DNA from: Candidatus Saccharimonadota bacterium
GTDB lineage: Bacteria > Patescibacteriota > Saccharimonadia > Saccharimonadales > UBA4665
Length of the DNA stretch: 64,000 bases
Reading direction: 5' to 3'
Assembly (NCBI GenBank): GCA_020427985.1
Contig: JAGQNR010000001.1
Coordinates: 1 to 64,000, forward strand
Positions 1 to 64,000 of the stretch are shown here, one piece after another. The notes under the pieces are model-generated. The model did no database searches and was not told the DNA's origin. It was given only the letters and a program-made list of their open reading frames with translations. The translations under genes were made by a program, and so were the position numbers. Each line of letters starts with the position of its first letter. Position 1 is the stretch's first letter.

Positions 1-99
1 CGGAACGCCACTCTTGGCGGCCATATCGACTGCCTGGATTGCCTGTTGCAGAGCATCCCCAGACGAGACTGTTTTCTCAGATTTTTGCCACCACTTCAT
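1..99 (-). CDS. Hypothetical protein, N-terminal fragment cut by window edge
   Basis: An open frame reads leftwards from an ATG at 99 to the window edge without a stop (33 codons). The visible start is MKWWQKSEKTVSSG, then an Ala/Gln-rich stretch that would be helical. Too little is present to assign a family. No strong ribosome binding site is seen upstream, so the start is provisional. Confidence 0.45.
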   Translation of the reverse strand, partial: MKWWQKSEKTVSSGDALQQAIQAVDMAAKSGVP

Positions 100-265
100 T
101 ACTGATAAGTATACATAACCTTAAGGAGTTTAGGATAGCCCTCTCATAAACTCTTAAGTAGTCTGTGAAGAATGTCGAGGCGGTGTGCTTGTTAAATAGT
201 GGCAACTTTAGTAAAATACCTCTGTTACATCCATCTTAAGTTACATTAAGGATTTAACTAAGCGT

Positions 266-341
266 GGCTCTTTAGCTCAGTTGGTAGAGCAGAGGCCTGA
301 AGAGCCTTGTGTCCCCAGTTCGAGTCTGGGAGGAGCCACCA
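266..341 (+). tRNA. tRNA-Phe (anticodon GAA)
   Basis: The full cloverleaf can be drawn: 7-bp acceptor GGCTCTT/AGGAGCC, D stem GCTC/GAGC, anticodon loop CTGAAGA with GAA at its centre, T stem CCCAG/CTGGG with loop TTCGAGT, and an encoded CCA at 339-341. All invariant positions are normal. A rho-independent terminator follows directly. Confidence 0.95.
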
Positions 342-344
342 AGT

Positions 345-372
345 AAAAACCCCAGCAACGCCTGGGGTTTTT
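345..372 (+). terminator. Terminator after tRNA-Phe
   Basis: An inverted repeat AAAAACCCCAG / CTGGGGTTTTT with a 6-nt loop ends in a T-run, starting 4 nt after the tRNA CCA. It would end the tRNA transcript. Confidence 0.8.
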
Positions 373-395
373 ACTTGGCTGAATTGAGCAGGCGA

Positions 396-478
396 GAACT
401 GGAACTTTTGCGCTAGCAAAAGCAGTTCGGTGAAGCGAGCGCAAGAAAAGCAAGCGACCGAAGGTCGTTTGCTTTTCT
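396..478. other. Two adjacent strong hairpins in the tRNA-Phe downstream spacer
   Basis: Hairpin 1 (396-428) has an outer stem GAACTG/CAGTTC and inner stem CTTTTGC/GCAAAAG around a 4-nt loop, with a 3-nt bulge. Hairpin 2 (444-478) has a 16-bp stem AGAAAAGCAAGCGACC pairing with its complement across a GAA loop, with one G-T pair. No credible gene overlaps them: the only long frame here is antisense to the tRNA. They could be a small structured RNA or the body of a miniature mobile element. Confidence 0.5.
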
Positions 479-506
479 AAGTGCACAAAGGAGTAAGCAC
501 GGCGCA

Positions 507-530
507 AAGTCTGGGAGGAAGAGCCCAAGG
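507..530 (+). repeat. Imperfect copy of the tRNA-Phe 3' end
   Basis: AGTCTGGGAGGA at 508-519 repeats exactly 323-334 of the tRNA-Phe gene, and similarity continues more loosely through the region matching GCCACCAAG. The copy lies 185 bp after the original, with the hairpins between. This looks like the duplicated target of an insertion at the tRNA 3' end. Confidence 0.45.
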
Positions 531-536
531 ATGCCG

Positions 537-1254
537 TTAGCTCCCAAAAAGCGAGAGAGCGATAATACCGCTCAGCGCCACCAGAATTCTAAGCCACTGT
601 TTTGGGTTGAGTGTTTCACTGAAGAGGAAGTAGGCAATAATCACAAACACGGCAGCTGAACTGCCGGCGATAGGGGCGACAATTGCGGTCTGACCGTGAC
701 TAATTGCGTAGTTGAAAAATATACTACCAGAGATTTGTAAGACAGCCGTCAGGGCAACAAGCCATAATAGCTTCGGTCGTTGTATGGCGGCTTTGTCTTT
801 GCTAAGCCAAGCAATCAGCCCAAACAGCGCCACTCCAATAAAGCTCGAAGTGTACTGGGGCAAAAACCAACCAATCTCACTCACCGGTATGCGTATCAGT
901 ACAAAATAAAGCCCCTAGAACAAAAAAGCACCAAAGCCGTAGATGGCTCCGCTTTTACGTAAATCTCGAAGTAAGTCGCGTTTTGCCATGCAGAGACGAC
1001 AACCCAACGCCAAGAATAATCATCGCGCTTGCTAGCGCTTGCCCGGAGGCAGCATAATCAGTATATTGGTGAGCGTGAGCTGTGCGAATTCAGATCAAAA
1101 CACAATGATTGCGGGAATAAAAAAACAAAATACCTAATAGGGCCGTCTAGAATGCAATTGTGAGCGGTTTATTGAGCTTAGAGAGCAGGCCATTAGCATA
1201 ATCAGCAAAGGCATAGGATAGGTTTGAGAGTACAACCGCCACAAGATAGTGCAT
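537..1254 (-). pseudogene. Decayed EamA/DMT-family transporter
   Basis: Reading leftwards from ATG 1254, a first membrane segment set (start MHYLVAVVLSNLSYAF) and a later conserved segment (ASGQALASAMIILGVG) give an EamA-like N-terminal half. From about 989 another frame (MAKRDLLRDLRKSG...) continues into an intact C-terminal half at 537-884 with four membrane helices. The frame is broken by TAG at 1149-1147, a TGA near 1095, a frameshift near 990, and TAG at 917-915. At least two of the stops sit where Trp is likely (AF-stop-TALLG; FLF-stop-GLYF). The intact 115-codon part alone is probably not functional. Members of this family are drug/metabolite exporters of about 10 helices. Confidence 0.7.
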
Positions 1255-1320
1255 GGACAAATAGTAGCATGCGAGTAGTGCGTCGTATGGCCCGACGCAT
1301 CTTGTATACTACAACAAGAT

Positions 1321-1806
1321 ATGAGGAAGCTAATCATCTACGCCGGACTATTACTGATAGGGAGTGGGCTATATGTGGTGCTGCATCAGGCGCCCACTAC
1401 GCCTTCACCAGCAGCCTTGCCCAAATATCCCATACAGAAGGTACAAATTGGTCATGAAGAGTTCTCGTTGCTCGTAACTCGTACCCAAAAGGAGCGTGAA
1501 TTAGGGCTTGGGGCAGTGCGTGTCTTGCCTGAGCATCACGGCATGTTGTTTGAGTTTAGTGAGGGCGGGCAGGTAGGTATATGGATGAAGGGTATGAAAT
1601 ATCCGATTGATATCATATGGCTCGATCCCAAAAAGCAAGTCATTCACATTGAAAGGAATGCTCAACCATCGAGTTATCCTAAAAATATATTTACAAATCC
1701 AGCTGGTACATCGGCCTATTATGTTATTGAAGTCCATGCCGGCGAAACGACGAGACTCGGCTTGCAAAAAGGGCAGAGCGTTGACTTTATACAAAATGAC
1801 CAGTAA
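1321..1806 (+). CDS. DUF192 family membrane-anchored protein
   Basis: 161 residues. An N-terminal hydrophobic segment (residues 4-22) would anchor or export the protein, followed by a Pro/Ala linker and a DUF192 domain from about residue 40 to the end. The recognisable family signatures are MLFEF, WMKGMKYPIDIIWLD and YVIEVHAGE. The function of DUF192 is not established. A TATACT at 1305-1310 stands 10 nt before the ATG with no Shine-Dalgarno, so the mRNA may have almost no leader. An inverted repeat TGCGTCG/CGACGCA (1279-1299) lies just upstream. Confidence 0.8.
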   Translation: MRKLIIYAGLLLIGSGLYVVLHQAPTTPSPAALPKYPIQKVQIGHEEFSLLVTRTQKERELGLGAVRVLPEHHGMLFEFSEGGQVGIWMKGMKYPIDIIWLDPKKQVIHIERNAQPSSYPKNIFTNPAGTSAYYVIEVHAGETTRLGLQKGQSVDFIQNDQ

Positions 1807-1833
1807 AACTTGATTGCATTTCTTTGCCACCGG

Positions 1834-2124
1834 CTACCATGTCAATTCGTTTAAAGCTCCAGCTTCGAGCATGCCTAAGTCCAACATGTAATAATTGTAA
1901 TTATAGACTTCTTCGAGTGGCTGCTTGGCTGTATGCCACCCGGGACCGTCAGTTGCCCAAACAAATTGAATATTTTGAGCGTTAAGTTCGTCATTAAGAC
2001 TGCGAAATTCACCGCAAACAGCCTCTAGCTTTGAGCCCCCATCATTATAAAAATTAGTTTCAAAGAGCGTTATTTTTCCGACTAGCTGACAACTTGATAT
2101 AAACACGCTCGGACTTTCAAGCAA
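1834..2124 (-). pseudogene. C-terminal remnant of a DpnII-like type II restriction endonuclease
   Basis: A 96-codon frame starting directly after a TAG carries features of the C-terminal part of DpnII/MjaIII-type enzymes: FYNDGGSKLEAV, then FVWATDGPGW, then a downstream PLEEVYNYNYYMLDLGML stretch. The family is normally around 280 residues, and nothing resembling the N-terminal part or a partner methyltransferase is present. The frame's upstream edge is cut where the CIRCE/Hsp20 promoter begins. Family assignment is by motif memory. Confidence 0.6.
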
Positions 2125-2154
2125 CTAGGCAGCAATGCCTATTTTTATGCTTTG

Positions 2155-2192
2155 TTAGCACTCTTGACACGCGAGTGCCAATTTGCTATATA
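2155..2192 (+). promoter_or_regulatory. CIRCE operator overlapping the Hsp20 promoter
   Basis: TTAGCACTC - 9 nt - GAGTGCCAA (2155-2181) matches the CIRCE consensus TTAGCACTC-N9-GAGTGCTAA at 17 of 18 arm positions. The 9-nt loop starts with a perfect -35 TTGACA (2164-2169). A -10 TATATA lies at 2187-2192 after a 17-nt spacer, with an extended TG. HrcA bound here would cover the -35, so the gene is very likely HrcA-repressed and heat-induced. hrcA itself is not in the window. Confidence 0.88.
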
Positions 2193-2257
2193 TCAATATA
2201 GAAGCTAATTATGCTTCTCTTAGTAAGTTACTAACCATAAACGAAAGGAGAACTATA

Positions 2258-2701
2258 ATGAGTAATCTTACTAGATGGGACCCTTTTGCTGAACTATCAG
2301 CATTACAAAAACAATTCTTTGGCGATGATTGGCTTTCGCCAATCAAAGGCGTAAACATTCCAACGACAGATGTTTACACCAAAGATAACGAGCTAGTGGT
2401 TGAGGCACACTTACCTAATTTCTCACAAGACAACGTGGATATTCAGGTAGATAGTGGCGACCTAATCATTCAGGCACAACGCCACGACAAGGAAGAAGAT
2501 AAAGATAAGAAGTTCGTTGTGCGTGAAAGTAGCAGCAGTTTCTACCGCCGCTTCCAGCTTCCTGAGCGAGCAAATCCCGATAAGGTACAAGCAAGTCTTG
2601 ACGATGGCGTGCTAAGGGTCAAAATCCCAATGACACCATTGCCAGAGCCTAAGAAAATTGCTATTGAGACTGGCAAGTCTACCAAAAAGATAGCCGCCTA
2701 A
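2258..2701 (+). CDS. Small heat shock protein, Hsp20 / alpha-crystallin family
   Basis: 147 residues starting at ATG 2258, 8 nt after a good GAAAGGAG site. An N-terminal arm (RWDPFAEL) precedes the alpha-crystallin domain (about 40-130), with A-hLPN, the DGVLRVKIP strand, and a final IPM-type anchoring motif before a Lys-rich tail. It is an ATP-independent cytoplasmic chaperone that holds unfolding proteins. It sits alone between the CIRCE promoter and a strong terminator, a monocistronic heat shock unit. A longer upstream frame from 2183 is rejected because it would begin inside the promoter. Confidence 0.95.
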   Translation: MSNLTRWDPFAELSALQKQFFGDDWLSPIKGVNIPTTDVYTKDNELVVEAHLPNFSQDNVDIQVDSGDLIIQAQRHDKEEDKDKKFVVRESSSSFYRRFQLPERANPDKVQASLDDGVLRVKIPMTPLPEPKKIAIETGKSTKKIAA

Positions 2702-2710
2702 TAGCTAAAT

Positions 2711-2750
2711 AAAAAATAGCCCCTACTACTTGCGAGAGGGGCTATTTTTT
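2711..2750 (+). terminator. Terminator after Hsp20 gene
   Basis: Perfect 14-bp inverted repeat AAAAAATAGCCCCT / AGGGGCTATTTTTT with a 12-nt loop. The A and T runs on both sides make it usable from both strands. Confidence 0.9.
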
Positions 2751-2793
2751 GCCAAAGTCAGTACACCGTCTGCGTCAAATAAGATGCACTTGT

Positions 2794-3021
2794 TCATTGG
2801 TATCTGTCATCCTTTACAAACTCTACCCATACACCATCGGGGTCTTGGATAAAGAAGTAGCGATTAAAGGTCTGGCGGTTTGGTCTATTTCCCTGCCAAA
2901 TAAATTGTTGATGTGCCATAACCTTCGTAACGATATGCTCAACGTTACTCTGGTTTACATAATTGTCACCAATATAGTCATCTATCTCTTTGAGCTTATT
3001 AACACCGTTTGCTAAATCACG
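2794..3021 (-). pseudogene. Remnant of a VOC (glyoxalase-like) protein
   Basis: On the minus strand an open frame from a TAG at 3024-3022 to TGA at 2796-2794 ends in RYFFIQDPDGVWVEFV, the C-terminal strand typical of VOC/glyoxalase proteins, including the metal-site Glu. No suitable start codon or N-terminal half is present. Upstream, a short frame beginning MAEQQPRDIQ at 3172 (its ATG overlapping the stop of the DHH gene) stops after 21 codons. The stretch 2751-3164 therefore holds only gene debris. Confidence 0.5.
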
Positions 3022-3164
3022 CTACTTTCGGAAATCATGCCTGTGGCTGTTAATGGGCTTTCAATAATAACCTCACGAGCCAGAACTGCCATTTGCCAAG
3101 CTATAGTCATAGTGAAGCCTGTTTCCAGAACACAAGGTCAACTTGAATATCACGAGGTTGCTGC

Positions 3165-4088
3165 TCAGCCATTGGTAATGTCCTGCTTTATCACTTCTTT
3201 CCTGAGCCATAAGCGGTCTGCGACTGCCACCGAGCCATCAAACCGCACACCAAGTAGCTGTGATAGCCAACCCTGAACGCCAGTATTATCAGTAACGAAG
3301 TAGCTTTTACGTTCGCCCACGCTGATAAGGTTCATAAGCCAATCAGGCTTTATGCTCGCTAGTGCCTCTTTCAGTACTTCCTGATGCTCGGCAAGCACCT
3401 TCTTTCCGTCCCATACAACGAGCTGACCAAAGCAAATAGGCTGTTCAAACGATTTGAATGTTAGGGTTTTTGTATCGTTTTGTATGGCTGCAACAGCGTC
3501 TTGCAATATGGCATCTTGGCACTCAGTGAAGTATTGAGCCGTCCAGTTATCGGGCAAATCAGCTTGAGCAACTAGCTTGTCGTAAGCCTCAACGTCACGA
3601 GGCGTAGTTACTTTTGCACCAAAGTTAAGCGTGTTATCAAGGATACCGCATATAAGTAGTCTTGCACTAAGTATGCTCATTTTGCCAAGCAAATCTGCGG
3701 TTTTCCAGCGTTCATAAACAAGTGTGCAAGCTGCACCAATAAACTCAATATGTGAACTATCGCCAAGACGCTCTTGCCAATGCTCCTCAAAACCAGGATG
3801 ATGGTCAATAACTTCGTCCACTCGCCCAAGGTCAACCATTTTATCAAAGTATGCTGGATCTGAAACATCTATCAGAGTATACGTGTCATTTTCAGATGGC
3901 TTATAGTCAGTCTGTAACGGTGCTTGCCACGAGCGTACGGTTTCACTGATGCTTTCATTCAAGGGTGCAGTGCTGACAGCCATTGCCTCATTACCTTGAA
4001 CTTGCAGCAGTTCCGCATAAGCAACTGCACCAGCGTAAGCGTCTATATCAACATAAGCAGAGCCAGACGTAACTACACGCATAGTCAT
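3165..4088 (-). CDS. DHH-family phosphoesterase, family II pyrophosphatase-like
   Basis: 307 residues. The N-terminal DHH domain shows the metal-binding order expected for this family: YVDIDAYAGA near residue 12 (DxDA), LIDVSDP near 73, and VIDHHPG near 93, then GAACTLVYE. A C-terminal DHHA2-like half follows. Relatives are Mn-dependent pyrophosphatases or exopolyphosphatase-type enzymes; the substrate cannot be told here. Its ATG overlaps the stop of the upstream HAD gene by 4 nt, so the two are translationally coupled. The product would act in the cytoplasm. Confidence 0.75.
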   Translation of the reverse strand: MTMRVVTSGSAYVDIDAYAGAVAYAELLQVQGNEAMAVSTAPLNESISETVRSWQAPLQTDYKPSENDTYTLIDVSDPAYFDKMVDLGRVDEVIDHHPGFEEHWQERLGDSSHIEFIGAACTLVYERWKTADLLGKMSILSARLLICGILDNTLNFGAKVTTPRDVEAYDKLVAQADLPDNWTAQYFTECQDAILQDAVAAIQNDTKTLTFKSFEQPICFGQLVVWDGKKVLAEHQEVLKEALASIKPDWLMNLISVGERKSYFVTDNTGVQGWLSQLLGVRFDGSVAVADRLWLRKEVIKQDITNG

Positions 4089-4546
4089 TTCCTCAAGGTC
4101 GCTATCAGCCGCTGCTCGTCAATAAACAGGTCAAGGGCATCGTTAATACTTGGAACTACAATGTCTGAATTGAGCATAGTTTGGATATGTACGCCCTCGG
4201 CTTGCAAGGTAACAATACCCAGCTTTACGACTTTCATAAGCTCAAGGTCAATTAGACCATTACCGATTGAGGCACAGGTTTCAGGCTCAAGTTCCAAAGC
4301 TAGGTCACGCTTATCTTCGGCATTTTTAGCTAACCTCCATTCAATACCTAAGTCTGCCGCCAAATCATCGGCATCATTGCGTGTATTACCAGTGAAGAAC
4401 AGCACTTTAAAACCGATACCCTTTAGTTGGTCTAACCGTTCCTTTACGCCCTCTGGCACTGTTCCCGCTACCGATAAAGTACCATTCAAGTCCAAGATGA
4501 TGGTTTTTATTTCAAACTGACCCTGTCCAGGTATATCGTATTTCAT
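4085..4546 (-). CDS. HAD-superfamily hydrolase, soluble P-type-like
   Basis: 153 residues without a large cap domain. HAD motif I reads LDLNGTL (the first Asp nucleophile is present, the usual DxD second Asp is Asn, as in several HADs). Motif II is FFTGNT and the C-terminal motif is IGNGLID. This minimal layout resembles the small soluble ATPase-P-domain-like HADs, probably a phosphatase. It lies in the middle of a three-gene minus-strand operon: HTH, HAD, DHH phosphoesterase, with overlapping starts and stops. Confidence 0.75.
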   Translation of the reverse strand: MKYDIPGQGQFEIKTIILDLNGTLSVAGTVPEGVKERLDQLKGIGFKVLFFTGNTRNDADDLAADLGIEWRLAKNAEDKRDLALELEPETCASIGNGLIDLELMKVVKLGIVTLQAEGVHIQTMLNSDIVVPSINDALDLFIDEQRLIATLRK

Positions 4547-4749
4547 TACTTTTCCTTGTTTAATAATTTCATCACATCTTCACGGCGATACCGTCTATCA
4601 CGCCGTGTTCTAAACCGCACTGCAACAAGGTAGCCTTTTTCATCCCACGCACGTAATGTGTTCGGATGACAATTTAGCAATTCACACGCTTGCTTGAGCG
4701 TAAGTAGTTTCGGCTCTTTTTCCCCTGATTGTGTCATACCACTATACAC
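4546..4749 (-). CDS. MerR/excisionase-type helix-turn-helix protein
   Basis: 67 residues. LTLKQACELLNCHPNTLRAW is a classic MerR-type recognition helix pair, followed by the wing (FRTRRDRRYRREDV). There is no effector domain. Its stop overlaps the start of the HAD gene by one base (TAATG). As first gene of the operon it may regulate it, or be left from a mobile element, since short proteins of this type also serve as excisionases. The true start could be the inner Met at codon 5. Confidence 0.75.
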   Translation of the reverse strand: MYSGMTQSGEKEPKLLTLKQACELLNCHPNTLRAWDEKGYLVAVRFRTRRDRRYRREDVMKLLNKEK

Positions 4750-4781
4750 GACTTACCAGTGGCATATAAGAGAGTGACGTG

Positions 4782-5036
4782 ATGACAGAAGATGTTTTTG
4801 ATACAAAAGAACGAGCAAAAGTAGTTGCAAAAGACATACTGACAGCCAATGAGTTGGTAAATCATCCCAACTTTACTTACACACCTAGTAAACAGCTGCG
4901 AGGCATAATGTCAGATGAAGAGATTGCTACGACCATAATGCACCTAAATCGGCACGGTGCATTAGAAATTGACGAAAGACGTATGTACTTAGGTGGATTA
5001 CACAGACATTCCACGATGAAATTGCAACTGAGCTAG
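4782..5036 (+). CDS. Hypothetical small protein, likely chimeric end
   Basis: 84 codons from ATG 4782 (a GTG 3 nt earlier is possible). No family recognised. The first ~70 residues look like a real soluble helical protein (many Lys/Asp/Glu, ending ALEIDERRMYLGG). The last ~14 residues overlap, in another frame, the recombinase fragment beginning at 4973, so the native C-terminus is probably lost at a junction near 4975-5000. It is transcribed away from the HTH gene at 4749. Confidence 0.4.
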   Translation: MTEDVFDTKERAKVVAKDILTANELVNHPNFTYTPSKQLRGIMSDEEIATTIMHLNRHGALEIDERRMYLGGLHRHSTMKLQLS

Positions 5037-5422
5037 AAAAGAAACAGCAGGAGCTAAATGACCGCCTAAAGTTGCTAACAAGCGACAATAAAGATTTTCA
5101 AGTTACCGCATCCTATCTGTTAGACTTGGCTCAACGAGCTGAACAGCTGTTCAATGAGGGCGATGAGGGGCTAAGACAGAAGTTGCTAGAATACGTACTT
5201 TCAAACATTGAACTAAAGGACAAAAAGCTGTCTTATATACTCAACGACCCCTTTAGAACAGTCGTTGAGACAAAGAAAAAGAGCCTTGCGGCTCATAATT
5301 CAAACATTTGGTGCCACATTTGCGACGTATTTCAAACTACATCAGCAGATAGAATCGATGCTTATAAACTGAGGGAGCTAGTAGGGATGTTCAATTTATC
5401 AGGAAACTTGCTCGAGGGCTAA
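4973..5422 (+). pseudogene. C-terminal fragment of a large serine recombinase
   Basis: The frame open from 4973 to the TAA at 5420-5422 encodes FHDEIATELEKKQQELNDRL, then YLLDLAQRAEQLF, then LEYVLSNIELKDKKLSYIL and NDPF. This is the coiled-coil and final strand of large serine recombinases, here without resolvase and zinc domains. About 45 residues of unfamiliar tail follow. It is a relic of an earlier mobile element beside the intact recombinase at 11445. Confidence 0.7.
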
Positions 5423-5423
5423 T

Positions 5424-5840
5424 TTACATGCCGAGTGTGAAAACTATAGTCGAAACGATTATCGCACTTATTAGATGGTAACCGCCCACTACAAGTCCAA
5501 AAATAACAGGTCGAGGCATATTCGGGGTCACACCATTACTGAAAGAAATTGCAGCTAAGCTAAATCCGAAGAGCAATCCAGTGATGACGGCATTAGCTAG
5601 GTTCTCTATATTAAGCGCGTTCATTACTATACCTATAGCAGTCGTTACAGCTAAGCTACTTAGAAATGGTGCATAGTAATAAATCGCGGGCCATTTCTGC
5701 TTAGAAGACCTTTTTACACCTGTACCTATATCGTATGCTTTTCCAAACAGTGGCGTAAACCAAATCGCACCAAGAATAAAGTATACAACTGTAGCAAGTA
5801 AGATTATTAGCCAGTTAATTTCATTTAATGTATTAAACAT
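5424..5840 (-). CDS. DUF1761 family membrane protein
   Basis: 138 residues with four predicted membrane helices (about 10-28, 52-72, 80-100, 110-132). The first helix ends with the conserved GAIWFTPLFG motif of DUF1761 proteins. The function of the family is unknown. It is followed closely on the same strand by the DUF6157 gene upstream (10 nt gap), with a TCTCCTT complement (AAGGAG) just before the ATG at 5840. Confidence 0.8.
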   Translation of the reverse strand: MFNTLNEINWLIILLATVVYFILGAIWFTPLFGKAYDIGTGVKRSSKQKWPAIYYYAPFLSSLAVTTAIGIVMNALNIENLANAVITGLLFGFSLAAISFSNGVTPNMPRPVIFGLVVGGYHLISAIIVSTIVFTLGM

Positions 5841-5849
5841 ATATTCTCC

Positions 5850-6251
5850 TTATGCTCTTTTCGATCGCATCGCTTTTAGTTGTTTGACGGTTGGGTCATT
5901 GGCAAGTCGTTCATATTCACTTGAGTCAGCAGGATAAATAGCTATCTTGCCCTCAGAGTCACTGTGAACACCCCACCCATATCTTTTTCCTAGCGGCGAA
6001 GAACGAAAACACGGTTGACCTTTCGAGAAGTACTTTTCTCGTTCGGCCTGATTCGGCTCTACATGATTGCGCTCGGCATAAATCCCGAATGTTATGTCGT
6101 CGGAAGTAAACTTGTATGGATTATTTGCGACCATATCGTACTGCATACTTGCTATTGTAGGCTTGTCATTCTTTGCTACGGGCACCTCTGCAACTGTAAT
6201 CGGAGAATCTTCGGCTATTCGGATTAACGTGTCGTAATCGTTCGTCGTCAT
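5850..6251 (-). CDS. DUF6157 family protein
   Basis: 133 residues. Conserved blocks seen: DTLIRIAEDSPITVAEVP, NNPYKFTSDDI, FFSKGQPCFR-like SKGQPCFRSSPLGKRYGWG, and the terminal LKAMRSKRA. These match the DUF6157 pattern as I know it; function is unknown. It leads a two-gene minus-strand unit with DUF1761. Both are typical small accessory genes. Confidence 0.7.
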   Translation of the reverse strand: MTTNDYDTLIRIAEDSPITVAEVPVAKNDKPTIASMQYDMVANNPYKFTSDDITFGIYAERNHVEPNQAEREKYFSKGQPCFRSSPLGKRYGWGVHSDSEGKIAIYPADSSEYERLANDPTVKQLKAMRSKRA

Positions 6252-6313
6252 AGATTAATTTTACTACAAGTTGCGGACAAAAACTCACAGTTAGAGTATC
6301 GGATGGGTTAAGC

Positions 6314-6341
6314 AAAAAACCACCGAAATAATCGGCGGTTT
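6314..6341 (-). terminator. Minus-strand terminator, probably the displaced tRNA-Gly terminator
   Basis: AAACCACCGA / TCGGCGGTTT forms a 10-bp stem (one G-T) with a 5-nt loop. Reading leftwards it is followed by TTTTTT. It lies 26 nt outside the left copy of the tRNA-Gly end core (6368). That is where the terminator of the minus-strand tRNA-Gly would have been before the element inserted. Confidence 0.65.
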
Positions 6342-6368
6342 ACAGGGGTAATAACACAATTTTCTGAT

Positions 6369-6482
6369 GGTGCGGATCTACAGAATGTAATTAAACTTTT
6401 TGAAGCGTTGGTTGACGGTCGGCTATCAGGCTTACCATCTATTGCGATGGTTAATCAAAGCAGTGAAAAGATTATCTACTAA
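6369..6482 (+). pseudogene. Recombinase C-terminal tail, copy 1 (left-end scar)
   Basis: From the attachment core GGTGCG, 37 codons run to a TAA: GADLQNVIKLFEALVDGRLS, ending in SSEKIIY. The phase is the same as the recombinase codons GGT GCG at 13083-13088. Homologous tails of exactly the same length occur at 6985 and 7577. Confidence 0.65.
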
Positions 6483-6492
6483 TAGTTAGTGT

Positions 6493-6930
6493 TTATTTTC
6501 CCGTTTTCCATAATATTCTGTCTATCGGTCCCTCTTGAGATATTGACCGTATGTTGTCATATGATTGTTGCAATATATCTTTAAGGACTGGCAATTCTAT
6601 ATCACTAAGCCGTTTAACCACAACACAATATCCAGTTGTCGTATGATTGCCTAGCTTATCTAATAAAGTCGCATAACGGGCTGTTCCATCCATTAAGTAA
6701 ATGGTAATTTTACCTTTCCTCGGATAAAAACTGAGGATTTGACTATCCCCCTCGCGACCACTGTCGTACTTATAATGGTACGAACCAAAACCTATAGTGT
6801 GTTCGTTCCATATTTTAGGTTCGGCGTTGCTTATTAGTTGCATTGTCTCAAAAAGGATTTCGCTATCTTTTAGTGTATCCTCATCTAATGTTGCGAGCAC
6901 ATCTTGAACGGGCTTATTAGTATTTATCAT
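6493..6930 (-). CDS. DUF1801 domain protein
   Basis: 145 residues. The DUF1801 core is visible as IGFGSYHYKYDSGREGD, then LSFYPRKGKITIYLM, then LLDKLGNHTTTGYC and VVVKRLSDI. Structures of this fold resemble frataxin-like iron-binding proteins, but the biochemical role of this branch is unknown. It is the only gene of a ~616-bp cassette (6368-6983). Its stop nearly meets the stop of the plus-strand tail (6482). Confidence 0.75.
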   Translation of the reverse strand: MINTNKPVQDVLATLDEDTLKDSEILFETMQLISNAEPKIWNEHTIGFGSYHYKYDSGREGDSQILSFYPRKGKITIYLMDGTARYATLLDKLGNHTTTGYCVVVKRLSDIELPVLKDILQQSYDNIRSISQEGPIDRILWKTGK

Positions 6931-6947
6931 AGGATAATAATAGCAAA

Positions 6948-6967
6948 AATACGCCCGAGAGCATATT
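6948..6967. repeat. Palindromic block left of core copy 2
   Basis: AATACGCCC-GA-GAGCATATT is a 20-bp imperfect palindrome (7 of 9 pairs) centred on GA. It lies 16 nt left of the TGGTGC core. A better palindrome holds the same place at 7539-7558. Confidence 0.45.
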
Positions 6968-6984
6968 TGACAATTTGCAAAATT

Positions 6985-7098
6985 GGTGCAACTTTACAGA
7001 GTTTACTCAAACTTTTCTCCGCACTTGTAGATGGCCGGGTTTCAAAGCTTTCGACCACCCCAAGTATCGGAGAAAGCAAAAGACTGATTATTTATTAA
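6985..7098 (+). pseudogene. Recombinase C-terminal tail, copy 2
   Basis: GGT GCA followed by 35 more codons and TAA: GATLQSLLKLFSALVDGRVS, ending in KRLIIY. It aligns without gaps with the tails at 6369 and 7577. The core here has decayed to TGGTGCA. The stop overlaps the stop of the minus-strand gene at 7095. Confidence 0.6.
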
Positions 7099-7445
7099 GC
7101 AACCACCTTCTGCACAATATCAGCTATTTTCGCTTCTGCTTTGTCATTCAGTTTACTTAAATACCAAGCAGACGCTACTGGACCCTCTTGTGGGCTACCC
7201 AATTCCGCAAGGTTGGTATTTTCGGTAATTCCAAAGCTTACAAACTTATCTGCGCGAAAGAATAGCACAACTGGTCCATCGCTCTTGAGCGCATAGCCAG
7301 GCATTCCGTACCACAGCCTAGGCTGTAACTGCGGAGCAATCATTGTAATAAGCTCGTGCAGCCGCATTCCCATAGCACGATACTCGTCGCTAAATTTTTC
7401 TATTTTGGCTAGTACGTCCTGTACGCCAGCTTCATTTTTGTCCAT
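7095..7445 (-). CDS. DUF1801-family protein, iron-chaperone-like subgroup
   Basis: 116 residues. The characteristic core reads PRLWYGMPGYA, then VVLFFRADKFVSFGITE, as in YdhG/FrataxinN-like small proteins. The start at 7445 is supported by a GGAGATG-type site upstream (complement of catctcctt). It is the only gene of the second small cassette (6984-7575). It shares VQDVLA near its N-terminus with the neighbouring DUF1801 protein but otherwise belongs to another branch. Confidence 0.75.
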   Translation of the reverse strand: MDKNEAGVQDVLAKIEKFSDEYRAMGMRLHELITMIAPQLQPRLWYGMPGYALKSDGPVVLFFRADKFVSFGITENTNLAELGSPQEGPVASAWYLSKLNDKAEAKIADIVQKVVA

Positions 7446-7538
7446 AGGACATCTCCTTGTTTAGAGTTGTATGAATTATTTGGCGATCAGGCTGAAAAAA
7501 CTTCAAATTGATCAGTACTACTATTGTACCATATGAAA

Positions 7539-7558
7539 AATACGCTAGATAGCGTATT
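7539..7558. repeat. Perfect 20-bp palindrome left of core copy 3
   Basis: AATACGCTA-GA-TAGCGTATT is a perfect inverted repeat around a central GA. It is followed by TTGACAA and then the core at 7576. The flanking sequence matches that left of core copy 2 (AAAAATACGC, TATTTGACAA, AAAATTGGTGC). A dyad with a 2-bp centre is what a serine recombinase site or a repressor operator would look like. Confidence 0.5.
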
Positions 7559-7576
7559 TGACAAATCTTTAAAATT

Positions 7577-7690
7577 GGTGCGGTAGAACAGAATCTGCTC
7601 AAACTTTTCAATGCTGTATTAGATGGCAGACTTTCAAATGTATTAGCCCTGCCTCCAGTTGCGAAACAAACTAAAAAGATTATTTACTAG
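7577..7690 (+). pseudogene. Recombinase C-terminal tail, copy 3
   Basis: GGT GCG then 35 codons to TAG: GAVEQNLLKLFNAVLDGRLS, ending in TKKIIY. This copy directly bounds the part of the element that contains the recombinase gene. It is therefore the best candidate for that enzyme's own lost C-terminus. Confidence 0.65.
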
Positions 7691-7730
7691 CATCAGCCTC
7701 AGTGTAGGAAGAACACCCCTGATTTAATGC

Positions 7731-7736
7731 TATAAT
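7731..7736 (+). promoter_or_regulatory. -10 of EEP nuclease gene, leaderless
   Basis: TATAAT 7 nt before the ATG at 7744, with no ribosome binding site between. Confidence 0.6.
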
Positions 7737-7743
7737 AACCCCT

Positions 7744-8478
7744 ATGAAACTAATGACACTCAATGTATGGCAAGGACGTCTTGAGAGGGTCCTATTAAAA
7801 CATCTCGAACAACAAAATTTTGACTTTGCATGTATGCAAGAAGCAGTGGACTATGGCGGCAAAACAGGTGGCATAATTAGTTCTTATTCGACGATTGGCA
7901 AGAGCTTACGTCTTGACCACCAGTTCTTTTCGCCGTTAAATGCTACGAAGTTCGGTAAGAATGAAATCTCATTCGGAAACGTAATCTACTCAAAACTACC
8001 ATTTACTCTAAGTGAAAATACCTTCACTCGTGGTTCTTACAAAGCTGATTTTGATTTCGATGAAGACGATTACAACATAAGAGCACTTCAACATGTCGCA
8101 TTAGGGGTCGAGGGCAAGAAGCTACATATACTCAATCACCACGGACATCACATAGACGCTCATAAGCTAGGTGATGATGAAACGCTGCGGCAAACCTCAA
8201 TGATAATCGACTACATTAAGAAGCTCGATGGAGCAGTAATACTTTGTGGAGACTTCAACTTATCACCAGAAAGTGAATCTATTAAACAGTTCGATTCTGT
8301 CTTAAAAAACCTATCTGTAGATTATTCATTAGAAACAACACGTTCGCTCTTAACCTACAAGAATGAGGTGTGTGATTACATCTTTGTTAATGACGAGGTA
8401 GATATTCAAGACTTCTCCATGGATCAAACGATAATCTCTGACCATAACGCTCTGATTCTAGACTTCGAGCTTAAATAA
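7744..8478 (+). CDS. Endonuclease/exonuclease/phosphatase (EEP) family hydrolase
   Basis: 244 residues covering a single EEP (DNase I-like) domain. The ordered motifs are visible: LNVWQG at the N-terminus, CMQEAV near residue 31 (metal Glu), NHHGHH near 136, CGDFNLSP near 175 (catalytic Asp/Asn), CDYIFV near 218, and ISDHNALI near the end (catalytic His). Relatives cleave phosphodiesters of DNA, RNA or lipids; the substrate is unknown. No signal peptide, so it is cytoplasmic. It is the first cargo gene of the recombinase-bearing element. Confidence 0.85.
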   Translation: MKLMTLNVWQGRLERVLLKHLEQQNFDFACMQEAVDYGGKTGGIISSYSTIGKSLRLDHQFFSPLNATKFGKNEISFGNVIYSKLPFTLSENTFTRGSYKADFDFDEDDYNIRALQHVALGVEGKKLHILNHHGHHIDAHKLGDDETLRQTSMIIDYIKKLDGAVILCGDFNLSPESESIKQFDSVLKNLSVDYSLETTRSLLTYKNEVCDYIFVNDEVDIQDFSMDQTIISDHNALILDFELK

Positions 8479-8493
8479 CCATAAGTAGTACTG

Positions 8494-8618
8494 GACATAA
8501 TGTCTATTTCATGTCGCACAATACTGATTGCACGACACACACTAACAGGGGTAACGTCTATTTTTTAGCGACATAGGTGCGTGTCAAGTGCTTGTGCGAT
8601 TTTCGCCCACCCCTGTTA
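8494..8618. repeat. Intergenic region with several inverted repeats
   Basis: Contains GACATaATGTC (8494-8504), TAACAGGGGT at 8543-8552 inverted as ACCCCTGTTA at 8609-8618, and TCGCACAA at 8514-8521 inverted as TTGTGCGA at 8592-8599. The arms are not simply nested. No gene is seen. It separates the EEP gene from the convergent dehydrogenase gene. Confidence 0.5.
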
Positions 8619-8644
8619 ATAAGTATATTATGCAATAATTGGTT

Positions 8645-9535
8645 TTAGTGGCTTTGATTCAGGAACTGCTTGAGATTTTCAATAACTTTATCTCCAAGCC
8701 TTAGCTTTGTTTCTTGGGTATGTCCAGCCACTATTTTTGGAAAAACTACGTTGGGTAAATCTTTGTAAGCATCATAGCTCTCGCTACCAGCAGAGTAATC
8801 AAACACTGCAAAATTGTTATTTTCTCCGATCCATTTGATGAAGGCGTCTCTATCCAGACAATTACCCATACTAGCTTGAACTAGAACACTGTTGGGTTTG
8901 ATGTGTGAAAAATCATTATTGTCCAGAGCCTGTAGATTACTTGGTGTACTAACAATGATTACATTACTGCTAGATAATAAATCTGCTTTTTCTTTGTATT
9001 GCAGACCTTGCTGTTCCCAGTCTGGCTTACGGGTTCTGCTGTAGTACAGCACATTCATTTTGTACGCTAAGGCTAAACGAGCAATAGCTTGCCCTAAGGC
9101 ACCAAGACCAACGATGCCTATGGTCTTACCCATAAGTTCGGTGGGGTACTCTTTCCACTGGTACTGTCCCATGCCTCTCGCTAGAGACTCTAGTTGCATG
9201 AAAATAAACTCTGCCGCTGGTTCGTCTCCGTAGTCAGAAACATTGGTCAAAACTATATTCCTACTTGCTAGAGCTTCCTGATCTACGTTCTCCTTCGCCG
9301 TTCCACAAATGCCAATGTATTTAACATGAGGACAAGCCTCCAGATACGAAGAAGCGATTGTAGTGCCTGGACTTATAAGGACTATTTCTGCATCGCCAGT
9401 CCGCTCTATTAACGCTTGTTCGGTTGGCTGGCTATCGTCTTCTGGAAACTCAATAGATGAATCAAATAGCTCCTTAATGCCGTTTTGTGTTTCAGTCAAT
9501 AAGTGTACGTTAGCTAATATAGCGAGTCTACTCAT
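8645..9535 (-). CDS. D-isomer-specific 2-hydroxyacid dehydrogenase-like protein
   Basis: 296 residues from ATG 9535 (MSRLAILANV), chosen because it overlaps the upstream stop by one base (TAATG); the longer frame to 9577 would lie inside the upstream gene. The Rossmann domain shows GKTIGIVGLGALGQAIA and the FDYSAGSESYD region replaces the usual substrate-closing segment. The catalytic Arg and His positions of the family are hard to place: GH in IVAGHTQET could be the His. A reductase of 2-keto acids is expected by family, but with divergence in the active site. It is coupled to an Abi-like gene, which is unusual. Confidence 0.75.
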   Translation of the reverse strand: MSRLAILANVHLLTETQNGIKELFDSSIEFPEDDSQPTEQALIERTGDAEIVLISPGTTIASSYLEACPHVKYIGICGTAKENVDQEALASRNIVLTNVSDYGDEPAAEFIFMQLESLARGMGQYQWKEYPTELMGKTIGIVGLGALGQAIARLALAYKMNVLYYSRTRKPDWEQQGLQYKEKADLLSSSNVIIVSTPSNLQALDNNDFSHIKPNSVLVQASMGNCLDRDAFIKWIGENNNFAVFDYSAGSESYDAYKDLPNVVFPKIVAGHTQETKLRLGDKVIENLKQFLNQSH

Positions 9536-10428
9536 TAAGCTTTCCTCGCAATCAAGCCACTTGAAAACATCTGACAAATAGTTATGGCTATGTAGACTGC
9601 TGATTCCGCTTCAAGCTGAGAAGGATTAGTGTAGTTGCCAGTTGCATGTCTATCCGTCTGACTCTTCCAAAGCCTTTGCATTAATGAATGAGCAGTGTCT
9701 GATGTCGTAATTGCGTCTTTGTCTTTGAAGCCTACATTAAACTTTCCAGCTTTAGTCTGTGCTTCAAAATCATTAAGCATCGTGCCAAGTGTCGCTTTCA
9801 TGTTATTGGGTGTTATTACCTTCCAGGTTGCAGCTTCTACTGCTTTTATCGCATTAGTATAAGCACCAGAAAGGTCTGGATTCCTACCAAAACAATCTTC
9901 CCATGCAGTCTTCAAATGCTTAGAAAAGTCAGAATTGTCATTAATCAGGTGCTTATAGGCATTTATGGTGGTTGAGTCTACTCTTGACTCCACTCTTGCA
10001 TTTGAGTCCTCTATTACTACATGCCATTTTGAGCCACCTTTTATTAAAATGTCATTCAATCTATCAATATCGGAACGAACAATGACTTTACTTTCCCAGG
10101 CATTTTTTCTATCCTTAATTTCCGCTATTTCAACTGTGGCTTGCAAAATATCAAGTGCATGGTCAGTGTTTGCAGCAAAAACTTTATAAAGCCCGCTATA
10201 TAAAGGGTAGTCTTCACTATTTGATCCAAAAGTTAATCTGCAATGTAGCTCTACTTCGTGGAGGTAGTTATTGTGGTATTTTGTTTTACCGTTATGGTCA
10301 GTATATTTGAACTTTGAACCCAACCAGTTCCAGATACTACTTTCCATCCATTTTGGAACACCATCATATAAAGCTTCGTTACCCGCAAGAGGCACTTTAC
10401 GCTTAGATGGTATTCGATGTTCTGCCAT
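9535..10428 (-). CDS. Abortive infection (Abi_C/HEPN-like) family protein
   Basis: 297 residues. The C-terminal third has the layout of Abi C-terminal domains: DLSGAYTNAIKAVEAA, TPNNMKATLGTML, then QRLWKSQTDRHATG and a final AESAVYIAITICQMF helix. The conserved His-containing turn (DRHATG) suggests a HEPN-type fold, whose members are often RNases, though the classic RxxxxxxH spacing is not exact. The N-terminal part is unfamiliar. It is located inside a mobile element and coupled to a dehydrogenase, which is consistent with a defence role but does not prove it. Confidence 0.6.
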   Translation of the reverse strand: MAEHRIPSKRKVPLAGNEALYDGVPKWMESSIWNWLGSKFKYTDHNGKTKYHNNYLHEVELHCRLTFGSNSEDYPLYSGLYKVFAANTDHALDILQATVEIAEIKDRKNAWESKVIVRSDIDRLNDILIKGGSKWHVVIEDSNARVESRVDSTTINAYKHLINDNSDFSKHLKTAWEDCFGRNPDLSGAYTNAIKAVEAATWKVITPNNMKATLGTMLNDFEAQTKAGKFNVGFKDKDAITTSDTAHSLMQRLWKSQTDRHATGNYTNPSQLEAESAVYIAITICQMFSSGLIARKA

Positions 10429-10734
10429 TAGAACTTACTCTAACTCTAATTTCCACGTAACATTGTTTGTTACAATTTTCATAACAATATAATAACAGGG
10501 ATAATCAGCAAACTCCACAGGGATGGGCAATTTACTCACATAAGCCCCAAATACCCGTCCTAGAAGCTCTAGAAAGCCCACAGAGGGTATCCAACGGTTC
10601 ACTAATTGTAGGTGCTGTTAGTCTATTTACCGCTCCTGTTTCTTTTTCCCAGATTTTCGACCCTTAACGCCATTTTCCTTATATTATCTGACACCAAAAC
10701 TCTTAAAAACTAAGTGAAAGCGTGCAAGTTTTCG
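10429..10734. other. Intergenic stretch without a recognisable gene
   Basis: About 300 bases between the Abi-like gene and the HTH gene. No frame with family features, no tRNA and no strong hairpin were found. The part near 10660-10734 may once have continued the HTH gene, whose end looks abrupt. Confidence 0.4.
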
Positions 10735-10983
10735 CTACATTGTCCGATAAGTGCCAGAACATAGATGACACAGTACAAACGTGCTTTGGTTTTCGTATGC
10801 AGCGATTATCTTCTCAGTAAATAATGGTTCGGTATTTAAGTAGCGGTAAAAACTATCTCTACTTATTTCTCCGTAGGCACAAGCGTCAGTAACACTGTAA
10901 TTGTGCTTAATAGCGTCAGCAATTTTGTCCATTGTGCTGATAGTTATTTTTGGTGGTCTACCATTTGATTTTTTAATCATCAT
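10735..10983 (-). CDS. Small HTH protein, phage terminase-small-subunit-like
   Basis: 82 residues. NGRPPKITISTMDKIADAI, then VTDACAYGEISRDSFYRYL, form a homeodomain-type helix-turn-helix as in terminase small subunits and related phage DNA-binding proteins. TCCTCCTT complement (AAGGAGG) sits at a good distance before the ATG at 10983. The family usually continues with a longer helical region, so the 82-residue form looks truncated at its C-terminus. Confidence 0.6.
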   Translation of the reverse strand: MMIKKSNGRPPKITISTMDKIADAIKHNYSVTDACAYGEISRDSFYRYLNTEPLFTEKIIAAYENQSTFVLCHLCSGTYRTM

Positions 10984-11042
10984 TCCTCCTTTTGTTTTTG
11001 CGGATACCTCTCTTCTTATTATCTCAAAACACTAACTTTGAC

Positions 11043-11071
11043 TTGACAAATCATAAGCGTAAGCGTATAAT
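11043..11071 (+). promoter_or_regulatory. Strong sigma-70-type promoter upstream of the recombinase
   Basis: TTGACA (11043-11048), 17-nt spacer, TATAAT (11066-11071): a perfect consensus. The spacer and -10 contain AGCGTA twice, and TTGACAAATC also occurs beside core copy 3 (7558-7567). Transcription would run through a ~110-nt leader into the small gene at 11192 and the recombinase. Confidence 0.75.
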
Positions 11072-11191
11072 TAGAAGTACGATAGTGAGTGCTGGTGTCA
11101 TAGTTACACATATACACTTTCTTGAGGTCTTCACATCCCATAGTCGATGTTAGTCCTCGATAATATATCGAGACGAGCATTTGGCTATTAG

Positions 11192-11398
11192 ATGGTTGAA
11201 CCATCGGATATACAAATAGATACAGGCTCAGCAAATCCGCAAGAAGAAGCGGGTAATTTTGGTTGTACGAATAATGCGAACCGCATTGATCCACAGCTAA
11301 CCCTAAACTTAACCTCTATTCTTAACGCCTATTTATCAGAAGAAAAAGACACCGATAAGCCGTATTTAATCAAAGACGGCATTAAGATTATTCTATAG
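11192..11398 (+). CDS. Hypothetical small acidic protein preceding the recombinase
   Basis: 68 residues with no family match: a polar N-terminus (many Asn/Gln), then LTLNLTSILNAYLSE, a likely amphipathic helix, and a tail ending IKDGIKIIL. No good ribosome binding site is visible, so the start is uncertain. It is transcribed from the strong promoter at 11043 and ends 46 nt before the recombinase. That position would suit a recombination directionality factor or regulator, but this is only positional inference. Confidence 0.4.
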   Translation: MVEPSDIQIDTGSANPQEEAGNFGCTNNANRIDPQLTLNLTSILNAYLSEEKDTDKPYLIKDGIKIIL

Positions 11399-11444
11399 CC
11401 TTAGGCTGCTCTAACTATAGGTAAAAGGTTATTATAATTAAGAT

Positions 11445-13139
11445 ATGCCAGAGCTAAATGATACACAGAAGTTACTAGAACTTCTCCAAGCTGGTCAACC
11501 TAAACCACCATCAGAGGTCGATACAAGCACTGTTCGTTATGCTCTTTATGCCCGTAAATCAACTACCAGCGAAGACAGACAAGCTAGTTCCATCGAAGAC
11601 CAAATTAAAGAGTGCATGGAAAAGCTTGTATCCCCCAACAACCTACGAATTGTTCAAGTGTATGAAGAGAGCTACTCAGCCAAGATAGCCGACACTCGCC
11701 CAAGATTTAATGCCATGATAAACGAGATTGAGAATGGTCGAATAGACGGTGTTATTTCGTGGCACCCTGATAGGCTCTCTCGCAACATGAAAGAAGCAGG
11801 ATCGATTATCGACTTAGTAGATAGAGGTCTGATAAAACACTTGTTATTTCCCACGTTCACTTTTGAGAATACACCAGCTGGCAAGATGTTATTAGGCATT
11901 ACGTTTGTTATGGCTAAGCAATACTCAGAACACTTGTCAGAATCAGTAGACAGAGGAAATAAGCGAGCTATTGAGGATAGGACATTATTTATAGGCAAAT
12001 TTAAGCATGGTTATGTCGTAGACGTAGACCGATACTTCCAGCCCGATCCTCACAACTTCACTAAGGTCAAAGAGATGTTCACAATGGCTCTAAGCGGCAA
12101 ATCTCAAAAAGACTTACGGCTATGGATCAACAAACAAAACTATACTGTCCAGAAGCTTCCTGGCGGTGAATATAAGTCGCATGTATGGGATAAAGATGAT
12201 GTATCAAAACTACTCAAAGACCCTCATTATGCTGGTGTACACAAATGGGGTAAGAGCCTAACAAACCTAGTCGAGGCTTATGATTTTGAACCAATGATAA
12301 CTGTTGATGAGTATCTCAAAATAAATAGGATAGTCAGCCTGAACTCGTCTAAGGTATATGCAATTAGTAGTCCAAAGAGTGGTGATATAGCTGCTGATTT
12401 ACTTCGTGGCATGGTCTATTGTTCAAAGTGTAATAAGACCCTTACCTCAATGCTAATACCTAAAAAAGATAAAGACGGTAATGTCCACCATGCTCGCTAT
12501 TACTACAAATGTGAGACAGAGGGTTGTACTATGGAGAACAAATCAGCTCGTGCTGCGATTGTCATAGAAGCCGCACAGCAGTTCTTCCAGCAATACCTAT
12601 TCGTGACTAAGAGCAACTACGCAGACTATGTCAAAAAGGCTGAGGCAGAAGCCAACCGCAAAGCGGAAGAGTTCACTAGTGCAATAGCTAGACATAAAAT
12701 ACTCATAGCCAACAAGGAGAAGTCCTACGAAGATACAAAACAACTAGTCGCTAATAACCCAGAACTTAAAGAACACTATGACCTTGATAAGTACGCAAAA
12801 GAGATCAAAAAACTAAAGTCAGAGTATCAAAAGGCTAATGACTCAAAACAGAGAATAAAGAGTGCTATTCCAAGCTTCGAGGAATATCTCAAACTATTAG
12901 AATCTACCCCTGTTATTCTAAGTAAAATACGAGATATGAAGACAATGGACACATTTCTGCGAATCTTCTTCTCTAACTTCACGATCTACCCGATTAAAGA
13001 TGGTACTTTTAAGGGGTCAAAAGTAACCTATAAACTAAATGAACCCTGGCAAGGGTTCATTGATGACGATGATTTCGTTCGTGGTGCGGGTCAGGGGACT
13101 CTAACCCCTGGCCTCGTCCTTGGCAAGGACGCGCTCTAA
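11445..13139 (+). CDS. Large serine recombinase (integrase) with tRNA-derived C-terminus
   Basis: 564 residues. The resolvase domain (about 30-175) has YALYARKSTTSEDRQASSIEDQ with the nucleophile Ser in ARKS, and the WHPDRLSRN motif. The recombinase domain covers about 195-330. A zinc ribbon has CSKCNK and, further on, CETEGC. A coiled coil spans about 385-470, and the final strand is YKLNEPWQGFI. The last 18 codons (from GGT at 13083) read antisense through the tRNA-Gly gene, so the natural C-terminus has been replaced at integration. The native tail is probably one of the 37-codon tails, giving about 583 residues. It catalyses insertion and excision by a cut through a 2-bp core with Ser-DNA links. 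Confidence 0.92.
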   Translation: MPELNDTQKLLELLQAGQPKPPSEVDTSTVRYALYARKSTTSEDRQASSIEDQIKECMEKLVSPNNLRIVQVYEESYSAKIADTRPRFNAMINEIENGRIDGVISWHPDRLSRNMKEAGSIIDLVDRGLIKHLLFPTFTFENTPAGKMLLGITFVMAKQYSEHLSESVDRGNKRAIEDRTLFIGKFKHGYVVDVDRYFQPDPHNFTKVKEMFTMALSGKSQKDLRLWINKQNYTVQKLPGGEYKSHVWDKDDVSKLLKDPHYAGVHKWGKSLTNLVEAYDFEPMITVDEYLKINRIVSLNSSKVYAISSPKSGDIAADLLRGMVYCSKCNKTLTSMLIPKKDKDGNVHHARYYYKCETEGCTMENKSARAAIVIEAAQQFFQQYLFVTKSNYADYVKKAEAEANRKAEEFTSAIARHKILIANKEKSYEDTKQLVANNPELKEHYDLDKYAKEIKKLKSEYQKANDSKQRIKSAIPSFEEYLKLLESTPVILSKIRDMKTMDTFLRIFFSNFTIYPIKDGTFKGSKVTYKLNEPWQGFIDDDDFVRGAGQGTLTPGLVLGKDAL

Positions 13140-13158
13140 ACAACTGAGCTAGACCCGC
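13082..13158 (-). tRNA. tRNA-Gly (anticodon GCC), attachment site of the element
   Basis: Minus-strand cloverleaf: acceptor GCGGGTC/GACCCGC, D stem GCTC/GAGC, anticodon stem CGTCC/GGACG with loop TTGCCAA, T stem AGGGG/CCCCT, encoded CCA at 13084-13082. The D loop AGTTGTTTA has T at position 19 and the T loop TTAGAGT has A at position 56, a matched replacement of the nearly universal G19-C56 pair. The 3' half overlaps the recombinase reading frame in antisense. Confidence 0.93.
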
Positions 13159-13313
13159 TTAGTGAAGCTACAAAAATGCTTCATTTCGGCTATCAACACA
13201 GCGATAACAGATACAGATTATAGCCTGGAATATTCTATTGCGCAAGCGAAAGTGCATACTGCTTCGAGATTTTACTTAGGGTGCTGTATAATCAGGGGGC
13301 AATTACACCGCGG

Positions 13314-13387
13314 GGCGCGTTGGCGGAGCGGTTACGCAGAGGTCTGCAAAACCTTTTAGACGAGTTCGACTCTCGTACGTGCCTCCA
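13314..13387 (+). tRNA. tRNA-Cys (anticodon GCA)
   Basis: Acceptor GGCGCGT/ACGTGCC (one G-T), anticodon stem GAGGT/ACCTT with loop CTGCAAA, T stem ACGAG/CTCGT with loop TTCGACT, discriminator T and encoded CCA at 13385-13387. Discriminator U is the identity element for Cys. Confidence 0.95.
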
Positions 13388-13391
13388 TGAG

Positions 13392-13420
13392 ATTCCTGGA
13401 ATAAACCAGGAATTTTGTTT
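13392..13420 (+). terminator. Terminator after tRNA-Cys
   Basis: ATTCCTGG / CCAGGAAT stem with a 6-nt loop, followed by TTTGTTTT, starting 5 nt after the tRNA. Confidence 0.75.
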
Positions 13421-13441
13421 TATTATCCTGCTAAAACCAAG

Positions 13442-13447
13442 TAAAAT
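13442..13447 (+). promoter_or_regulatory. -10 of NUDIX gene, leaderless
   Basis: TAAAAT 7 nt before the ATG at 13455; no Shine-Dalgarno between. Confidence 0.5.
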
Positions 13448-13454
13448 ACCAACT

Positions 13455-13853
13455 ATGTTAGAAGTATCGGGAGCACTGATTGGAATTGAGCAGGGGCGGC
13501 TATTAGTTTTGCATCGCAATACACCTGAGACAGAGTGGTGGGAGGTACCTGGGGGCAAATGCAAGCCCGGTGAGTCGCATCGGTCTGCTGCAGAGCGAGA
13601 GGCTTGGGAAGAGCTTGGCGTATACATACACATCACTAAGGAGTTGGGTCAAAAGGTATTTGCGCCAAAGGGTGTTGAGTTTCGTTATACATACTTTGCT
13701 GCCAATCTACAGACCAACCAGCCGATTCCTGCTCCACAGGAACCAATCCATGATATGGCAGAGTGGATGACGGTTGACTCATTGCGGCGTAGTCATACGC
13801 TTTCGCCGGTGCTTAGCTATGCCGTCAAGCAGCTCGTTGACGGTAACTTTTGA
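13455..13853 (+). CDS. NUDIX hydrolase
   Basis: 132 residues starting MLEVSGALIG; the longer upstream frame is rejected because it runs through tRNA-Cys. The Nudix box is clear: GGKCKPGESHRSAAEREAWEELG (residues about 34-56), matching Gx5Ex7REUxEEx with one variation. The enzyme hydrolyses a nucleoside diphosphate linked to another moiety, and the substrate cannot be told from sequence. It is a single-gene unit between tRNA-Cys and lemA. Confidence 0.85.
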   Translation: MLEVSGALIGIEQGRLLVLHRNTPETEWWEVPGGKCKPGESHRSAAEREAWEELGVYIHITKELGQKVFAPKGVEFRYTYFAANLQTNQPIPAPQEPIHDMAEWMTVDSLRRSHTLSPVLSYAVKQLVDGNF

Positions 13854-13941
13854 TAAATGCGTCCATAATTGTGGGAAAAATTACGTATTATTTCCCGGTC
13901 CCCACGTAGTATGATAGAAGTATAAAATCCTAGGAGGTGTA

Positions 13942-14547
13942 ATGAATCATTTAAGTAAAAAACTAATCATCCTACTGGCAGTCGGCTTAGGTCTTTTGTC
14001 CGTGCTTGGTTGGCTAACCGGCACCTACAATAATCTTGTGACGCAGCGCAATAATGTTGACAACGCCATTGCCAAAGTTGATAGCGCCTATCAGCGCCGA
14101 TTTGACCTTGTACCAAATCTGGTCGAAAGCGTTAAAGGAGCACAAGCACAAGAACAAAAGGTGTTTGGTGACCTAGCGGCAGCACGTGCAAAATACAGTG
14201 GGGCAACTACCCCTGAGCAGCGACTCGAAGCCAGCGGTCAGTACGAAAGTGCCCTTAGCCGACTGTTGGTAGTAGTCGAGAATTATCCTGATCTAAAAAG
14301 TAACCAAACTGTTCAAAATCTGATGGTACAACTAGAAGGCACCGAAAATCGCATAAAAGTAGAGCGCGACAACTACACTGATGCTGTTACGCAGTACAAC
14401 AACGCTATACAGCGATTCCCTCGTAACATCGTAGCCAGTTTGTTTGGGTTTGACAAAAAAGATGTTTACAAGGCAGCAACTGGCGCCGATACCGCGCCTA
14501 AGGTTGACTTGACTACACCAGCTTCGCAAACAGCCCCGGCGCAATAG
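13942..14547 (+). CDS. lemA: LemA family protein
   Basis: 201 residues. An N-terminal membrane anchor (about 8-25) is followed by the LemA helical domain with the hallmark TYNNLVTQRNNVDNAIAKVD, RRFDLVPNLVESVKG, and NRIKVERDNYTDAVTQYN, ending in a Pro/Ala/Thr tail. AGGAGG is 6 nt before the ATG. LemA proteins are membrane-anchored helical bundles with unclear function and are often encoded with TPM proteins, as here (the next gene follows within 9 nt). Confidence 0.92.
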   Translation: MNHLSKKLIILLAVGLGLLSVLGWLTGTYNNLVTQRNNVDNAIAKVDSAYQRRFDLVPNLVESVKGAQAQEQKVFGDLAAARAKYSGATTPEQRLEASGQYESALSRLLVVVENYPDLKSNQTVQNLMVQLEGTENRIKVERDNYTDAVTQYNNAIQRFPRNIVASLFGFDKKDVYKAATGADTAPKVDLTTPASQTAPAQ

Positions 14548-14556
14548 GTGCCCGTA

Positions 14557-15468
14557 ATGAAACTTTGGCGACAGATAGTTGTTGTTGCGGTAATGCTGTG
14601 TGGCATTATTGCTGCTGTACCTGCAACTGCTGCCGCCGCCAACAAGGTACCGGCACCCCCCACCACATCGCCGATATTAGACCAGGCACATGTTTTACAA
14701 AATGACACTGCGGTAACGCTCGCTCAAAAAATAACAACCTACGAAAAGTCTACCGGAAACCAAATAGCCGTACTGACTATTTCCAACCTGAACGGTGAAG
14801 ACATAGAAGGGTATTCCTACCGAGTAGCAACGCAGTGGGGTGTGGGTAATAAAAAGGCCAAGAATGGTGTGTTAGTGGTTGTGGCGGTCAATGACCGTCG
14901 AGTACGCATAGAAGTAGGTAGAGGCCTAGAACCTACCCTGACTGACTTACAAGCCTATCGCATCATTCAGGACTACATGATTCCCCGTTTCAAAACAGGA
15001 GATTATAGTACTGGCATATCGGTAGGAGTCCAAAAAATAATCGACGTTATTGGGGGCGAGCGCTTATCAGCTGCACAGCCCCAAATGTCACAATCAGACA
15101 AGGCCGGCAATATATTCACCATGGGAGCAGTGGCATTTGCTTTTGTTATTTCATATCTAGGAGCATATTTGGGCAGAACCAAGAGTTGGTGGCTGGGTGG
15201 CGTGCTGGGCATTATACCTGGAGCGGTGCTGTTATTTTTTGTATCCGCCATATATGCCAGTGTTTTTATATTGGCGGGTGGACTGACAGGTTTGTTGCTC
15301 GATTTTATTGCCTCTAAAAACTATCGAGAGCGCAAGGCGCGTGGCGAAGACACGACCTGGTGGGGAAGCGGCGGAGGGTTTTTTGGCAGCTCGGGTGGTT
15401 CTGGGGGTGGGTTTGGCGGCTTTGGTGGCGGCAGCTTTGGTGGTGGCGGTTCAAGCGGCGGATGGTAG
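14557..15468 (+). CDS. TPM-domain membrane protein with Gly-rich C-terminus
   Basis: 303 residues from ATG 14557, preferred over GTG 14548 because AATAGGTG sits at a ribosome-binding distance. A signal peptide (about 1-28) is followed by a TPM domain (ILDQAHVLQND... GNQIAVLTI... GVLVVVAVNDRRVRIEVGRG), two or three membrane helices (about 190-270), and a Gly/Ser-rich end with GGGFGGFGGGSFGGGG. TPM proteins are extracytoplasmic; some are implicated in photosystem repair or phosphatase activity, with no fixed role in bacteria. Probably one operon with lemA. Confidence 0.88.
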   Translation: MKLWRQIVVVAVMLCGIIAAVPATAAAANKVPAPPTTSPILDQAHVLQNDTAVTLAQKITTYEKSTGNQIAVLTISNLNGEDIEGYSYRVATQWGVGNKKAKNGVLVVVAVNDRRVRIEVGRGLEPTLTDLQAYRIIQDYMIPRFKTGDYSTGISVGVQKIIDVIGGERLSAAQPQMSQSDKAGNIFTMGAVAFAFVISYLGAYLGRTKSWWLGGVLGIIPGAVLLFFVSAIYASVFILAGGLTGLLLDFIASKNYRERKARGEDTTWWGSGGGFFGSSGGSGGGFGGFGGGSFGGGGSSGGW

Positions 15469-15518
15469 GATATTCCATTAGCCATCTAAGTATGGCAAAA
15501 TAAGAACGTCATGCACCA

Positions 15519-15606
15519 GGGCGAATGGCGGAATTGGTATACGCGGCGGACTTAAAATCCGCTGGTCTAAACAACCTTGTGGGTTCAAGTCCCACTTCGC
15601 CCACCA
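15519..15606 (+). tRNA. tRNA-Leu (anticodon TAA)
   Basis: Long class II tRNA of 88 nt. Acceptor GGGCGAA/TTCGCCC, anticodon stem GCGGA/TCCGC with loop CTTAAAA, a long variable arm, T stem GTGGG/CCCAC with loop TTCAAGT, encoded CCA at 15604-15606. Confidence 0.94.
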
Positions 15607-15616
15607 TTATCGAATT

Positions 15617-16285
15617 TTATTTTCGGTGTTGTCGCATGATACTGTCGGCAAAACCAGGGAGCGCTCTAAATGATAAATGGGCAATATTACGAGCAATCTG
15701 AAAATAAGGGACACCAGCAATCCCCCTGGTAGCAACTTCTTGTGTAATTGCCCGAAAAAGCGGGTCATCGCTTAGATAGTTCCAGTCTGTTGCTTTCTCG
15801 CGTTCTGGCTGAAAGCGCATTCCTTCAGTTACTGAAACCACATCGTTGGCATGAGCATCAATACCCTGACCATGCACATACTGCTGTGTGGCACTACGCT
15901 CCTCGCTATCATAGAGTGCTGTTGGAACTTCTATCCCTATGTCAGAATAGTAACAATATGTCTGAGCAGCATCGAGCTGCCAAGTAGGCTCACGTACGGT
16001 ATAAATTGTGCGGAATTCTCGGTATAGAGGTTCAGCATCTACCTCAAAAATAGCATCACACACCTCATCAATTGCTGCCTGAGGGATTTCGTCAATGTCG
16101 TCCTCGTCTGCTACGAAGGCTAAAGATCCGAACCCATCATTATCGCCATATGTTTGAAAGGGCTCGGGAACGTATCGAAAAAGTTCTTTGCCAATCGCAC
16201 GTTTGTATATGAGGGGTTCCTCACTAAAACGTACAGGCAAACTAATTGAATGGCTAATCGTGTATTCACGGCCCGGCTCAGACAT
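15617..16285 (-). CDS. Hypothetical protein
   Basis: 222 residues, not recognised. It is soluble and acidic without a signal peptide. The first third contains a long acidic stretch (VADEDDIDEIPQAAIDEV). The C-terminal part has GIAGVPYFQIARNIAHLSF. Its start overlaps the stop of the 89-residue upstream gene by one base, so the two make a translationally coupled pair of unknown role. Confidence 0.65.
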   Translation of the reverse strand: MSEPGREYTISHSISLPVRFSEEPLIYKRAIGKELFRYVPEPFQTYGDNDGFGSLAFVADEDDIDEIPQAAIDEVCDAIFEVDAEPLYREFRTIYTVREPTWQLDAAQTYCYYSDIGIEVPTALYDSEERSATQQYVHGQGIDAHANDVVSVTEGMRFQPEREKATDWNYLSDDPLFRAITQEVATRGIAGVPYFQIARNIAHLSFRALPGFADSIMRQHRK

Positions 16286-16554
16286 TACACAGTCGTCAAA
16301 ATAGTAGCTACCTCTAAGATGAAAGACTCCTTTTCGTATAACTCGCCGTCTATTCCAAGTTCGCTCTCTAGCAAAGAGTGCTCAATATTTAATGGCGCAG
16401 TAAAACTACGGGGCTGTGCTTTTAGCCAACCATGTCCCGCAACAAATTGTCCCGCTGCATCTAGGTGGACGAGTAGACGCGTCATAATGTCGTCTTGGTC
16501 AGCGTTTGCCGGAAATAGCTCGGCAGTATAGGTGGTGATTCTGGGTGGTTTCAT
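16285..16554 (-). CDS. Hypothetical small protein
   Basis: 89 residues, no family recognised. Soluble, with a mixed alpha/beta pattern (ITTYTAELFPANADQDDIM, ESFILEVATILTTV). It leads a two-gene minus-strand unit. The ATG at 16554 lies about 50 nt from the divergent HIT gene, so both promoters are packed in that gap. Confidence 0.6.
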   Translation of the reverse strand: MKPPRITTYTAELFPANADQDDIMTRLLVHLDAAGQFVAGHGWLKAQPRSFTAPLNIEHSLLESELGIDGELYEKESFILEVATILTTV

Positions 16555-16595
16555 GAGGATTGTTCCCGAGTATACTCCAGACTGCGCAAAACTGC

Positions 16596-16601
16596 TACAC
16601 T
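16596..16601 (+). promoter_or_regulatory. -10 of HIT gene, leaderless
   Basis: TACACT 6 nt before the ATG at 16608. Confidence 0.5.
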
Positions 16602-16607
16602 AGTTGT

Positions 16608-17030
16608 ATGAACAGCAAAAGTAAGTGCCCGTTTTGCGGTAATGGCGAGCAGGTGCTCAAAAGTAACGAGCACGCGCAGGTGCTACTAAGCAATCCGCGT
16701 AAGGTGCCGGGCCACTTTTTGGTGTTGCCCAAGCGTCATATTGAAAAACCGTGGGAGCTCACCGACCTAGAACGCCGCGATATATTCGAGCTAACCGACT
16801 ACGTGTCGCAGCGCCTCATCGAACATGGGCTGGGCGAGGGTGTCGATGTGCGTCAAAACTACCGACCTTTTTTGTACCATAGTAAGCTCAAGGTTAACCA
16901 CATCCTCTACCATGTCATTCCGCGCTCGCTCGAAGACTACATTTATCAGATTAGCGAAAAATACGACACCGAGCTGTTTGCCGACCTTGACCCCACCGAA
17001 GCCCGTGAAGTCGCCAAAATCCTCAAATAG
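16608..17030 (+). CDS. HIT-family (histidine triad) hydrolase
   Basis: 140 residues from ATG 16608, which is placed 6 nt after a -10 element. An N-terminal CPFCGNG zinc-like knuckle precedes GHFLVLPKRHIE and the triad region VNHILYHVIPRS (H-x-L-Y-H form; the usual third His position differs). Members hydrolyse or transfer nucleotidyl groups, e.g. Ap4A or AMP-lysine. It is monocistronic. Confidence 0.75.
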   Translation: MNSKSKCPFCGNGEQVLKSNEHAQVLLSNPRKVPGHFLVLPKRHIEKPWELTDLERRDIFELTDYVSQRLIEHGLGEGVDVRQNYRPFLYHSKLKVNHILYHVIPRSLEDYIYQISEKYDTELFADLDPTEAREVAKILK

Positions 17031-17107
17031 GTTCCCCCTGTATGTAAGCAGCTATTAGGTTGTACTTTGATAGGTTGGGAAGATCCCTAGACGATGATTA
17101 GCCATTC

Positions 17108-17137
17108 TACTTTTTTAGGCTATAGCTTAAAAAAGTA
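17108..17137. terminator. Bidirectional-type hairpin between HIT gene and metG
   Basis: TACTTTTTTAGGCTATAGC pairs with its complement to CTTAAAAAAGTA, giving a stem with T-run and A-run arms. The sequence after it lacks a clean T-run, so terminator strength is uncertain. Confidence 0.45.
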
Positions 17138-17198
17138 AGAATGAAGGTAAGACTAAAAGTTAGTGGTATTCAAGCTCCCCTTATAAGCAGTAATCAGG

Positions 17199-17204
17199 TA
17201 CAAT
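17199..17204 (+). promoter_or_regulatory. -10 of metG, leaderless
   Basis: TACAAT 6 nt before the ATG at 17211. Confidence 0.55.
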
Positions 17205-17210
17205 AATTAG

Positions 17211-18665
17211 ATGAAATATTACGTTACCACCTCTATACCTTATGTGAATGGTGAACCACACTTAGGACATGCAATGGAATTTGTAATGGCCGATGTACTG
17301 GCCCGATACACTCGCAACCAGCCAGATACCGAGGTTGTATTTAGTACCGGTACCGACGAGCACGGTGGCAAAATTGCCGAAAAGGCTATCGAGCTTGGTA
17401 TTACTCCCAAGGCGCTCAGCAATCAAATGTCACAAAAATTTCGTGACCTTATAACGGCGCTTAGCGTCGAGCCAGACAGATTCATACGAACTACCGATAA
17501 AGCGCACGAACAGCGCTCACAGCTCATTTGGAAGGCACTTGCCAGCGATATTTACAAAAATAAATATGTTGGTTGGTATTGTACCGGCGACGAGGAATTC
17601 TTTACCGAAACGGTTGTTAAAGAAAACAAAGGGGTTTGCCCCGACCACAACCGCGCCTACGAAAAAATTGAAGAAGAAAATTACTTTTTTCGTCTCAGTA
17701 AATACACCGACCAAATTCGTGCGGCCATTCAGTCAGGCAAATTTGTAGTGGTGCCAGAAAGCCGCAAAAACGAAATAGTATCACTTTTGAAGGGCGGACT
17801 CGAAGACATTAGTATTTCTCGCCCCAAAGACAAAATTGACTGGGGTATTCCCGTACCAGGCGACAAAAGCCAGGTTATGTATGTCTGGTTTGAGGCGCTG
17901 CTTAACTACATTACGGTACTTGGCTATCCAGAACACGACGATTTTAAACAATTTTGGCCAGCGAGCCTACAAATAATCGGCAAAGGCATTTTGCGCTTTC
18001 ATGCAGCAATTTTTCCTGGTATTTTACTTGCACTTGGTTTGCCGCTCGCCAAACAGCTCTATGTACACGGCTACGTAACGGTTGATGGCAAAAAAATGAG
18101 CAAATCACTTGGCAATTCGGTCAGCCCAAATGAAGTCATCACCAAATATGGGGCTGATGCTTTTCGCTATTACTTCCTGCGACATGTGCCAAGCTATGAT
18201 GACGGTGATTTTAGCTGGGCAGCGTTTGACGCGGCATACAACAACGAACTTGCGAACGAACTTGGTAACGCTGTGCAACGTACTGCTGCTATGCTGCACA
18301 AATATCAACAGGGCATTATTGGCGAGGTGCCAGAGAGTGGTCACGACACCGGTGCCTATCGTGAAGCACTTGCAGACTGTCGATTTGATCGCGCGCTTGA
18401 TACTGTGTGGGAGCAGGTACGGGGGCTTAATCAGTATATCGACCTAGAAAAACCTTGGCAGATTGCCAAAGACGACGACGCTGAGCATCTTCGGACAGTG
18501 CTCGCAAACCAAGTGAGTGATTTACTACAAATTGCTGAACTGCTACAGCCATTTATGCCTACCACTGCTGGCAAGATTCAGACGCTCTTTGCCAATGGCT
18601 TGGTACAGCCGCTGGAAGGAACGCTTTTTCCTAAACAAGAAACAGCCCCAGTAGCAGAGGTGTAG
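17211..18665 (+). CDS. metG: Methionine--tRNA ligase
   Basis: 484 residues. Class I synthetase signatures: PHLGHA at residues 16-21 (HIGH) and KMSKS at 295-299. The connective peptide CP1 (about 115-155) has the single-knuckle form with CTGDEEFF and CPDH. An anticodon-binding helical domain covers about 350-470. The C-terminal tRNA-binding extension of larger MetRS forms is absent, so this is the compact type. It charges tRNA-Met with Met using ATP in the cytoplasm. It leads an apparent operon with tatD (5 nt gap). Confidence 0.97.
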   Translation: MKYYVTTSIPYVNGEPHLGHAMEFVMADVLARYTRNQPDTEVVFSTGTDEHGGKIAEKAIELGITPKALSNQMSQKFRDLITALSVEPDRFIRTTDKAHEQRSQLIWKALASDIYKNKYVGWYCTGDEEFFTETVVKENKGVCPDHNRAYEKIEEENYFFRLSKYTDQIRAAIQSGKFVVVPESRKNEIVSLLKGGLEDISISRPKDKIDWGIPVPGDKSQVMYVWFEALLNYITVLGYPEHDDFKQFWPASLQIIGKGILRFHAAIFPGILLALGLPLAKQLYVHGYVTVDGKKMSKSLGNSVSPNEVITKYGADAFRYYFLRHVPSYDDGDFSWAAFDAAYNNELANELGNAVQRTAAMLHKYQQGIIGEVPESGHDTGAYREALADCRFDRALDTVWEQVRGLNQYIDLEKPWQIAKDDDAEHLRTVLANQVSDLLQIAELLQPFMPTTAGKIQTLFANGLVQPLEGTLFPKQETAPVAEV

Positions 18666-18670
18666 GCTAT

Positions 18671-19486
18671 ATGGACCTCACAGATACTCACTGTCATATT
18701 CACGAAATCGAGGGCAACCATAGCCAGACACATCAGAAATGGCAGAGTGATGGCATAAAACGAACGGCAGCGAGCGTTATTGCGGCCGCAAATGAGGTGG
18801 GGGTCAAACGCCTAGTAGTCATTGGAACGAGCCTAGCCGACAGCAAACATGCCGTTACATTTGCTCAGTCTCATCCGGGAGTCTGGGCGAGTATTGGCAT
18901 ACACCCGCATGAAGCAGAGGCTCATGATTATCCTGAAATCGAACAACAATTTAGAGACCTAGCTCAACAAGAAAAGGTGGTGGCGATAGGCGAATGTGGC
19001 CTTGATTATTTTTATACTCATTCGCCCAAGCAGGCCCAAGTGCGTCTTTTAACCATGCAAATGCAGATTGCAAGTGACCACGATTTGCCGATTAGTTTTC
19101 ATGTGCGTGAAGCCTTTGACGATTTTTGGCCAATTTTCGATGGTTTTGCCCACACGCGCGGTGTTTTGCATAGTTTTACGGACACTCAGCACCACATGGA
19201 ACAGGCAATAGAGCGGGGGTTATATATTGGGGTTAATGGCATTGCAACCTTTACAAGCGACACCGCCCAGCTTGCAATGTACCAGGCAGTACCAAACGAC
19301 CGACTATTGTTAGAGACTGACGCTCCATACTTGACTCCAAAGCCATTTCGTGGTAAAATGTGTGAGCCAAAGCATGTTTTGCTGGTGGCGGAGTTTTTGG
19401 CTGGGTTGCGTACCCAAAGTCTAATGGATATTGCGCAGTCCACCACCGCTAACGCAAAGCGACTATTTGGTCTAAATAACCCCTGA
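18671..19486 (+). CDS. tatD: TatD-family metal-dependent hydrolase
   Basis: 271 residues. Metal ligands in order: DTHCHIH at residues 5-11, GECGLDYFY near 112, FHVREA near 142, LHSFTDT near 165, and ETDAPYLTP near 216. TatD enzymes are 3'-5' DNases/RNases and D-amino-acyl-tRNA or other hydrolases in some reports. The pairing metG-tatD is common across bacteria and supports the assignment. Confidence 0.92.
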   Translation: MDLTDTHCHIHEIEGNHSQTHQKWQSDGIKRTAASVIAAANEVGVKRLVVIGTSLADSKHAVTFAQSHPGVWASIGIHPHEAEAHDYPEIEQQFRDLAQQEKVVAIGECGLDYFYTHSPKQAQVRLLTMQMQIASDHDLPISFHVREAFDDFWPIFDGFAHTRGVLHSFTDTQHHMEQAIERGLYIGVNGIATFTSDTAQLAMYQAVPNDRLLLETDAPYLTPKPFRGKMCEPKHVLLVAEFLAGLRTQSLMDIAQSTTANAKRLFGLNNP

Positions 19487-19490
19487 TAAT

Positions 19491-20006
19491 ATGAATACAT
19501 TTCTTGCCAATACTCCCGAAAAAAAGGAGCGCCCCAAAAACCGCTCTGATGCACCACGGCTATCACCAGTGCAACTGGCGGCTATTAGTGAGCGTAAAAA
19601 TACCGTTAATGGTCGTTACGTGGCTGCGTATAATGCCCAACAGGCGTTACGAAAAATGTACCCTCAGCTTGACGTCCCTGCGGTGAGCCCCCATCAGCCC
19701 TCCGTAACCACTACAGAAGTTCAAATTGCTCCTAAATACGTCCCCGCCCCAGAAGTGGCGCCGCCAACGGTACCAACGCAGCTGCAGTCTACCGAGCAAG
19801 CGCCTATTTGGACAGCCGAAAACAATAACTCAGCTGCTGTTCAACCCTTACAGACCAATGACCAGTATTTACGCCAAGCACGTTATGCCGTCGAGCAGTC
19901 ATATTTTGACGCCGCGCCAGACCTTCCGGCCCAACTAGCGGAGCATCGACCAAATACCCAGCCTACTGACACCAGCCTACCCTACGACTATAGGGAGGCG
20001 GCATGA
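19491..20006 (+). CDS. Hypothetical Pro/Gln/Ala-rich protein
   Basis: 171 residues, not recognised. Lys/Arg-rich start (NTPEKKERPKNRSD), then a long Pro/Gln/Val/Thr-rich region that is probably disordered, and a helical segment near YLRQARYAVEQSYFD. No signal peptide. Its stop overlaps the next start (ATGA), and it sits 4 nt after tatD, so it is in the metG operon. It may be lineage-specific. Confidence 0.6.
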   Translation: MNTFLANTPEKKERPKNRSDAPRLSPVQLAAISERKNTVNGRYVAAYNAQQALRKMYPQLDVPAVSPHQPSVTTTEVQIAPKYVPAPEVAPPTVPTQLQSTEQAPIWTAENNNSAAVQPLQTNDQYLRQARYAVEQSYFDAAPDLPAQLAEHRPNTQPTDTSLPYDYREAA

Positions 20007-20398
20007 CATTCCTACATAAATTATTTGGCATTATATCGCCAAAAAGTGCTGCTGAACGTCGGAGTGATGCCTACAGCGAAGCCTTGCGCGAAGAAGCCAA
20101 AGTGGGCGGACGCTTGTTTGGTCCAGTACCTGACGGGGTCATTCGCGAGTTCTTTTGCCTTGATGCCCACACCTGGATATGGCACGAAGAATGGACCGAC
20201 GAAAACAGCAAATATCATATCAAAACCACTCGCTATGACATTCGTCCGTCGGGAGTGTTCAAAGCTCAAGATGGCCTCCCATATCGTCCAATTGGCGAAG
20301 CTGAGGCCTATAACCTGTTTCAGGCAACGGCACGCTACAATCAAGCAATCGATGCTGAGCTTGACCCAATCTTGGCTGCAAATGGCGTAGCGGTCTAA
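20003..20398 (+). CDS. Hypothetical protein, operon partner of preceding gene
   Basis: 131 residues, not recognised. Helical start (FLHKLFGIISPKSAAERRSD), then an alpha/beta core with aromatic-rich WIWHEEWTDENSKYHIKTT and a Tyr/Asp-rich YRPIGEAEAYNLF region. The ATGA overlap with the upstream gene suggests the two products act together. It ends 5 nt before the desulfurase gene. Confidence 0.65.
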   Translation: MTFLHKLFGIISPKSAAERRSDAYSEALREEAKVGGRLFGPVPDGVIREFFCLDAHTWIWHEEWTDENSKYHIKTTRYDIRPSGVFKAQDGLPYRPIGEAEAYNLFQATARYNQAIDAELDPILAANGVAV

Positions 20399-20403
20399 GC
20401 GCT

Positions 20404-21540
20404 ATGTTGGTGTATCTTGACAACGCTGCCGCCACGCCAGTTGACAGCGAGGTGTGGGCTGCCATGCTGCCTTATTTTTCAGACAAGTTCTACAATCCTT
20501 CAGCAACCTACTTGCCAGCAAGGCAGGTAGGCCATGACTTAGGGCAGGCACGGCAAAAGGCGGCTGAGTTACTTGGTGCTAAGGCAAATGAAATTACATT
20601 TGTGGCCGGAGGCACCGAGGGCAATAATTTAGCAATTCGGGGAGTTTTAGAACTTTTTCCAAATAGCTCCGTTACGGTTACTAGTATAGAGCATGATTCG
20701 GTGTTGGCACCGGCGCAACAATACAATTGCTCCGTTACGTTTGTTACAAAACAGGGCAGGGTAGACTTAGATGATTTGAAAGCTAAAATTACCGACAAAA
20801 CTGTATTAGTCAGTAGTATGTACGCCAATAACGAAATCGGGACCATACAGCCAATTAAACAAATTGCAGCCTTGGTGGCGACTATTCGCAAGCAGCGTCG
20901 CGCCCAGGGAAGCACGCTACCACTCTATCTTCATATTGATGCATGTCAGGCGGGTAACTACCTAGACCTCCATGTCAACCGGCTTGGTGTAGACCTTATG
21001 ACCCTGAATGGTGGCAAACTGTACGGCCCGAAGCAGTCAGGGGTGCTATACATACGACGTGGTGTACACATTGCGCCGCAGATTTTAGGGGGCGGACAGG
21101 AACGCGGCCTGCGTAGTGGTACCGAAAACGTCGCTGCAGCCATTGGTTTTGCGGCCGCTTTAGAAAAATCCCAAAAGCTTCGTTCTGCTGAATCAAAAAG
21201 ACTTTCCCAGGTGCAAAAAATCTTTTTTGACCTCTGTCGCCAAAAAATCCCAGGTGCAACAGTAAATGGTTCAATGACTTCACGTCTGCCCAACAACTTG
21301 CATCTTAGTTTTGTCGGGCAGGATAATGAACGCCTGCTCTTAGAACTCGAAAAGCGTGGGTTTTTGGCAGCAGCTGGATCGGCCTGTAGTGCCAGTAGCG
21401 ATCTGCCAAGTCACGTTTTAAGGGCCATAGGCCTAACAGATGCCGAAGCTCGTACTTCAGTGCGGTTTACAATGGGGCGCTCTACCCAAGAAAAAGATAT
21501 AGTGGCGCTCGGTATGGCTTTACAGCAAATACTTCGGTAG
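20404..21540 (+). CDS. Cysteine desulfurase (NifS/IscS-like)
   Basis: 378 residues. Fold-type I PLP enzyme: YLDNAAATP at the start, GGTEGNNLAIRG near 69, SIEHDSVL near 99, the PLP Lys in LNGGKLYGPKQSG near 203-206, RSGTENV near 237, and catalytic Cys in GSACSASS near 323. It removes S from cysteine as a persulfide. No IscU or SufBCD partner lies nearby. The thiolase MnmA at 36131 is a likely sulfur acceptor for tRNA s2U34. It is last in the metG operon by spacing. Confidence 0.93.
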   Translation: MLVYLDNAAATPVDSEVWAAMLPYFSDKFYNPSATYLPARQVGHDLGQARQKAAELLGAKANEITFVAGGTEGNNLAIRGVLELFPNSSVTVTSIEHDSVLAPAQQYNCSVTFVTKQGRVDLDDLKAKITDKTVLVSSMYANNEIGTIQPIKQIAALVATIRKQRRAQGSTLPLYLHIDACQAGNYLDLHVNRLGVDLMTLNGGKLYGPKQSGVLYIRRGVHIAPQILGGGQERGLRSGTENVAAAIGFAAALEKSQKLRSAESKRLSQVQKIFFDLCRQKIPGATVNGSMTSRLPNNLHLSFVGQDNERLLLELEKRGFLAAAGSACSASSDLPSHVLRAIGLTDAEARTSVRFTMGRSTQEKDIVALGMALQQILR

Positions 21541-21579
21541 AAACCAAAAAAAGCAGTAGCGCAATAGAAACATTATGCG

Positions 21580-21585
21580 TATACT
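21580..21585 (+). promoter_or_regulatory. -10 of the ATP synthase operon, leaderless
   Basis: TATACT 8 nt before the ATG at 21594. Confidence 0.5.
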
Positions 21586-21593
21586 TTACTCAT

Positions 21594-22433
21594 ATGGCAG
21601 ACAGAGTGAGTCGATGGATACGTTGGGTGAGCCCACTAGCGGTTCTGGCGATTGCGCTCCTAGGGGTCGGGCAAGCAAGTGCTCAGTCTATCTCGCAGGC
21701 CTATGGCACTGACGGGAATGTTCAAAAGGGCATGATTGTTATGATAAATGCCAAAAATAGCAAAAAAGTGCAGCCCCTAAGCAACAAAAAAGATGTTTCA
21801 ATGCTTGGTGTGGCAGTGGCGGCCAATGATACAGTTGTTTCGCTTGGCATGGAAGCCTCGATGGCGCACGTTTATGTGGCTTCAACCGGAAAGTACGAAA
21901 CACTTGTCAGCACGCAAAACGGTCCAGTGAAGGCCGGAGACCTGATTAGTATTTCGGCTATTGATGGCATTGGTATGAAGGCCGACGACAGCCAGGGAAC
22001 CATTCTCGGAAAGGCGGTGTCGACATTTAACGGCCAGCAAAATGTGAGCGGCACAATGCAGCTCAACACCTCGGCCGGAAAACGCGATGTAGCAATTGGA
22101 CTTGCCGTGGTCGACATATCAATTTCACGTAATCCGCTGGCCGTGTCGGTTTCGGGACCTCCAATACCCAGTTTTCTTAAAAAAGCCGGGGATAGCGTGT
22201 CGGGCAAACCGGTGAGTACGGTGCGTCTATATGTTAGCCTGGCGATACTACTAGTTGTTCTATTTTTATCGAGCAATATTTTGTATGGAGGAATCCGAAG
22301 CAGCATACAAGCAGTGGGTCGCAATCCACTTGCAAAAAAGTCAATCATTCGCGGGTTGATACAGGTAGTGGTAACAGGGTTAATAGTTTTAGTTATCGGA
22401 TTATTTAGCGTATACTTATTGTTAAGGTTATAA
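21594..22433 (+). CDS. Secreted beta-rich protein with C-terminal two-helix hairpin, heads ATP synthase operon
   Basis: 279 residues. A signal peptide (about 1-31, cut near AQS) leads into a beta-rich domain with the GMIVMINA..., MLGVAVAANDTVV, GPVKAGDLISIS, GTILGKAVS pattern common in phage-tail-like and Patescibacteria surface proteins. At the end, two membrane helices (about 214-232 and 252-276) flank a polar loop, SIQAVGRNPLAKK, which resembles the cytoplasmic loop of ATP synthase subunit c. The second helix has no Asp/Glu that could bind ions. It lies 36 nt before the b subunit gene where a and c subunits would be expected. Function unknown. Confidence 0.75.
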   Translation: MADRVSRWIRWVSPLAVLAIALLGVGQASAQSISQAYGTDGNVQKGMIVMINAKNSKKVQPLSNKKDVSMLGVAVAANDTVVSLGMEASMAHVYVASTGKYETLVSTQNGPVKAGDLISISAIDGIGMKADDSQGTILGKAVSTFNGQQNVSGTMQLNTSAGKRDVAIGLAVVDISISRNPLAVSVSGPPIPSFLKKAGDSVSGKPVSTVRLYVSLAILLVVLFLSSNILYGGIRSSIQAVGRNPLAKKSIIRGLIQVVVTGLIVLVIGLFSVYLLLRL

Positions 22434-22469
22434 GCATAACAAGCATATGCACAGGGTGGAGCAAAAACA

Positions 22470-23081
22470 ATGACACTATGGCAACTTATTCTGATAGTAG
22501 GAGCGTTACTATCGACAACAGCTGCATTTATATGGAATACCCTGCACACCGGAGGTGCAAAAAAACGTGACGCGGTAGATATTGAAAAAGCAGCCGAAGA
22601 CGACGTTGAGCATATTTTTAACGATACCTTCCGAGAAGAGCTTCGTAACAGGGGTCGCTTGCACTTTGAAAAGATAATCTCTGAAAACGCTATGTTTTTG
22701 CAGCAAGATTTGCGCCTCACCACTAGCCAGCTCAACGACTACATGAAAAGCGAAATCACCAGAAACCTTGAGGAGGAATTCCAAAAGTACGAACAATCTA
22801 TTAATGACGCCAAACAACTGGCAATTGAATCAATTCAAAAGACCAACACGGCTATCGACGAACAGCGTGCGCTGTTAGGCCAGGAAGTTCAAAAACAAAT
22901 TACTGCCGAAAAGGAACAGCTCATTTCGCGCTTCGAACAAAACATGGCCGATATTATCAACCACTACGTACTTGGCGCGATTGGTAATCAAATTGACCTA
23001 AATGACCAACTCGAATTTATCCTTGCCGACCTAGAAGCAAACAAAGAAGCTATTGCTGAGGATTTGCGGCATGGAGCCTAG
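22470..23081 (+). CDS. atpF: ATP synthase F0 subunit b-like
   Basis: 203 residues, longer than the usual ~160. An N-terminal membrane helix (about 4-24) is followed by a long charged helical stalk (about 35-170, rich in Glu/Gln/Lys), and a C-terminal piece QIDLNDQLEFILADLE that would meet the delta subunit. The assignment rests on shape and on position before delta-alpha-gamma-beta-epsilon. The b subunits form the peripheral stalk. Confidence 0.8.
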   Translation: MTLWQLILIVGALLSTTAAFIWNTLHTGGAKKRDAVDIEKAAEDDVEHIFNDTFREELRNRGRLHFEKIISENAMFLQQDLRLTTSQLNDYMKSEITRNLEEEFQKYEQSINDAKQLAIESIQKTNTAIDEQRALLGQEVQKQITAEKEQLISRFEQNMADIINHYVLGAIGNQIDLNDQLEFILADLEANKEAIAEDLRHGA

Positions 23082-23565
23082 CCAGACCCAACAATTTTTA
23101 CTCCCAGTCAGCGTAGTTGGGCTTGTTGATTTAGGCCGTTTAGCGCGTGAACTCGAGCTGCTTGATGCAGTTTTGCATGAGGCAACCCTGCGGGGCGACA
23201 TCGAAGTCAAGGTGCCCAAGACCAGCCATCTCATGGACCAACTTATCGAAGCCACCAGGGTAGATTTGGCCCAGCCAAAACATCGGGAATGGTTGGCGTC
23301 GACTCTCGCTATACTGAAGCAGCAAGCCCCACGCGTGCATATGAGCTTTAGTGCTGACCCATCACCTCAATTTGTAGCCAAGGTGCTGCAGTGGTTTCGC
23401 ACAGAAATACACCCATATGTTCTACTAACGATAGGCCTGCAGCCCAGCATTGGTGCAGGGTGTATGCTACGCACCACAAATAAATATTTTGACTTATCGC
23501 TTGCTAAAAACATGTCTAAACACACCGATATCCTTATGCAGAAGCTGCGAGGACAAGGCGTATGA
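23071..23565 (+). CDS. atpH: ATP synthase F1 subunit delta
   Basis: 164 residues from ATG 23071, chosen because GAGGA stands about 9 nt upstream; it overlaps the b gene by 11 nt. The N-terminal half is helical and divergent. The C-terminal half has the family layout, [20 protein letters not shown] then FDLSLAKNM. Delta (OSCP) joins F1 to the peripheral stalk. Its stop overlaps the alpha start (ATGA). Confidence 0.85.
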
Positions 23566-25310
23566 GTGCCGCCGATAGTCAGCATTTTGCTCGGTTAGTT
23601 TCGTCGGGCAATCCAGTTGGCGAAGTTATTGCGGTGGAAAAGTTTTTGATTAAGGTGAGCGGCTTACAGCCATGTGCCGTTCATGCGCTAGTTATGTTTG
23701 AGGACGGGAGTAAGGGGTTTGTTCACCAAATTCAGACCGACCATGTCCTCGTACTGCATCTTGGTACAGAAGCTATTCGTACTGGTATGGTTGCGGTCAT
23801 TCAGCATCAAGAGCTGGTATGTAAGGTAGGCAAAGATTTTATTGGACGGGTGGTATCTGTAACCGGTGAACCGCTTGATGGCAAAGGGCCAATCGCTGCA
23901 GATGCCGTTTGGCCGGTATATAATATTGCCCCATCAATTTACGAAAGAAGGCTGGTTGCCGACCAGGTGGAAAGCGGTGTAACGGCGATTGATGCTTTGT
24001 TTCCACTCGTACGCGGTCAGCGAATGGCCCTCCTGGGTGATACCAAGTCGGGCAAAAGTACTGTGGTGACGCAGTTGGCTATTAACCAAAAAAACACCGA
24101 CCAAGTCGTCGTATATTGTTTGATTGCTAAGCGACGGAGCGATGTTGACATGCTACTCACACGTCTACAAGAAAACGGTGGTATGGACAAGGCAATTGTA
24201 GTAGTAAGCACTATGTTTGAATCGCTTATTATGAGCTACATCGCTCCCTATGTGGCCTGTGCAATGGCTGAATATCTATGGCAAAAGTGCGACCAAGATA
24301 CCATTATTGTGTACGACGACCTCACCAGCCATGCCCATGCTTACCGCGAAGTTGCTTTACTTTCGGGAGTGAGTCCGGGTCGAGATAGCTATCCTGGTGA
24401 CATGTTTTATGCCCACTCTAGTCTACTTGAGCGAGCCGGTCGGCTCGACAGCAATGGCTGCTGCCTTACCTCTATTCCAGTAGTACATGCCGCTAGTGGT
24501 GACATTACGGCATACCTCCCCACCAACATTATGTCAATTACCGACGGACAGTGGATACTCGATATGGACATTTTCCGCAACGGCATACGCCCAGCAATTA
24601 GTATGGGGCTTAGTGTGACGCGTGCTGGTGGCGTAGGGCACAATAAGCGTCAAAAGGATTTAGCCGCTCAGACACTAAAAATCTTGGCCAATTACCGCCA
24701 AGCCGAAGAGTTTTCTCACTTTGGTTCCGAACTAGGGCCAGAGGCAAAACATGCCCTGGCGACCGGTGAGCATATTTTTCAAATATTGACGCAGGGCCCC
24801 GGAGACACTTATTCGCTCTATGCTCAACAGCTCATGCTTGATGTGGTGCTTAACCTTGAGGAAGGTGCCCAGCTTGATATTACTGGCCTGAAAGCAAACG
24901 TTAATGATTTTGCTGCCAAAATTACTCAAGATGAAGAGTATGACAAGGTACGTGCGATGCTTATTGACACGGTAGTCAAGGCACCTCCTACGCCCGAAAA
25001 GTCAACTGATACATCTGGCGATACGGCCGATAAAGATAAAAAAGATCAAAAAATAGCAGCTGAATCAAAACCCGAAGCTTCCAAAAAAGTCGAGAAAGTC
25101 GCAGAGGCTTCTGCCGAAGAAACCAAAACGACAGCTCCTCAGTCCAAAGAAAATGATACTAAAGCCTCCGCAGATGCAGAAACCATAATCGTGCCCGATG
25201 CCAAAGCCGATGAAATTGCCGTAACCCAGCCTGACCAAGCAGAGGCTGCTGCCCCAACTCAAGAAACTGTCGAAGCTACAACTCCTACCAAAGAGGATAT
25301 AAATTCATGA
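23562..25310 (+). CDS. atpA: ATP synthase F1 subunit alpha with long C-terminal extension
   Basis: 582 residues; the conserved part ends near 475. Walker A is [11 protein letters not shown] near 160, then [49 protein letters not shown], and the Arg-finger region [11 protein letters not shown]. The last ~105 residues are a Lys/Glu/Ala/Thr/Pro tail of low complexity, not found in typical alpha subunits and probably disordered. Alpha forms the non-catalytic nucleotide sites of the hexamer. ATGA overlaps join it to delta and gamma. Confidence 0.95.
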
Positions 25311-26167
25311 GACGTCCGGTCGACATCGCTAAAGACGAAGCCTCAATGACAACGCTTGTTGAGCTAACGAGCGTGTTTGAGGGTATAGCTAGTATGCGTA
25401 TTGCTCAGACCAAAAATCAAGTGCTTGAATCGACCAAGTTTTTTGATGCTCTCTGGGCAATTTATTTACAGCTACGGGTTGACGCTATCTTTAGTTATGG
25501 TCGTGGTAATTCTGACAAACCAGTCTTAGACAGAGAATTATTTATTATTATCACTGCCGAGGGTGGTTTTAGTGGCGATATTGACCAAAAGCTAGTCGAA
25601 CTCATGCTTAAAGATTACGATAAGACCAAAAACGACATCATCGTTATTGGCCACCACGGTGCCATGCAGCTGAGCCAGCGAGGGGTTAGTTTTCGCAAGT
25701 ACTACAAACTGCCCAGCAAAGACAAGAACATTAATGTTGCTCCTGTTATCAAGGAAGTTCAGGAGTATCGTAAATGTACCGTGTACTATCAACAGTATGT
25801 GTCACTCATGAACCAAGAGGTAAAAAAGATTGGTTTGTCGGCGGCTATCCAAACAACTGCCGAAAAATCAGAAACGCACGAAGCTATCATTAGTGAAGCC
25901 AATTACATATTTGAACCCTCCAGTTATGCTGTCGCGGCGCATCTTGAACGGTCAATGATGAAGATTGCCCTCTCTCAGCTGATACTACAGTCCAAACTCG
26001 CCCAGTATGCCTCAAGGTTCCGAGCAATGAGTGCCTCCCATGAACGGGCCGACGAATCAAAGGCCGAGCTACACCTTGCATACAACCGTGCCCGTCGCAA
26101 TGTCAAGGACGAGCGCCTCAAAGAAATCATTAACGGCATCAAAAAAAGTAAGGCAGCGGCATCATGA
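25307..26167 (+). CDS. atpG: ATP synthase F1 subunit gamma
   Basis: 286 residues. It starts with the coiled-coil helix typical of gamma (ITKAMxMV in others; here [15 protein letters not shown]), a central Rossmann-like region ([40 protein letters not shown]), and a final long helix with [18 protein letters not shown]. Gamma is the rotor shaft. The N-terminal helix carries an extra stretch before the family start. Confidence 0.92.
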
Positions 26168-27807
<1,640 letters not shown>

Positions 27808-27912
27808 GCCGTCGCCCACATAATATCGCAATATTACTTCATCTCATTAGCATATAGCCATAGAGGTGACTTTCACCTGGGATTTTAAAAGAAACAAAAT
27901 AGTAGCTAATAG

Positions 27913-28875
27913 TTACTCGACAGCAAAATAGTCAAAACCAAAGCTGCTGAGTGCTGGAGCGGGAGTGGCCGTACACACACTAAACGATGTGCTATTGCGG
28001 TTTATGTAGTACGAAAGCGCACCTGCAGCATCGCCCACAGGCGTAACAATAACTTTTGGTGTTGCATTAAACTTTTGCGCAAAGCGTACGGTCACAAAAC
28101 AACCCGCCGAAGCACTAGAGCCGGTATTAATATTAATACTGCCAGCCGAGTCAGACCCGCTTAGGGCGACAGTCCCACCCGAACCGAGAGCGTTGCCAGC
28201 ATCACGACTGGGGGTAGCGCCGCCCAAACTTAAATGTTTTGTAAGTGAAAGATTGCCGTTAAGCTGAAGTGTATTAACATTGAGCTGTGGCGCAGACAGG
28301 GGGCCGCCAAAAGTGCCCGAGCCTGCCACACTTAAGTTCTTTTGGACGCTTAGTTGACCCTGAAAAGCTGCATCACCCTGCACACCAAGATTTTTATTGA
28401 CCTGGATTTGCTCAAACACACTATTACCAGACACAGTAATGCCTGGAATGTTTAGGGAGCCGCCCACCTGAATCGGCCCGGCTACCTCTAGGCTGTCACG
28501 AATGAGTACTTTACCGGCGAACACGGCATTGCTCTGTACGCTGAGCACTTGCTTAGGTTGCCCAACGGTTACATCGCTGGTGGCGAGCTGTTTGAGTGTA
28601 GAATCGTTAAGGGTTTGAGTTGGAATGGTTGTTTTGGAGGCGTTTTGACTTGCTAAATATGTGGCAGCAATAATAGCCCCGGCGATGACGAGTAAAAGAA
28701 TAAATATAAGTAAGTAAATATTAATACGATGAATGCCAAACTTTTTGGTTTTGACTTTTTTGCTATCGGTTGATGGCATCGCTGCCGTGGTAGAGGCTTC
28801 GCTGTTGTTTTCTAGGCTATTAGTATCTGTCGACTCTAGAGAGCTGCTAGACTGTTCTGTTTCGTTATTTTCCAT
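27913..28875 (-). CDS. Membrane-anchored surface protein with beta-helix-like repeats
   Basis: 320 residues. A cytoplasmic Ser/Glu-rich N-terminus (1-45) is followed by a signal-anchor helix (about 51-72). Then come short repeats of the form 'VxGxxxFxxxVxVxKNLxVxG' (about 120-220), suggestive of a beta-solenoid as in polymer-forming or tail-fibre proteins. The C-terminal domain (about 240-320) has CFVTVRFAQKFNATPKVIVTP and FGFDYFAVE, a tail-fibre-head-like pattern with two Cys. It is probably displayed on the cell surface. It diverges from the 29018 gene. Confidence 0.65.
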   Translation of the reverse strand: MENNETEQSSSSLESTDTNSLENNSEASTTAAMPSTDSKKVKTKKFGIHRINIYLLIFILLLVIAGAIIAATYLASQNASKTTIPTQTLNDSTLKQLATSDVTVGQPKQVLSVQSNAVFAGKVLIRDSLEVAGPIQVGGSLNIPGITVSGNSVFEQIQVNKNLGVQGDAAFQGQLSVQKNLSVAGSGTFGGPLSAPQLNVNTLQLNGNLSLTKHLSLGGATPSRDAGNALGSGGTVALSGSDSAGSININTGSSASAGCFVTVRFAQKFNATPKVIVTPVGDAAGALSYYINRNSTSFSVCTATPAPALSSFGFDYFAVE

Positions 28876-29017
28876 ATGGGAAATTCCACCCTTAATCTTG
28901 CTTACGCTTTATCTGTATCATACTAGATTTTTGGCGTAAATAAAACACTCCAATTATATATTTAGAGCGGTATCGGTTGCGAAACAGCCAAAAGTAAGAG
29001 AAAATGACATAAGCATC

Positions 29018-29776
29018 ATGAAGCGTTGGACAGCAATTGGCAAAAAAAGCGTTATGGTTGGAGTGTTGGCACTCGGACTTATTTATGCGTCGTGTCCTCT
29101 CGTCTTTGCTCAGCAATCACAATCCCCTAACTACCAAATCAACGAAGCCTTCTTTGGCACCGGTGGTGATCTAAAGGCGTGTTCGGGAGGCTATTGCTCT
29201 AAACAGTCTGCTGGTGAGCTAACGGTTGGTAACAGCAAGAGTGGAACGTACCAGATTTGGTCTGGCTTTAACACTAACCGTGAGCCGTCACTTATAGCGA
29301 TTGTAGAGGTTGGGGCGGTTGATTTAGGGGTACTTAACGTAAATACGCCGCGCATGGGATTTGCGCGCTTTACCGTATTGTCTTACCTTGCAGGGGGCTA
29401 TGTGGTTCAGATTGCCGGACAGCCGCTCAAGATTCCCAACCATACCATGCCGGTGCTGGGTACAGCTACGGCTTCGGTCGCTGGGAGCGAGCAATTTGGT
29501 ATGAATCTTGTTACTAATACTGCTCCGCTCAGCATCGGTGCTAATCCGTCGCAAGATCCTGATTTTCCCACCGACCCATTTGGGTTTGGAGCTGCGGCTC
29601 CTGGGTACAACACCGCCAACCAATATAAATTTACCAATGGCGACATTATTGCACAGTCACCGACTTCGTCGGGCACGACCCGCTATACGCTTAGCTACCT
29701 TGCAAATACTAGCCCACTGACACCTGCCGGCACTTACACTGCTGATCATAGTATCGTAGTAACTGCTACCTTTTAG
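29018..29776 (+). CDS. Secreted protein of the surface cluster, distant paralogue
   Basis: 252 residues. The signal peptide (about 1-31, cut after VFA) precedes an all-beta domain. ACSGGYCSKQSAGELTVGN has a Cys pair, and the protein ends TPAGTYTADHSIVVTATF, the same terminal pattern as the three downstream paralogues (TPAG-Y-x-V/I-A-T-F). No membrane anchor, so it is presumably free or bound non-covalently to the surface. Function unknown. Confidence 0.65.
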   Translation: MKRWTAIGKKSVMVGVLALGLIYASCPLVFAQQSQSPNYQINEAFFGTGGDLKACSGGYCSKQSAGELTVGNSKSGTYQIWSGFNTNREPSLIAIVEVGAVDLGVLNVNTPRMGFARFTVLSYLAGGYVVQIAGQPLKIPNHTMPVLGTATASVAGSEQFGMNLVTNTAPLSIGANPSQDPDFPTDPFGFGAAAPGYNTANQYKFTNGDIIAQSPTSSGTTRYTLSYLANTSPLTPAGTYTADHSIVVTATF

Positions 29777-30050
29777 CCGCTTTTATCTATCTTGGTGAGC
29801 GGGCACAAGTGTTTCATAGCACGGGATATTATTTTGCCTTGCTCAAAAACCACTACTAATCAGTCTGAAATAGGTACTAGTACAATACATTTTTAGAGCT
29901 AAAAGCGCACCAGGTAAATAATGTTGTTAAAAGTATAAATAACAACACTAAGATAAAATTATAAAAAATAACACTTGTAATTCATATTTTTGCATGATAG
30001 AGTTAGTGATGTAAATATTAAATAAATACATACAACAGGAGAAATGTAGT

Positions 30051-31286
30051 ATGAAATCAGTAACCAATGTCTTCGGACGGTCTGTGACTGCCGCCATGGC
30101 ACTGGCTTTCATGGTCGGTTGTACTATTCCCGCACTGCTTGGTTCGGCAGCGCAGGCAGCACAAGTACAGACCCGCAGTATAAAAATGAGTGACTCAAGG
30201 CCCAGTGCCACTGGGGTAGACTATTTGTTAGAGTTTACGACCAGCGGTTCGGCAGCAACTGATGGTTTGGTTGTGGAATTTTGTAGCGATACACCGTTAA
30301 TTGGAGCATCCTGCGCTACGGCAGCAGGATTTGTCCCCACCCTCACATCAGTAACTGCGAGTACTGGTACCGTGACTTCGCCAGCAGCGAATCAGCTTAA
30401 AGTGACCGGACTGACGATTGCCGGAACGGGTACATACAGTATTACATTTTCAAATATTACTAACCCAAGCGGACTTGGCACGTTCTACGCTCGTCTTACG
30501 ACGTATAATGGGGCAGCCATTGACGCATTTACCGGGGGTTCGGTAACGGGTGCTTACGAAGACTACGGTGGTTTTGCCCTCAGTACTGTCCAGCAAGTAA
30601 CCGTAACCGCCCGTGTTATGGAAACGCTAACCTTCTGTGTGTCTGGCGAGCCAATCGACAACACTACAGCTGGGTCAGATGCAATAGTGCGCAGTGGCTG
30701 TATCCAGGCACAGACGCCAGCGGTTGATATTGGTAGTGGTACCCCCAAGGTGCTCTCGGCGGGGCAAGTTGACCGCGACAGTGCCTGGATGCAACTGTCT
30801 ACCAATGCCACTAATGGTGCCATTGTACGCATGAAAGCTACCAACACTTGTGCCGAAGCTGGACTCAGTAGCACCGGTGGTGCGGCTTGTTCCATCCCTG
30901 GCATCAACGGTGGTGGTAACGGTTCAGCTGCCGCAGCTATTGTCGCTGGTACTGCTGGATTTGGGCTGTTCGTTGATAACAGTACGGCCACAACCGGTGT
31001 TGCCAACAGCGTGGGTGGACTCGTGGTGGGTGATGTCAACTACCATAGCTCAACTCCTGCCAACGCCAACATTGCTGACCCAGCCAACCTGCATTACGGC
31101 ATGGACCGTCAAAGCGGTACCGGTGCTCAAGGTGTCTTGACTGTCTACGGTGATCCAATTGCAGCTAGCAGCGGACCAGTCAGCCAAGAAAACAACGAAC
31201 TTGTCTTTGCGGCTACCTCAAGCCTGACCACTCCTGCAGGTATCTATACCGGCAACGAAATCTTGATTGCGACAGGAACGTTCTAG
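30051..31286 (+). CDS. Secreted surface protein, paralogue A
   Basis: 411 residues. A signal peptide (about 1-35) leads to an N-terminal domain with the family motif IKMSDSRPSATGVDY and VEFCSDTPLIGASC. The middle has ARVMETLTFCVSG with a second Cys pair, then NTCAEAG...GGAAC. The end is TTPAGIYTGNEILIATGTF. It is all-beta with probably three disulfides and no anchor. CAGGAGAAATG lies before the ATG. The C-terminal 520 bp are nearly identical to paralogue B, 1394 bp away. Function unknown; likely a major exposed protein. Confidence 0.75.
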   Translation: MKSVTNVFGRSVTAAMALAFMVGCTIPALLGSAAQAAQVQTRSIKMSDSRPSATGVDYLLEFTTSGSAATDGLVVEFCSDTPLIGASCATAAGFVPTLTSVTASTGTVTSPAANQLKVTGLTIAGTGTYSITFSNITNPSGLGTFYARLTTYNGAAIDAFTGGSVTGAYEDYGGFALSTVQQVTVTARVMETLTFCVSGEPIDNTTAGSDAIVRSGCIQAQTPAVDIGSGTPKVLSAGQVDRDSAWMQLSTNATNGAIVRMKATNTCAEAGLSSTGGAACSIPGINGGGNGSAAAAIVAGTAGFGLFVDNSTATTGVANSVGGLVVGDVNYHSSTPANANIADPANLHYGMDRQSGTGAQGVLTVYGDPIAASSGPVSQENNELVFAATSSLTTPAGIYTGNEILIATGTF

Positions 31287-32679
31287 GCTACAGCACTGAA
31301 TAATAACCTCAGACACATAGTTGTCATACGAAACTACAGATACGGCCAAAGACTTATCCACAGCTTTGGCCGTTTCTCCTTGCCGGGTATTGCACGCATA
31401 AGCACAAATGTGATAATATGCGACCGTTAACACCTAAAACAAACAACAAACCAAGGAGAATAACAATGAATATCAAACGTACTATGCTGGGTCGAGCGAC
31501 AGCGCTCTTTTCGGCATTTGCCATAGCTGTTGGAGCCGTTGTGCCCCTGCTGGCGCAATCACATGCCGGAGCAGCGCAGCTACAGTGGCGTGAAATTAAA
31601 ATGAGCGATTCACGTCCGAGCGCAACAGGCGTAACCTATCATGTCGAATTTGACGCTATCGGTGCAGCACAAGAACTCGTTGTTGAGTTTTGTGCGGATA
31701 CCCCGCTTATTGGTGCATCTTGTGACACAACTGCAGCGGGTATTCCAACACTCACTGGCGCGACCTCAAGCTTAGGAACGCCTGCTGTTACAGGAAACCT
31801 AGTCAAAATTACCGGTCTCACGGTAACTGGTAGTAATTATAGTGTTGACTTGGGCGGCATTAGCAATCCCTCGAACCTAGGCAGTTTTTATGCCCGCTTA
31901 CTCACCTTCACAACTGGCGGTTCAGCTGCCTACTCAGGTGGTTCTGATCCTGATTACGCAACAGCTGTCGATTATGGCGGTCTTGCACTTAGTACTGTGC
32001 AACAAGTTACTATCACGGCTCGGGTTATGGAAACGCTAACCTTCTGTGTGTCTGGTGACAAAATCGATGGTAGCGTTGCTGGCGTTGATAATTGTGCTGA
32101 CGCCACAACACCCTCAGTCGATATTGGTACTGGTACGCCAAGGGTCTTGTCTGCTAGTGCAGTTGACCGCGACAGTGCCTGGATGCAACTGTCTACCAAT
32201 GCCACTCATGGTGCCATTGTACGCATGAAAGCTACCAACACTTGTGCCGAAGCTGGACTCAGTAGCACCGGTGGTGCGGCTTGTTCCATCCCTGGCATCA
32301 ACGGTGGTGGTAACGGTTCAGCTGCCGCAGCTATTGTCGCTGGTACTGCTGGATTTGGGCTGTTCGTTGATCATGGCACAGCAACTACAGGCGCAACAAA
32401 CAGCACAAGTGGTAAGGTATTTGGTGATGTCAACTACCATAGCTCAACTCCTGCCAACGCCAACATTGCTGACCCAGCCAACTTGCATTACGGCATGGAC
32501 CGTCAAAGCGGTACCGGTGCTCAAGGTGTCTTGACTGTCTACGGCGACCCAATTGCCGCCAGCACTGAGCCTGTCAGCCAAGAAAACAACGAACTTGTCT
32601 TTGCAGCTACCTCAAGCCTGACCACTCCTGCAGGTATCTATACCGGCAACGAAATCTTGATTGCGACAGGAACGTTCTA
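30767..32679 (+). repeat. Tandem near-identical gene halves, 1394-bp period
   Basis: Three blocks match between paralogues A and B with a constant 1394-bp offset: 30767-30977 with 32161-32371 (1 mismatch in 211), 31029-31150 with 32423-32544 (1 in 122), and 31179-31285 with 32573-32679 (1 in 107). Two patches between the blocks differ strongly. The N-terminal halves of the genes are also strongly diverged. Confidence 0.9.
31342..31377 (+). terminator. Terminator between paralogues A and B
   Basis: ACGGCCAAAG / CTTTGGCCGT, a 10-bp stem with a 12-nt loop, followed by TTCTCCTT. It would separate the two transcripts, so each paralogue may be expressed independently. Confidence 0.6.
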
Positions 32680-32680
32680 A
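31466..32680 (+). CDS. Secreted surface protein, paralogue B
   Basis: 404 residues from ATG 31466 (CCAAGGAG site 8 nt upstream; the earlier start at 31418 is in the terminator-promoter gap). Same architecture as paralogue A: signal peptide, IKMSDSRPSATGV, VEFCADTPLIGASC, ARVMETLTFCVSG, TTPAGIYTGNEILIATGTF. The N-terminal ~230 residues diverge from A while the remainder is almost identical at DNA level apart from two short variable patches (32372-32422 and about 32545-32572). Confidence 0.75.
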   Translation: MNIKRTMLGRATALFSAFAIAVGAVVPLLAQSHAGAAQLQWREIKMSDSRPSATGVTYHVEFDAIGAAQELVVEFCADTPLIGASCDTTAAGIPTLTGATSSLGTPAVTGNLVKITGLTVTGSNYSVDLGGISNPSNLGSFYARLLTFTTGGSAAYSGGSDPDYATAVDYGGLALSTVQQVTITARVMETLTFCVSGDKIDGSVAGVDNCADATTPSVDIGTGTPRVLSASAVDRDSAWMQLSTNATHGAIVRMKATNTCAEAGLSSTGGAACSIPGINGGGNGSAAAAIVAGTAGFGLFVDHGTATTGATNSTSGKVFGDVNYHSSTPANANIADPANLHYGMDRQSGTGAQGVLTVYGDPIAASTEPVSQENNELVFAATSSLTTPAGIYTGNEILIATGTF

Positions 32681-32704
32681 GTAAATAACAAGGAGGAATT
32701 GATT

Positions 32705-33778
32705 GTGCGCTTGGTTTGGTCACTCAGTTCCTCTCGGCAACGAACTTTAGGTGTATTCTTTGCGGCACTCCTACTGTCTATGACGGTAGGAGTGTTTGTG
32801 TATTGGCCTGGTATTGCTAACGGCTTACAGGTACAGAATCGTGAGCTGCAGCTGAGTGATTCACGAATTGACACCACTACACAGTACAAGCTTTCGTTTA
32901 CGACGCAATCGGCTGCTACCATTGGGTCAATTCGACTGCAGCTGTGCTCTAACAGCCCACTTCTTGACGATGCGTGTTTGGCACCTGCAGGCTTAAATGT
33001 TACAGCTGCCACGCTTACCGCGCAGGCAGGCTTGACGGGATTTAGTATCTCGCCTTTATCAACAGGTAACGTTATTATTCTTACGCGAACTGGTTCACCG
33101 GCGGGTGTTGCAAACGCCTCTTATACCTTCGATGGGGTACATAACCCCAGCACAAACGGCACATATTTTGGACGTATCGAAACATTTAGTAGTACCAATG
33201 CCACTGGAAGTAGAATTGACTACGGCGGGTTAGCTTTTCATATTAATGGGGGTGTTTCTATTAACCTAACCGTTCCACCATATTTGCTATTTTGCGTGGG
33301 GAAGACCATTCAGCCTTACGATTGTGCCACTGCTCAGGGCGATGCGATTGACTTTGGAGAGTTTACGCCAAACACTACCAGTACGGGACAAACGCAGTTC
33401 TTGGTGGGTACTAATGCTGAATATGGCTATGCGGTACGGGTAACAGGCACAACTCTTATGTCGGGCATTAACACTATCCCAGAACTCAGTACGCCTGATA
33501 TATCACGCAAGGGCAAGAGTCAGTTTGGTCTTAATCTGCGCGCCAACTCAAGTCCGCCTGGTGGTACAAATGTACAAGGGCCAGGAACTGCGCAGGCTAT
33601 CGGAAAGTATAATGTTCCCGATAGCTATGGATTTGTGTCGGGTGACGTATTGGCAACTTCGGCAACATCTGATGCCTACCGACTCTTTACGGTAGAGTAT
33701 ATTGTTAATGTCGATCGTAACCAGGCACCTGGGTACTATGTAAGTACTCTAGTCTATATTGCTCTCGCGAGCTTTTAG
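32705..33778 (+). CDS. Secreted surface protein, paralogue C
   Basis: 357 residues from GTG 32705, preferred to TTG 32699 because AGGAGG (32691-32696) is 8 nt away. It has an N-terminal hydrophobic segment (about 17-40), then LQLSDSRIDTTTQYKLSF and LQLCSNSPLLDDAC, homologous to A and B. LLFCVGKTIQPYDC gives the second Cys pair, and the end is GYYVSTLVYIALASF. It follows paralogue B by 24 nt and is probably cotranscribed. It is clearly older than the A/B duplication. Confidence 0.7.
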   Translation: MRLVWSLSSSRQRTLGVFFAALLLSMTVGVFVYWPGIANGLQVQNRELQLSDSRIDTTTQYKLSFTTQSAATIGSIRLQLCSNSPLLDDACLAPAGLNVTAATLTAQAGLTGFSISPLSTGNVIILTRTGSPAGVANASYTFDGVHNPSTNGTYFGRIETFSSTNATGSRIDYGGLAFHINGGVSINLTVPPYLLFCVGKTIQPYDCATAQGDAIDFGEFTPNTTSTGQTQFLVGTNAEYGYAVRVTGTTLMSGINTIPELSTPDISRKGKSQFGLNLRANSSPPGGTNVQGPGTAQAIGKYNVPDSYGFVSGDVLATSATSDAYRLFTVEYIVNVDRNQAPGYYVSTLVYIALASF

Positions 33779-33870
33779 CCGCCAATACAGAGGCTTCTTC
33801 TTAACATTTTGCTTGCGGCTATGCTCTATGGTCTGCTATCATAAGCGCAAGCAGTAAAAAGAGGAAAAAC

Positions 33871-34872
33871 ATGCATACATTACTTCGCAATAGGTCAATT
33901 CGTACTATAGTCATGGGTGGTCTTGCGACCATAGCACTTATAATCGCTCCACAAGCAAGTGCACAGCAAGCCGGTGGCTCAGGAAGTGGGCTTCGCATTT
34001 CTCCGGTCAGGACCGAACTTACCATTAAGCCAGGTGAAGCAAAGAGCATTACCATCACAGTACAAAACGTGACCTCCGAAACCAAAGAATTCCAGGCTAT
34101 TATTAATGACTTTGTGGCGGGCGACAACGAGTATGGCCAGCCGGCGCTTATACTCGATGCCGATAAATATGCTCCAAGCCATAGTCTTAAGCGCTATATT
34201 CAAGAAGTTCCTGACGTCACCATACCCGCAGGCCAGTCGAAAGAAGTAAAGGTAACAGTTAATATTCCCCGTGATGCCTCTGGTGGTGGGTATTACGGTG
34301 CGGTTCGCTTTGCCCCAGCGGGCCAGGGCGGTGCTAACAATATTACATTGTCGGCAAGTGTAGGATCTCTTATTTTGGTGAAGGTCCCCGGCACCGTAGA
34401 AGAAAACCTAACGATTACGAGTTTTGATGTCCGCAAGGGTGAAAAGGGCGTTAGTGGCAGTGCGTTCTTTACAACGAACAAAGATTTATATGCCACGGTT
34501 CGCTTTACCAACCAAGGAAACGTGCATGAACAACCCTTTGGCAAAGTAACAGTCAAAAAAGGTGGTAAAACCCTTCAGACTATCGAAATAAATAATCTGG
34601 ACCCGAAAAGTAACGTACTCCCAGATAGCACACGACGTTTCGCCGTCAAACTAGATAAGGTAGGCAGCTGGGGTAAGTATACAGTCGAAGGCAACTTTGG
34701 CTACGGCACTGGCGGTAAATTGCTGAGTGCTAGCTCAAGCTTTTATGTCGTGCCTATGGCATTAATAGTGTTAGGACTGGTACTGCTCGCGCTACTCCTT
34801 CTGGCAATTTTCTGGTTGCCACGAGCAATCAAACGCTACAACGCAAACGTTGTACGTAAAGCACGACGCTAA
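33871..34872 (+). CDS. Membrane-anchored DUF916-like protein
   Basis: 333 residues. Signal peptide (about 1-33), then an Ig-like domain with LRISPVRTELTIKPGEAKSI and VQNVTSETKEFQAII, a second beta domain (about 130-280), and a C-terminal membrane helix (about 293-315) with a basic tail (RRAIKRYN-like). This resembles DUF916 proteins, which in Firmicutes hold WxL surface proteins at the cell wall. The neighbouring secreted paralogues lack anchors, so a similar scaffold role is plausible. GAGGAAAAAC lies before the ATG. Confidence 0.7.
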   Translation: MHTLLRNRSIRTIVMGGLATIALIIAPQASAQQAGGSGSGLRISPVRTELTIKPGEAKSITITVQNVTSETKEFQAIINDFVAGDNEYGQPALILDADKYAPSHSLKRYIQEVPDVTIPAGQSKEVKVTVNIPRDASGGGYYGAVRFAPAGQGGANNITLSASVGSLILVKVPGTVEENLTITSFDVRKGEKGVSGSAFFTTNKDLYATVRFTNQGNVHEQPFGKVTVKKGGKTLQTIEINNLDPKSNVLPDSTRRFAVKLDKVGSWGKYTVEGNFGYGTGGKLLSASSSFYVVPMALIVLGLVLLALLLLAIFWLPRAIKRYNANVVRKARR

Positions 34873-34891
34873 GCGGACTTAGTAAGACCGT

Positions 34892-34930
34892 AAATCTACC
34901 ACTCCTGGTATTGCAGTGGTAGATTTATAT
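34892..34930 (+). terminator. Terminator after the DUF916-like gene
   Basis: AAATCTACCACT / AGTGGTAGATTT, a 12-bp stem with an 11-nt loop, ending in TATATAA. The T-run is weak. Confidence 0.55.
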
Positions 34931-34979
34931 AAACTCTAGCCATTTCGGATGTAGTTCGTTATGCTGTAAGTAATAAACC

Positions 34980-35909
34980 ATGAGCGCTATACACCAATTC
35001 AAATTTATTCGACAATGCATCATAGCAACTTTTTTAGCGGTACTACTTTTGCTGCCTGCAACTGTCCACGCCATTGGCAGCCCCGACCCACAACAATCGG
35101 GTGCTGCGGGCTTGACTGGTCGAATCTCTAGCCCGCCACCGACCCGTGGCGCAACCATTAGTGTCCCTACTGGCGGCACCGTAACAGGCAGCCAAATAAC
35201 GGTGAGTGGACTTTGCCCCAACGGGCTGCTTGTAAAAGTGTTTAGTAATAATATTTTTGTCGGTTCTGCCCAATGTGACCGAGGGAGCTTTTCGTTACAG
35301 ATAGACCTATTTAGCGGTTCAAACGATATCATTGCTCGAGTTTATGATGCACTGGACCAGGCTGGGCCCGATAGCAACACAGTAACAGTAGTGTTTAACG
35401 ATGGTCAGTACTCGGAATTTCGACAACGAGTGAGCCTAACAAGTGCAATTGCAAAGCTGGGCGCACCCGTTGGCACACAGCTATCTTGGCCGATTATTAT
35501 TAGCGGTGGTACCGGCCCTTACGCTATAAGTGTTGATTGGGGTGACGGGAGCGCTGCAGACCTAAAAAGTGTTGCTTTTGCGGGGACATTTAGCTTGACT
35601 CATACCTACAAGTCTGCCGGTATCTACCGCGTGGTCGTGAAGGCTACTGATTCCAAGGGGACGATAGCGTTCTTACAGCTAGTTGGGGTAGGGAGCGGCC
35701 CGGTAACGCAGGGCAGCAGCACTAACTCTGGCAAATCAAGTTCGGGCTCCAACGGTGGAGTGATTATTAGGTATATTTGGTGGCCAATGATACTGCTTGT
35801 ACCAATTATATTTTTGATGTTTTTGGTGGGGCGAAAGTATGAACGGGATGCTATACGTCGTCAGATTGAGCGACAAACCGAGATGTATAGTCAAGAAATT
35901 CAGCGTTAG
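34980..35909 (+). CDS. PKD-domain membrane-anchored exported protein
   Basis: 309 residues. Signal peptide (about 1-28), an Ig-like region (GGTVTGSQITVSGLCPNG, then VARVYDALDQAG), and a PKD domain (about 160-240) with VDWGDGS and HTYKSAGIYRVVVKATD. A Ser/Gly linker precedes a C-terminal membrane helix (about 262-284) and a charged cytoplasmic tail. It closes the surface cluster and, like the DUF916-like protein, is anchored by a C-terminal helix. Confidence 0.75.
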   Translation: MSAIHQFKFIRQCIIATFLAVLLLLPATVHAIGSPDPQQSGAAGLTGRISSPPPTRGATISVPTGGTVTGSQITVSGLCPNGLLVKVFSNNIFVGSAQCDRGSFSLQIDLFSGSNDIIARVYDALDQAGPDSNTVTVVFNDGQYSEFRQRVSLTSAIAKLGAPVGTQLSWPIIISGGTGPYAISVDWGDGSAADLKSVAFAGTFSLTHTYKSAGIYRVVVKATDSKGTIAFLQLVGVGSGPVTQGSSTNSGKSSSGSNGGVIIRYIWWPMILLVPIIFLMFLVGRKYERDAIRRQIERQTEMYSQEIQR

Positions 35910-36117
35910 ATTTGGCAGCTCCCAATTTCTAAAACCCTTGTCGTCTGAAATTCTAGATTCTTTGCTGCGTTCTAAACTCTCTCCGTGCTTTATTCATGTC
36001 TCTGCTCTGAGATATCTGATACCTTCTTCTAGCATCCATTGCTCCCCGCAATCGCAGAGCGAAGAAGAGTGGTCTAAGCGCCCTTCTTTGGCTCTTGTTC
36101 CTCATCGCCCACCCCCC

Positions 36118-36123
36118 TATACT
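36118..36123 (+). promoter_or_regulatory. -10 of mnmA, leaderless
   Basis: TATACT 7 nt before the ATG at 36131. Confidence 0.55.
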
Positions 36124-36130
36124 GTAGACA

Positions 36131-37183
36131 ATGAAAGTCTATGTCGGTCTAAGTGGTGGTGTCGATAGTTCAGTAACAGCAGCCAAGCTCATCGAGCAGG
36201 GGCATGATGTGACAGGCGTGTACATGAAAAACTGGAGTCAAGATTTGCCGGGCTTTGATTGTCCGTGGCGCGAGGACTATCGAGACGCCAAAAGAGTAGC
36301 GGTTGACCTAGGCATCCCCTTTGAGCTTTTTGATTTTGAAACCGAATATCGTCAGCGTGTTGTTAACTATATGCTCGACGGCTACAAGCAGGGGCTGACT
36401 CCCAACCCAGACATTATGTGTAATCAAGAAATAAAATTCCGACTATTTTTAGAAGTTGCGCTTTCAAAAGGGGCCGAGATGATAGCCACCGGTCACTATG
36501 CAAGGGTTATTCATACAAAAGAAGGGGCCGAGCTACACATGGCGGCCGACGCCAACAAAGACCAGACCTACTTTTTGTATCGGGTAACCGAAGACGCACT
36601 GCGACACAGTTTAATGCCGATAGGTGACTTTCCAGACAAACAGTCGGTGCGAGCCGAGGCAGCACGGCTGGGCCTTGCCACTGCGCAAAAGAAGGACAGC
36701 CAGGGTATCTGCTTTGTCGGCAAGGTTGGTATAAAAGAGTTTTTGCTGCACGAGCTTGGCCCGCAACAGCCTGGAACGGTCCTCGATCAACACGGCGTGG
36801 CGATTGGTGAGCACGAGGGGGCCATATTTTATACCATTGGCCAGCGCCAGGGCTTGGGTATCGGTGGCGGGCTGCCGTATTATGTGACAGGCAAAGATAT
36901 GGCCAAAAACGAAGTTTACGTAACGACTGACATTCAAGATACAGCTCTGTGGCGAAACGCATTACGCTTGCAGCAGGTGCATTGGATTAACGCCGCGCCA
37001 ACAGAACAAAAAAAGTACCAAATTCGCACTCGCCATCGTGCCGAGTTGGTGGGCTGCACTGTTGAAATGGCCGAAAACGGTGCTACTATTCGTTTGAACG
37101 AGCAAGTCCGGGCGATTACACCCGGACAGTCAGCAGTACTCTACGAGGGCACTCGTGTAGTTGGCGGCGGTATTGTCGTCTAA
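36131..37183 (+). CDS. mnmA: tRNA-specific 2-thiouridylase MnmA
   Basis: 350 residues. PP-loop SGGVDSS at residues 8-14 binds ATP; the two catalytic Cys are in NPDIMCNQEIKF (near 98) and SQGICFVGK (near 197). HYARV and GQRQGLGIGGG are also family features. It adenylates U34 of tRNA Lys/Glu/Gln and inserts sulfur from a persulfide, plausibly provided by the cysteine desulfurase at 20404. The ~220 bases upstream (35910-36117) hold no recognisable gene. Confidence 0.96.
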   Translation: MKVYVGLSGGVDSSVTAAKLIEQGHDVTGVYMKNWSQDLPGFDCPWREDYRDAKRVAVDLGIPFELFDFETEYRQRVVNYMLDGYKQGLTPNPDIMCNQEIKFRLFLEVALSKGAEMIATGHYARVIHTKEGAELHMAADANKDQTYFLYRVTEDALRHSLMPIGDFPDKQSVRAEAARLGLATAQKKDSQGICFVGKVGIKEFLLHELGPQQPGTVLDQHGVAIGEHEGAIFYTIGQRQGLGIGGGLPYYVTGKDMAKNEVYVTTDIQDTALWRNALRLQQVHWINAAPTEQKKYQIRTRHRAELVGCTVEMAENGATIRLNEQVRAITPGQSAVLYEGTRVVGGGIVV

Positions 37184-37184
37184 C

Positions 37185-37388
37185 CTAGGCCGTAGGACGA
37201 TTTGCTTCAAGCCCGTTAAAGAAAAGTGATGAAACCACTGCTCCCCCCAAAACGTTTGAAGAGTAATCGCGTCGGAACGCATCACCTTCGGCAAGTAACT
37301 TTTCTCTTCTTTCTGCAGCCCAGTTTTGTTGAATTAGCATAGCTTGCTCATCCTCCATAGGTGAAGAGGGTTGTTCTGGTGTTGTCAT
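37185..37388 (-). CDS. Hypothetical small protein
   Basis: 67 residues, not recognised. Polar and helical (MLIQQNWAAERREKLLAEGD), with SSNVLGGAVVSSLFFNG at the end. The ATG at 37388 is well placed after AAAGGAG (complement near 37395-37401), which argues that it is a real gene. It converges on mnmA with a 1-nt gap. Confidence 0.55.
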   Translation of the reverse strand: MTTPEQPSSPMEDEQAMLIQQNWAAERREKLLAEGDAFRRDYSSNVLGGAVVSSLFFNGLEANRPTA

Positions 37389-37496
37389 AGCACTCCTTTT
37401 GACAGTTTTGTTATGTATATTGCCATGGTTATATTTATGGATTGATTTTTAGTATACACCAAAAACTCTAGTCAAAAGTTGTGATATGTATCACAT

Positions 37497-38393
37497 TTAT
37501 AGACTGTCCACTAAGCTAGCTGTGAGTGCACCAATGAGTTCAACCGAGGGCGCAAGGGGTTTCTCTTGAATCTTTACATATTTCTTGACGCCTAAAACTC
37601 CCTCAATGTCAGTAGCTGGCTCTAGCTTTTGAGAAGATAGGCTTATGGTGGATACCTTCTCATCGTTGCCAAAAAATGCCACTGCTAGTCGACCAACATT
37701 GTTGTCTCCGTTCAGTGAGTCAATATATGCAGTGGTTTTGGTCTCGAAACTCGCTCGTGAATCGATTCCAGGCATTTCTTTGGTCGTTTTACGGGTAATG
37801 CGTCGAATGCTAAGCGACAAAGTGGGGTCGTCGAGCATCGAAACCTGCTCTACCATGGTAGCACTTTGACAATCATCGACGATAGCGGCAATCGCCAGTT
37901 TTAGCTCGTTTGGTTCAGTAGGCATATAGCGTATTCTGCCGCACTGCAGATGAGACAGAATATTTGTGTGCACATCGGTCTCAGGCACTGAATGGGACAA
38001 AACATCAGTCTTAACGGGTCTATCAGAGCCAGCTTCTTCAATAAAAAGACTTAGGTAGTTATGGGTGTTAGCTGCACGTATAAATCGCAACTGATTACTA
38101 CCCATCTGGCTGATTGCACTCCAAGGAATGCTAATTTGCGAAGGCGAAAGAGTTATGCCGTGTTTTGTAGAGCGGGGCACAGCTGTCACTTCCCAGGGCT
38201 TGCTGCGGAGAGCAGAACCTTGAGACATTGCAGCTAAAATGCCAAAATGGTCAGGATGCAACAGGGGTGAGCCAGAGCTGAGCACATCACTCACAATAAG
38301 TTCTCGATATGTTTCTGCAGGTGGGCTCCCCTCGAACGGTGAGGTAATAAGTGCGTGGAGCTCTTCTGCTGCTCGAGTGAAGCTAGAATGCAT
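37497..38393 (-). CDS. Hypothetical protein
   Basis: 298 residues from ATG 38393; a longer frame to 38633 overlaps the FtsA-like gene and is rejected. No family recognised. Soluble, no signal peptide, mixed composition with an alpha/beta pattern (RIRYMPTEPNELKLAIAAIV, TDIEGVLGVKKYVKI). It has its own leaderless promoter divergent from the FtsA-like gene. Confidence 0.6.
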   Translation of the reverse strand: MHSSFTRAAEELHALITSPFEGSPPAETYRELIVSDVLSSGSPLLHPDHFGILAAMSQGSALRSKPWEVTAVPRSTKHGITLSPSQISIPWSAISQMGSNQLRFIRAANTHNYLSLFIEEAGSDRPVKTDVLSHSVPETDVHTNILSHLQCGRIRYMPTEPNELKLAIAAIVDDCQSATMVEQVSMLDDPTLSLSIRRITRKTTKEMPGIDSRASFETKTTAYIDSLNGDNNVGRLAVAFFGNDEKVSTISLSSQKLEPATDIEGVLGVKKYVKIQEKPLAPSVELIGALTASLVDSL

Positions 38394-38399
38394 AAATAT

Positions 38400-38405
38400 A
38401 TTATA
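38400..38405 (-). promoter_or_regulatory. -10 of the 38393 gene, leaderless
   Basis: Minus-strand TATAAT 6 nt before the ATG at 38393. Confidence 0.6.
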
Positions 38406-38457
38406 GCACTTTAAATTATCATAGTCAATGGGGTCGAAAGAGGAGAAGTGTTTATGG

Positions 38458-38463
38458 TAAAAT
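38458..38463 (+). promoter_or_regulatory. -10 of FtsA-like gene
   Basis: TAAAAT 9 nt before the ATG at 38473; divergent from the minus-strand promoter only ~55 bp away. Confidence 0.45.
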
Positions 38464-38472
38464 AGACCAGAT

Positions 38473-39771
38473 ATGCTAGATAAAATGAAACAGATTAAAT
38501 CTGCCGCTCTTTCTCGAGTCAGTGCTCGCCAAGATGCTGCCGCCCAAAAACATATTGTTGCCCTCGATATTGGTACCGAGTATGTCAAAGCCTTGATTGG
38601 TCGGATAGACGAAGGCGGTACCATAAGCATCATTGGGGCTGGCCGTCAGCACCAGTCTTTAAGCGATATGCAGGCCGGCGCAGTGGCCGACATTGGTGGG
38701 GTAGTCGAAAACTGCGACAAAGCCCTTAGTGAGGCCGAACAGCAGGCCGGTGTGAGCGTGCGAAGTGCTGTGATTGGTATTGCCGGGGAACTAATTAAAG
38801 GTAAGACAACCACTGTTAGGGTAGTACGCACGCAGCCCAAAAAGGCGCTGGATATGCCCGAAGTAGAAAAAATTATTCGTTTAGTTCAGGAGCGTGCCGA
38901 AGCCAGGGCCCGCGAGGAGCTTGCCTGGGAACTTGGTGGTAAAAAAATCGAAGTACGGCTCGTCAATAGCGCTCTTGTGGGGATGGAGATAGACGGTTAT
39001 ACGGTAACAAACCCGGTTGGTTTTCAGGGAAAAGAAGTTGTTGTGCAGTTGTATACGGCATTTGCACCAATGATTCACATTGGGGCACTTGAGCGAGTGG
39101 CCGAGCAGCTTGATCTTGACCTTTTGGCGGTTGCTGCCGAACCGTTTGGCGTGGCCCGAGCGGTAATTGGTAATGACCAGTCAGCCAGCATGAGCGCCGT
39201 ACTTATGGACCTAGGCGGCGGAACGACCGATATTGCTGTGGTGCATGAAGGTGGCGTGCAGGGTACAAAAATGTTTGGGATTGGCGGCCGAGCATACACT
39301 CGTGCTATCGAACGCGATTTGGGAGTAGAGTTTGACCAGGCCGAGGACTATAAAGTGGGGCTCAAAGACGATGAAGTGCCGGCTAAAGTTCGTCCCAAGG
39401 TTGAGGTGGCGCTTACTAAGACACTCGATGTCTGGATGGGCGGAATAGAACTGGCGTTGGCCGAGTTTACCAAGCTTGACCATCTACCACATCGCGTTTA
39501 TTTGTGCGGGGGTGGTTCATCACTCGAAATGCTCGTTGACCGCCTTCAAGACACTGACTGGTACACCAAGCTGCCATTTACCAGGAAGCCCCTAGTCGCA
39601 CACATACGCCCCGACCAAGTGGTGGGCATTAGCGATACTACAGGCCATGTCAATGATCATACCTATATTACGGCCATGGGGTTACTCCGCGTCGGCCTAG
39701 ACACAGTGCAGTTTACCGGTACAACAGGCGACAGCGTTAAAGAGAAACTTGACAGGATACTCCATGTCTAG
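38473..39771 (+). CDS. Cell division protein FtsA-like (ASKHA actin fold)
   Basis: 432 residues. Actin-fold phosphate loops: ALDIGTEYVKALIG near residue 30 and VLMDLGGGTTDIAVV near 244, plus VYLCGGGSSLEML near 343. The 1C-like region (SVRSAVIGIAGELIKG) is typical of FtsA rather than PilM or MreB. The N-terminus adds ~25 residues. There is no obvious C-terminal amphipathic membrane helix, although KEKLDRILHV could be a short one. FtsA tethers FtsZ to the membrane; ftsZ is not in this window. Confidence 0.8.
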   Translation: MLDKMKQIKSAALSRVSARQDAAAQKHIVALDIGTEYVKALIGRIDEGGTISIIGAGRQHQSLSDMQAGAVADIGGVVENCDKALSEAEQQAGVSVRSAVIGIAGELIKGKTTTVRVVRTQPKKALDMPEVEKIIRLVQERAEARAREELAWELGGKKIEVRLVNSALVGMEIDGYTVTNPVGFQGKEVVVQLYTAFAPMIHIGALERVAEQLDLDLLAVAAEPFGVARAVIGNDQSASMSAVLMDLGGGTTDIAVVHEGGVQGTKMFGIGGRAYTRAIERDLGVEFDQAEDYKVGLKDDEVPAKVRPKVEVALTKTLDVWMGGIELALAEFTKLDHLPHRVYLCGGGSSLEMLVDRLQDTDWYTKLPFTRKPLVAHIRPDQVVGISDTTGHVNDHTYITAMGLLRVGLDTVQFTGTTGDSVKEKLDRILHV

Positions 39772-39821
39772 CCAGTATTTTCAGCAGCGTATTTTGCGAA
39801 CAAGCAATGAAAGCAGGAACT

Positions 39822-41543
39822 ATGCCAGCCAAGATTAAAACCGCAGCAGTCACTAAGTCCAAAGAAACCATCTACATTGATGTTGATGACGAAATAACCA
39901 GCATTATTGAAAAACTTCGGACTAGTAAGGGCACTATTTTGGCATTAGTACTGCCTAAGCGCGCCACTATGCTTCAGAGTGTTGTTAACATGAAGCTCCT
40001 CAAGCGAGCGGCCGACGATGTCAAGAAAAACCTTGTGCTTATTACGACCGAAAAGACCATCCTACCCCTAGCCGGAAGTGTTGGACTGCATGTGGCGACA
40101 ACCCCCACTAGCCGTCCTGCCATTCCGGCAGTAGTGAATCGTCCGGACGATGCAGTCGAAAACATTAGTGAACCTATAGGTCTCGATGATGAAGCCGTCG
40201 AGGACTTTGATTCCCAGGCACAAGCAGCAACACCAATTGGTGCGCTGGCGGCTGCTCAAAAGCCTGCCTCACTCGATGATGAAATCGAAGAGACTGAGGC
40301 TATCACCATGCCCGAGGAAGATACTGTTATAGAGCCATCTGCAACCGACAAAAAACCCGTTCCTAAAGACAAAAATCTTGCAGTACCAAGCTTTGACTTG
40401 TTTAAAAAGCGTATTGCGCTCGGCGTGCTTGCAGCAATACTGCTTGTAGCTGCCTGGGTACTAGCATTTGTTGTCTTGCCTAAAGCCACCGTTACCGTTG
40501 CTACCGAAACCAGAACCATAGATACCGACATATCGCTTACGCTAGACACTGCTGCCAAAACTCTCGACAGCACAAAAAAAATTGTGCCAGCAACAGCTTT
40601 TTCATTACAAAAATCATATGCACAACAGGTGTCAGCAACGGGCCAGCAGAATAACGGCGAGAAGGCAACCGGCAAGATAACCGTTACGAACTGTACCGAC
40701 AACTCAATCACAGTACCAGCCGGTACTAGTTTTACTAAAGATAATAAGGCTTTCTTGTCGGCAGAATCTATGAGTGTACCTGGGAGTAACTTTACAAGTT
40801 CAGGCACCTGCAAAGAAGACGGAAAACGTACTGTAAACGTCACGGCAGTAAAGGCCGGAGCCGCCTACAATCTTGCCCCAGGCACTTATAGTTTCTCGGG
40901 CTCCACGGCGAAGGTTTCTGCTTACGGCTCGGCAATGACTGGAGGCACGGATGATATTACAAAGGTGGTCGCTCAGAGCGACATAGACACAGCCAAAGAA
41001 AAGATTACTACCTCGCAAGATGTAACCGCCATGAAACAGAGCTTACAAGACGGCCTCAAGGGCAAGGGAGTAGTACCAATACCCTCAACGTATTTGGCAA
41101 GTGAGCCGCAAATTACTAGCAGTGCACAAGCTGGCGACAAGGCTGACACCGTAACCGTAAATGCAGTGGTTACCTATAACATGCTGGGTGCTATGCAGTC
41201 AGACCTCGAGGCGCTGGTCAAAGAAAATGTGCAAAAAGAAATTGGTAATACTGCAAAAGCGTCGCAAAAAATAATTGACTTTGGACTTAAGAAAGCTACG
41301 TTTGCTCAGGACCAGCCAGCTACCAAGACTTCGGCCTCAGTTGGACTAAAGACTCGTTCAGTGGTGGGGCCTGAGCTGTCAATTGCCGCTCTTAAACAAC
41401 AGGTTGCTGGCAAAAAATCTGGACAAATTAAACAGGAACTGACGCAAATCGAAGGCGTGACAGACGTTAAAGTCGCGTATAGCCCGTTCTGGGTTAGTTC
41501 GGTTCCTAAAAACGTTAACAAAATAACCGTCACACTTGATTAG
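39822..41543 (+). CDS. gp47/baseplate-J-like membrane protein
   Basis: 573 residues from ATG 39822, preferred over 39807 because GCAGGA stands 6 nt upstream. The N-terminal cytoplasmic part (about 1-190) has a nucleotide-independent alpha/beta domain (IYIDVDDEITSIIEKLRTS) and a long acidic linker. A membrane helix (about 196-218) follows, then an exported beta-rich region with ATGKITVTNC...VPAGTSF, as in gp47/baseplate J-like proteins that are frequent in Patescibacteria. Function unknown; possibly part of an envelope-spanning structure. It sits between ftsA-like and ruvX. Confidence 0.65.
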   Translation: MPAKIKTAAVTKSKETIYIDVDDEITSIIEKLRTSKGTILALVLPKRATMLQSVVNMKLLKRAADDVKKNLVLITTEKTILPLAGSVGLHVATTPTSRPAIPAVVNRPDDAVENISEPIGLDDEAVEDFDSQAQAATPIGALAAAQKPASLDDEIEETEAITMPEEDTVIEPSATDKKPVPKDKNLAVPSFDLFKKRIALGVLAAILLVAAWVLAFVVLPKATVTVATETRTIDTDISLTLDTAAKTLDSTKKIVPATAFSLQKSYAQQVSATGQQNNGEKATGKITVTNCTDNSITVPAGTSFTKDNKAFLSAESMSVPGSNFTSSGTCKEDGKRTVNVTAVKAGAAYNLAPGTYSFSGSTAKVSAYGSAMTGGTDDITKVVAQSDIDTAKEKITTSQDVTAMKQSLQDGLKGKGVVPIPSTYLASEPQITSSAQAGDKADTVTVNAVVTYNMLGAMQSDLEALVKENVQKEIGNTAKASQKIIDFGLKKATFAQDQPATKTSASVGLKTRSVVGPELSIAALKQQVAGKKSGQIKQELTQIEGVTDVKVAYSPFWVSSVPKNVNKITVTLD

Positions 41544-41554
41544 TATAATTGGGG

Positions 41555-41560
41555 TACACT
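41555..41560 (+). promoter_or_regulatory. -10 of ruvX, leaderless
   Basis: TACACT 6 nt before the ATG at 41567. An alternative TATAAT at 41544-41549 would give an ~11-nt leader. Confidence 0.45.
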
Positions 41561-41566
41561 AGCTAT

Positions 41567-41986
41567 ATGAATGACCAGGATTATACGATACTCGGTATAG
41601 ATTATGGCGATGTACGTGTTGGCATCGCTCTAGCGCACAATATCGCAAAATTACCCCATCCGCTCACAACGCTCTCCAACAATGACCAACTGATTACGAC
41701 CATTGCCCAAATAATTCAAGAACAAAATACGAAACTAATTGTGCTAGGACTGCCACTCAGTGCTAGTGGCAACGAAACACAGCAGACTCAAAAAGTGAGA
41801 CAGTTTTGTAGCCAGCTTTCTGAGCAGGTGCCATGGCCGGTTGTACTGGTTGATGAATCATATTCCAGTGTTGCGGTACAGGAACGTCATGGTCACGCGG
41901 TTGTTGCAAAAGAAGCCATCGATGCACAGGCGGCTGCGGTAATACTAGAGAGATACTTTATGGAGCAAAAAGGAGAAGCACAATGA
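41567..41986 (+). CDS. ruvX: YqgF/RuvX family RNase H-fold nuclease
   Basis: 139 residues from ATG 41567 (MNDQDYTILG). GIDYGDVRVGIAL contains the first catalytic Asp, LIVLGLPLSASGNET follows, then LVDESYSSVAVQE with the catalytic Glu, and DAQAAAVIL with the last Asp. The family acts on 16S rRNA 5' maturation (YqgF) and was proposed as a Holliday junction resolvase. ATGA overlap with mltG. Confidence 0.9.
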   Translation: MNDQDYTILGIDYGDVRVGIALAHNIAKLPHPLTTLSNNDQLITTIAQIIQEQNTKLIVLGLPLSASGNETQQTQKVRQFCSQLSEQVPWPVVLVDESYSSVAVQERHGHAVVAKEAIDAQAAAVILERYFMEQKGEAQ

Positions 41987-43038
41987 AACGTAAGGGCCAA
42001 ACACTACGGGTCATCGGTAAAAAAAGTATGACTCGCAAACTTATTGCTGCCTTGGCTATCTTTTGCCTGCTTGCAGGCGCTGGATTATTATATGGCGTCA
42101 ATAAATATCATGAAAACCTGCGCCCGGTCAGTACAAGTACCCAGCCTAAAACCGTCGCAATCGCAAGTGGAGCCACGGTACGAACTATCGCCACAACTTT
42201 GCGACAGCAAGGCCTTATACGCAACGAGTGGGCCTTTACGCGCTATGCACAACTAACAAATGCCGGGCGCTATTTGCAGGCAGGCACTTACGAGTTTACT
42301 CCTAGCCAGAGTACTCAAGAAATCATTGGTCAGCTCACTCACGGCAAAGTTGCAACCCAGCTCGTCACAATTCTTCCTGGCAAGCGTATTGACCAAATCA
42401 AACAGTCACTCATTAGACAAGGCTTTAGCGAGCAAGAAGTCGACCAAGCTCTCGACCCCGCACAATACGAGTCAAGTCCAGCACTTGTTGACAAGCCAAA
42501 AGGGGCGAGTCTCGAAGGATATATCTATCCTGAATCTTTCCAGCGTACGGCCGATACTAAAGTCTCGTCGATTGTTCAGCAGTCCATTTTGCGTCTTCAG
42601 AAACAGCTTACTCCAGAGGTAAGAGACGGATTTAAAAAACAAGGTATTACTGTATACCAAGGGTTAATATTGGCCTCAATTGTAGAAAAAGAAGTGGTCA
42701 AACAGTCTGATAAAAATCAGGCGGCGCAGGTTTTTTTGACCCGCATAAAGGTAGGTATGCCACTTGGCAGTGATGTGACGGCTTTTTACGGTTCTGAGCT
42801 GGCGGGTAAGGGCCAAGATGTCACCTACGACACACCCTATAACACTCGTATTCACACCGGTATGCCTCCAACACCAATTAGCAATGTTAGCGAAAGTTCT
42901 TTGCAGGCAGTAGCAAAGCCGGCCGCTACCGACTGGTTGTTTTTTGTAGCTGGCGATGACGGAACGACCTACTTCTCCAAAACAGTCGCTGAACATGAAG
43001 CTTTGACCAAAAAATATTGCATCAAACTATGTCAATAA
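41983..43038 (+). CDS. mltG: Endolytic murein transglycosylase MltG
   Basis: 351 residues. An N-terminal membrane anchor (about 18-38) precedes a LysM-like region (IASGATVRTIATTLRQQGLI) and the catalytic YceG domain: SLEGYIYPES near 170, LASIVEKEV near 229-237 with the catalytic Glu, and NTRIHTGMPPTPISN near 288. It cuts nascent peptidoglycan to end glycan strands, on the outer side of the membrane. The ruvX-mltG pair is a common bacterial arrangement. Confidence 0.95.
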   Translation: MKRKGQTLRVIGKKSMTRKLIAALAIFCLLAGAGLLYGVNKYHENLRPVSTSTQPKTVAIASGATVRTIATTLRQQGLIRNEWAFTRYAQLTNAGRYLQAGTYEFTPSQSTQEIIGQLTHGKVATQLVTILPGKRIDQIKQSLIRQGFSEQEVDQALDPAQYESSPALVDKPKGASLEGYIYPESFQRTADTKVSSIVQQSILRLQKQLTPEVRDGFKKQGITVYQGLILASIVEKEVVKQSDKNQAAQVFLTRIKVGMPLGSDVTAFYGSELAGKGQDVTYDTPYNTRIHTGMPPTPISNVSESSLQAVAKPAATDWLFFVAGDDGTTYFSKTVAEHEALTKKYCIKLCQ

Positions 43039-43082
43039 ACAGAGACAGAAAAATATAGTTCGTAAAATGTTCGCTAACTTAG

Positions 43083-43270
43083 TTGCATAGATAGCTAGAT
43101 TTGTTATAATAACGCGGTGGCTATGTCAAAATTCTCTTGTCATGGCCGAATCTTTTGTGCCACATACGAACGAAAAGTCAGCAGAGAATGCTCTGTTGCC
43201 AATACTAAGTAAGATGCACAAATAGGAACGCAAAAGATATGGCTTAGGCTGTAAGGACTGCGTAAGGAGA
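43083..43270 (+). promoter_or_regulatory. Promoter and ~155-nt leader of the LysM/CHAP gene
   Basis: TTGCAT (43083-43088), 16-nt spacer, TATAAT (43105-43110). Transcription from ~43117 gives a long leader ending in GTAAGGAGA before ATG 43271. This stands out among the many leaderless genes here and suggests RNA-level control. Partial pairing of GGCTATGTCA with TGTCATGGCC (about 43130-43155) is visible. No known riboswitch motif was confirmed. Confidence 0.55.
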
Positions 43271-44410
43271 ATGATTATTAGATCCACATCATCTGATTCG
43301 TTTGCGACTCACTTGAACCCTGTTAAGTATTTCTCGCGGAGCAACCGTCTACAAAAGACATTGCGGCGCAAGACTTTTCGACGTCGGGCTATACGCTATA
43401 GTCTGCTAGCTGGCAATTTTGCCGTATTGGCTGCCGTAATCGGCTTTGTTTGGCATAGTTCAAGCGCTACCCAGACAAATGATGTTATTGTTGCCCATGC
43501 TAGTGGTTCATCGGTACAGGCAACACCCGCTAATCCAGTCGATAGACTCACTGCATATGACGTTGCGGCTAACATTGCCCGTGCCACTAAGCTTTCAGAG
43601 GCGACTCCACTTACTAACCAGGCTCAGAGTGCCAAAGTAACCGTTGCCATGAGTACAAGCGACACGAGTATTGCAGCTAAGCCACAGGTGGTCACCACTG
43701 CCCTAAAGAGCTGGCGAGATATTAAAGAATATAAGGCCGTCGAAGGCGATACAGCCTCGTCAATCGCTCAGAAGTTTGGCATTACTTCTGACAGTGTACG
43801 GTGGTCAAATAATTTGCCGAGTGAAGCGGTAACGGTAGGATCAACACTCATTATTCCACCAATTAACGGTATTGCCGTAGTGGTAAAAGACGGTGACACC
43901 CCCCAGTCATTAGCGACCAAATACAATGCAAATGCCGACCAGGTCTCGCAGTATAATGATGCCGAACAAACCAGCCTAGTAGTGGGACGCCGAGCCTTGA
44001 TACCAGACGGCAAAATCATTGTTGCCGCACCAGCTGCTACCCGTCGCAACGCCACAGTTGCAGTTGTGCCTGGAAGTACAAGCTTTACGCCACGTTATGG
44101 CGTTAACGGTTATGATTTCGGCTGGTGTACCTACTATGCCGCTGCCAAAACTGGCGCTCCTGGCAATTGGGGCAACGCCAATACGTGGGCCTATTATGCA
44201 CGACTGAGTGGTTGGAACGTCAGTAGCAGTCCTAGTGCTGGCGCCATATTCCAAACTCCTGCAGGTTGGGCGGGGCATGTTGGCTATGTTGAGGAAGTCT
44301 ACAACAACGGTACCATGAAGGTGAGTGACATGAACGGTTTTGCCGGATTTGGTCGCGTGGGATATGCGGTTGTTTCGGTGAGTGCTTACCCCAACTATAT
44401 TACTCGCTAG
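43271..44410 (+). CDS. LysM-CHAP peptidoglycan hydrolase
   Basis: 379 residues. A membrane anchor (about 43-62) is followed by two LysM domains (about 154-198, YKAVEGDTASSIAQKFGI; and 203-246, VVKDGDTPQSLATKYNA) and a CHAP amidase/endopeptidase domain (about 275-379). The catalytic Cys is in FGWCTYYAAA and the His in GHVGYVEEV, with VSDMNG following. It would trim peptidoglycan outside the membrane. AAGGAG lies before the ATG; it is a separate unit after mltG. Confidence 0.92.
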   Translation: MIIRSTSSDSFATHLNPVKYFSRSNRLQKTLRRKTFRRRAIRYSLLAGNFAVLAAVIGFVWHSSSATQTNDVIVAHASGSSVQATPANPVDRLTAYDVAANIARATKLSEATPLTNQAQSAKVTVAMSTSDTSIAAKPQVVTTALKSWRDIKEYKAVEGDTASSIAQKFGITSDSVRWSNNLPSEAVTVGSTLIIPPINGIAVVVKDGDTPQSLATKYNANADQVSQYNDAEQTSLVVGRRALIPDGKIIVAAPAATRRNATVAVVPGSTSFTPRYGVNGYDFGWCTYYAAAKTGAPGNWGNANTWAYYARLSGWNVSSSPSAGAIFQTPAGWAGHVGYVEEVYNNGTMKVSDMNGFAGFGRVGYAVVSVSAYPNYITR

Positions 44411-44443
44411 AACATATTTTTAGGTATTTTGCTACATTTTTGC

Positions 44444-44449
44444 TATACT
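44444..44449 (+). promoter_or_regulatory. -10 of obgE, leaderless
   Basis: TATACT 8 nt before the ATG at 44458. Confidence 0.5.
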
Positions 44450-44454
44450 ACTAA

Positions 44455-45738
<1,284 letters not shown>

Positions 45739-45835
45739 TGTAACGGCTACAAAACGCTCATACTTGCATTGGCGTCAACTAGAGTATACAATCGCATAAC
45801 AGAAATTTAATAATAGTGCAGGTAGGGAGTGAAAC

Positions 45836-46234
45836 ATGTTTGAACGTGGCCGGAATAATGAAGCAGGAAGCGTTAGTGTAAAAAAAATTGGTGCGATGCT
45901 AGGCGCTCTGGCTTTTGCTGGACTCGGTTTTTTGGGGGGAAGACTCTGGGAGGAGAATAATTCAGATGAGCGCGTACGTGACGCCGAACACACTGTACAG
46001 ATTCTCAATCAGCAGGCAACCGACCTGATTCGGGGTCAAAAGGGGTTTGAAACTGCCACTGGTGTTTTGGTGACAACCGCAGACCGTTCGGTGAGTTTCG
46101 ATGTAGCTAAAAGCGAAACTAATCCGTTTGCAGACACATGTACTGTAGACTACACAGTTAATGGGGTTAATAACTTGGTTTTGTCGCTTGGCAAGCAGAT
46201 TACTTGCACCGAAACCATCCCAACCAAGAAGTAA
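45836..46234 (+). CDS. Hypothetical membrane-anchored protein, Cys-pair family 1
   Basis: 132 residues, not recognised. A membrane helix (about 18-38, GAMLGALAFAGLGFLGG) precedes an exported domain whose end has CTVDYTVNG...LGKQITCTE with two Cys about 20 residues apart. The next gene has the same plan with a related C-terminus. TAGGGAG stands 7 nt before the ATG at 45836. Confidence 0.6.
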   Translation: MFERGRNNEAGSVSVKKIGAMLGALAFAGLGFLGGRLWEENNSDERVRDAEHTVQILNQQATDLIRGQKGFETATGVLVTTADRSVSFDVAKSETNPFADTCTVDYTVNGVNNLVLSLGKQITCTETIPTKK

Positions 46235-46238
46235 CACC

Positions 46239-46664
46239 ATGGATATATACAAGAACGCCGAACTTATTCCAACGCCCTCACGTCTCAAGCGTGTCGGGAG
46301 GACGGTTGGCAAGGTTGCCACTGTTTCGGCTGCTGTGGCCGTACTCGTTGCCGGCTCAGCAGCAGCAAGAGAAATGAACCAAATCTATTCCTCCGAACAA
46401 GACGCCAAAGAAGCAGCTCGTGCTAAGACGCCGGCCATGCAGTATCTGCGGAGGTACGACCCTCGCCTAGGAACGGTACCCGAATCTAAACTTTTGCTCC
46501 ACATATATCCGCAGACAGACACCTTTAAACTCGATATTTTCAACCAAGACAACACGCAAATCGAAAGAACCTGTAACGGCAAGTATGACACGGGATTTCT
46601 GCATGTTAAACCAGTAGGCAATATTGTTTGTAGCACGACCGTCCAGGTAGTGCCAACGAAGTAA
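46239..46664 (+). CDS. Hypothetical membrane-anchored protein, Cys-pair family 2
   Basis: 141 residues from ATG 46239, 5 nt after the previous stop (the longer frame to 46161 would overlap it). Membrane helix at about 25-45. The C-terminal part reads FNQDNTQIERTCNGKY...GNIVCSTTVQV, again two Cys with similar spacing, and both proteins end in PTK(K). Together they look like an old tandem duplication and an operon pair. Confidence 0.6.
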   Translation: MDIYKNAELIPTPSRLKRVGRTVGKVATVSAAVAVLVAGSAAAREMNQIYSSEQDAKEAARAKTPAMQYLRRYDPRLGTVPESKLLLHIYPQTDTFKLDIFNQDNTQIERTCNGKYDTGFLHVKPVGNIVCSTTVQVVPTK

Positions 46665-46670
46665 ACCTGT

Positions 46671-46676
46671 TAGACT
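46671..46676 (+). promoter_or_regulatory. Possible -10 of sbcB
   Basis: TAGACT 8 nt before the ATG at 46685; the match is weaker than for the other genes. Confidence 0.35.
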
Positions 46677-46684
46677 ACCAATGT

Positions 46685-48124
46685 ATGAGCCAACCAACTT
46701 TTTTTTGGTACGATCTTGAAACGTCTGGAATCAATCCGCGTGATGACCGTATTATGCAGTTTGCAGGCCAGCGAACCTCGCTTGAGCTTGAGCCCATTGG
46801 CGAACCGGTCAACATACTTATTCGGCTAACCGACGATGTATTGCCGTCGCCCGATGCCGTACTAGTAACGGGCATTACGCCACAAATGACTCTGTCCGAG
46901 GGAGTCACCGAAGCGGCGTTTCTGAAGACCTTTCATGAAGCTGTGGCCATCCCTGGTACAACATTTGTAGGCTACAATAGTGTGCGATTTGATGATGAGT
47001 TCATGCGGCATCTGCTGTTTCGTAACTTCTATGATGCCTATGCATGGCAGTGGCAGGATGACCGTAGTCGCTGGGACTTGCTAGACGCAGTTCGTATGAC
47101 CCGAGCACTTCGACCCAACGGAATACAATGGCCAGTTGTCGACGGCAAACCAACCAACAGCCTCGAGCAACTCACCCAGGCCAACGGCATAGAACATGCC
47201 AACGCCCACGACGCGCTCGCAGATGTGGAGGCGTGCATTGCAGTCGCTCGACTAATTCGTACTAATCATCCAAAGTTATTTGATTGGCTGGTTTCAACTC
47301 GACACAAGAATGCCGTGAAGACCTTGGTCGAAAAGAACGATCCGTTTGTTTATGCGAGCGGTAAATACGACAGTAATTACGAAAAAACAACTGTGGCGGT
47401 ACGGCTAGCGTCACACCCGAAGGGACAGGGGTCGCTTGTGTATGACTTACGGCACGACCCAAGTGAATATATTGATTTAAGCCCCTCTGATTTGGTTGAA
47501 CGCTGGCGCTGGACGCGTGACTCAAGTGCTCCAACGCGGTTGCCTGTCAAAACGCTCCAATACAATCGCTGTCCAGCCGTAGCGCCGCTTGGAGTGCTCG
47601 ACGCGCTGTCGCAGCAACGCTTGCAGCTCTCACTCGTAACCATTCAAACAAATCTAAAAAAGCTTCGAGCCGCTAAGCATTTTGTCAAGAACGTAGAACA
47701 TGCCCTTGCAGTACTTGATCAGCAGCAACAGCAGCGAATAGAGACTCTTACCCTTGAGCCCGAGGCTCAGTTGTATGATAGCTTTGTCGATAAAGCAGAT
47801 ACACAGCTACTAGGAGTATTGAGAGCTGCTGACCCCGCCGAAATTGCTAGTGTTGCTGAAGGACTTGTCGATAAACGACTTCGAGCAATTGCCCCTCATT
47901 ACAAAGCACGCAATTTTGCTACCACATTGACCGATGACGAACGTTCGGCTTGGGAGGCGTATCGGTATGGACGCCTAATGGAGGGCGGGACAAAAAGCCA
48001 AGTTGCAAAGTTTATGCATCGGCTTAGTGAGATAGCCAAAACGACTACCAATCCCGACAAATTGTTTTTGCTTGAGGAACTACAGCTCTATGCCGAAAGT
48101 ATCATGCCAATACAAGACGCTTAG
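46685..48124 (+). CDS. sbcB: Exodeoxyribonuclease I (ExoI)
   Basis: 479 residues, close to the 475 of the enterobacterial enzyme. DEDDh exonuclease motifs: FFWYDLETSG (residues 6-15), GYNSVRFDDEFMR near 98, and NAHDALADVEA near 178 with the catalytic His and Asp. The segments AVLVTGITPQ, YAWQWQDDRSRWDLLD and ANGIEHANAHDA closely follow the classic ExoI pattern. It degrades ssDNA 3' to 5' in recombination and mismatch repair. The similarity to the proteobacterial form is notable for this genome type. Confidence 0.93.
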   Translation: MSQPTFFWYDLETSGINPRDDRIMQFAGQRTSLELEPIGEPVNILIRLTDDVLPSPDAVLVTGITPQMTLSEGVTEAAFLKTFHEAVAIPGTTFVGYNSVRFDDEFMRHLLFRNFYDAYAWQWQDDRSRWDLLDAVRMTRALRPNGIQWPVVDGKPTNSLEQLTQANGIEHANAHDALADVEACIAVARLIRTNHPKLFDWLVSTRHKNAVKTLVEKNDPFVYASGKYDSNYEKTTVAVRLASHPKGQGSLVYDLRHDPSEYIDLSPSDLVERWRWTRDSSAPTRLPVKTLQYNRCPAVAPLGVLDALSQQRLQLSLVTIQTNLKKLRAAKHFVKNVEHALAVLDQQQQQRIETLTLEPEAQLYDSFVDKADTQLLGVLRAADPAEIASVAEGLVDKRLRAIAPHYKARNFATTLTDDERSAWEAYRYGRLMEGGTKSQVAKFMHRLSEIAKTTTNPDKLFLLEELQLYAESIMPIQDA

Positions 48125-48318
48125 TTTACGGTTTGTTTTTTCAAGAAACTATCAATCAGGGTTTTTCGACGATACGCCACAAACGTATAAATAATTTTTT
48201 TTAGCCGTTTACCCCAAAACAGCTGTACCAAAATAAGCGTCGCAAGCAACAACCAAAAACTAAACGGAATATAAATGTTTGTACCTGGAATCAATCCCAA
48301 AACCACGAGTTCTTGCAT
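48121..48318 (-). CDS. Hypothetical small membrane protein
   Basis: 65 residues. One strong membrane helix (about 19-36, FSFWLLLATLILVQLFWG), then a basic cytoplasmic-type end (KRLKKIIYTFVAYRRKTL). GAGGTG (complement near 48322-48327) lies at a good distance before the ATG. The stop overlaps the end of sbcB by 4 nt on the opposite strand. Confidence 0.55.
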   Translation of the reverse strand: MQELVVLGLIPGTNIYIPFSFWLLLATLILVQLFWGKRLKKIIYTFVAYRRKTLIDSFLKKQTVN

Positions 48319-48398
48319 GCCGCACCTCTATGAATAATGCTATTAATGCGCATTATAGCACAGATTATATAAAAATACAATAATATTTTATAAAATGC

Positions 48399-48836
48399 TT
48401 ATGGTTTTACAGTTTTGTTAGGCTTGCTGGGTTGATTTCGTCGGTTTCTAAAACGTTCCAGTCGGTCGCGGTTGAGAAGCGAAATAAAAGTTGCTGCAAA
48501 AAATGCAGAGCTAGCCACAGCAACTTGCCATGCGGCGGCATGACGGATTGCCAGCCACGCAGACACACAAAACAGTCCGAGTGCAACTAGGTCATATGCC
48601 CATTGCGCAACAGGATGCTTAGGAAAGAGTATTTGGGTGACCTTCCCGCCATGTTTCAAGACATATTCGCGCAGGTCCTGGGCCCATTTGTTGTGAATGC
48701 TGAGCAGGCTTAGACCAAGCAGCGCAAGTGGTATACCACCCGGGCCCGGCAGCCAACCTGTGAGCACCGCTGCAATCAACAGGCCATAGCCCGCGATGTC
48801 AGTGAGGACTCGTTTTGTTTGTTCTCGGAGCTTCAT
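48399..48836 (-). CDS. PGPGW-type transmembrane protein
   Basis: 145 residues from ATG 48836; the longer frame to 49211 lacks conserved features and crosses the divergent gene. Helices at about 12-30 with WLPGPGGIPLALLGLSLLS (the PGPG motif), then a basic loop and two helices (about 82-120), and an Arg/Asn-rich tail. Family function is unknown. The promoter is leaderless. Confidence 0.7.
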   Translation of the reverse strand: MKLREQTKRVLTDIAGYGLLIAAVLTGWLPGPGGIPLALLGLSLLSIHNKWAQDLREYVLKHGGKVTQILFPKHPVAQWAYDLVALGLFCVSAWLAIRHAAAWQVAVASSAFFAATFISLLNRDRLERFRNRRNQPSKPNKTVKP

Positions 48837-48843
48837 ATGAGCT

Positions 48844-48849
48844 ATTGTA
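48844..48849 (-). promoter_or_regulatory. -10 of PGPGW gene, leaderless
   Basis: Minus-strand TACAAT 7 nt before the ATG at 48836. Confidence 0.55.
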
Positions 48850-48891
48850 CCAGAGTTGGACAATCGCAACACGCTTGTGTTATGAAGGTAT

Positions 48892-49217
48892 GTGTCGCAC
48901 AATGAGCAACAGATTGAATATCGAAAATCAATACATATCACGAAAAAGAAGACATCTTTTATTACTTCGGGTAAGGCCCTTGTGTTTGGAATAGCCTTGG
49001 TTGTGGGGATGGGTTTTGCTGGGCAGGTGTCTCCGGCATCTGCGGCCATTACAAAAATTTTGTTTATAGTGCAGTTACCACTGGTAACAGTACAGCGCAG
49101 GGTGGCGGTAAGCTCGTAGAGACTGGCGCAAAAATCATGGCTACTTGTCTCGTTGCAGGTATGTTGAATGGTATGAGTACGCTGCTCTTTCGCTCCAAAA
49201 AGTCCTACCATATCTAA
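48892..49217 (+). pseudogene. Small secreted protein broken by a frameshift
   Basis: From GTG 48892 (AAGG upstream) a basic start (KSIHITKKKTSF) and a signal peptide (ALVFGIALVVGMGFAGQVSPASA) are read. Near 49045 the sensible frame moves by -1: FVYSAVTTGNSTAQGGGKLV, then a hydrophobic IMATCLVAGMLNGM and SKKSYHI, ending at TAA 49215-49217. In frame 0 the product stops at 49119 in unlike sequence. The frame change lies near CAAAAATTTTG, so slippage or a sequencing error are both possible. Confidence 0.5.
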
Positions 49218-49359
49218 AAACGAGCGTTTGTTTTACATCTTTACATCTTTAACTAACTATAGACAGGGTGATTCAGGTTGAAACGAACTCTTAGTTAGGG
49301 CATCGTTGTTAGTATATGTATAGCAAAAAACAGTCAAAAAGCGTATACTATACCGGCTT

Positions 49360-52173
49360 ATGCATGATGAAATTGTGGTCAAAGGTGCTCGGGAGCACAA
49401 CTTAAAGAATATCGATGTTTCTATTCCGCGTGAGAAGCTCGTGGTTATTACTGGCCTGAGTGGTTCTGGTAAATCAAGCTTGGCATTTGATACTATTTAT
49501 GCCGAGGGACAGCGACGGTATGTCGAGTCGCTCAGTGCCTATGCCCGGCAGTTTTTGGGCCTGATGGAAAAGCCCGATGTTGACCAAATCGATGGACTCA
49601 GCCCGGCGATATCAATTGACCAAAAGTCTACTAGCCGTAATCCACGCAGTACAGTCGCAACAGTTACCGAAATCTATGATTATCTACGTCTTTTATTCGC
49701 CAGAATTGGGGTACCGCACTGTCCGATTTGCCACAAACCCGTGGTGCGCCAAACGGCCGCCAATATTATTGATCAAATCGAGACGCTTTACCAGGACAAA
49801 CGCATCTTGGTGCTTGCTCCTGTGGTTGTAGACAAAAAGGGCGCATTTGAGCATATTCCCGAGCAATACATGCGGGGGGGATTTGTGCGTGCGCGTATTG
49901 ACGGCGTCGTGTATGCACTGGATGAGTTTCCCGAACTCGACAAAAACCTTCGCCACACCATAGAAATAGTTGTCGACCGCCTGGTGGCGAACGAAGCGTC
50001 ACACACTCGCCTGGCACAGAGTGTCGAGCAATCACTTGAAATTGCCGAGGGCAAGGCTATAGTGCTTGATGCCGACACGAGTGAGCTAACATGGTTTACG
50101 CTGATGTATGCCTGTGAACAGCACCCCGAAGTCAAGATTCCCGAACTCGAGCCGCGCACTTTTAGCTTTAACAGCCCTCATGGCGCCTGTCCAGTCTGTA
50201 CGGGGCTCGGTAATAAGCTAGTGGTTGACCCAGAGCTTGTAATCCCCAACGGCCGACTTACCATTGCCGAGGGTGCTATTCGGCCATTTAACCGCATTAA
50301 TATGGATAATTGGTATATCAAAAAACTTCAGGCTGTCGCTGACCGTTTTGGATTTGACCTGCATCGCCCCACCGGAGACATCAGTGCCGAAAACATGCAG
50401 CGTATTTTGTACGGCACAGGCACCGAGAGTTACCGCGTTACCCTGGGAGGCGGCCGCTCGTTTAACACTACCTACGAGGGGGTAATACCTAACCTCGAAC
50501 GTCGTCACAAAGAGACCGATAGTGAGTTTATGCGCCGTGATATTGAACGGTTTATGCAGGAACGCCCCTGTACCGCTTGCGAGGGGCGTCGTCTTAAGCC
50601 CGAAGTCTTGGCGGTGACTATTCACGGCAAGTCAATTATGGATATCTGTGAAATGTCGATAGATGACGCAGTGGCTTATACTGTGTCGCTAAAACTCACT
50701 ACCCAAGAGCAGCAGATTGCTCACATGGTGCTTAAAGAAATTTCGTCTCGACTCACTTTTCTGCAAGATGTTGGGCTCAATTACTTAACCCTCCTGCGCA
50801 GCGCCACAACACTATCGGGTGGCGAGGCCCAGCGTATTCGTCTTGCTACTCAAATTGGTTCAGGCCTCATGGGCGTGCTCTATGTACTAGACGAGCCCAG
50901 TATCGGTTTGCATCAACGAGATAATGAACGGCTGATTGCCACACTTAAACACCTTAAAGACCTAGGAAATACCGTCCTAGTGGTTGAGCACGACGAAGAT
51001 ACAATTCGCACGGCCGACTATTTACTTGATATTGGGCCGGGTGCAGGTGTGCACGGCGGCCATGTAGTTGCCAGCGGCACGCCTACCGAGGTCGAAAAAA
51101 ACCCCGCCAGTATCACAGGTCAATATCTTAGCGGCAAACGAGCAATTGCCGTGCCCAAAAAACGTCGAACAGGCAATGGCAAACAGCTAAGGATTGTGGG
51201 CGCGCGCGAGCACAACCTGCAGAACGTAACAGTATCAATACCGCTAGGTGAGCTAGTAGTAGTAAGCGGTGTGAGCGGTTCAGGCAAATCGACACTTATA
51301 AACGACATTTTGGCACGAGAACTTCAAGCTCGTTTGCATCATGCCTCAACAGTGCCAGGTCGACACGACGATATCGAAGGAATCAAAGAACTCGACAAAG
51401 CTATCATTATCGACCAGTCACCCATTGGCCGAACGCCGCGTAGTAATCCTGCAACCTACACTGGTCTATTTACTCCAATTCGCGAATTGTTTGCCAGCGT
51501 GCCCGAGGCCAAGCTTCGTGGGTATTCCGCCGGACGATTTAGCTTTAATGTGCGTGGTGGTCGCTGCGAAAACTGCAGTGGTGATGGCATTATCAAAATA
51601 GAAATGCACTTCTTGCCCGATGTGTATGTACCGTGTGAAATGTGTCATGGTAAGCGCTATAATCGCGAAGCGCTTGACATCCACTACAAAGGCAAGGACA
51701 TTAGTGACGTGTTGGCGATGACTTGCGATCAAGCGCTTGAATTTTTTGCCAACCAACCCGCAATTGCTCGCAAGTTGCAAACGATGGTAGATGTTGGCCT
51801 GGGCTACATTAGCCTTGGCCAGCCGGCCACACAGCTGAGCGGTGGCGAAGCGCAACGTGTTAAGCTGGCTACCGAGCTCAGTCGTCGCCCCACCGGACGC
51901 ACGCTCTATATTTTGGACGAACCAACCACGGGCCTCCATATGGCGGATGTCGACAAATTGCTGGGTGTTTTGCATGCCTTAGTAGACACCGGCAACAGTA
52001 TGGTAGTCATCGAGCATAACCTAGACGTTATAAAAAATGCCGACTGGGTAATAGACATGGGCCCAGAGGGCGGAAATAACGGCGGCCAAGTTGTGGCCGA
52101 GGGCGTCCCAGAACACATCGTTAAGAGCCCAAGCTCCTACACAGGCAAATTCTTAAAACACATGCTTATCTAG
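49360..52173 (+). CDS. uvrA: Excinuclease ABC subunit A
   Basis: 937 residues. First ATPase: Walker [10 protein letters not shown] at residues 32-40, and signature [18 protein letters not shown] near 485. Second ATPase: GVSGSGKST near 637 and [18 protein letters not shown] near 826 with LDEPTTGLH. The C-terminal zinc finger reads CENCSGDG ... CEMCHG. It finds bulky DNA lesions and loads UvrB. A TATACT lies 10 nt before the ATG; uvrB and uvrC are not nearby. Confidence 0.97.
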
Positions 52174-52250
52174 AACTAGATAGTTGTACCTGACACTCCT
52201 GCCTCGTACAATAACAGTGGCATACAGTTTACAAGTTTTACCCGGGGTAC

Positions 52251-52904
52251 TTATTCTTTATCTGCTGATTTCACCCGGGATTGATAAGAAGGTAGTTTGC
52301 GACGAAGCAATTTGGCGCGGATCTTAGGGTCTTTAAAGGCGTGGTAAAGGGTAGGAATAAGCGTGATGGCGACAATACCGAGCAGGACTGGTTCAATCAT
52401 TTTCTCGACACCAGGAATGCGTGAGCCAAGAAAAAAGCCAAGCAGTGTAATGCTCGCTGCCCAGGCTATATCACCAATCGCATCGTAGACAACAAATTGC
52501 TTGTAATTCATTTTGCCTGCACCAGCGGTAACTGGGGCAAAGCTTCGTACTACTGGTACAAAATGCGCAATTAACATCGTTTTGCTGCCGTGTTTTTCAT
52601 AAAATTGTTCGGTCTTGGTAATAAGGTCCTTGCGAAATATGAGGCCATCTTCTTTCTTAAACAGACGCGGGCCAAGGTGTTTTCCAATATGGTAGCCGGT
52701 GTTGTCGCCGATAATGGCCGCGAGCGCAATAACAACCACGGTCCAAATGATGGGCAGATGTCCAGCTGCCGCCAATATGCCGGCGCTAAAGAGTAGCGTA
52801 TCACCCGGAAAAAAGAAGCCTACCATCATGCCCGATTCGGCAAATATAATGAGTGCGAGCATAAGTAATCCACCAGTTTGAACAAGTTGAGTAAAATCAG
52901 GCAT
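52251..52904 (-). CDS. DedA family membrane protein
   Basis: 217 residues from ATG 52904 (7 nt after a TACAAT). Features: FAESGMMVGFFFPGDTLLFSAG with the conserved Glu and PGD, GDNTGYHIGKHLG, and FVPVVRSFAPVTAGAGKMNYKQF with the conserved Arg. About five membrane helices. DedA proteins act as lipid (undecaprenyl-phosphate or phosphatidylethanolamine) flippases in the membrane. Confidence 0.9.
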   Translation of the reverse strand: MPDFTQLVQTGGLLMLALIIFAESGMMVGFFFPGDTLLFSAGILAAAGHLPIIWTVVVIALAAIIGDNTGYHIGKHLGPRLFKKEDGLIFRKDLITKTEQFYEKHGSKTMLIAHFVPVVRSFAPVTAGAGKMNYKQFVVYDAIGDIAWAASITLLGFFLGSRIPGVEKMIEPVLLGIVAITLIPTLYHAFKDPKIRAKLLRRKLPSYQSRVKSADKE

Positions 52905-52911
52905 CGGTAAT

Positions 52912-52917
52912 ATTGTA
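52912..52917 (-). promoter_or_regulatory. -10 of dedA-like gene, leaderless
   Basis: Minus-strand TACAAT 7 nt before the ATG at 52904. Confidence 0.55.
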
Positions 52918-52977
52918 GTCGATTTTGGACACAAAACCTAAAAATCTACCTCGTCACTTCGTGCTCGCACATAAATA

Positions 52978-52986
52978 TGCTATAAT
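52978..52986 (+). promoter_or_regulatory. Extended -10 promoter of the bL25 gene
   Basis: TGC-TATAAT. Unlike many neighbours it is followed by a ~33-nt leader with an AAGGAG site. Confidence 0.6.
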
Positions 52987-53025
52987 GTACCCCTGAATAA
53001 GACGGAATTGAAGGAGAAACAACAC

Positions 53026-53700
53026 ATGTCTGACTCGATAACGCTCACTGTAGAGCCACGCGAAACACTCGGTAAAAAGGTAAAAACCATCCGACAACAA
53101 GGTTTAGTACCTGCGGTAGTGTATAACTTTGGCAAAGATTCTAGTCATGTGCAGGTTGACTATCAAACACTCACCAGTGTTATCAAAGCGGCTGGGCGCC
53201 ATCATCCAGTGGAACTAACACTGAGCGGCAAAAAATCTATTGTTATGATTCGCAAAATCGACCGTAATCCACGCACGGCGCTCATCACTCATGTGGTACT
53301 CGAATCAGTCAAGGCCAACGAAATGGTAGAAACAGCCGTGCCCGTGCGTGCTGTTTACGATGGTGACAACGAACAGAGCCCAGCCGAGCGCGCTGGTTTG
53401 ATTGTTTTGGCTCAGGCAGACGAAATTATCGTCAAGGCCTTCCCCCGCAATTTGCCAGACGAAGTTACCTATAACGGTGAAAAACTTGTCGCTATTGGCG
53501 ACCAACTCACTGCCGCCGATGTAACACTACCTAAAGACGTTGAGCTAGTGACAGATCCAGAGCATGTTATTGCAACCGTGTTTGAACCAAACGCCCTGGC
53601 TGCCGCCAACGACGAAGCCGGTGGTACTGCTGAAGAGGCTACCCCAGCCGACGAGGAGACAACAGATGAATCCCAGACGGAACCAACAGAGGAAAAATAG
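53026..53700 (+). CDS. rplY: Ribosomal protein bL25 (Ctc/TL5 form)
   Basis: 224 residues from ATG 53026 after AAGGAG. The N-terminal bL25 domain (about 1-95) binds 5S rRNA (LTVEPRETLGKKVKTIRQQGLVPAVVYN). The C-terminal TL5 beta-domain follows (about 96-185, VPVRAVYDGDNEQSPAERAGL). The acidic Glu/Thr/Pro tail of ~35 residues is longer than in most. The Ctc form is often linked to stress. Confidence 0.92.
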   Translation: MSDSITLTVEPRETLGKKVKTIRQQGLVPAVVYNFGKDSSHVQVDYQTLTSVIKAAGRHHPVELTLSGKKSIVMIRKIDRNPRTALITHVVLESVKANEMVETAVPVRAVYDGDNEQSPAERAGLIVLAQADEIIVKAFPRNLPDEVTYNGEKLVAIGDQLTAADVTLPKDVELVTDPEHVIATVFEPNALAAANDEAGGTAEEATPADEETTDESQTEPTEEK

Positions 53701-53721
53701 GCATCCCAAGTAAAGGACACT

Positions 53722-53750
53722 AAAACCCCGTTGTAAAAACGGGGTTTTTC
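53722..53750 (+). terminator. Terminator after bL25
   Basis: AAAACCCCGTT / AACGGGGTTTTT with a short loop and T-run. Confidence 0.85.
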
Positions 53751-53838
53751 TTGTGCTTAGTCTGGCCCGAGCGTATAGTCAGAGTTGTAAGGAATCGTAC
53801 AGCTGTTGTGAGGGCAGCCATACACAAAAAGTCACGAT

Positions 53839-56631
53839 ATGCCATATCAGGGAGAGGCTCCATATATCCCCCAAGTCGACGAAGCGCTGCAACAAGCAGT
53901 CACTGCGCCCTGGCCCAACCAAGCGCAAAAACTACTCTCCACTCATGATGCACTACAAACACAAACATTTTTAGCACCCCGCAAAGACTACGAGCTAGGC
54001 AACCGTTTACTACCGGTTGCTGCCTACCGGGAACAGCTGGTCGATACCATCATGGCTCACCAGGTAACAATAGTTGATTCGGGTACTGGCACGGGCAAAA
54101 GTACCCAGGTAAGTCAGTATTTGCTCGAAACAGGTGAGCGACGTAAAATAGTATTGCTTCAGCCCCGGATTATTGCCGCTCGGGAAGTAGGACAGCGCCA
54201 GGCATCCGAACTAACCGCAGCTGGCAACGACGGCAGCAAACTGGTTGGCTACCATACCGCCAATGAATACAACACGACGCCAGACAACGAAATCGTGGTC
54301 TGTACAGATGGCCTGGCACTCATGCAAATGCTAGCCAACAGTGCTATTACCCGAGACGACACAGTATTAATTGATGAATTTCATGAGCGCGGTGCCAACA
54401 TGGATGTGGCCTTGGCGCTTTGTCATGAAAAGGGCATTCATACAGTCATAATGAGTGCAACCATGGATAGTAATAGTATTGCCCGACGAGCTTCAGAAGC
54501 CCGCGGCGGTGCACCCACGCCAGTGGTGCGTGTGCCAGGCAAAACATACCCAGTAGAAGAACGTACCGAAGGCTTACTGCACGAAGCCGTGATTCGTTTG
54601 GCTAAAGAACTGACCAAAGAAAGACGTGACTCGGGCATACTGGTTTTTGTACCCGGCCGGCGCGAAACTTGGCAGACCTACGGTAAGCTGCAAAAACGAC
54701 TGCCAAACGGTATGACGCTGCTTGCGCTTAATGGTGACCAAACAATTGAGGAACAACAAAAAAGCCTTCAGCACTATCCAGAAGGAAAGGTGGTTTTGTC
54801 GACGGCAATTGGTCAAACAAGTCTTACTATACCCGATATTCATGCGGTAGTTGATTGTGGCTGGGAACGGACTGGTTCGTTTTCGCGTGGTGTTAATGCG
54901 CTGCCAATCCAAATTAGCTCCGAGGCAACTGCCGACCAGCGTCGGGGGCGGGTCGGTCGGGTAATGCCAGGTATCTATGTACGGGCACAACTAGAAGGCT
55001 ATCCCCCGATACCCAAGACCAAAAAGGGCGAACTGATTCGCCATAGCTATGATGACCCCAAAATTATGCATGTGGATTTAGCAAGTTTTGTAGCTCGACT
55101 GGGGCTATCTAATCTAGATATACTTGATTTGCCGTTGCCAGACCGACCGCTGCTGTCAGAAGTAGAAGATGCCGAAAAACGTCTGCGTGATATTGGCGCG
55201 ATTAAGATAGACAGTCTGGCACTCAGTAGTCTCGGCAAAGAAATTGCTCACCTCCCGCTTGATATGCAGTTTGCACGAATGGTAGTAGAGTCACGCAAAT
55301 ATCCAGACGAGATACAGGCTAAGGTTATGGCTATGGTTTCGGCGGCCCAACAAAAAAACATTTATTCCACCGAAGCAGACAAAATGAGTTGGCAGCAGCT
55401 CACCCACGAAAATCGCTCCGACATGGTGGTGCAAGCAGAAATATTCCTCAAGACACTTTCTATGACAGAAGAGAGGCGCAATCAGTACAATATTGTTGAA
55501 ATACGCTGGCAAAAAGCTGTCCGACAACTTGAGCGACTCATGCAAGATGCTGGGCTCGACACAAGTTTACTCGAAACTCCACTTACCGAAGCTGACCGAC
55601 AAGCAATGTTTGACTGTATATTGAGTGCTGGGTGCGAAGTATTTGTACGTCTCGGAAGATCAAACAAGTTTAGAGATCGTCGTGGCCATTCAAGAGAGCT
55701 TGCCAGTTCATCGCTACTCGAAGACAGCCATCACATAGTGGTGGGTATACCATTTAATATTGCTCACATGCGGTCTTTTGGCCTACGGGTGCAGCCCATT
55801 ATTACCCAGGCTTCTGGAGTTGACCTGGAGCAACTAAGGAAATACTTACCCGACAAAATTAGCTATCGTCCACTGGCATTTGTGCTTGGGAGCGACGGAG
55901 TGGTGCAGCAAGAATATGCGGTCCACTACGAAACGCAGCCCCTTCGCCAGACCGTCGTAGAGCCAGCAGCTCCTAGCGAAGAAGCAAAGCAGTACTTGAT
56001 TCGTCGCTTCTTATCGCGGTCCCGGTTTGTGAATGAGGATGCTGAACTCAAAAAGCTGTATTCTGCGCTGCAAGATGTGGAGGCATTACAACATCGTACC
56101 GATATAGATTTGAAAATTTCAGATTTGTACGCGGTAATGGCTGCAGAGTTAACCCAGCAGCCGGCCGAGGATTTACGCTCACTCAATAACATTCCAGAAT
56201 ACCTCAATCCGGTTATGATTCGTACCCATATACCACGCAATTTACGAGAGCAGATTCTGGCGGCATCGCCCGATGTGTTACGAATCGAGACCAGTCAAGC
56301 TATCAACGAAAGTCAAATAGAATACATCGATAATATTGCGTACCTCACATTGCTTCCACAAGTTATTGCCGAGCTCCCGGATACTATTCCTGAATTGGGC
56401 GAGCGGAAGATACGCGTCAGGACAAGTCGAAACCATCAGTACGAAGACCTCGATGAAGCTCGAGCGCGTTACCAACGGGAAGCGCGTAGTCGGCGCCGCG
56501 GGCAAACTGGCCCCGAAAACTTTGGAAACGGGCCAATAGATGACTACAATACAACCGATGACGCTGTATCACAACCAACTATAGTAGTGACGACTAGCTC
56601 AAGACGCCGAAGCTTTCATCGACGCAGCTAA
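53839..56631 (+). CDS. hrpA: DEAH-box ATP-dependent helicase, HrpA-like
   Basis: 930 residues. Walker A DSGTGTGKST near 83, motif II DEFHERG near 179 (DEFH in place of DEAH), motif III MSATMDSN, motif V LSTAIGQTSLTI, motif VI DQRRGRVGRV near 357. A winged-helix and ratchet part follows. The C-terminal ~60 residues are Arg/Asp/Tyr-rich (GEAR...RRRGQTG...SSRRRSFHRRS), probably RNA-binding and disordered. HrpA-type helicases act on RNA, e.g. rescuing stalled ribosomes. Sizes in other bacteria are around 1300, so the C-terminal region is short. Confidence 0.9.
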   Translation: MPYQGEAPYIPQVDEALQQAVTAPWPNQAQKLLSTHDALQTQTFLAPRKDYELGNRLLPVAAYREQLVDTIMAHQVTIVDSGTGTGKSTQVSQYLLETGERRKIVLLQPRIIAAREVGQRQASELTAAGNDGSKLVGYHTANEYNTTPDNEIVVCTDGLALMQMLANSAITRDDTVLIDEFHERGANMDVALALCHEKGIHTVIMSATMDSNSIARRASEARGGAPTPVVRVPGKTYPVEERTEGLLHEAVIRLAKELTKERRDSGILVFVPGRRETWQTYGKLQKRLPNGMTLLALNGDQTIEEQQKSLQHYPEGKVVLSTAIGQTSLTIPDIHAVVDCGWERTGSFSRGVNALPIQISSEATADQRRGRVGRVMPGIYVRAQLEGYPPIPKTKKGELIRHSYDDPKIMHVDLASFVARLGLSNLDILDLPLPDRPLLSEVEDAEKRLRDIGAIKIDSLALSSLGKEIAHLPLDMQFARMVVESRKYPDEIQAKVMAMVSAAQQKNIYSTEADKMSWQQLTHENRSDMVVQAEIFLKTLSMTEERRNQYNIVEIRWQKAVRQLERLMQDAGLDTSLLETPLTEADRQAMFDCILSAGCEVFVRLGRSNKFRDRRGHSRELASSSLLEDSHHIVVGIPFNIAHMRSFGLRVQPIITQASGVDLEQLRKYLPDKISYRPLAFVLGSDGVVQQEYAVHYETQPLRQTVVEPAAPSEEAKQYLIRRFLSRSRFVNEDAELKKLYSALQDVEALQHRTDIDLKISDLYAVMAAELTQQPAEDLRSLNNIPEYLNPVMIRTHIPRNLREQILAASPDVLRIETSQAINESQIEYIDNIAYLTLLPQVIAELPDTIPELGERKIRVRTSRNHQYEDLDEARARYQREARSRRRGQTGPENFGNGPIDDYNTTDDAVSQPTIVVTTSSRRRSFHRRS

Positions 56632-56632
56632 A

Positions 56633-58405
56633 TTATTCAACAAAACCGCCGCTTTGGTGCTGCCACAGCTTCGCATAAGCACCATTTCGAGCGAGAAGTT
56701 CCTTGTGCGAACCCTGCTCGACAATCGTTCCCTCATCGAGCACCACTATGCGGTCCATTTTTTGAATGGTACTGAGTCGATGGGCAATTACAATTGCGGT
56801 GCGGTCTTTCATTAGCTTCCAGAGTGCATCCTGAATGAGCACTTCGCTCTCGCTATCTAGAGCACTGGTGGCCTCGTCTAGTACCAATAGGGGAGCATTC
56901 TTAAGCATAGCCCTGGCGATAGCAATGCGCTGCCTTTGACCACCGCTCAATTTGGTACCGCGCTCACCTACCAAGGTATCGTAGCCATCAGGAAGCTCAA
57001 CTATAAAGCTATGGGCATTGGCTTGCTTGGCGCAGGCAACAACAGCTTCATCACTGGCATCAAGCTGGCCATAGCGGATGTTGTCCATAAGCGAACGGTG
57101 AAACATGAGTGGCTCTTGTGGCACATAGGCAATTGCTGAACGCAGGCTTTGCTGTGTGACTCCTGCAATGTCTTGGCCATCGATAGTGATAGTGCCAGCC
57201 TGAACATCCATAAAACGCAGCAGCAGTTTGGTGAGGGTAGTCTTGCCCCCACCACTTGGTCCTACCAAACCGATTTTTTCACCGGGTTTAATCTTTAAAC
57301 TGAGATTGTTGAATAGTGCTTGTTCGACGTCTTTGTGTCCAAAGACAACATCGTTAAAACAGATGCCACCACGTCTGGCTATGAGCTTTTTAGCTCCTGA
57401 TGCCTCAGCAACCTCTGGTTTCAGCTGTAGTATGGTTGTCATATCGCGGGCATCACCAAAAATACGGTTCATATTACGAATGACATTATTGAGGTCCCAC
57501 AACCGCCGAGCAATATTGAGCGTGTAGTTGAGTATCAGATATATGATACCAACCGATATGTTAAATTTGACCCCAAGTACAATAGCCACTAGTATGGAAA
57601 ACCCATTAATAGCTCGCTGTGCCGTGGTGGTCAAGCGTTCGTTGTTCATGACTTTTTTCATGGTCGCTATAGATATGTCATAGACTCCATCAAGCTTGCG
57701 GTGGTAGAGTGAAGCCTCTAGTTTTTCGTGCGCAAAAGACTTGACGGCCACAATATTAGTAATGCTGTCAGCCAGCTGACCAGTGCGGTCTGACTCCGCG
57801 GCTGCCCACTTTTCGTTGTAGCTACGCTCGTTGCGTTTGAGGCGTATAAGCAGGGTCACATAAATACTGGTAAACACGGTCAGTACCAATACATAAAGCG
57901 GCGCTGGTTTAACCAACAGAATAGCGGTAAATACAAAGGCAATGACGAGCTTGTAGACGCTCCATATTAGCGTATCAGCTAGACGTTCAAAGGAACCAGA
58001 AAACTTATTGACCTGATTGACAAGCGAGCCACCAAAGCGGTTACTATAAAATGTATAGCTCATCTGCATGAGGTGACGAAAGGACGTAGCATATAGGTCA
58101 CGCATAACATCTTCCTCAAATCGCCAGACGACTTTGACAAATGGAATCCACAAAAAATTGACCGCGAGCTCTATGCCTAGGATCGCTGCGATATAGGGTA
58201 GGAAATCTTGAAGATGAAGTGTGCCATCTGATTTGACGATTTTAGTGAGCACAATGCTCGTGAGAAACGGCACGGCAAAATCGTCGATAAGCTGAATGAT
58301 GGGTGTGCCAAATGCAATAACCGCCAAGCTTTTGGGGTATTTTTTGCTGTGTTGCCAGTAGATTTGCAACGTTTGTTTTGGGTTGACAGGTGATTGAGTT
58401 TTCAC
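56633..58405 (-). CDS. ABC-type exporter, fused membrane and ATPase domains
   Basis: 590 residues from GTG 58405, preceded by AAGGAGG at 9 nt; an ATG-start frame to 58483 has no such site. Six-helix membrane domain (about 20-320), then the nucleotide-binding domain: Walker A GLVGPSGGGKTT, signature LSGGQRQRIAIARA, Walker B LLVLDEATSALD, and H-loop IAHRLST. This is a homodimeric half-transporter of the MsbA/multidrug type. The substrate cannot be told. Confidence 0.93.
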   Translation of the reverse strand: MKTQSPVNPKQTLQIYWQHSKKYPKSLAVIAFGTPIIQLIDDFAVPFLTSIVLTKIVKSDGTLHLQDFLPYIAAILGIELAVNFLWIPFVKVVWRFEEDVMRDLYATSFRHLMQMSYTFYSNRFGGSLVNQVNKFSGSFERLADTLIWSVYKLVIAFVFTAILLVKPAPLYVLVLTVFTSIYVTLLIRLKRNERSYNEKWAAAESDRTGQLADSITNIVAVKSFAHEKLEASLYHRKLDGVYDISIATMKKVMNNERLTTTAQRAINGFSILVAIVLGVKFNISVGIIYLILNYTLNIARRLWDLNNVIRNMNRIFGDARDMTTILQLKPEVAEASGAKKLIARRGGICFNDVVFGHKDVEQALFNNLSLKIKPGEKIGLVGPSGGGKTTLTKLLLRFMDVQAGTITIDGQDIAGVTQQSLRSAIAYVPQEPLMFHRSLMDNIRYGQLDASDEAVVACAKQANAHSFIVELPDGYDTLVGERGTKLSGGQRQRIAIARAMLKNAPLLVLDEATSALDSESEVLIQDALWKLMKDRTAIVIAHRLSTIQKMDRIVVLDEGTIVEQGSHKELLARNGAYAKLWQHQSGGFVE

Positions 58406-58719
58406 AGTAGCGGCCCTCCTTTGCCGACTGTGCGCCAAGCAGCGCGGGGTAATGAAGTGAAAAGCTAGATGGCTAGCCAACAAGAGAAAAACGCATTAAA
58501 AAAGCGTCATTTGCTAGCTGAGTTCGCGTGTACATGAGCGCCTTTCCGTTACGTTTGTAGTATTCACAACTATATCACCTCTGTTTTTTATATGCAAGTC
58601 AAAAATGAAACAAAACCCTCATCTGTTAATACCACGTCCTAGGTAAAAAGCTTATAGAATATACAAAATGGGCTCACAACTATTTAGCTGTACTATTCGG
58701 CGTTCATCGTAGGTGATGA

Positions 58720-58725
58720 TAAAAT
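58720..58725 (+). promoter_or_regulatory. -10 of trhO, leaderless
   Basis: TAAAAT 8 nt before the ATG at 58734. Confidence 0.45.
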
Positions 58726-58733
58726 AGTAGTCG

Positions 58734-59621
58734 ATGCAAAAGATACTCCTTTACTACAAATTTACTCCTGTCAAAGACCCAGAGCTCCTCAAGCTATGGC
58801 AAAAGACATTGTGCGATTCGCTGGGCCTGCGGGGCCGTATCTTGGTTAGTCGCCAGGGCATTAATGGCACGGTAGGTGGCAACATTGATGATCTTAAGTC
58901 TTATTGTAAGGCCACCAAACAATTTCCTGGATTTAAAGACATTGTATTCAAGTGGAGCGAAGGTGGGCGTGACAACTTCCCGCGCATGAGTGTCAAGGTT
59001 AAACCTGAGTTAGTCGCTTTTGAGAGCTGGCAAGAAATTGAGGTTAATGAAAGAGGCGTGGTGGATGGCGGCACTCACCTTAAGCCCGAGCAAGTACACG
59101 AGCTAGTAGAGCAGTATGGTGATGATGTTGTGTTCTTTGACGGACGCAACCAATATGAGGCTAAAGTTGGACGGTTTAAAAACGCTATTGTGCCCGATAC
59201 CCGTACCAGTCGTGACTTTATACCCGAGCTCGAGAGCGGCAAGTATGACCACCTTAAAGACAAGAAAATTGTTAGCTATTGCACCGGCGGCATTCGCTGC
59301 GAACTCCTCAGCGCCATGATGAAAAAACGCGGTTTTGAAGATGTTTATCAAATCGACGGTGGTATTGTAAAATACGGTGAAAAGTATGGAGATGACGGCC
59401 TGTGGGAAGGTCAGCTATATGTTTTTGATAGCCGTATGGGAGTTGATTTTAGCGACCATGCTACAGTAATTGGCGAATGTATCCATTGCCAGGGTAGAAC
59501 TAGCAATTACGAAAACTGTGCCTTACCGAGCTGCAATGACCTAGTACTCATCTGCGAAACCTGCAAACAAACTCCAGACAAGCTGTATCACACGAGTGAG
59601 TGTGCTAAGGCAACCGTTTGA
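58734..59621 (+). CDS. trhO: tRNA uridine-34 5-hydroxylase TrhO (rhodanese family)
   Basis: 295 residues. N-terminal acylphosphatase-like domain (about 1-95, RGRILVSRQGINGTVGG), rhodanese domain (about 115-215) with active-site loop SYCTGGIRCE, and a C-terminal Cys-rich region (CIHCQGRTSNYENC ... CETCKQT). This matches TrhO (formerly YceA), which forms ho5U34 with O2 and a prephenate-independent route. The stop overlaps the next start (TTGA). Confidence 0.92.
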   Translation: MQKILLYYKFTPVKDPELLKLWQKTLCDSLGLRGRILVSRQGINGTVGGNIDDLKSYCKATKQFPGFKDIVFKWSEGGRDNFPRMSVKVKPELVAFESWQEIEVNERGVVDGGTHLKPEQVHELVEQYGDDVVFFDGRNQYEAKVGRFKNAIVPDTRTSRDFIPELESGKYDHLKDKKIVSYCTGGIRCELLSAMMKKRGFEDVYQIDGGIVKYGEKYGDDGLWEGQLYVFDSRMGVDFSDHATVIGECIHCQGRTSNYENCALPSCNDLVLICETCKQTPDKLYHTSECAKATV

Positions 59622-60169
59622 CTCGCTATTACTTTACTCGTCACGGTGAAAGCCAAGCAAATGTTGACCAAATATTTGCAGGCAGTAGCATGGATTCTCC
59701 CCTTACAGAAGTGGGACGCATGGCCGCACAGGAGGAGGGAAAACGACTGAAGGAAGTCGGACTAAGCTTTGATTTAATTGTATGGTCACCACTATCTCGC
59801 GCCTTAGAAACAGCCAAAATCATTGCTCAGATGACGCAGTATCCTCAGGACAAGATAGGTGTAGAAGAGCTATTGCTAGAACGTAGCTTTGGAACGCTTG
59901 CAGGTAAGCCGTGGTCAATCGTAGAAGACGAATCTGCAACCATGATTTCTGCTATGGGCGGAGAAAGTATCGATGATATTGCGCGACGAGTGAGGTTAGC
60001 GCTAGTGCGGATAACCCAAATAGCCGTCGGCAAACACTCGATATTAATTGTAGGACATGGTAGCTGGTATCAAATGGCCGAATCACTCCTTTTAGGCAAA
60101 GACCCCAGCAGTTTTTTAGAAGCAAATTCTCTACCAAATAATGTTGTGGTGCCTTTTCCGCTCTCCTAA
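59618..60169 (+). CDS. Histidine phosphatase family protein
   Basis: 183 residues from a TTG start overlapping trhO's stop. The catalytic RHG motif is in YYFTRHGESQAN (residues 4-15), SPLSRALETAKII gives the second Arg, and LIVGHGSWYQM near 143 gives the second His. Phosphoglycerate mutase-like enzymes of this size hydrolyse small phosphoesters. Coupled to trhO by overlap, which is an unusual pairing. Confidence 0.85.
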   Translation: MTRYYFTRHGESQANVDQIFAGSSMDSPLTEVGRMAAQEEGKRLKEVGLSFDLIVWSPLSRALETAKIIAQMTQYPQDKIGVEELLLERSFGTLAGKPWSIVEDESATMISAMGGESIDDIARRVRLALVRITQIAVGKHSILIVGHGSWYQMAESLLLGKDPSSFLEANSLPNNVVVPFPLS

Positions 60170-60271
60170 TACCTATCTATTTCATAGTTTCAAAATCATT
60201 TTCATAGACCCGTATACAAACTTGTCGTGGCCGTGACATGTTTGTAGGCAATAGGTAGCAAAGAGCGGTGG

Positions 60272-60277
60272 TATAAT
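60272..60277 (+). promoter_or_regulatory. -10 of NUDIX operon, leaderless
   Basis: TATAAT 6 nt before the ATG at 60284. Confidence 0.6.
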
Positions 60278-60283
60278 AGGAAA

Positions 60284-60772
60284 ATGCCAAAGGTGAGTCA
60301 CGATAGCGAGACAGTAGCCAAGGGCCAGCAGGTCTTTACTGCTTGTGCATTTATTTGGCATGATTTTGACGGTGTTAATAAGGTATTTTTACCTAAACGG
60401 GCGAGTACCAAAAAGTTTTTGCCCGATGTTTACGAGCTGCCGGGCGGTCATATTGATTACGGCGAAGACTTACGCGAGGGACTTGCCAGGGAAGTGATGG
60501 AAGAATTCGATATGCAAATCACCATTGGCGAAGTACTCGACGTCTTTACCTATGTTAACGAGGTTAAGCAATCACATTTCATCGAGGTAGTGTATTTTGC
60601 GCAGTTTACCGACCCGATTGAGAACATCCAGCTGCATCCGGAGGACCACAGCACCTACGGGTGGTTCACGCTTGATGAACTAGAACAAGTCTATTCTGCG
60701 CAAAAGGATGCTGAGGATGCAGAGTATAGGATAGTTCGAAAAGGGTTTGAGCATTTAGAAGCAAGAAATTAA
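60284..60772 (+). CDS. NUDIX hydrolase
   Basis: 162 residues. Nudix box GHIDYGEDLREGLAREVMEEFD (about 56-77) follows FLPDVYELPGG. The protein has an early extra region (VSHDSETVAKGQQVFTACAF). It heads a three-gene run with a second NUDIX gene (no gap) and def. Confidence 0.88.
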   Translation: MPKVSHDSETVAKGQQVFTACAFIWHDFDGVNKVFLPKRASTKKFLPDVYELPGGHIDYGEDLREGLAREVMEEFDMQITIGEVLDVFTYVNEVKQSHFIEVVYFAQFTDPIENIQLHPEDHSTYGWFTLDELEQVYSAQKDAEDAEYRIVRKGFEHLEARN

Positions 60773-61312
60773 ATGGCACATATTCACACTATGCCGGGTC
60801 AGCATGACACTACAGTAACGCTCTATATTGTGCGACATTTTGGCAAAGAGTGGAAAGCTTTGCTGCACATGCACCGCAAGCTCCAGCGCCTGCTACCAGT
60901 GGGTGGGCACGTAGAGTTACATGAAACTCCATGGCAGGCGGCCGTGCACGAACTGCGCGAGGAGGCGGGGTACGAAATGGGTGATTTGCAGATTCTACAG
61001 CCCAAAGTCCGCATGAAAAGCCTCAGCGGTATAGCACTACATCCAGCACCTGTTCAGAGTAATACACATGACATCACTGACAATCATTTTCATACCGATC
61101 TGACCTATGCATTGATTGCCAGTAGTGAACCAACAATTACCATCGCGGCAAATGAGTCACATGATGCACGATGGCTATCACGTCAGGCAATTGAGCAACT
61201 CGGCGCGAACGAAATTTACCAGAATTCCCGCGAAACCTATCTTTTTGTATTAGACACTCTACTTGAACAGTGGGAGGCTGTTCCAACGACAACATTTGCA
61301 GGTACAACATGA
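60773..61312 (+). CDS. NUDIX hydrolase, second gene of pair
   Basis: 179 residues, starting one base after the previous stop. Nudix box GGHVELHETPWQAAVHELREEAG (about 43-65) is intact in the REExEE core. LHMHRKLQRLLPVGG precedes it. Substrate unknown; the two enzymes differ outside the box, so this is an old duplication at most. It overlaps def by 4 nt (ATGA). Confidence 0.88.
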   Translation: MAHIHTMPGQHDTTVTLYIVRHFGKEWKALLHMHRKLQRLLPVGGHVELHETPWQAAVHELREEAGYEMGDLQILQPKVRMKSLSGIALHPAPVQSNTHDITDNHFHTDLTYALIASSEPTITIAANESHDARWLSRQAIEQLGANEIYQNSRETYLFVLDTLLEQWEAVPTTTFAGTT

Positions 61313-61851
61313 ACATCCTGCGGTTGCGACGCTTTGGTGACCCTATTCTGCGGCTTGAAGCGTGTCATCTGACATTGGCCGATATAAAATCAAGTAAAAT
61401 CCAAACACTTATAACAGATATGCACTATACAAATGAGGTGAAAAAGTATGGTGTAGGATTGGCAGCTCCGCAAGTCGGTGTGTCGGTTTCACTAGCTATC
61501 ATCATGATTCGTCCTAGCAAATTACGTCCCAAAATACAGCCCTATGACCAGGTGATAATCAACCCTCACTACAACGGGATTGGTCGACGCCGGGCAGTGT
61601 ACGAAGGCTGCCTAAGCACTGGTACGGGCAAAGACATACTATTTGGTAAAGCGCTGCGCTATAAGAAAATCCAGGCGACGTGGCTAGACGAACAAGGAGC
61701 TCGGCATTCCGAGCAACTTGACGGCTTAGTAGCGCATGTGTTTCAGCATGAGACTGACCATCTGCAGGGAGTGTTGTTTGTTGACATTGTTCGGGATAGC
61801 CAAACATATATGATGGCGGATGAGTATCGGAAACGATTACAAACGAAGTAA
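61309..61851 (+). CDS. def: Peptide deformylase
   Basis: 180 residues from ATG 61309. Metal-site motifs: GVGLAAPQVG near 46 (motif 1), EGCLSTG near 100 with the Cys ligand (motif 2), and FQHETDHLQG near 146 with the HExxH pair (motif 3; Thr in place of the usual variable residue). It removes the N-formyl group from nascent proteins in the cytoplasm. Confidence 0.93.
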   Translation: MNILRLRRFGDPILRLEACHLTLADIKSSKIQTLITDMHYTNEVKKYGVGLAAPQVGVSVSLAIIMIRPSKLRPKIQPYDQVIINPHYNGIGRRRAVYEGCLSTGTGKDILFGKALRYKKIQATWLDEQGARHSEQLDGLVAHVFQHETDHLQGVLFVDIVRDSQTYMMADEYRKRLQTK

Positions 61852-61920
61852 CCTAAATAGTACAGATTATTATAGGAAGGATAGAGCAGGCTTTGTACAC
61901 TTTATATTCAAGCAGGGGAC

Positions 61921-62328
61921 ATGGTTGAAGTAAGAGTGCTAGTCAACGCACCAAGGCATATAGTATGGCAGTAGTGGACCGACCCAGCTGCGATTGTACA
62001 GTGGCACACGACTCAGACGACTGGGAAGCCCCGCGCGCTGAAAAACGACATAATGCAAGGGGGTCGTTTTGTGACTAATATGAGGACCAAAGATGGGAGT
62101 GCTTCGTTTGACCTGGGTGGTGTCTACGCTACTGTAGAGCCTGAGAGGTTACTTAACTATACTCTCGATGACGGGCGGAAGGTTGAAGTCAGCTTTACTG
62201 CGGTAAAAGAGAGCACCATGCCGACACAGCGATTTGAACCAGCAACAGTAAGTAGCGAAGAGTTGCAATGCACTGGTTGGCAGGCAATACTAAATAACTT
62301 TAAGAACTATGTGGAGGGACAACAATGA
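61921..62328 (+). pseudogene. AHSA1/SRPBCC domain gene broken by stop and frameshifts
   Basis: Reading from ATG 61921: MVEVRVLVNAPRHIVWQ, then TAG (61972-61974), then WTDPAAIVQW. The AHSA1 core DSDDWEAPRAE is found only in a shifted frame, and after an A-run the original frame returns at NDIMQGGRF. So there is one deletion and one compensating insertion. The remainder (62053-62328) is intact, with GVYATVEPERLLNYTLDDGR and GWQAILNNFKNYVE. The family binds hydrophobic ligands or Hsp90 partners. Confidence 0.7.
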
Positions 62329-62789
62329 ACCAGGCGATTATTCCAAGTCTATGGTTTGACAACAACGCCGAAGAGGCAATGAATTTTTATGTGCAGCTAT
62401 TTCCTCACTCGCACATTAACCACATCGAACATTACCCAGATGAATCGCTCGATGAACATTTTGAGGGCATGAGCGGTAAGGTGATTAACGGCAGCTTTAC
62501 GTTGAATGGCGTGGACTTTATTTGTCTGGATGGGGGTCCACTCTTTAAGTTTAACGAAGCAGTTTCGTTTACAGTGCAGTGCAAGAACCAGGCAGAGATT
62601 GATTACTACTGGGATGCCCTATCGAGTCATCCCGAAAACGAACAGTGCGGGTGGTGTAAAGACAAATACGGTGTTTCATGGCAAATTATCCCAGCGAATT
62701 TAGGTGAGCTTGTATCACGCGGTCCAGCGGCAATGCAGGCCATGATGAAAATGAAAAAGATAGTTATTGCCGAGCTGGAAAACGCTTAA
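62325..62789 (+). CDS. VOC-family PhnB-like protein
   Basis: 154 residues. PSLWFDNNAEEAMNFYVQLFP at the start, GSFTLNGVDFICLDGG near 58, and GWCKDKYGVSWQIIPANL near 107, the pattern of PhnB/glyoxalase-type proteins. Metal-site residues are only partly conserved. Its start overlaps the stop of the broken AHSA1 gene (ATGA), and these two families often form pairs. Confidence 0.8.
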   Translation: MNQAIIPSLWFDNNAEEAMNFYVQLFPHSHINHIEHYPDESLDEHFEGMSGKVINGSFTLNGVDFICLDGGPLFKFNEAVSFTVQCKNQAEIDYYWDALSSHPENEQCGWCKDKYGVSWQIIPANLGELVSRGPAAMQAMMKMKKIVIAELENA

Positions 62790-62850
62790 ACCAACCAGGT
62801 TGCGACTAACACTAGTGGTAGTATTTGCTTGCCAAGGGTGGGGCTTGTTG

Positions 62851-62856
62851 TACAAT
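62851..62856 (+). promoter_or_regulatory. -10 of MFS gene, leaderless
   Basis: TACAAT 7 nt before the ATG at 62864, with TTGCCA 16 nt upstream of it. Confidence 0.55.
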
Positions 62857-62863
62857 AGTAAGC

Positions 62864-64000
62864 ATGCAAAATTTCTATAAAGTGCTTCTTAACACACTGG
62901 TTGCCAACGTCACCTCAAGCTTCTTATGGTTTGCACTGACGTTTTGGATATACCTAGAAACAAAAAATGTCATGGCGACAGCAATCGTGGGTGGCGCATA
63001 CATGTTTATGGTTGCGCTGTGTAGTCTAGTATTTGGACTTATCGTTGACCGCAACAAGAAAAAACGTGTCATGGTGTTATCGAGCACGATTACTTTGGTG
63101 GCCTATGTGCTGGCGGGCATTGGCTTTCTGTTACAGCCGACCGAAAATATTGCGACAATATCGCACTGGGCATTTTGGATGTTCGCCCTACTTATCTTGG
63201 CAGGCGGAGTCGTAGAAAATATGCGTAATATTGCTCTTTCAACCACTGTAACGCTATTGGCCCCCAAAGAAAGTCGTGACAAAGCCAACGGCATGGTTGG
63301 TACAGTGCAAGGAGTTGCTTTTATGGTCACGAGTGTATTCTCGGGGCTGTCTATTGGCCTACTTGGCATGGGCTGGACGCTTGTTATTGCCATAGTACTT
63401 ACAACAATTGCTCTACTGCATCTACTTGTTACAGTGCAAATTCCAGAGGCAGAAATAGTCCATGATTCAGAGATCGACAATAAAAGGATTGATATTCGTG
63501 GTTCATTAGCTACCGTTCGGCAGGTACCAGGGCTACTGGCTTTAATGCTTTTTTCGACGTTTAACAACCTGATTGGTGGGGTTTTTATGGCGCTCATGGA
63601 CCCTTATGGTCTAACCATATTCTCAGTGGAGTGGTGGGGCACAGTACTTGGCATTACAAGTACAGGGTTTGTGGTTGGGGGGCTTTTGGTAGCCAAAAAA
63701 GGACTCGGCAAGAACCCACTTCGGACAATGCTACTGCTTATGGTGGCAATGTCGGTACTCGGTATGCTATTTACTATTCGGGAATGGTGGTGGCTGTATG
63801 TGGTCGGTATATTCTTATACATGTGCCTTATTCCCGCCGTTGAAGCTTCGGAGCAAACAATCTTGCAGCGAGTAGTGCCGTTGAAGCGTCAGGGACGTGT
63901 TTTTGGTTTAGCCCAGGCGCTTGAGTCATGTGCCTCACCCATATCTGCCTTTTTGATAGGCCCCCTTGCACAATACTGGCTGATACCTTACATGCAATCG
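62864..64000 (+). CDS. MFS transporter, 3' end outside the window
   Basis: 379 codons open to the window edge. About 10 membrane helices are visible, with the MFS inter-helix motif LIVDRNKKKRV (usual GxxxDRxGRR) near residue 65 and a central loop (about 196-215). The second half starts near RGSLATVRQVPGLLALML. It is probably a drug or metabolite exporter of the DHA1/MFS_3 kind. Confidence 0.85.
   Translation, partial: MQNFYKVLLNTLVANVTSSFLWFALTFWIYLETKNVMATAIVGGAYMFMVALCSLVFGLIVDRNKKKRVMVLSSTITLVAYVLAGIGFLLQPTENIATISHWAFWMFALLILAGGVVENMRNIALSTTVTLLAPKESRDKANGMVGTVQGVAFMVTSVFSGLSIGLLGMGWTLVIAIVLTTIALLHLLVTVQIPEAEIVHDSEIDNKRIDIRGSLATVRQVPGLLALMLFSTFNNLIGGVFMALMDPYGLTIFSVEWWGTVLGITSTGFVVGGLLVAKKGLGKNPLRTMLLLMVAMSVLGMLFTIREWWWLYVVGIFLYMCLIPAVEASEQTILQRVVPLKRQGRVFGLAQALESCASPISAFLIGPLAQYWLIPYMQS

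Follow-up and report, generated by a model that had tools for sequence, protein, structure and literature searches.

The window, a 64,000-nucleotide stretch of DNA, comes from a 0.98-Mb genome whose closest named relatives are Candidatus Saccharibacteria MAGs. On its plus strand, at 11445–13139, lies an open reading frame that we call int1. Its product meets the definition of a large serine recombinase (LSR), in which the Resolvase catalytic domain precedes Recombinase and zinc-ribbon domains and a coiled coil (Pfam Resolvase, Recombinase, and Zn_ribbon_recom, the zinc-ribbon match being slightly under its cut-off). RKS39 and R110 are conserved over 19 homologues, and the fold of an AF2 model matches those of SPbeta-, Bxb1-, and phiC31-type integrases in Foldseek. 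An NCBIfam match to CcrB is weak (1.8e-15, far under the cut-off). Codons 1–546 of int1 reach position 13082; the 18 codons that follow, up to the stop, are antisense to a tRNA gene.

That gene, a tRNA-Gly(gcc) called by ARAGORN on the minus strand at 13082–13158, is the attachment target, and its CCA end overlaps the 3′ end of int1. The overlap contains the right-hand core, TGGTGC (13082–13087, plus strand), which is the reverse complement of the GCACCA end of the tRNA. An earlier note on this locus, made without database searches, had overlooked this identity. When int1|tRNA junctions are compared with junctions between int1 and a second type of site in related loci (L022 and L036), homology extends through exactly these 6 nt and then disappears, as expected if recombination occurs within the core. 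Shortly before the core, at 13041–13058 on the plus strand, the 3′ end of int1 contains the inverted repeat GAACCC-tggcaa-GGGTTC, which is terminator-like when read from the tRNA.

Upstream of int1, three plus-strand frames of exactly 37 codons plus a stop begin at further cores. They lie at 6369–6482 (core 6368–6373), 6985–7098 (core 6984–6989), and 7577–7690 (core 7576–7581). These tails are identical to one another at 14 of 37 columns and share the phase of int1 codon 547 (GGT, at 13083), and int1 codons 1–546 joined to any of them encode 583 residues. Thus, the earlier note was right about the three frames, their phase, and a joined protein of about 583 residues. When a profile built from the three was searched against the close relatives L020, L021, L022, and L016, each yielded a single tail (E 3e-13 to 2e-5). 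With an alignment of seven tails as the query, this type, which we call tail1, was found in 30 of 393 Saccharimonadia genomes; the two weakest matches (G316 and G229, E 0.004–0.006) are probably noise. These profile matches across genera rule out a chance origin of the tails.

The tails are parts of an array that runs up to the tRNA. From left to right, it consists of a remnant of a second recombinase gene (int2) fused to a tail of another type and followed by two genes, then two short units each made of a tail and a DUF1801 gene, then a third tail separated by 3.9 kb from int1, and finally tRNA-Gly. Cassette 1 (616 bp, 6368–6983) comprises its tail, an antisense DUF1801 gene (6493–6930, minus strand), and a left att arm (6940–6983, plus strand) made of an inverted repeat, TATTTGACAA, and AAAAT; 34 nt of this arm are repeated at 7531–7564. 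Cassette 2 (592 bp, 6984–7575) has the same layout, with its DUF1801 gene at 7095–7445 on the minus strand and its arm at 7531–7575 on the plus strand. The arm is common to the right-hand ends of both cassettes, and other cassettes carry the same type. The two genes at the left of the array, encoding DUF1761 and DUF6157 proteins, are antisense (5424–6251, minus strand), and the cargo between the third tail and int1 (7744–10428) encodes an endonuclease/phosphatase family protein, a 2-hydroxyacid dehydrogenase-like protein, and one unknown protein. The claim that all three tails are lost C-termini of int1 holds only in part. The tail at 7577 alone belongs to int1's own element; the other two, at 6369 and 6985, are parts of cassettes without an int gene and are not displaced ends of this int1 copy.

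Comparison with homologues supports the central proposal of the earlier note, that the att site lies within the coding 3′ end and that integration swaps the C-terminus. We took as close homologues of int1 the 12 with E below 1e-200. In 11 of these, a homologous tail lies upstream of int1 on the same strand and contig, where it marks the opposite end of the element. The distance is mostly 4–10 kb; the match in G243 is partial and lies at 1 kb. The tail of the 12th is on another contig. The int1 3′ end adjoins tRNA-Gly in most of these homologues, and among all close int homologues retrieved nearly every one ends at this tRNA, which begins 3 nt past the end of homology. The L022 and L036 junctions with the second tail type are in the wrong phase, so int1 there acquires a short out-of-phase end and no tail.

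Neither a circular form nor an intact int that still carries its own tail was found among the homologues, in IMG/VR, or in phage records. IMG/VR held no close relative of int1 or int2, a scan with the int alignment returning distant LSRs only, and no phage record gave a match covering 80% of int plus tail. The search for full-length homologues ending in the tail, which the earlier note had suggested as a check, was negative. That note had also held that the idea would be refuted by homologues lacking the tail, and this is literally what is seen, because every intact homologue found is integrated; yet the tail that they lack is located where the idea predicts, at the opposite end of the element. 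Its other proposed refutation, tails on an unrelated protein family, was not seen. Long frames that precede tails of the second type in L194 and L089 were considered as such a family and rejected, since they contain no recognizable proteins. The existence of two enzyme forms, circular and integrated, is not shown, nor is any difference in activity between them.

A second LSR family, int2, follows the same arrangement. At L022, full elements stand in tandem, in the order tail1, int1|tail2, int2|tRNA-Gly. The int2 genes read the same core in a different phase from int1 (TGG TGC), and their tail, tail2, has a different sequence (WCxIxDVFQT...LxxLxxxFxLSxNL). Considering copies of at least 54% identity, and tallying by hand from two tables, tail2 lies 7–20 kb upstream on the same strand in 14 of 16 int2 copies, and it occurs in 57 of the 393 genomes of the Saccharimonadia class sample. 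The left end of the window array belongs to this family. The last 104 codons of int2 before the core (4997–5308, plus strand; 93% identical to int2 of L022) are fused in frame to a tail2 of 37 codons plus a stop (5309–5422, plus strand; core 5309–5314), and the 5′-truncated gene reads uninterrupted through the core into the tail (4997–5419). This fourth tail, at 5309–5419, was absent from the three listed in the earlier note. A second in-frame int2|tail2 fusion occurs at L093, and at L127 a short int1 remnant is fused to tail1. These fossils display the joined gene, and every in-frame fusion involves a truncated int remnant. Further LSRs have tails of 52 codons (L028, L029, and L031) or 44–45 codons (L027, L033, and L029), open in the phase of their int. 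More broadly, more than 50 LSR 3′ ends meet tRNA CCA ends with a constant offset, at tRNAs for Gly, Pro, Asn, Gln, Leu, Ser, Met, and Trp.

Several observations on int2 and its tail stand apart. Fragments of int2 in different genomes share the same first codon, codon 392 (window 4994–4997, L103 14396, L194 8865, L195, L196, and L197), mostly directly after a G-run (AGGGGG|ATTACACAGAC), and the DNA upstream is mostly unrelated. Codon 392 thus resembles a fixed breakpoint and could mark another place within int2 where recombination or insertion occurs. Two int2 homologues of 47–50% identity (L171 and L172) have no tRNA detected beside their 3′ ends. At L099 (7567 and 11428), tail2 lies at tRNA-Gln(ctg), its core altered to TGGCTGGG and matching that tRNA. 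Finally, two tail2 copies at L197 (3980 and 8896) have an identical 50-nt left flank, which may reflect a tandem duplication that included part of the tRNA end.

The tails evolve as coding sequence. Each of the 29 tail1 copies has an open frame of 36–40 codons, and omega is 0.35 for tail1 and 0.22 for tail2. From codon 11 to the end, pS is saturated at 0.78 (tail1) and 0.82 (tail2), and pN is 0.48 and 0.36; conservation of codons 11–37 as DNA only is rejected on these values. Over codons 1–10, pS is only 0.35 and 0.31, and the first ~30 nt of tail1 contain a fixed motif, GGTGC-N19-AAAC. The simplest reading is that these first ~30 nt double as a DNA site and that the remainder is under protein selection. 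The tails of int-less passenger cassettes are constrained as well (omega 0.38); therefore, such cassettes must occasionally provide an active recombinase with its tail. The ends of the tails are hydrophobic and strongly conserved (IIY in type 1, and FLI, FLL, or FLV in type 3). An AF2 model of the int2 C-terminus with its tail, at a mean pLDDT of 46, was not reliable enough for interpretation. ARAGORN found no tmRNA at the genome's Rfam match, leaving no host tag with which to compare the tail end.

Integron-like arrays with toxin–antitoxin, NUDIX, or DUF1801 cargo occur across Saccharimonadia. Many single-gene units of 540–900 bp were found, and in 45 of 57 cases the cargo gene lies on the strand opposite its tail. 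The cargo includes MazF/PemK, BrnT, and PIN toxins, NUDIX and DUF1801 proteins, glyoxalase, and histidine phosphatase. Toxin–antitoxin-like pairs (MazF/PemK, BrnT, and PIN) were observed in many cassettes (L089, L094, L095, L096, and L098), much like the cargo of large integron arrays. Among arrays that lack int, those at L090 and L092 lie beside tRNA-Gly and have three tails each, and one in G062:C7 has four to five. Cassette 2 of the window matches a lone 589-bp cassette that abuts tRNA-Gly at L112, in a genome of another family, with 76% identity from core to core. Cassette 1 and the beginning of the L111 element share 82% identity, starting exactly at the core. It is possible that cassettes are individually moved by the recombinase; the only support for this is that one cassette is homologous from core to core in two families, and excision and insertion are inferred.

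Insertion at the CCA end cuts the tRNA off from the sequence that originally followed it. In the 60 nt to the left of the core, 72 of 101 distinct cores have a hairpin and T-run that resemble a terminator when read from the tRNA; the corresponding figures are 36 of 101 for the opposite strand and 139 of 1010 for random 60-mers. Such hairpins lie inside the coding 3′ ends of both int1 and int2. The hairpin may serve as a replacement terminator, although termination of the tRNA is itself inferred.

We conclude that the locus is likely an integrative element with attP embedded in the 3′ end of the gene for its LSR. Established from sequence are the anatomy with the att site within the gene, the shared phase, a tRNA target that is kept intact, the displaced tail at the far end in relatives, coding selection on the tails, cassettes that share the core and the tail, and one cassette common to two families from core to core. 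The remaining steps are predicted. In the circular form, int would read through TGGTGC into the 37-codon tail, whose first ~30 nt would constitute the right half of attP and whose codons would form a functional C-terminal extension. Recombination with the CCA end of tRNA-Gly would split the gene, so that int ends in antisense tRNA and the tail comes to lie at the left end of the element. Cassettes without int, composed of a tail, usually an antisense cargo gene, and a left att arm, would use the same core, be moved in trans, and stack into integron-like arrays; the leftmost tail of an excised block would become the new C-terminus of int.

Tail-less int1 has all canonical LSR domains by Pfam, AF2, and Foldseek, without data on activity itself, and its alignment with solved integrases of the SPbeta, Bxb1, and phiC31 types extends from end to end. 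The tail would thus be an added regulatory or activity element and not a missing domain. It may be that the tailed circular form is the integration-competent enzyme and that integration leaves a tail-less form with reduced or altered function, which would make integration self-limiting. This step is inferred without activity data, and we see as much reason to doubt it as to accept it.

The main rival to this reading, which remains possible, is that the tail acts negatively. As a degradation signal or autoinhibitory segment, it would limit the circular-form enzyme, and its removal by integration would yield a stable integrated enzyme. The conserved hydrophobic tail ends are in keeping with this, as is the presence of every known LSR domain in the tail-less protein, and there is a precedent in the repressor of mycobacteriophage BPs, which loses a C-terminal tag on integration (PMC4557955). 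However, the constraint on the tails of int-less cassettes fits a need for re-integration better than a destructive tag. Because these tails stay under selection, we favor a positive role of the tail in integration.

Two other accounts fare less well. If the tails were merely att DNA, with a recombinase that tolerates any C-terminus and open frames that are by-products of a conserved right arm, then conservation of the first 30 nt beyond coding need would be explained, since pS there is far below the ~0.8 seen downstream. This account is very unlikely given the open frame and the amino-acid constraint from codon 11 up to 111 nt off the core, and the 36–40 codon length kept in every tail1 copy. 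An LSR half-site is about 25 bp, far shorter than 111 nt. The tails at 6369 and 6985 could instead be scars of earlier tandem integrations of full elements that lost int by deletion, and not ends of mobile cassettes. Tandem full elements do occur, as at L022, and truncated int2 remnants are found at several loci. This is nevertheless unlikely, given that cassettes 1 and 2 end in a common dedicated arm and not in an int 3′ end, that a unit of ~590 bp is found again, from core to core, standing alone in another family, and that single-gene units of 540–900 bp are many.

It is useful to contrast an LSR that splits its own gene with known systems. In archaeal suicidal integrases of the SSV type, which are tyrosine recombinases, the att site lies inside the integrase gene, the target is a tRNA, and integration splits the gene (PMC8371274). 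The att site within int and the splitting of the gene are seen here in two LSR families. However, the enzymes here are bacterial serine recombinases by Pfam and fold, and only a C-terminal extension of 37–52 residues is displaced, whereas the suicidal integrases are inactivated by displacement of the catalytic domain. In mycobacteriophage BPs, attP lies in a coding 3′ end, and integration replaces the C-terminus of the repressor, with 33 residues lost (PMC4557955). There, the switched protein is the repressor and not the integrase, the lost tail is a degradation tag, and no cassettes are involved. SCC elements are moved by Ccr proteins, which are LSRs, and stand in tandem at the end of one chromosomal gene, rlmH, as the elements described here do at a tRNA; the ccr genes, however, are not split by att. 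Integrons and CALINs are arrays of short single-gene cassettes, with toxin–antitoxin cargo, that occur with or without the recombinase gene. The arrays described here likewise combine a common recombination site with diverse cargo, but the tyrosine recombinase IntI and folded attC sites are replaced by an LSR, a TGGTGC core, and a coding right arm; moreover, the target is a tRNA end, and each cassette site encodes a C-terminal tail of the recombinase. The open-access literature that we searched contained no report of an LSR with att in its own gene and tail cassettes, which is weak evidence, as only open-access work was covered.

Before this work, self-disruption of integrase genes was described in review as exclusively archaeal and known from tyrosine enzymes only (PMC8371274). 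Here, two deeply diverged families of bacterial serine recombinases disrupt their own genes at tRNA CCA ends in many Saccharibacteria genera. The swap of the C-terminus offers a testable way in which the reaction itself could make a serine integrase one-way. For genome engineering, a natural removable C-terminal switch and LSRs that target the CCA ends of many tRNAs are both of interest. A bolder reading, toward which we remain slightly more skeptical than not, is that a serine recombinase counterpart of the integron is widespread in Saccharimonadia. Mobile cassette arrays would form at tRNA CCA ends, each site would encode a replacement C-terminus for the recombinase, and cassettes would compete to supply the activating tail for excision and re-integration. 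Overall, our work points to integron-like gene capture in a phylum with poorly characterized mobile DNA.
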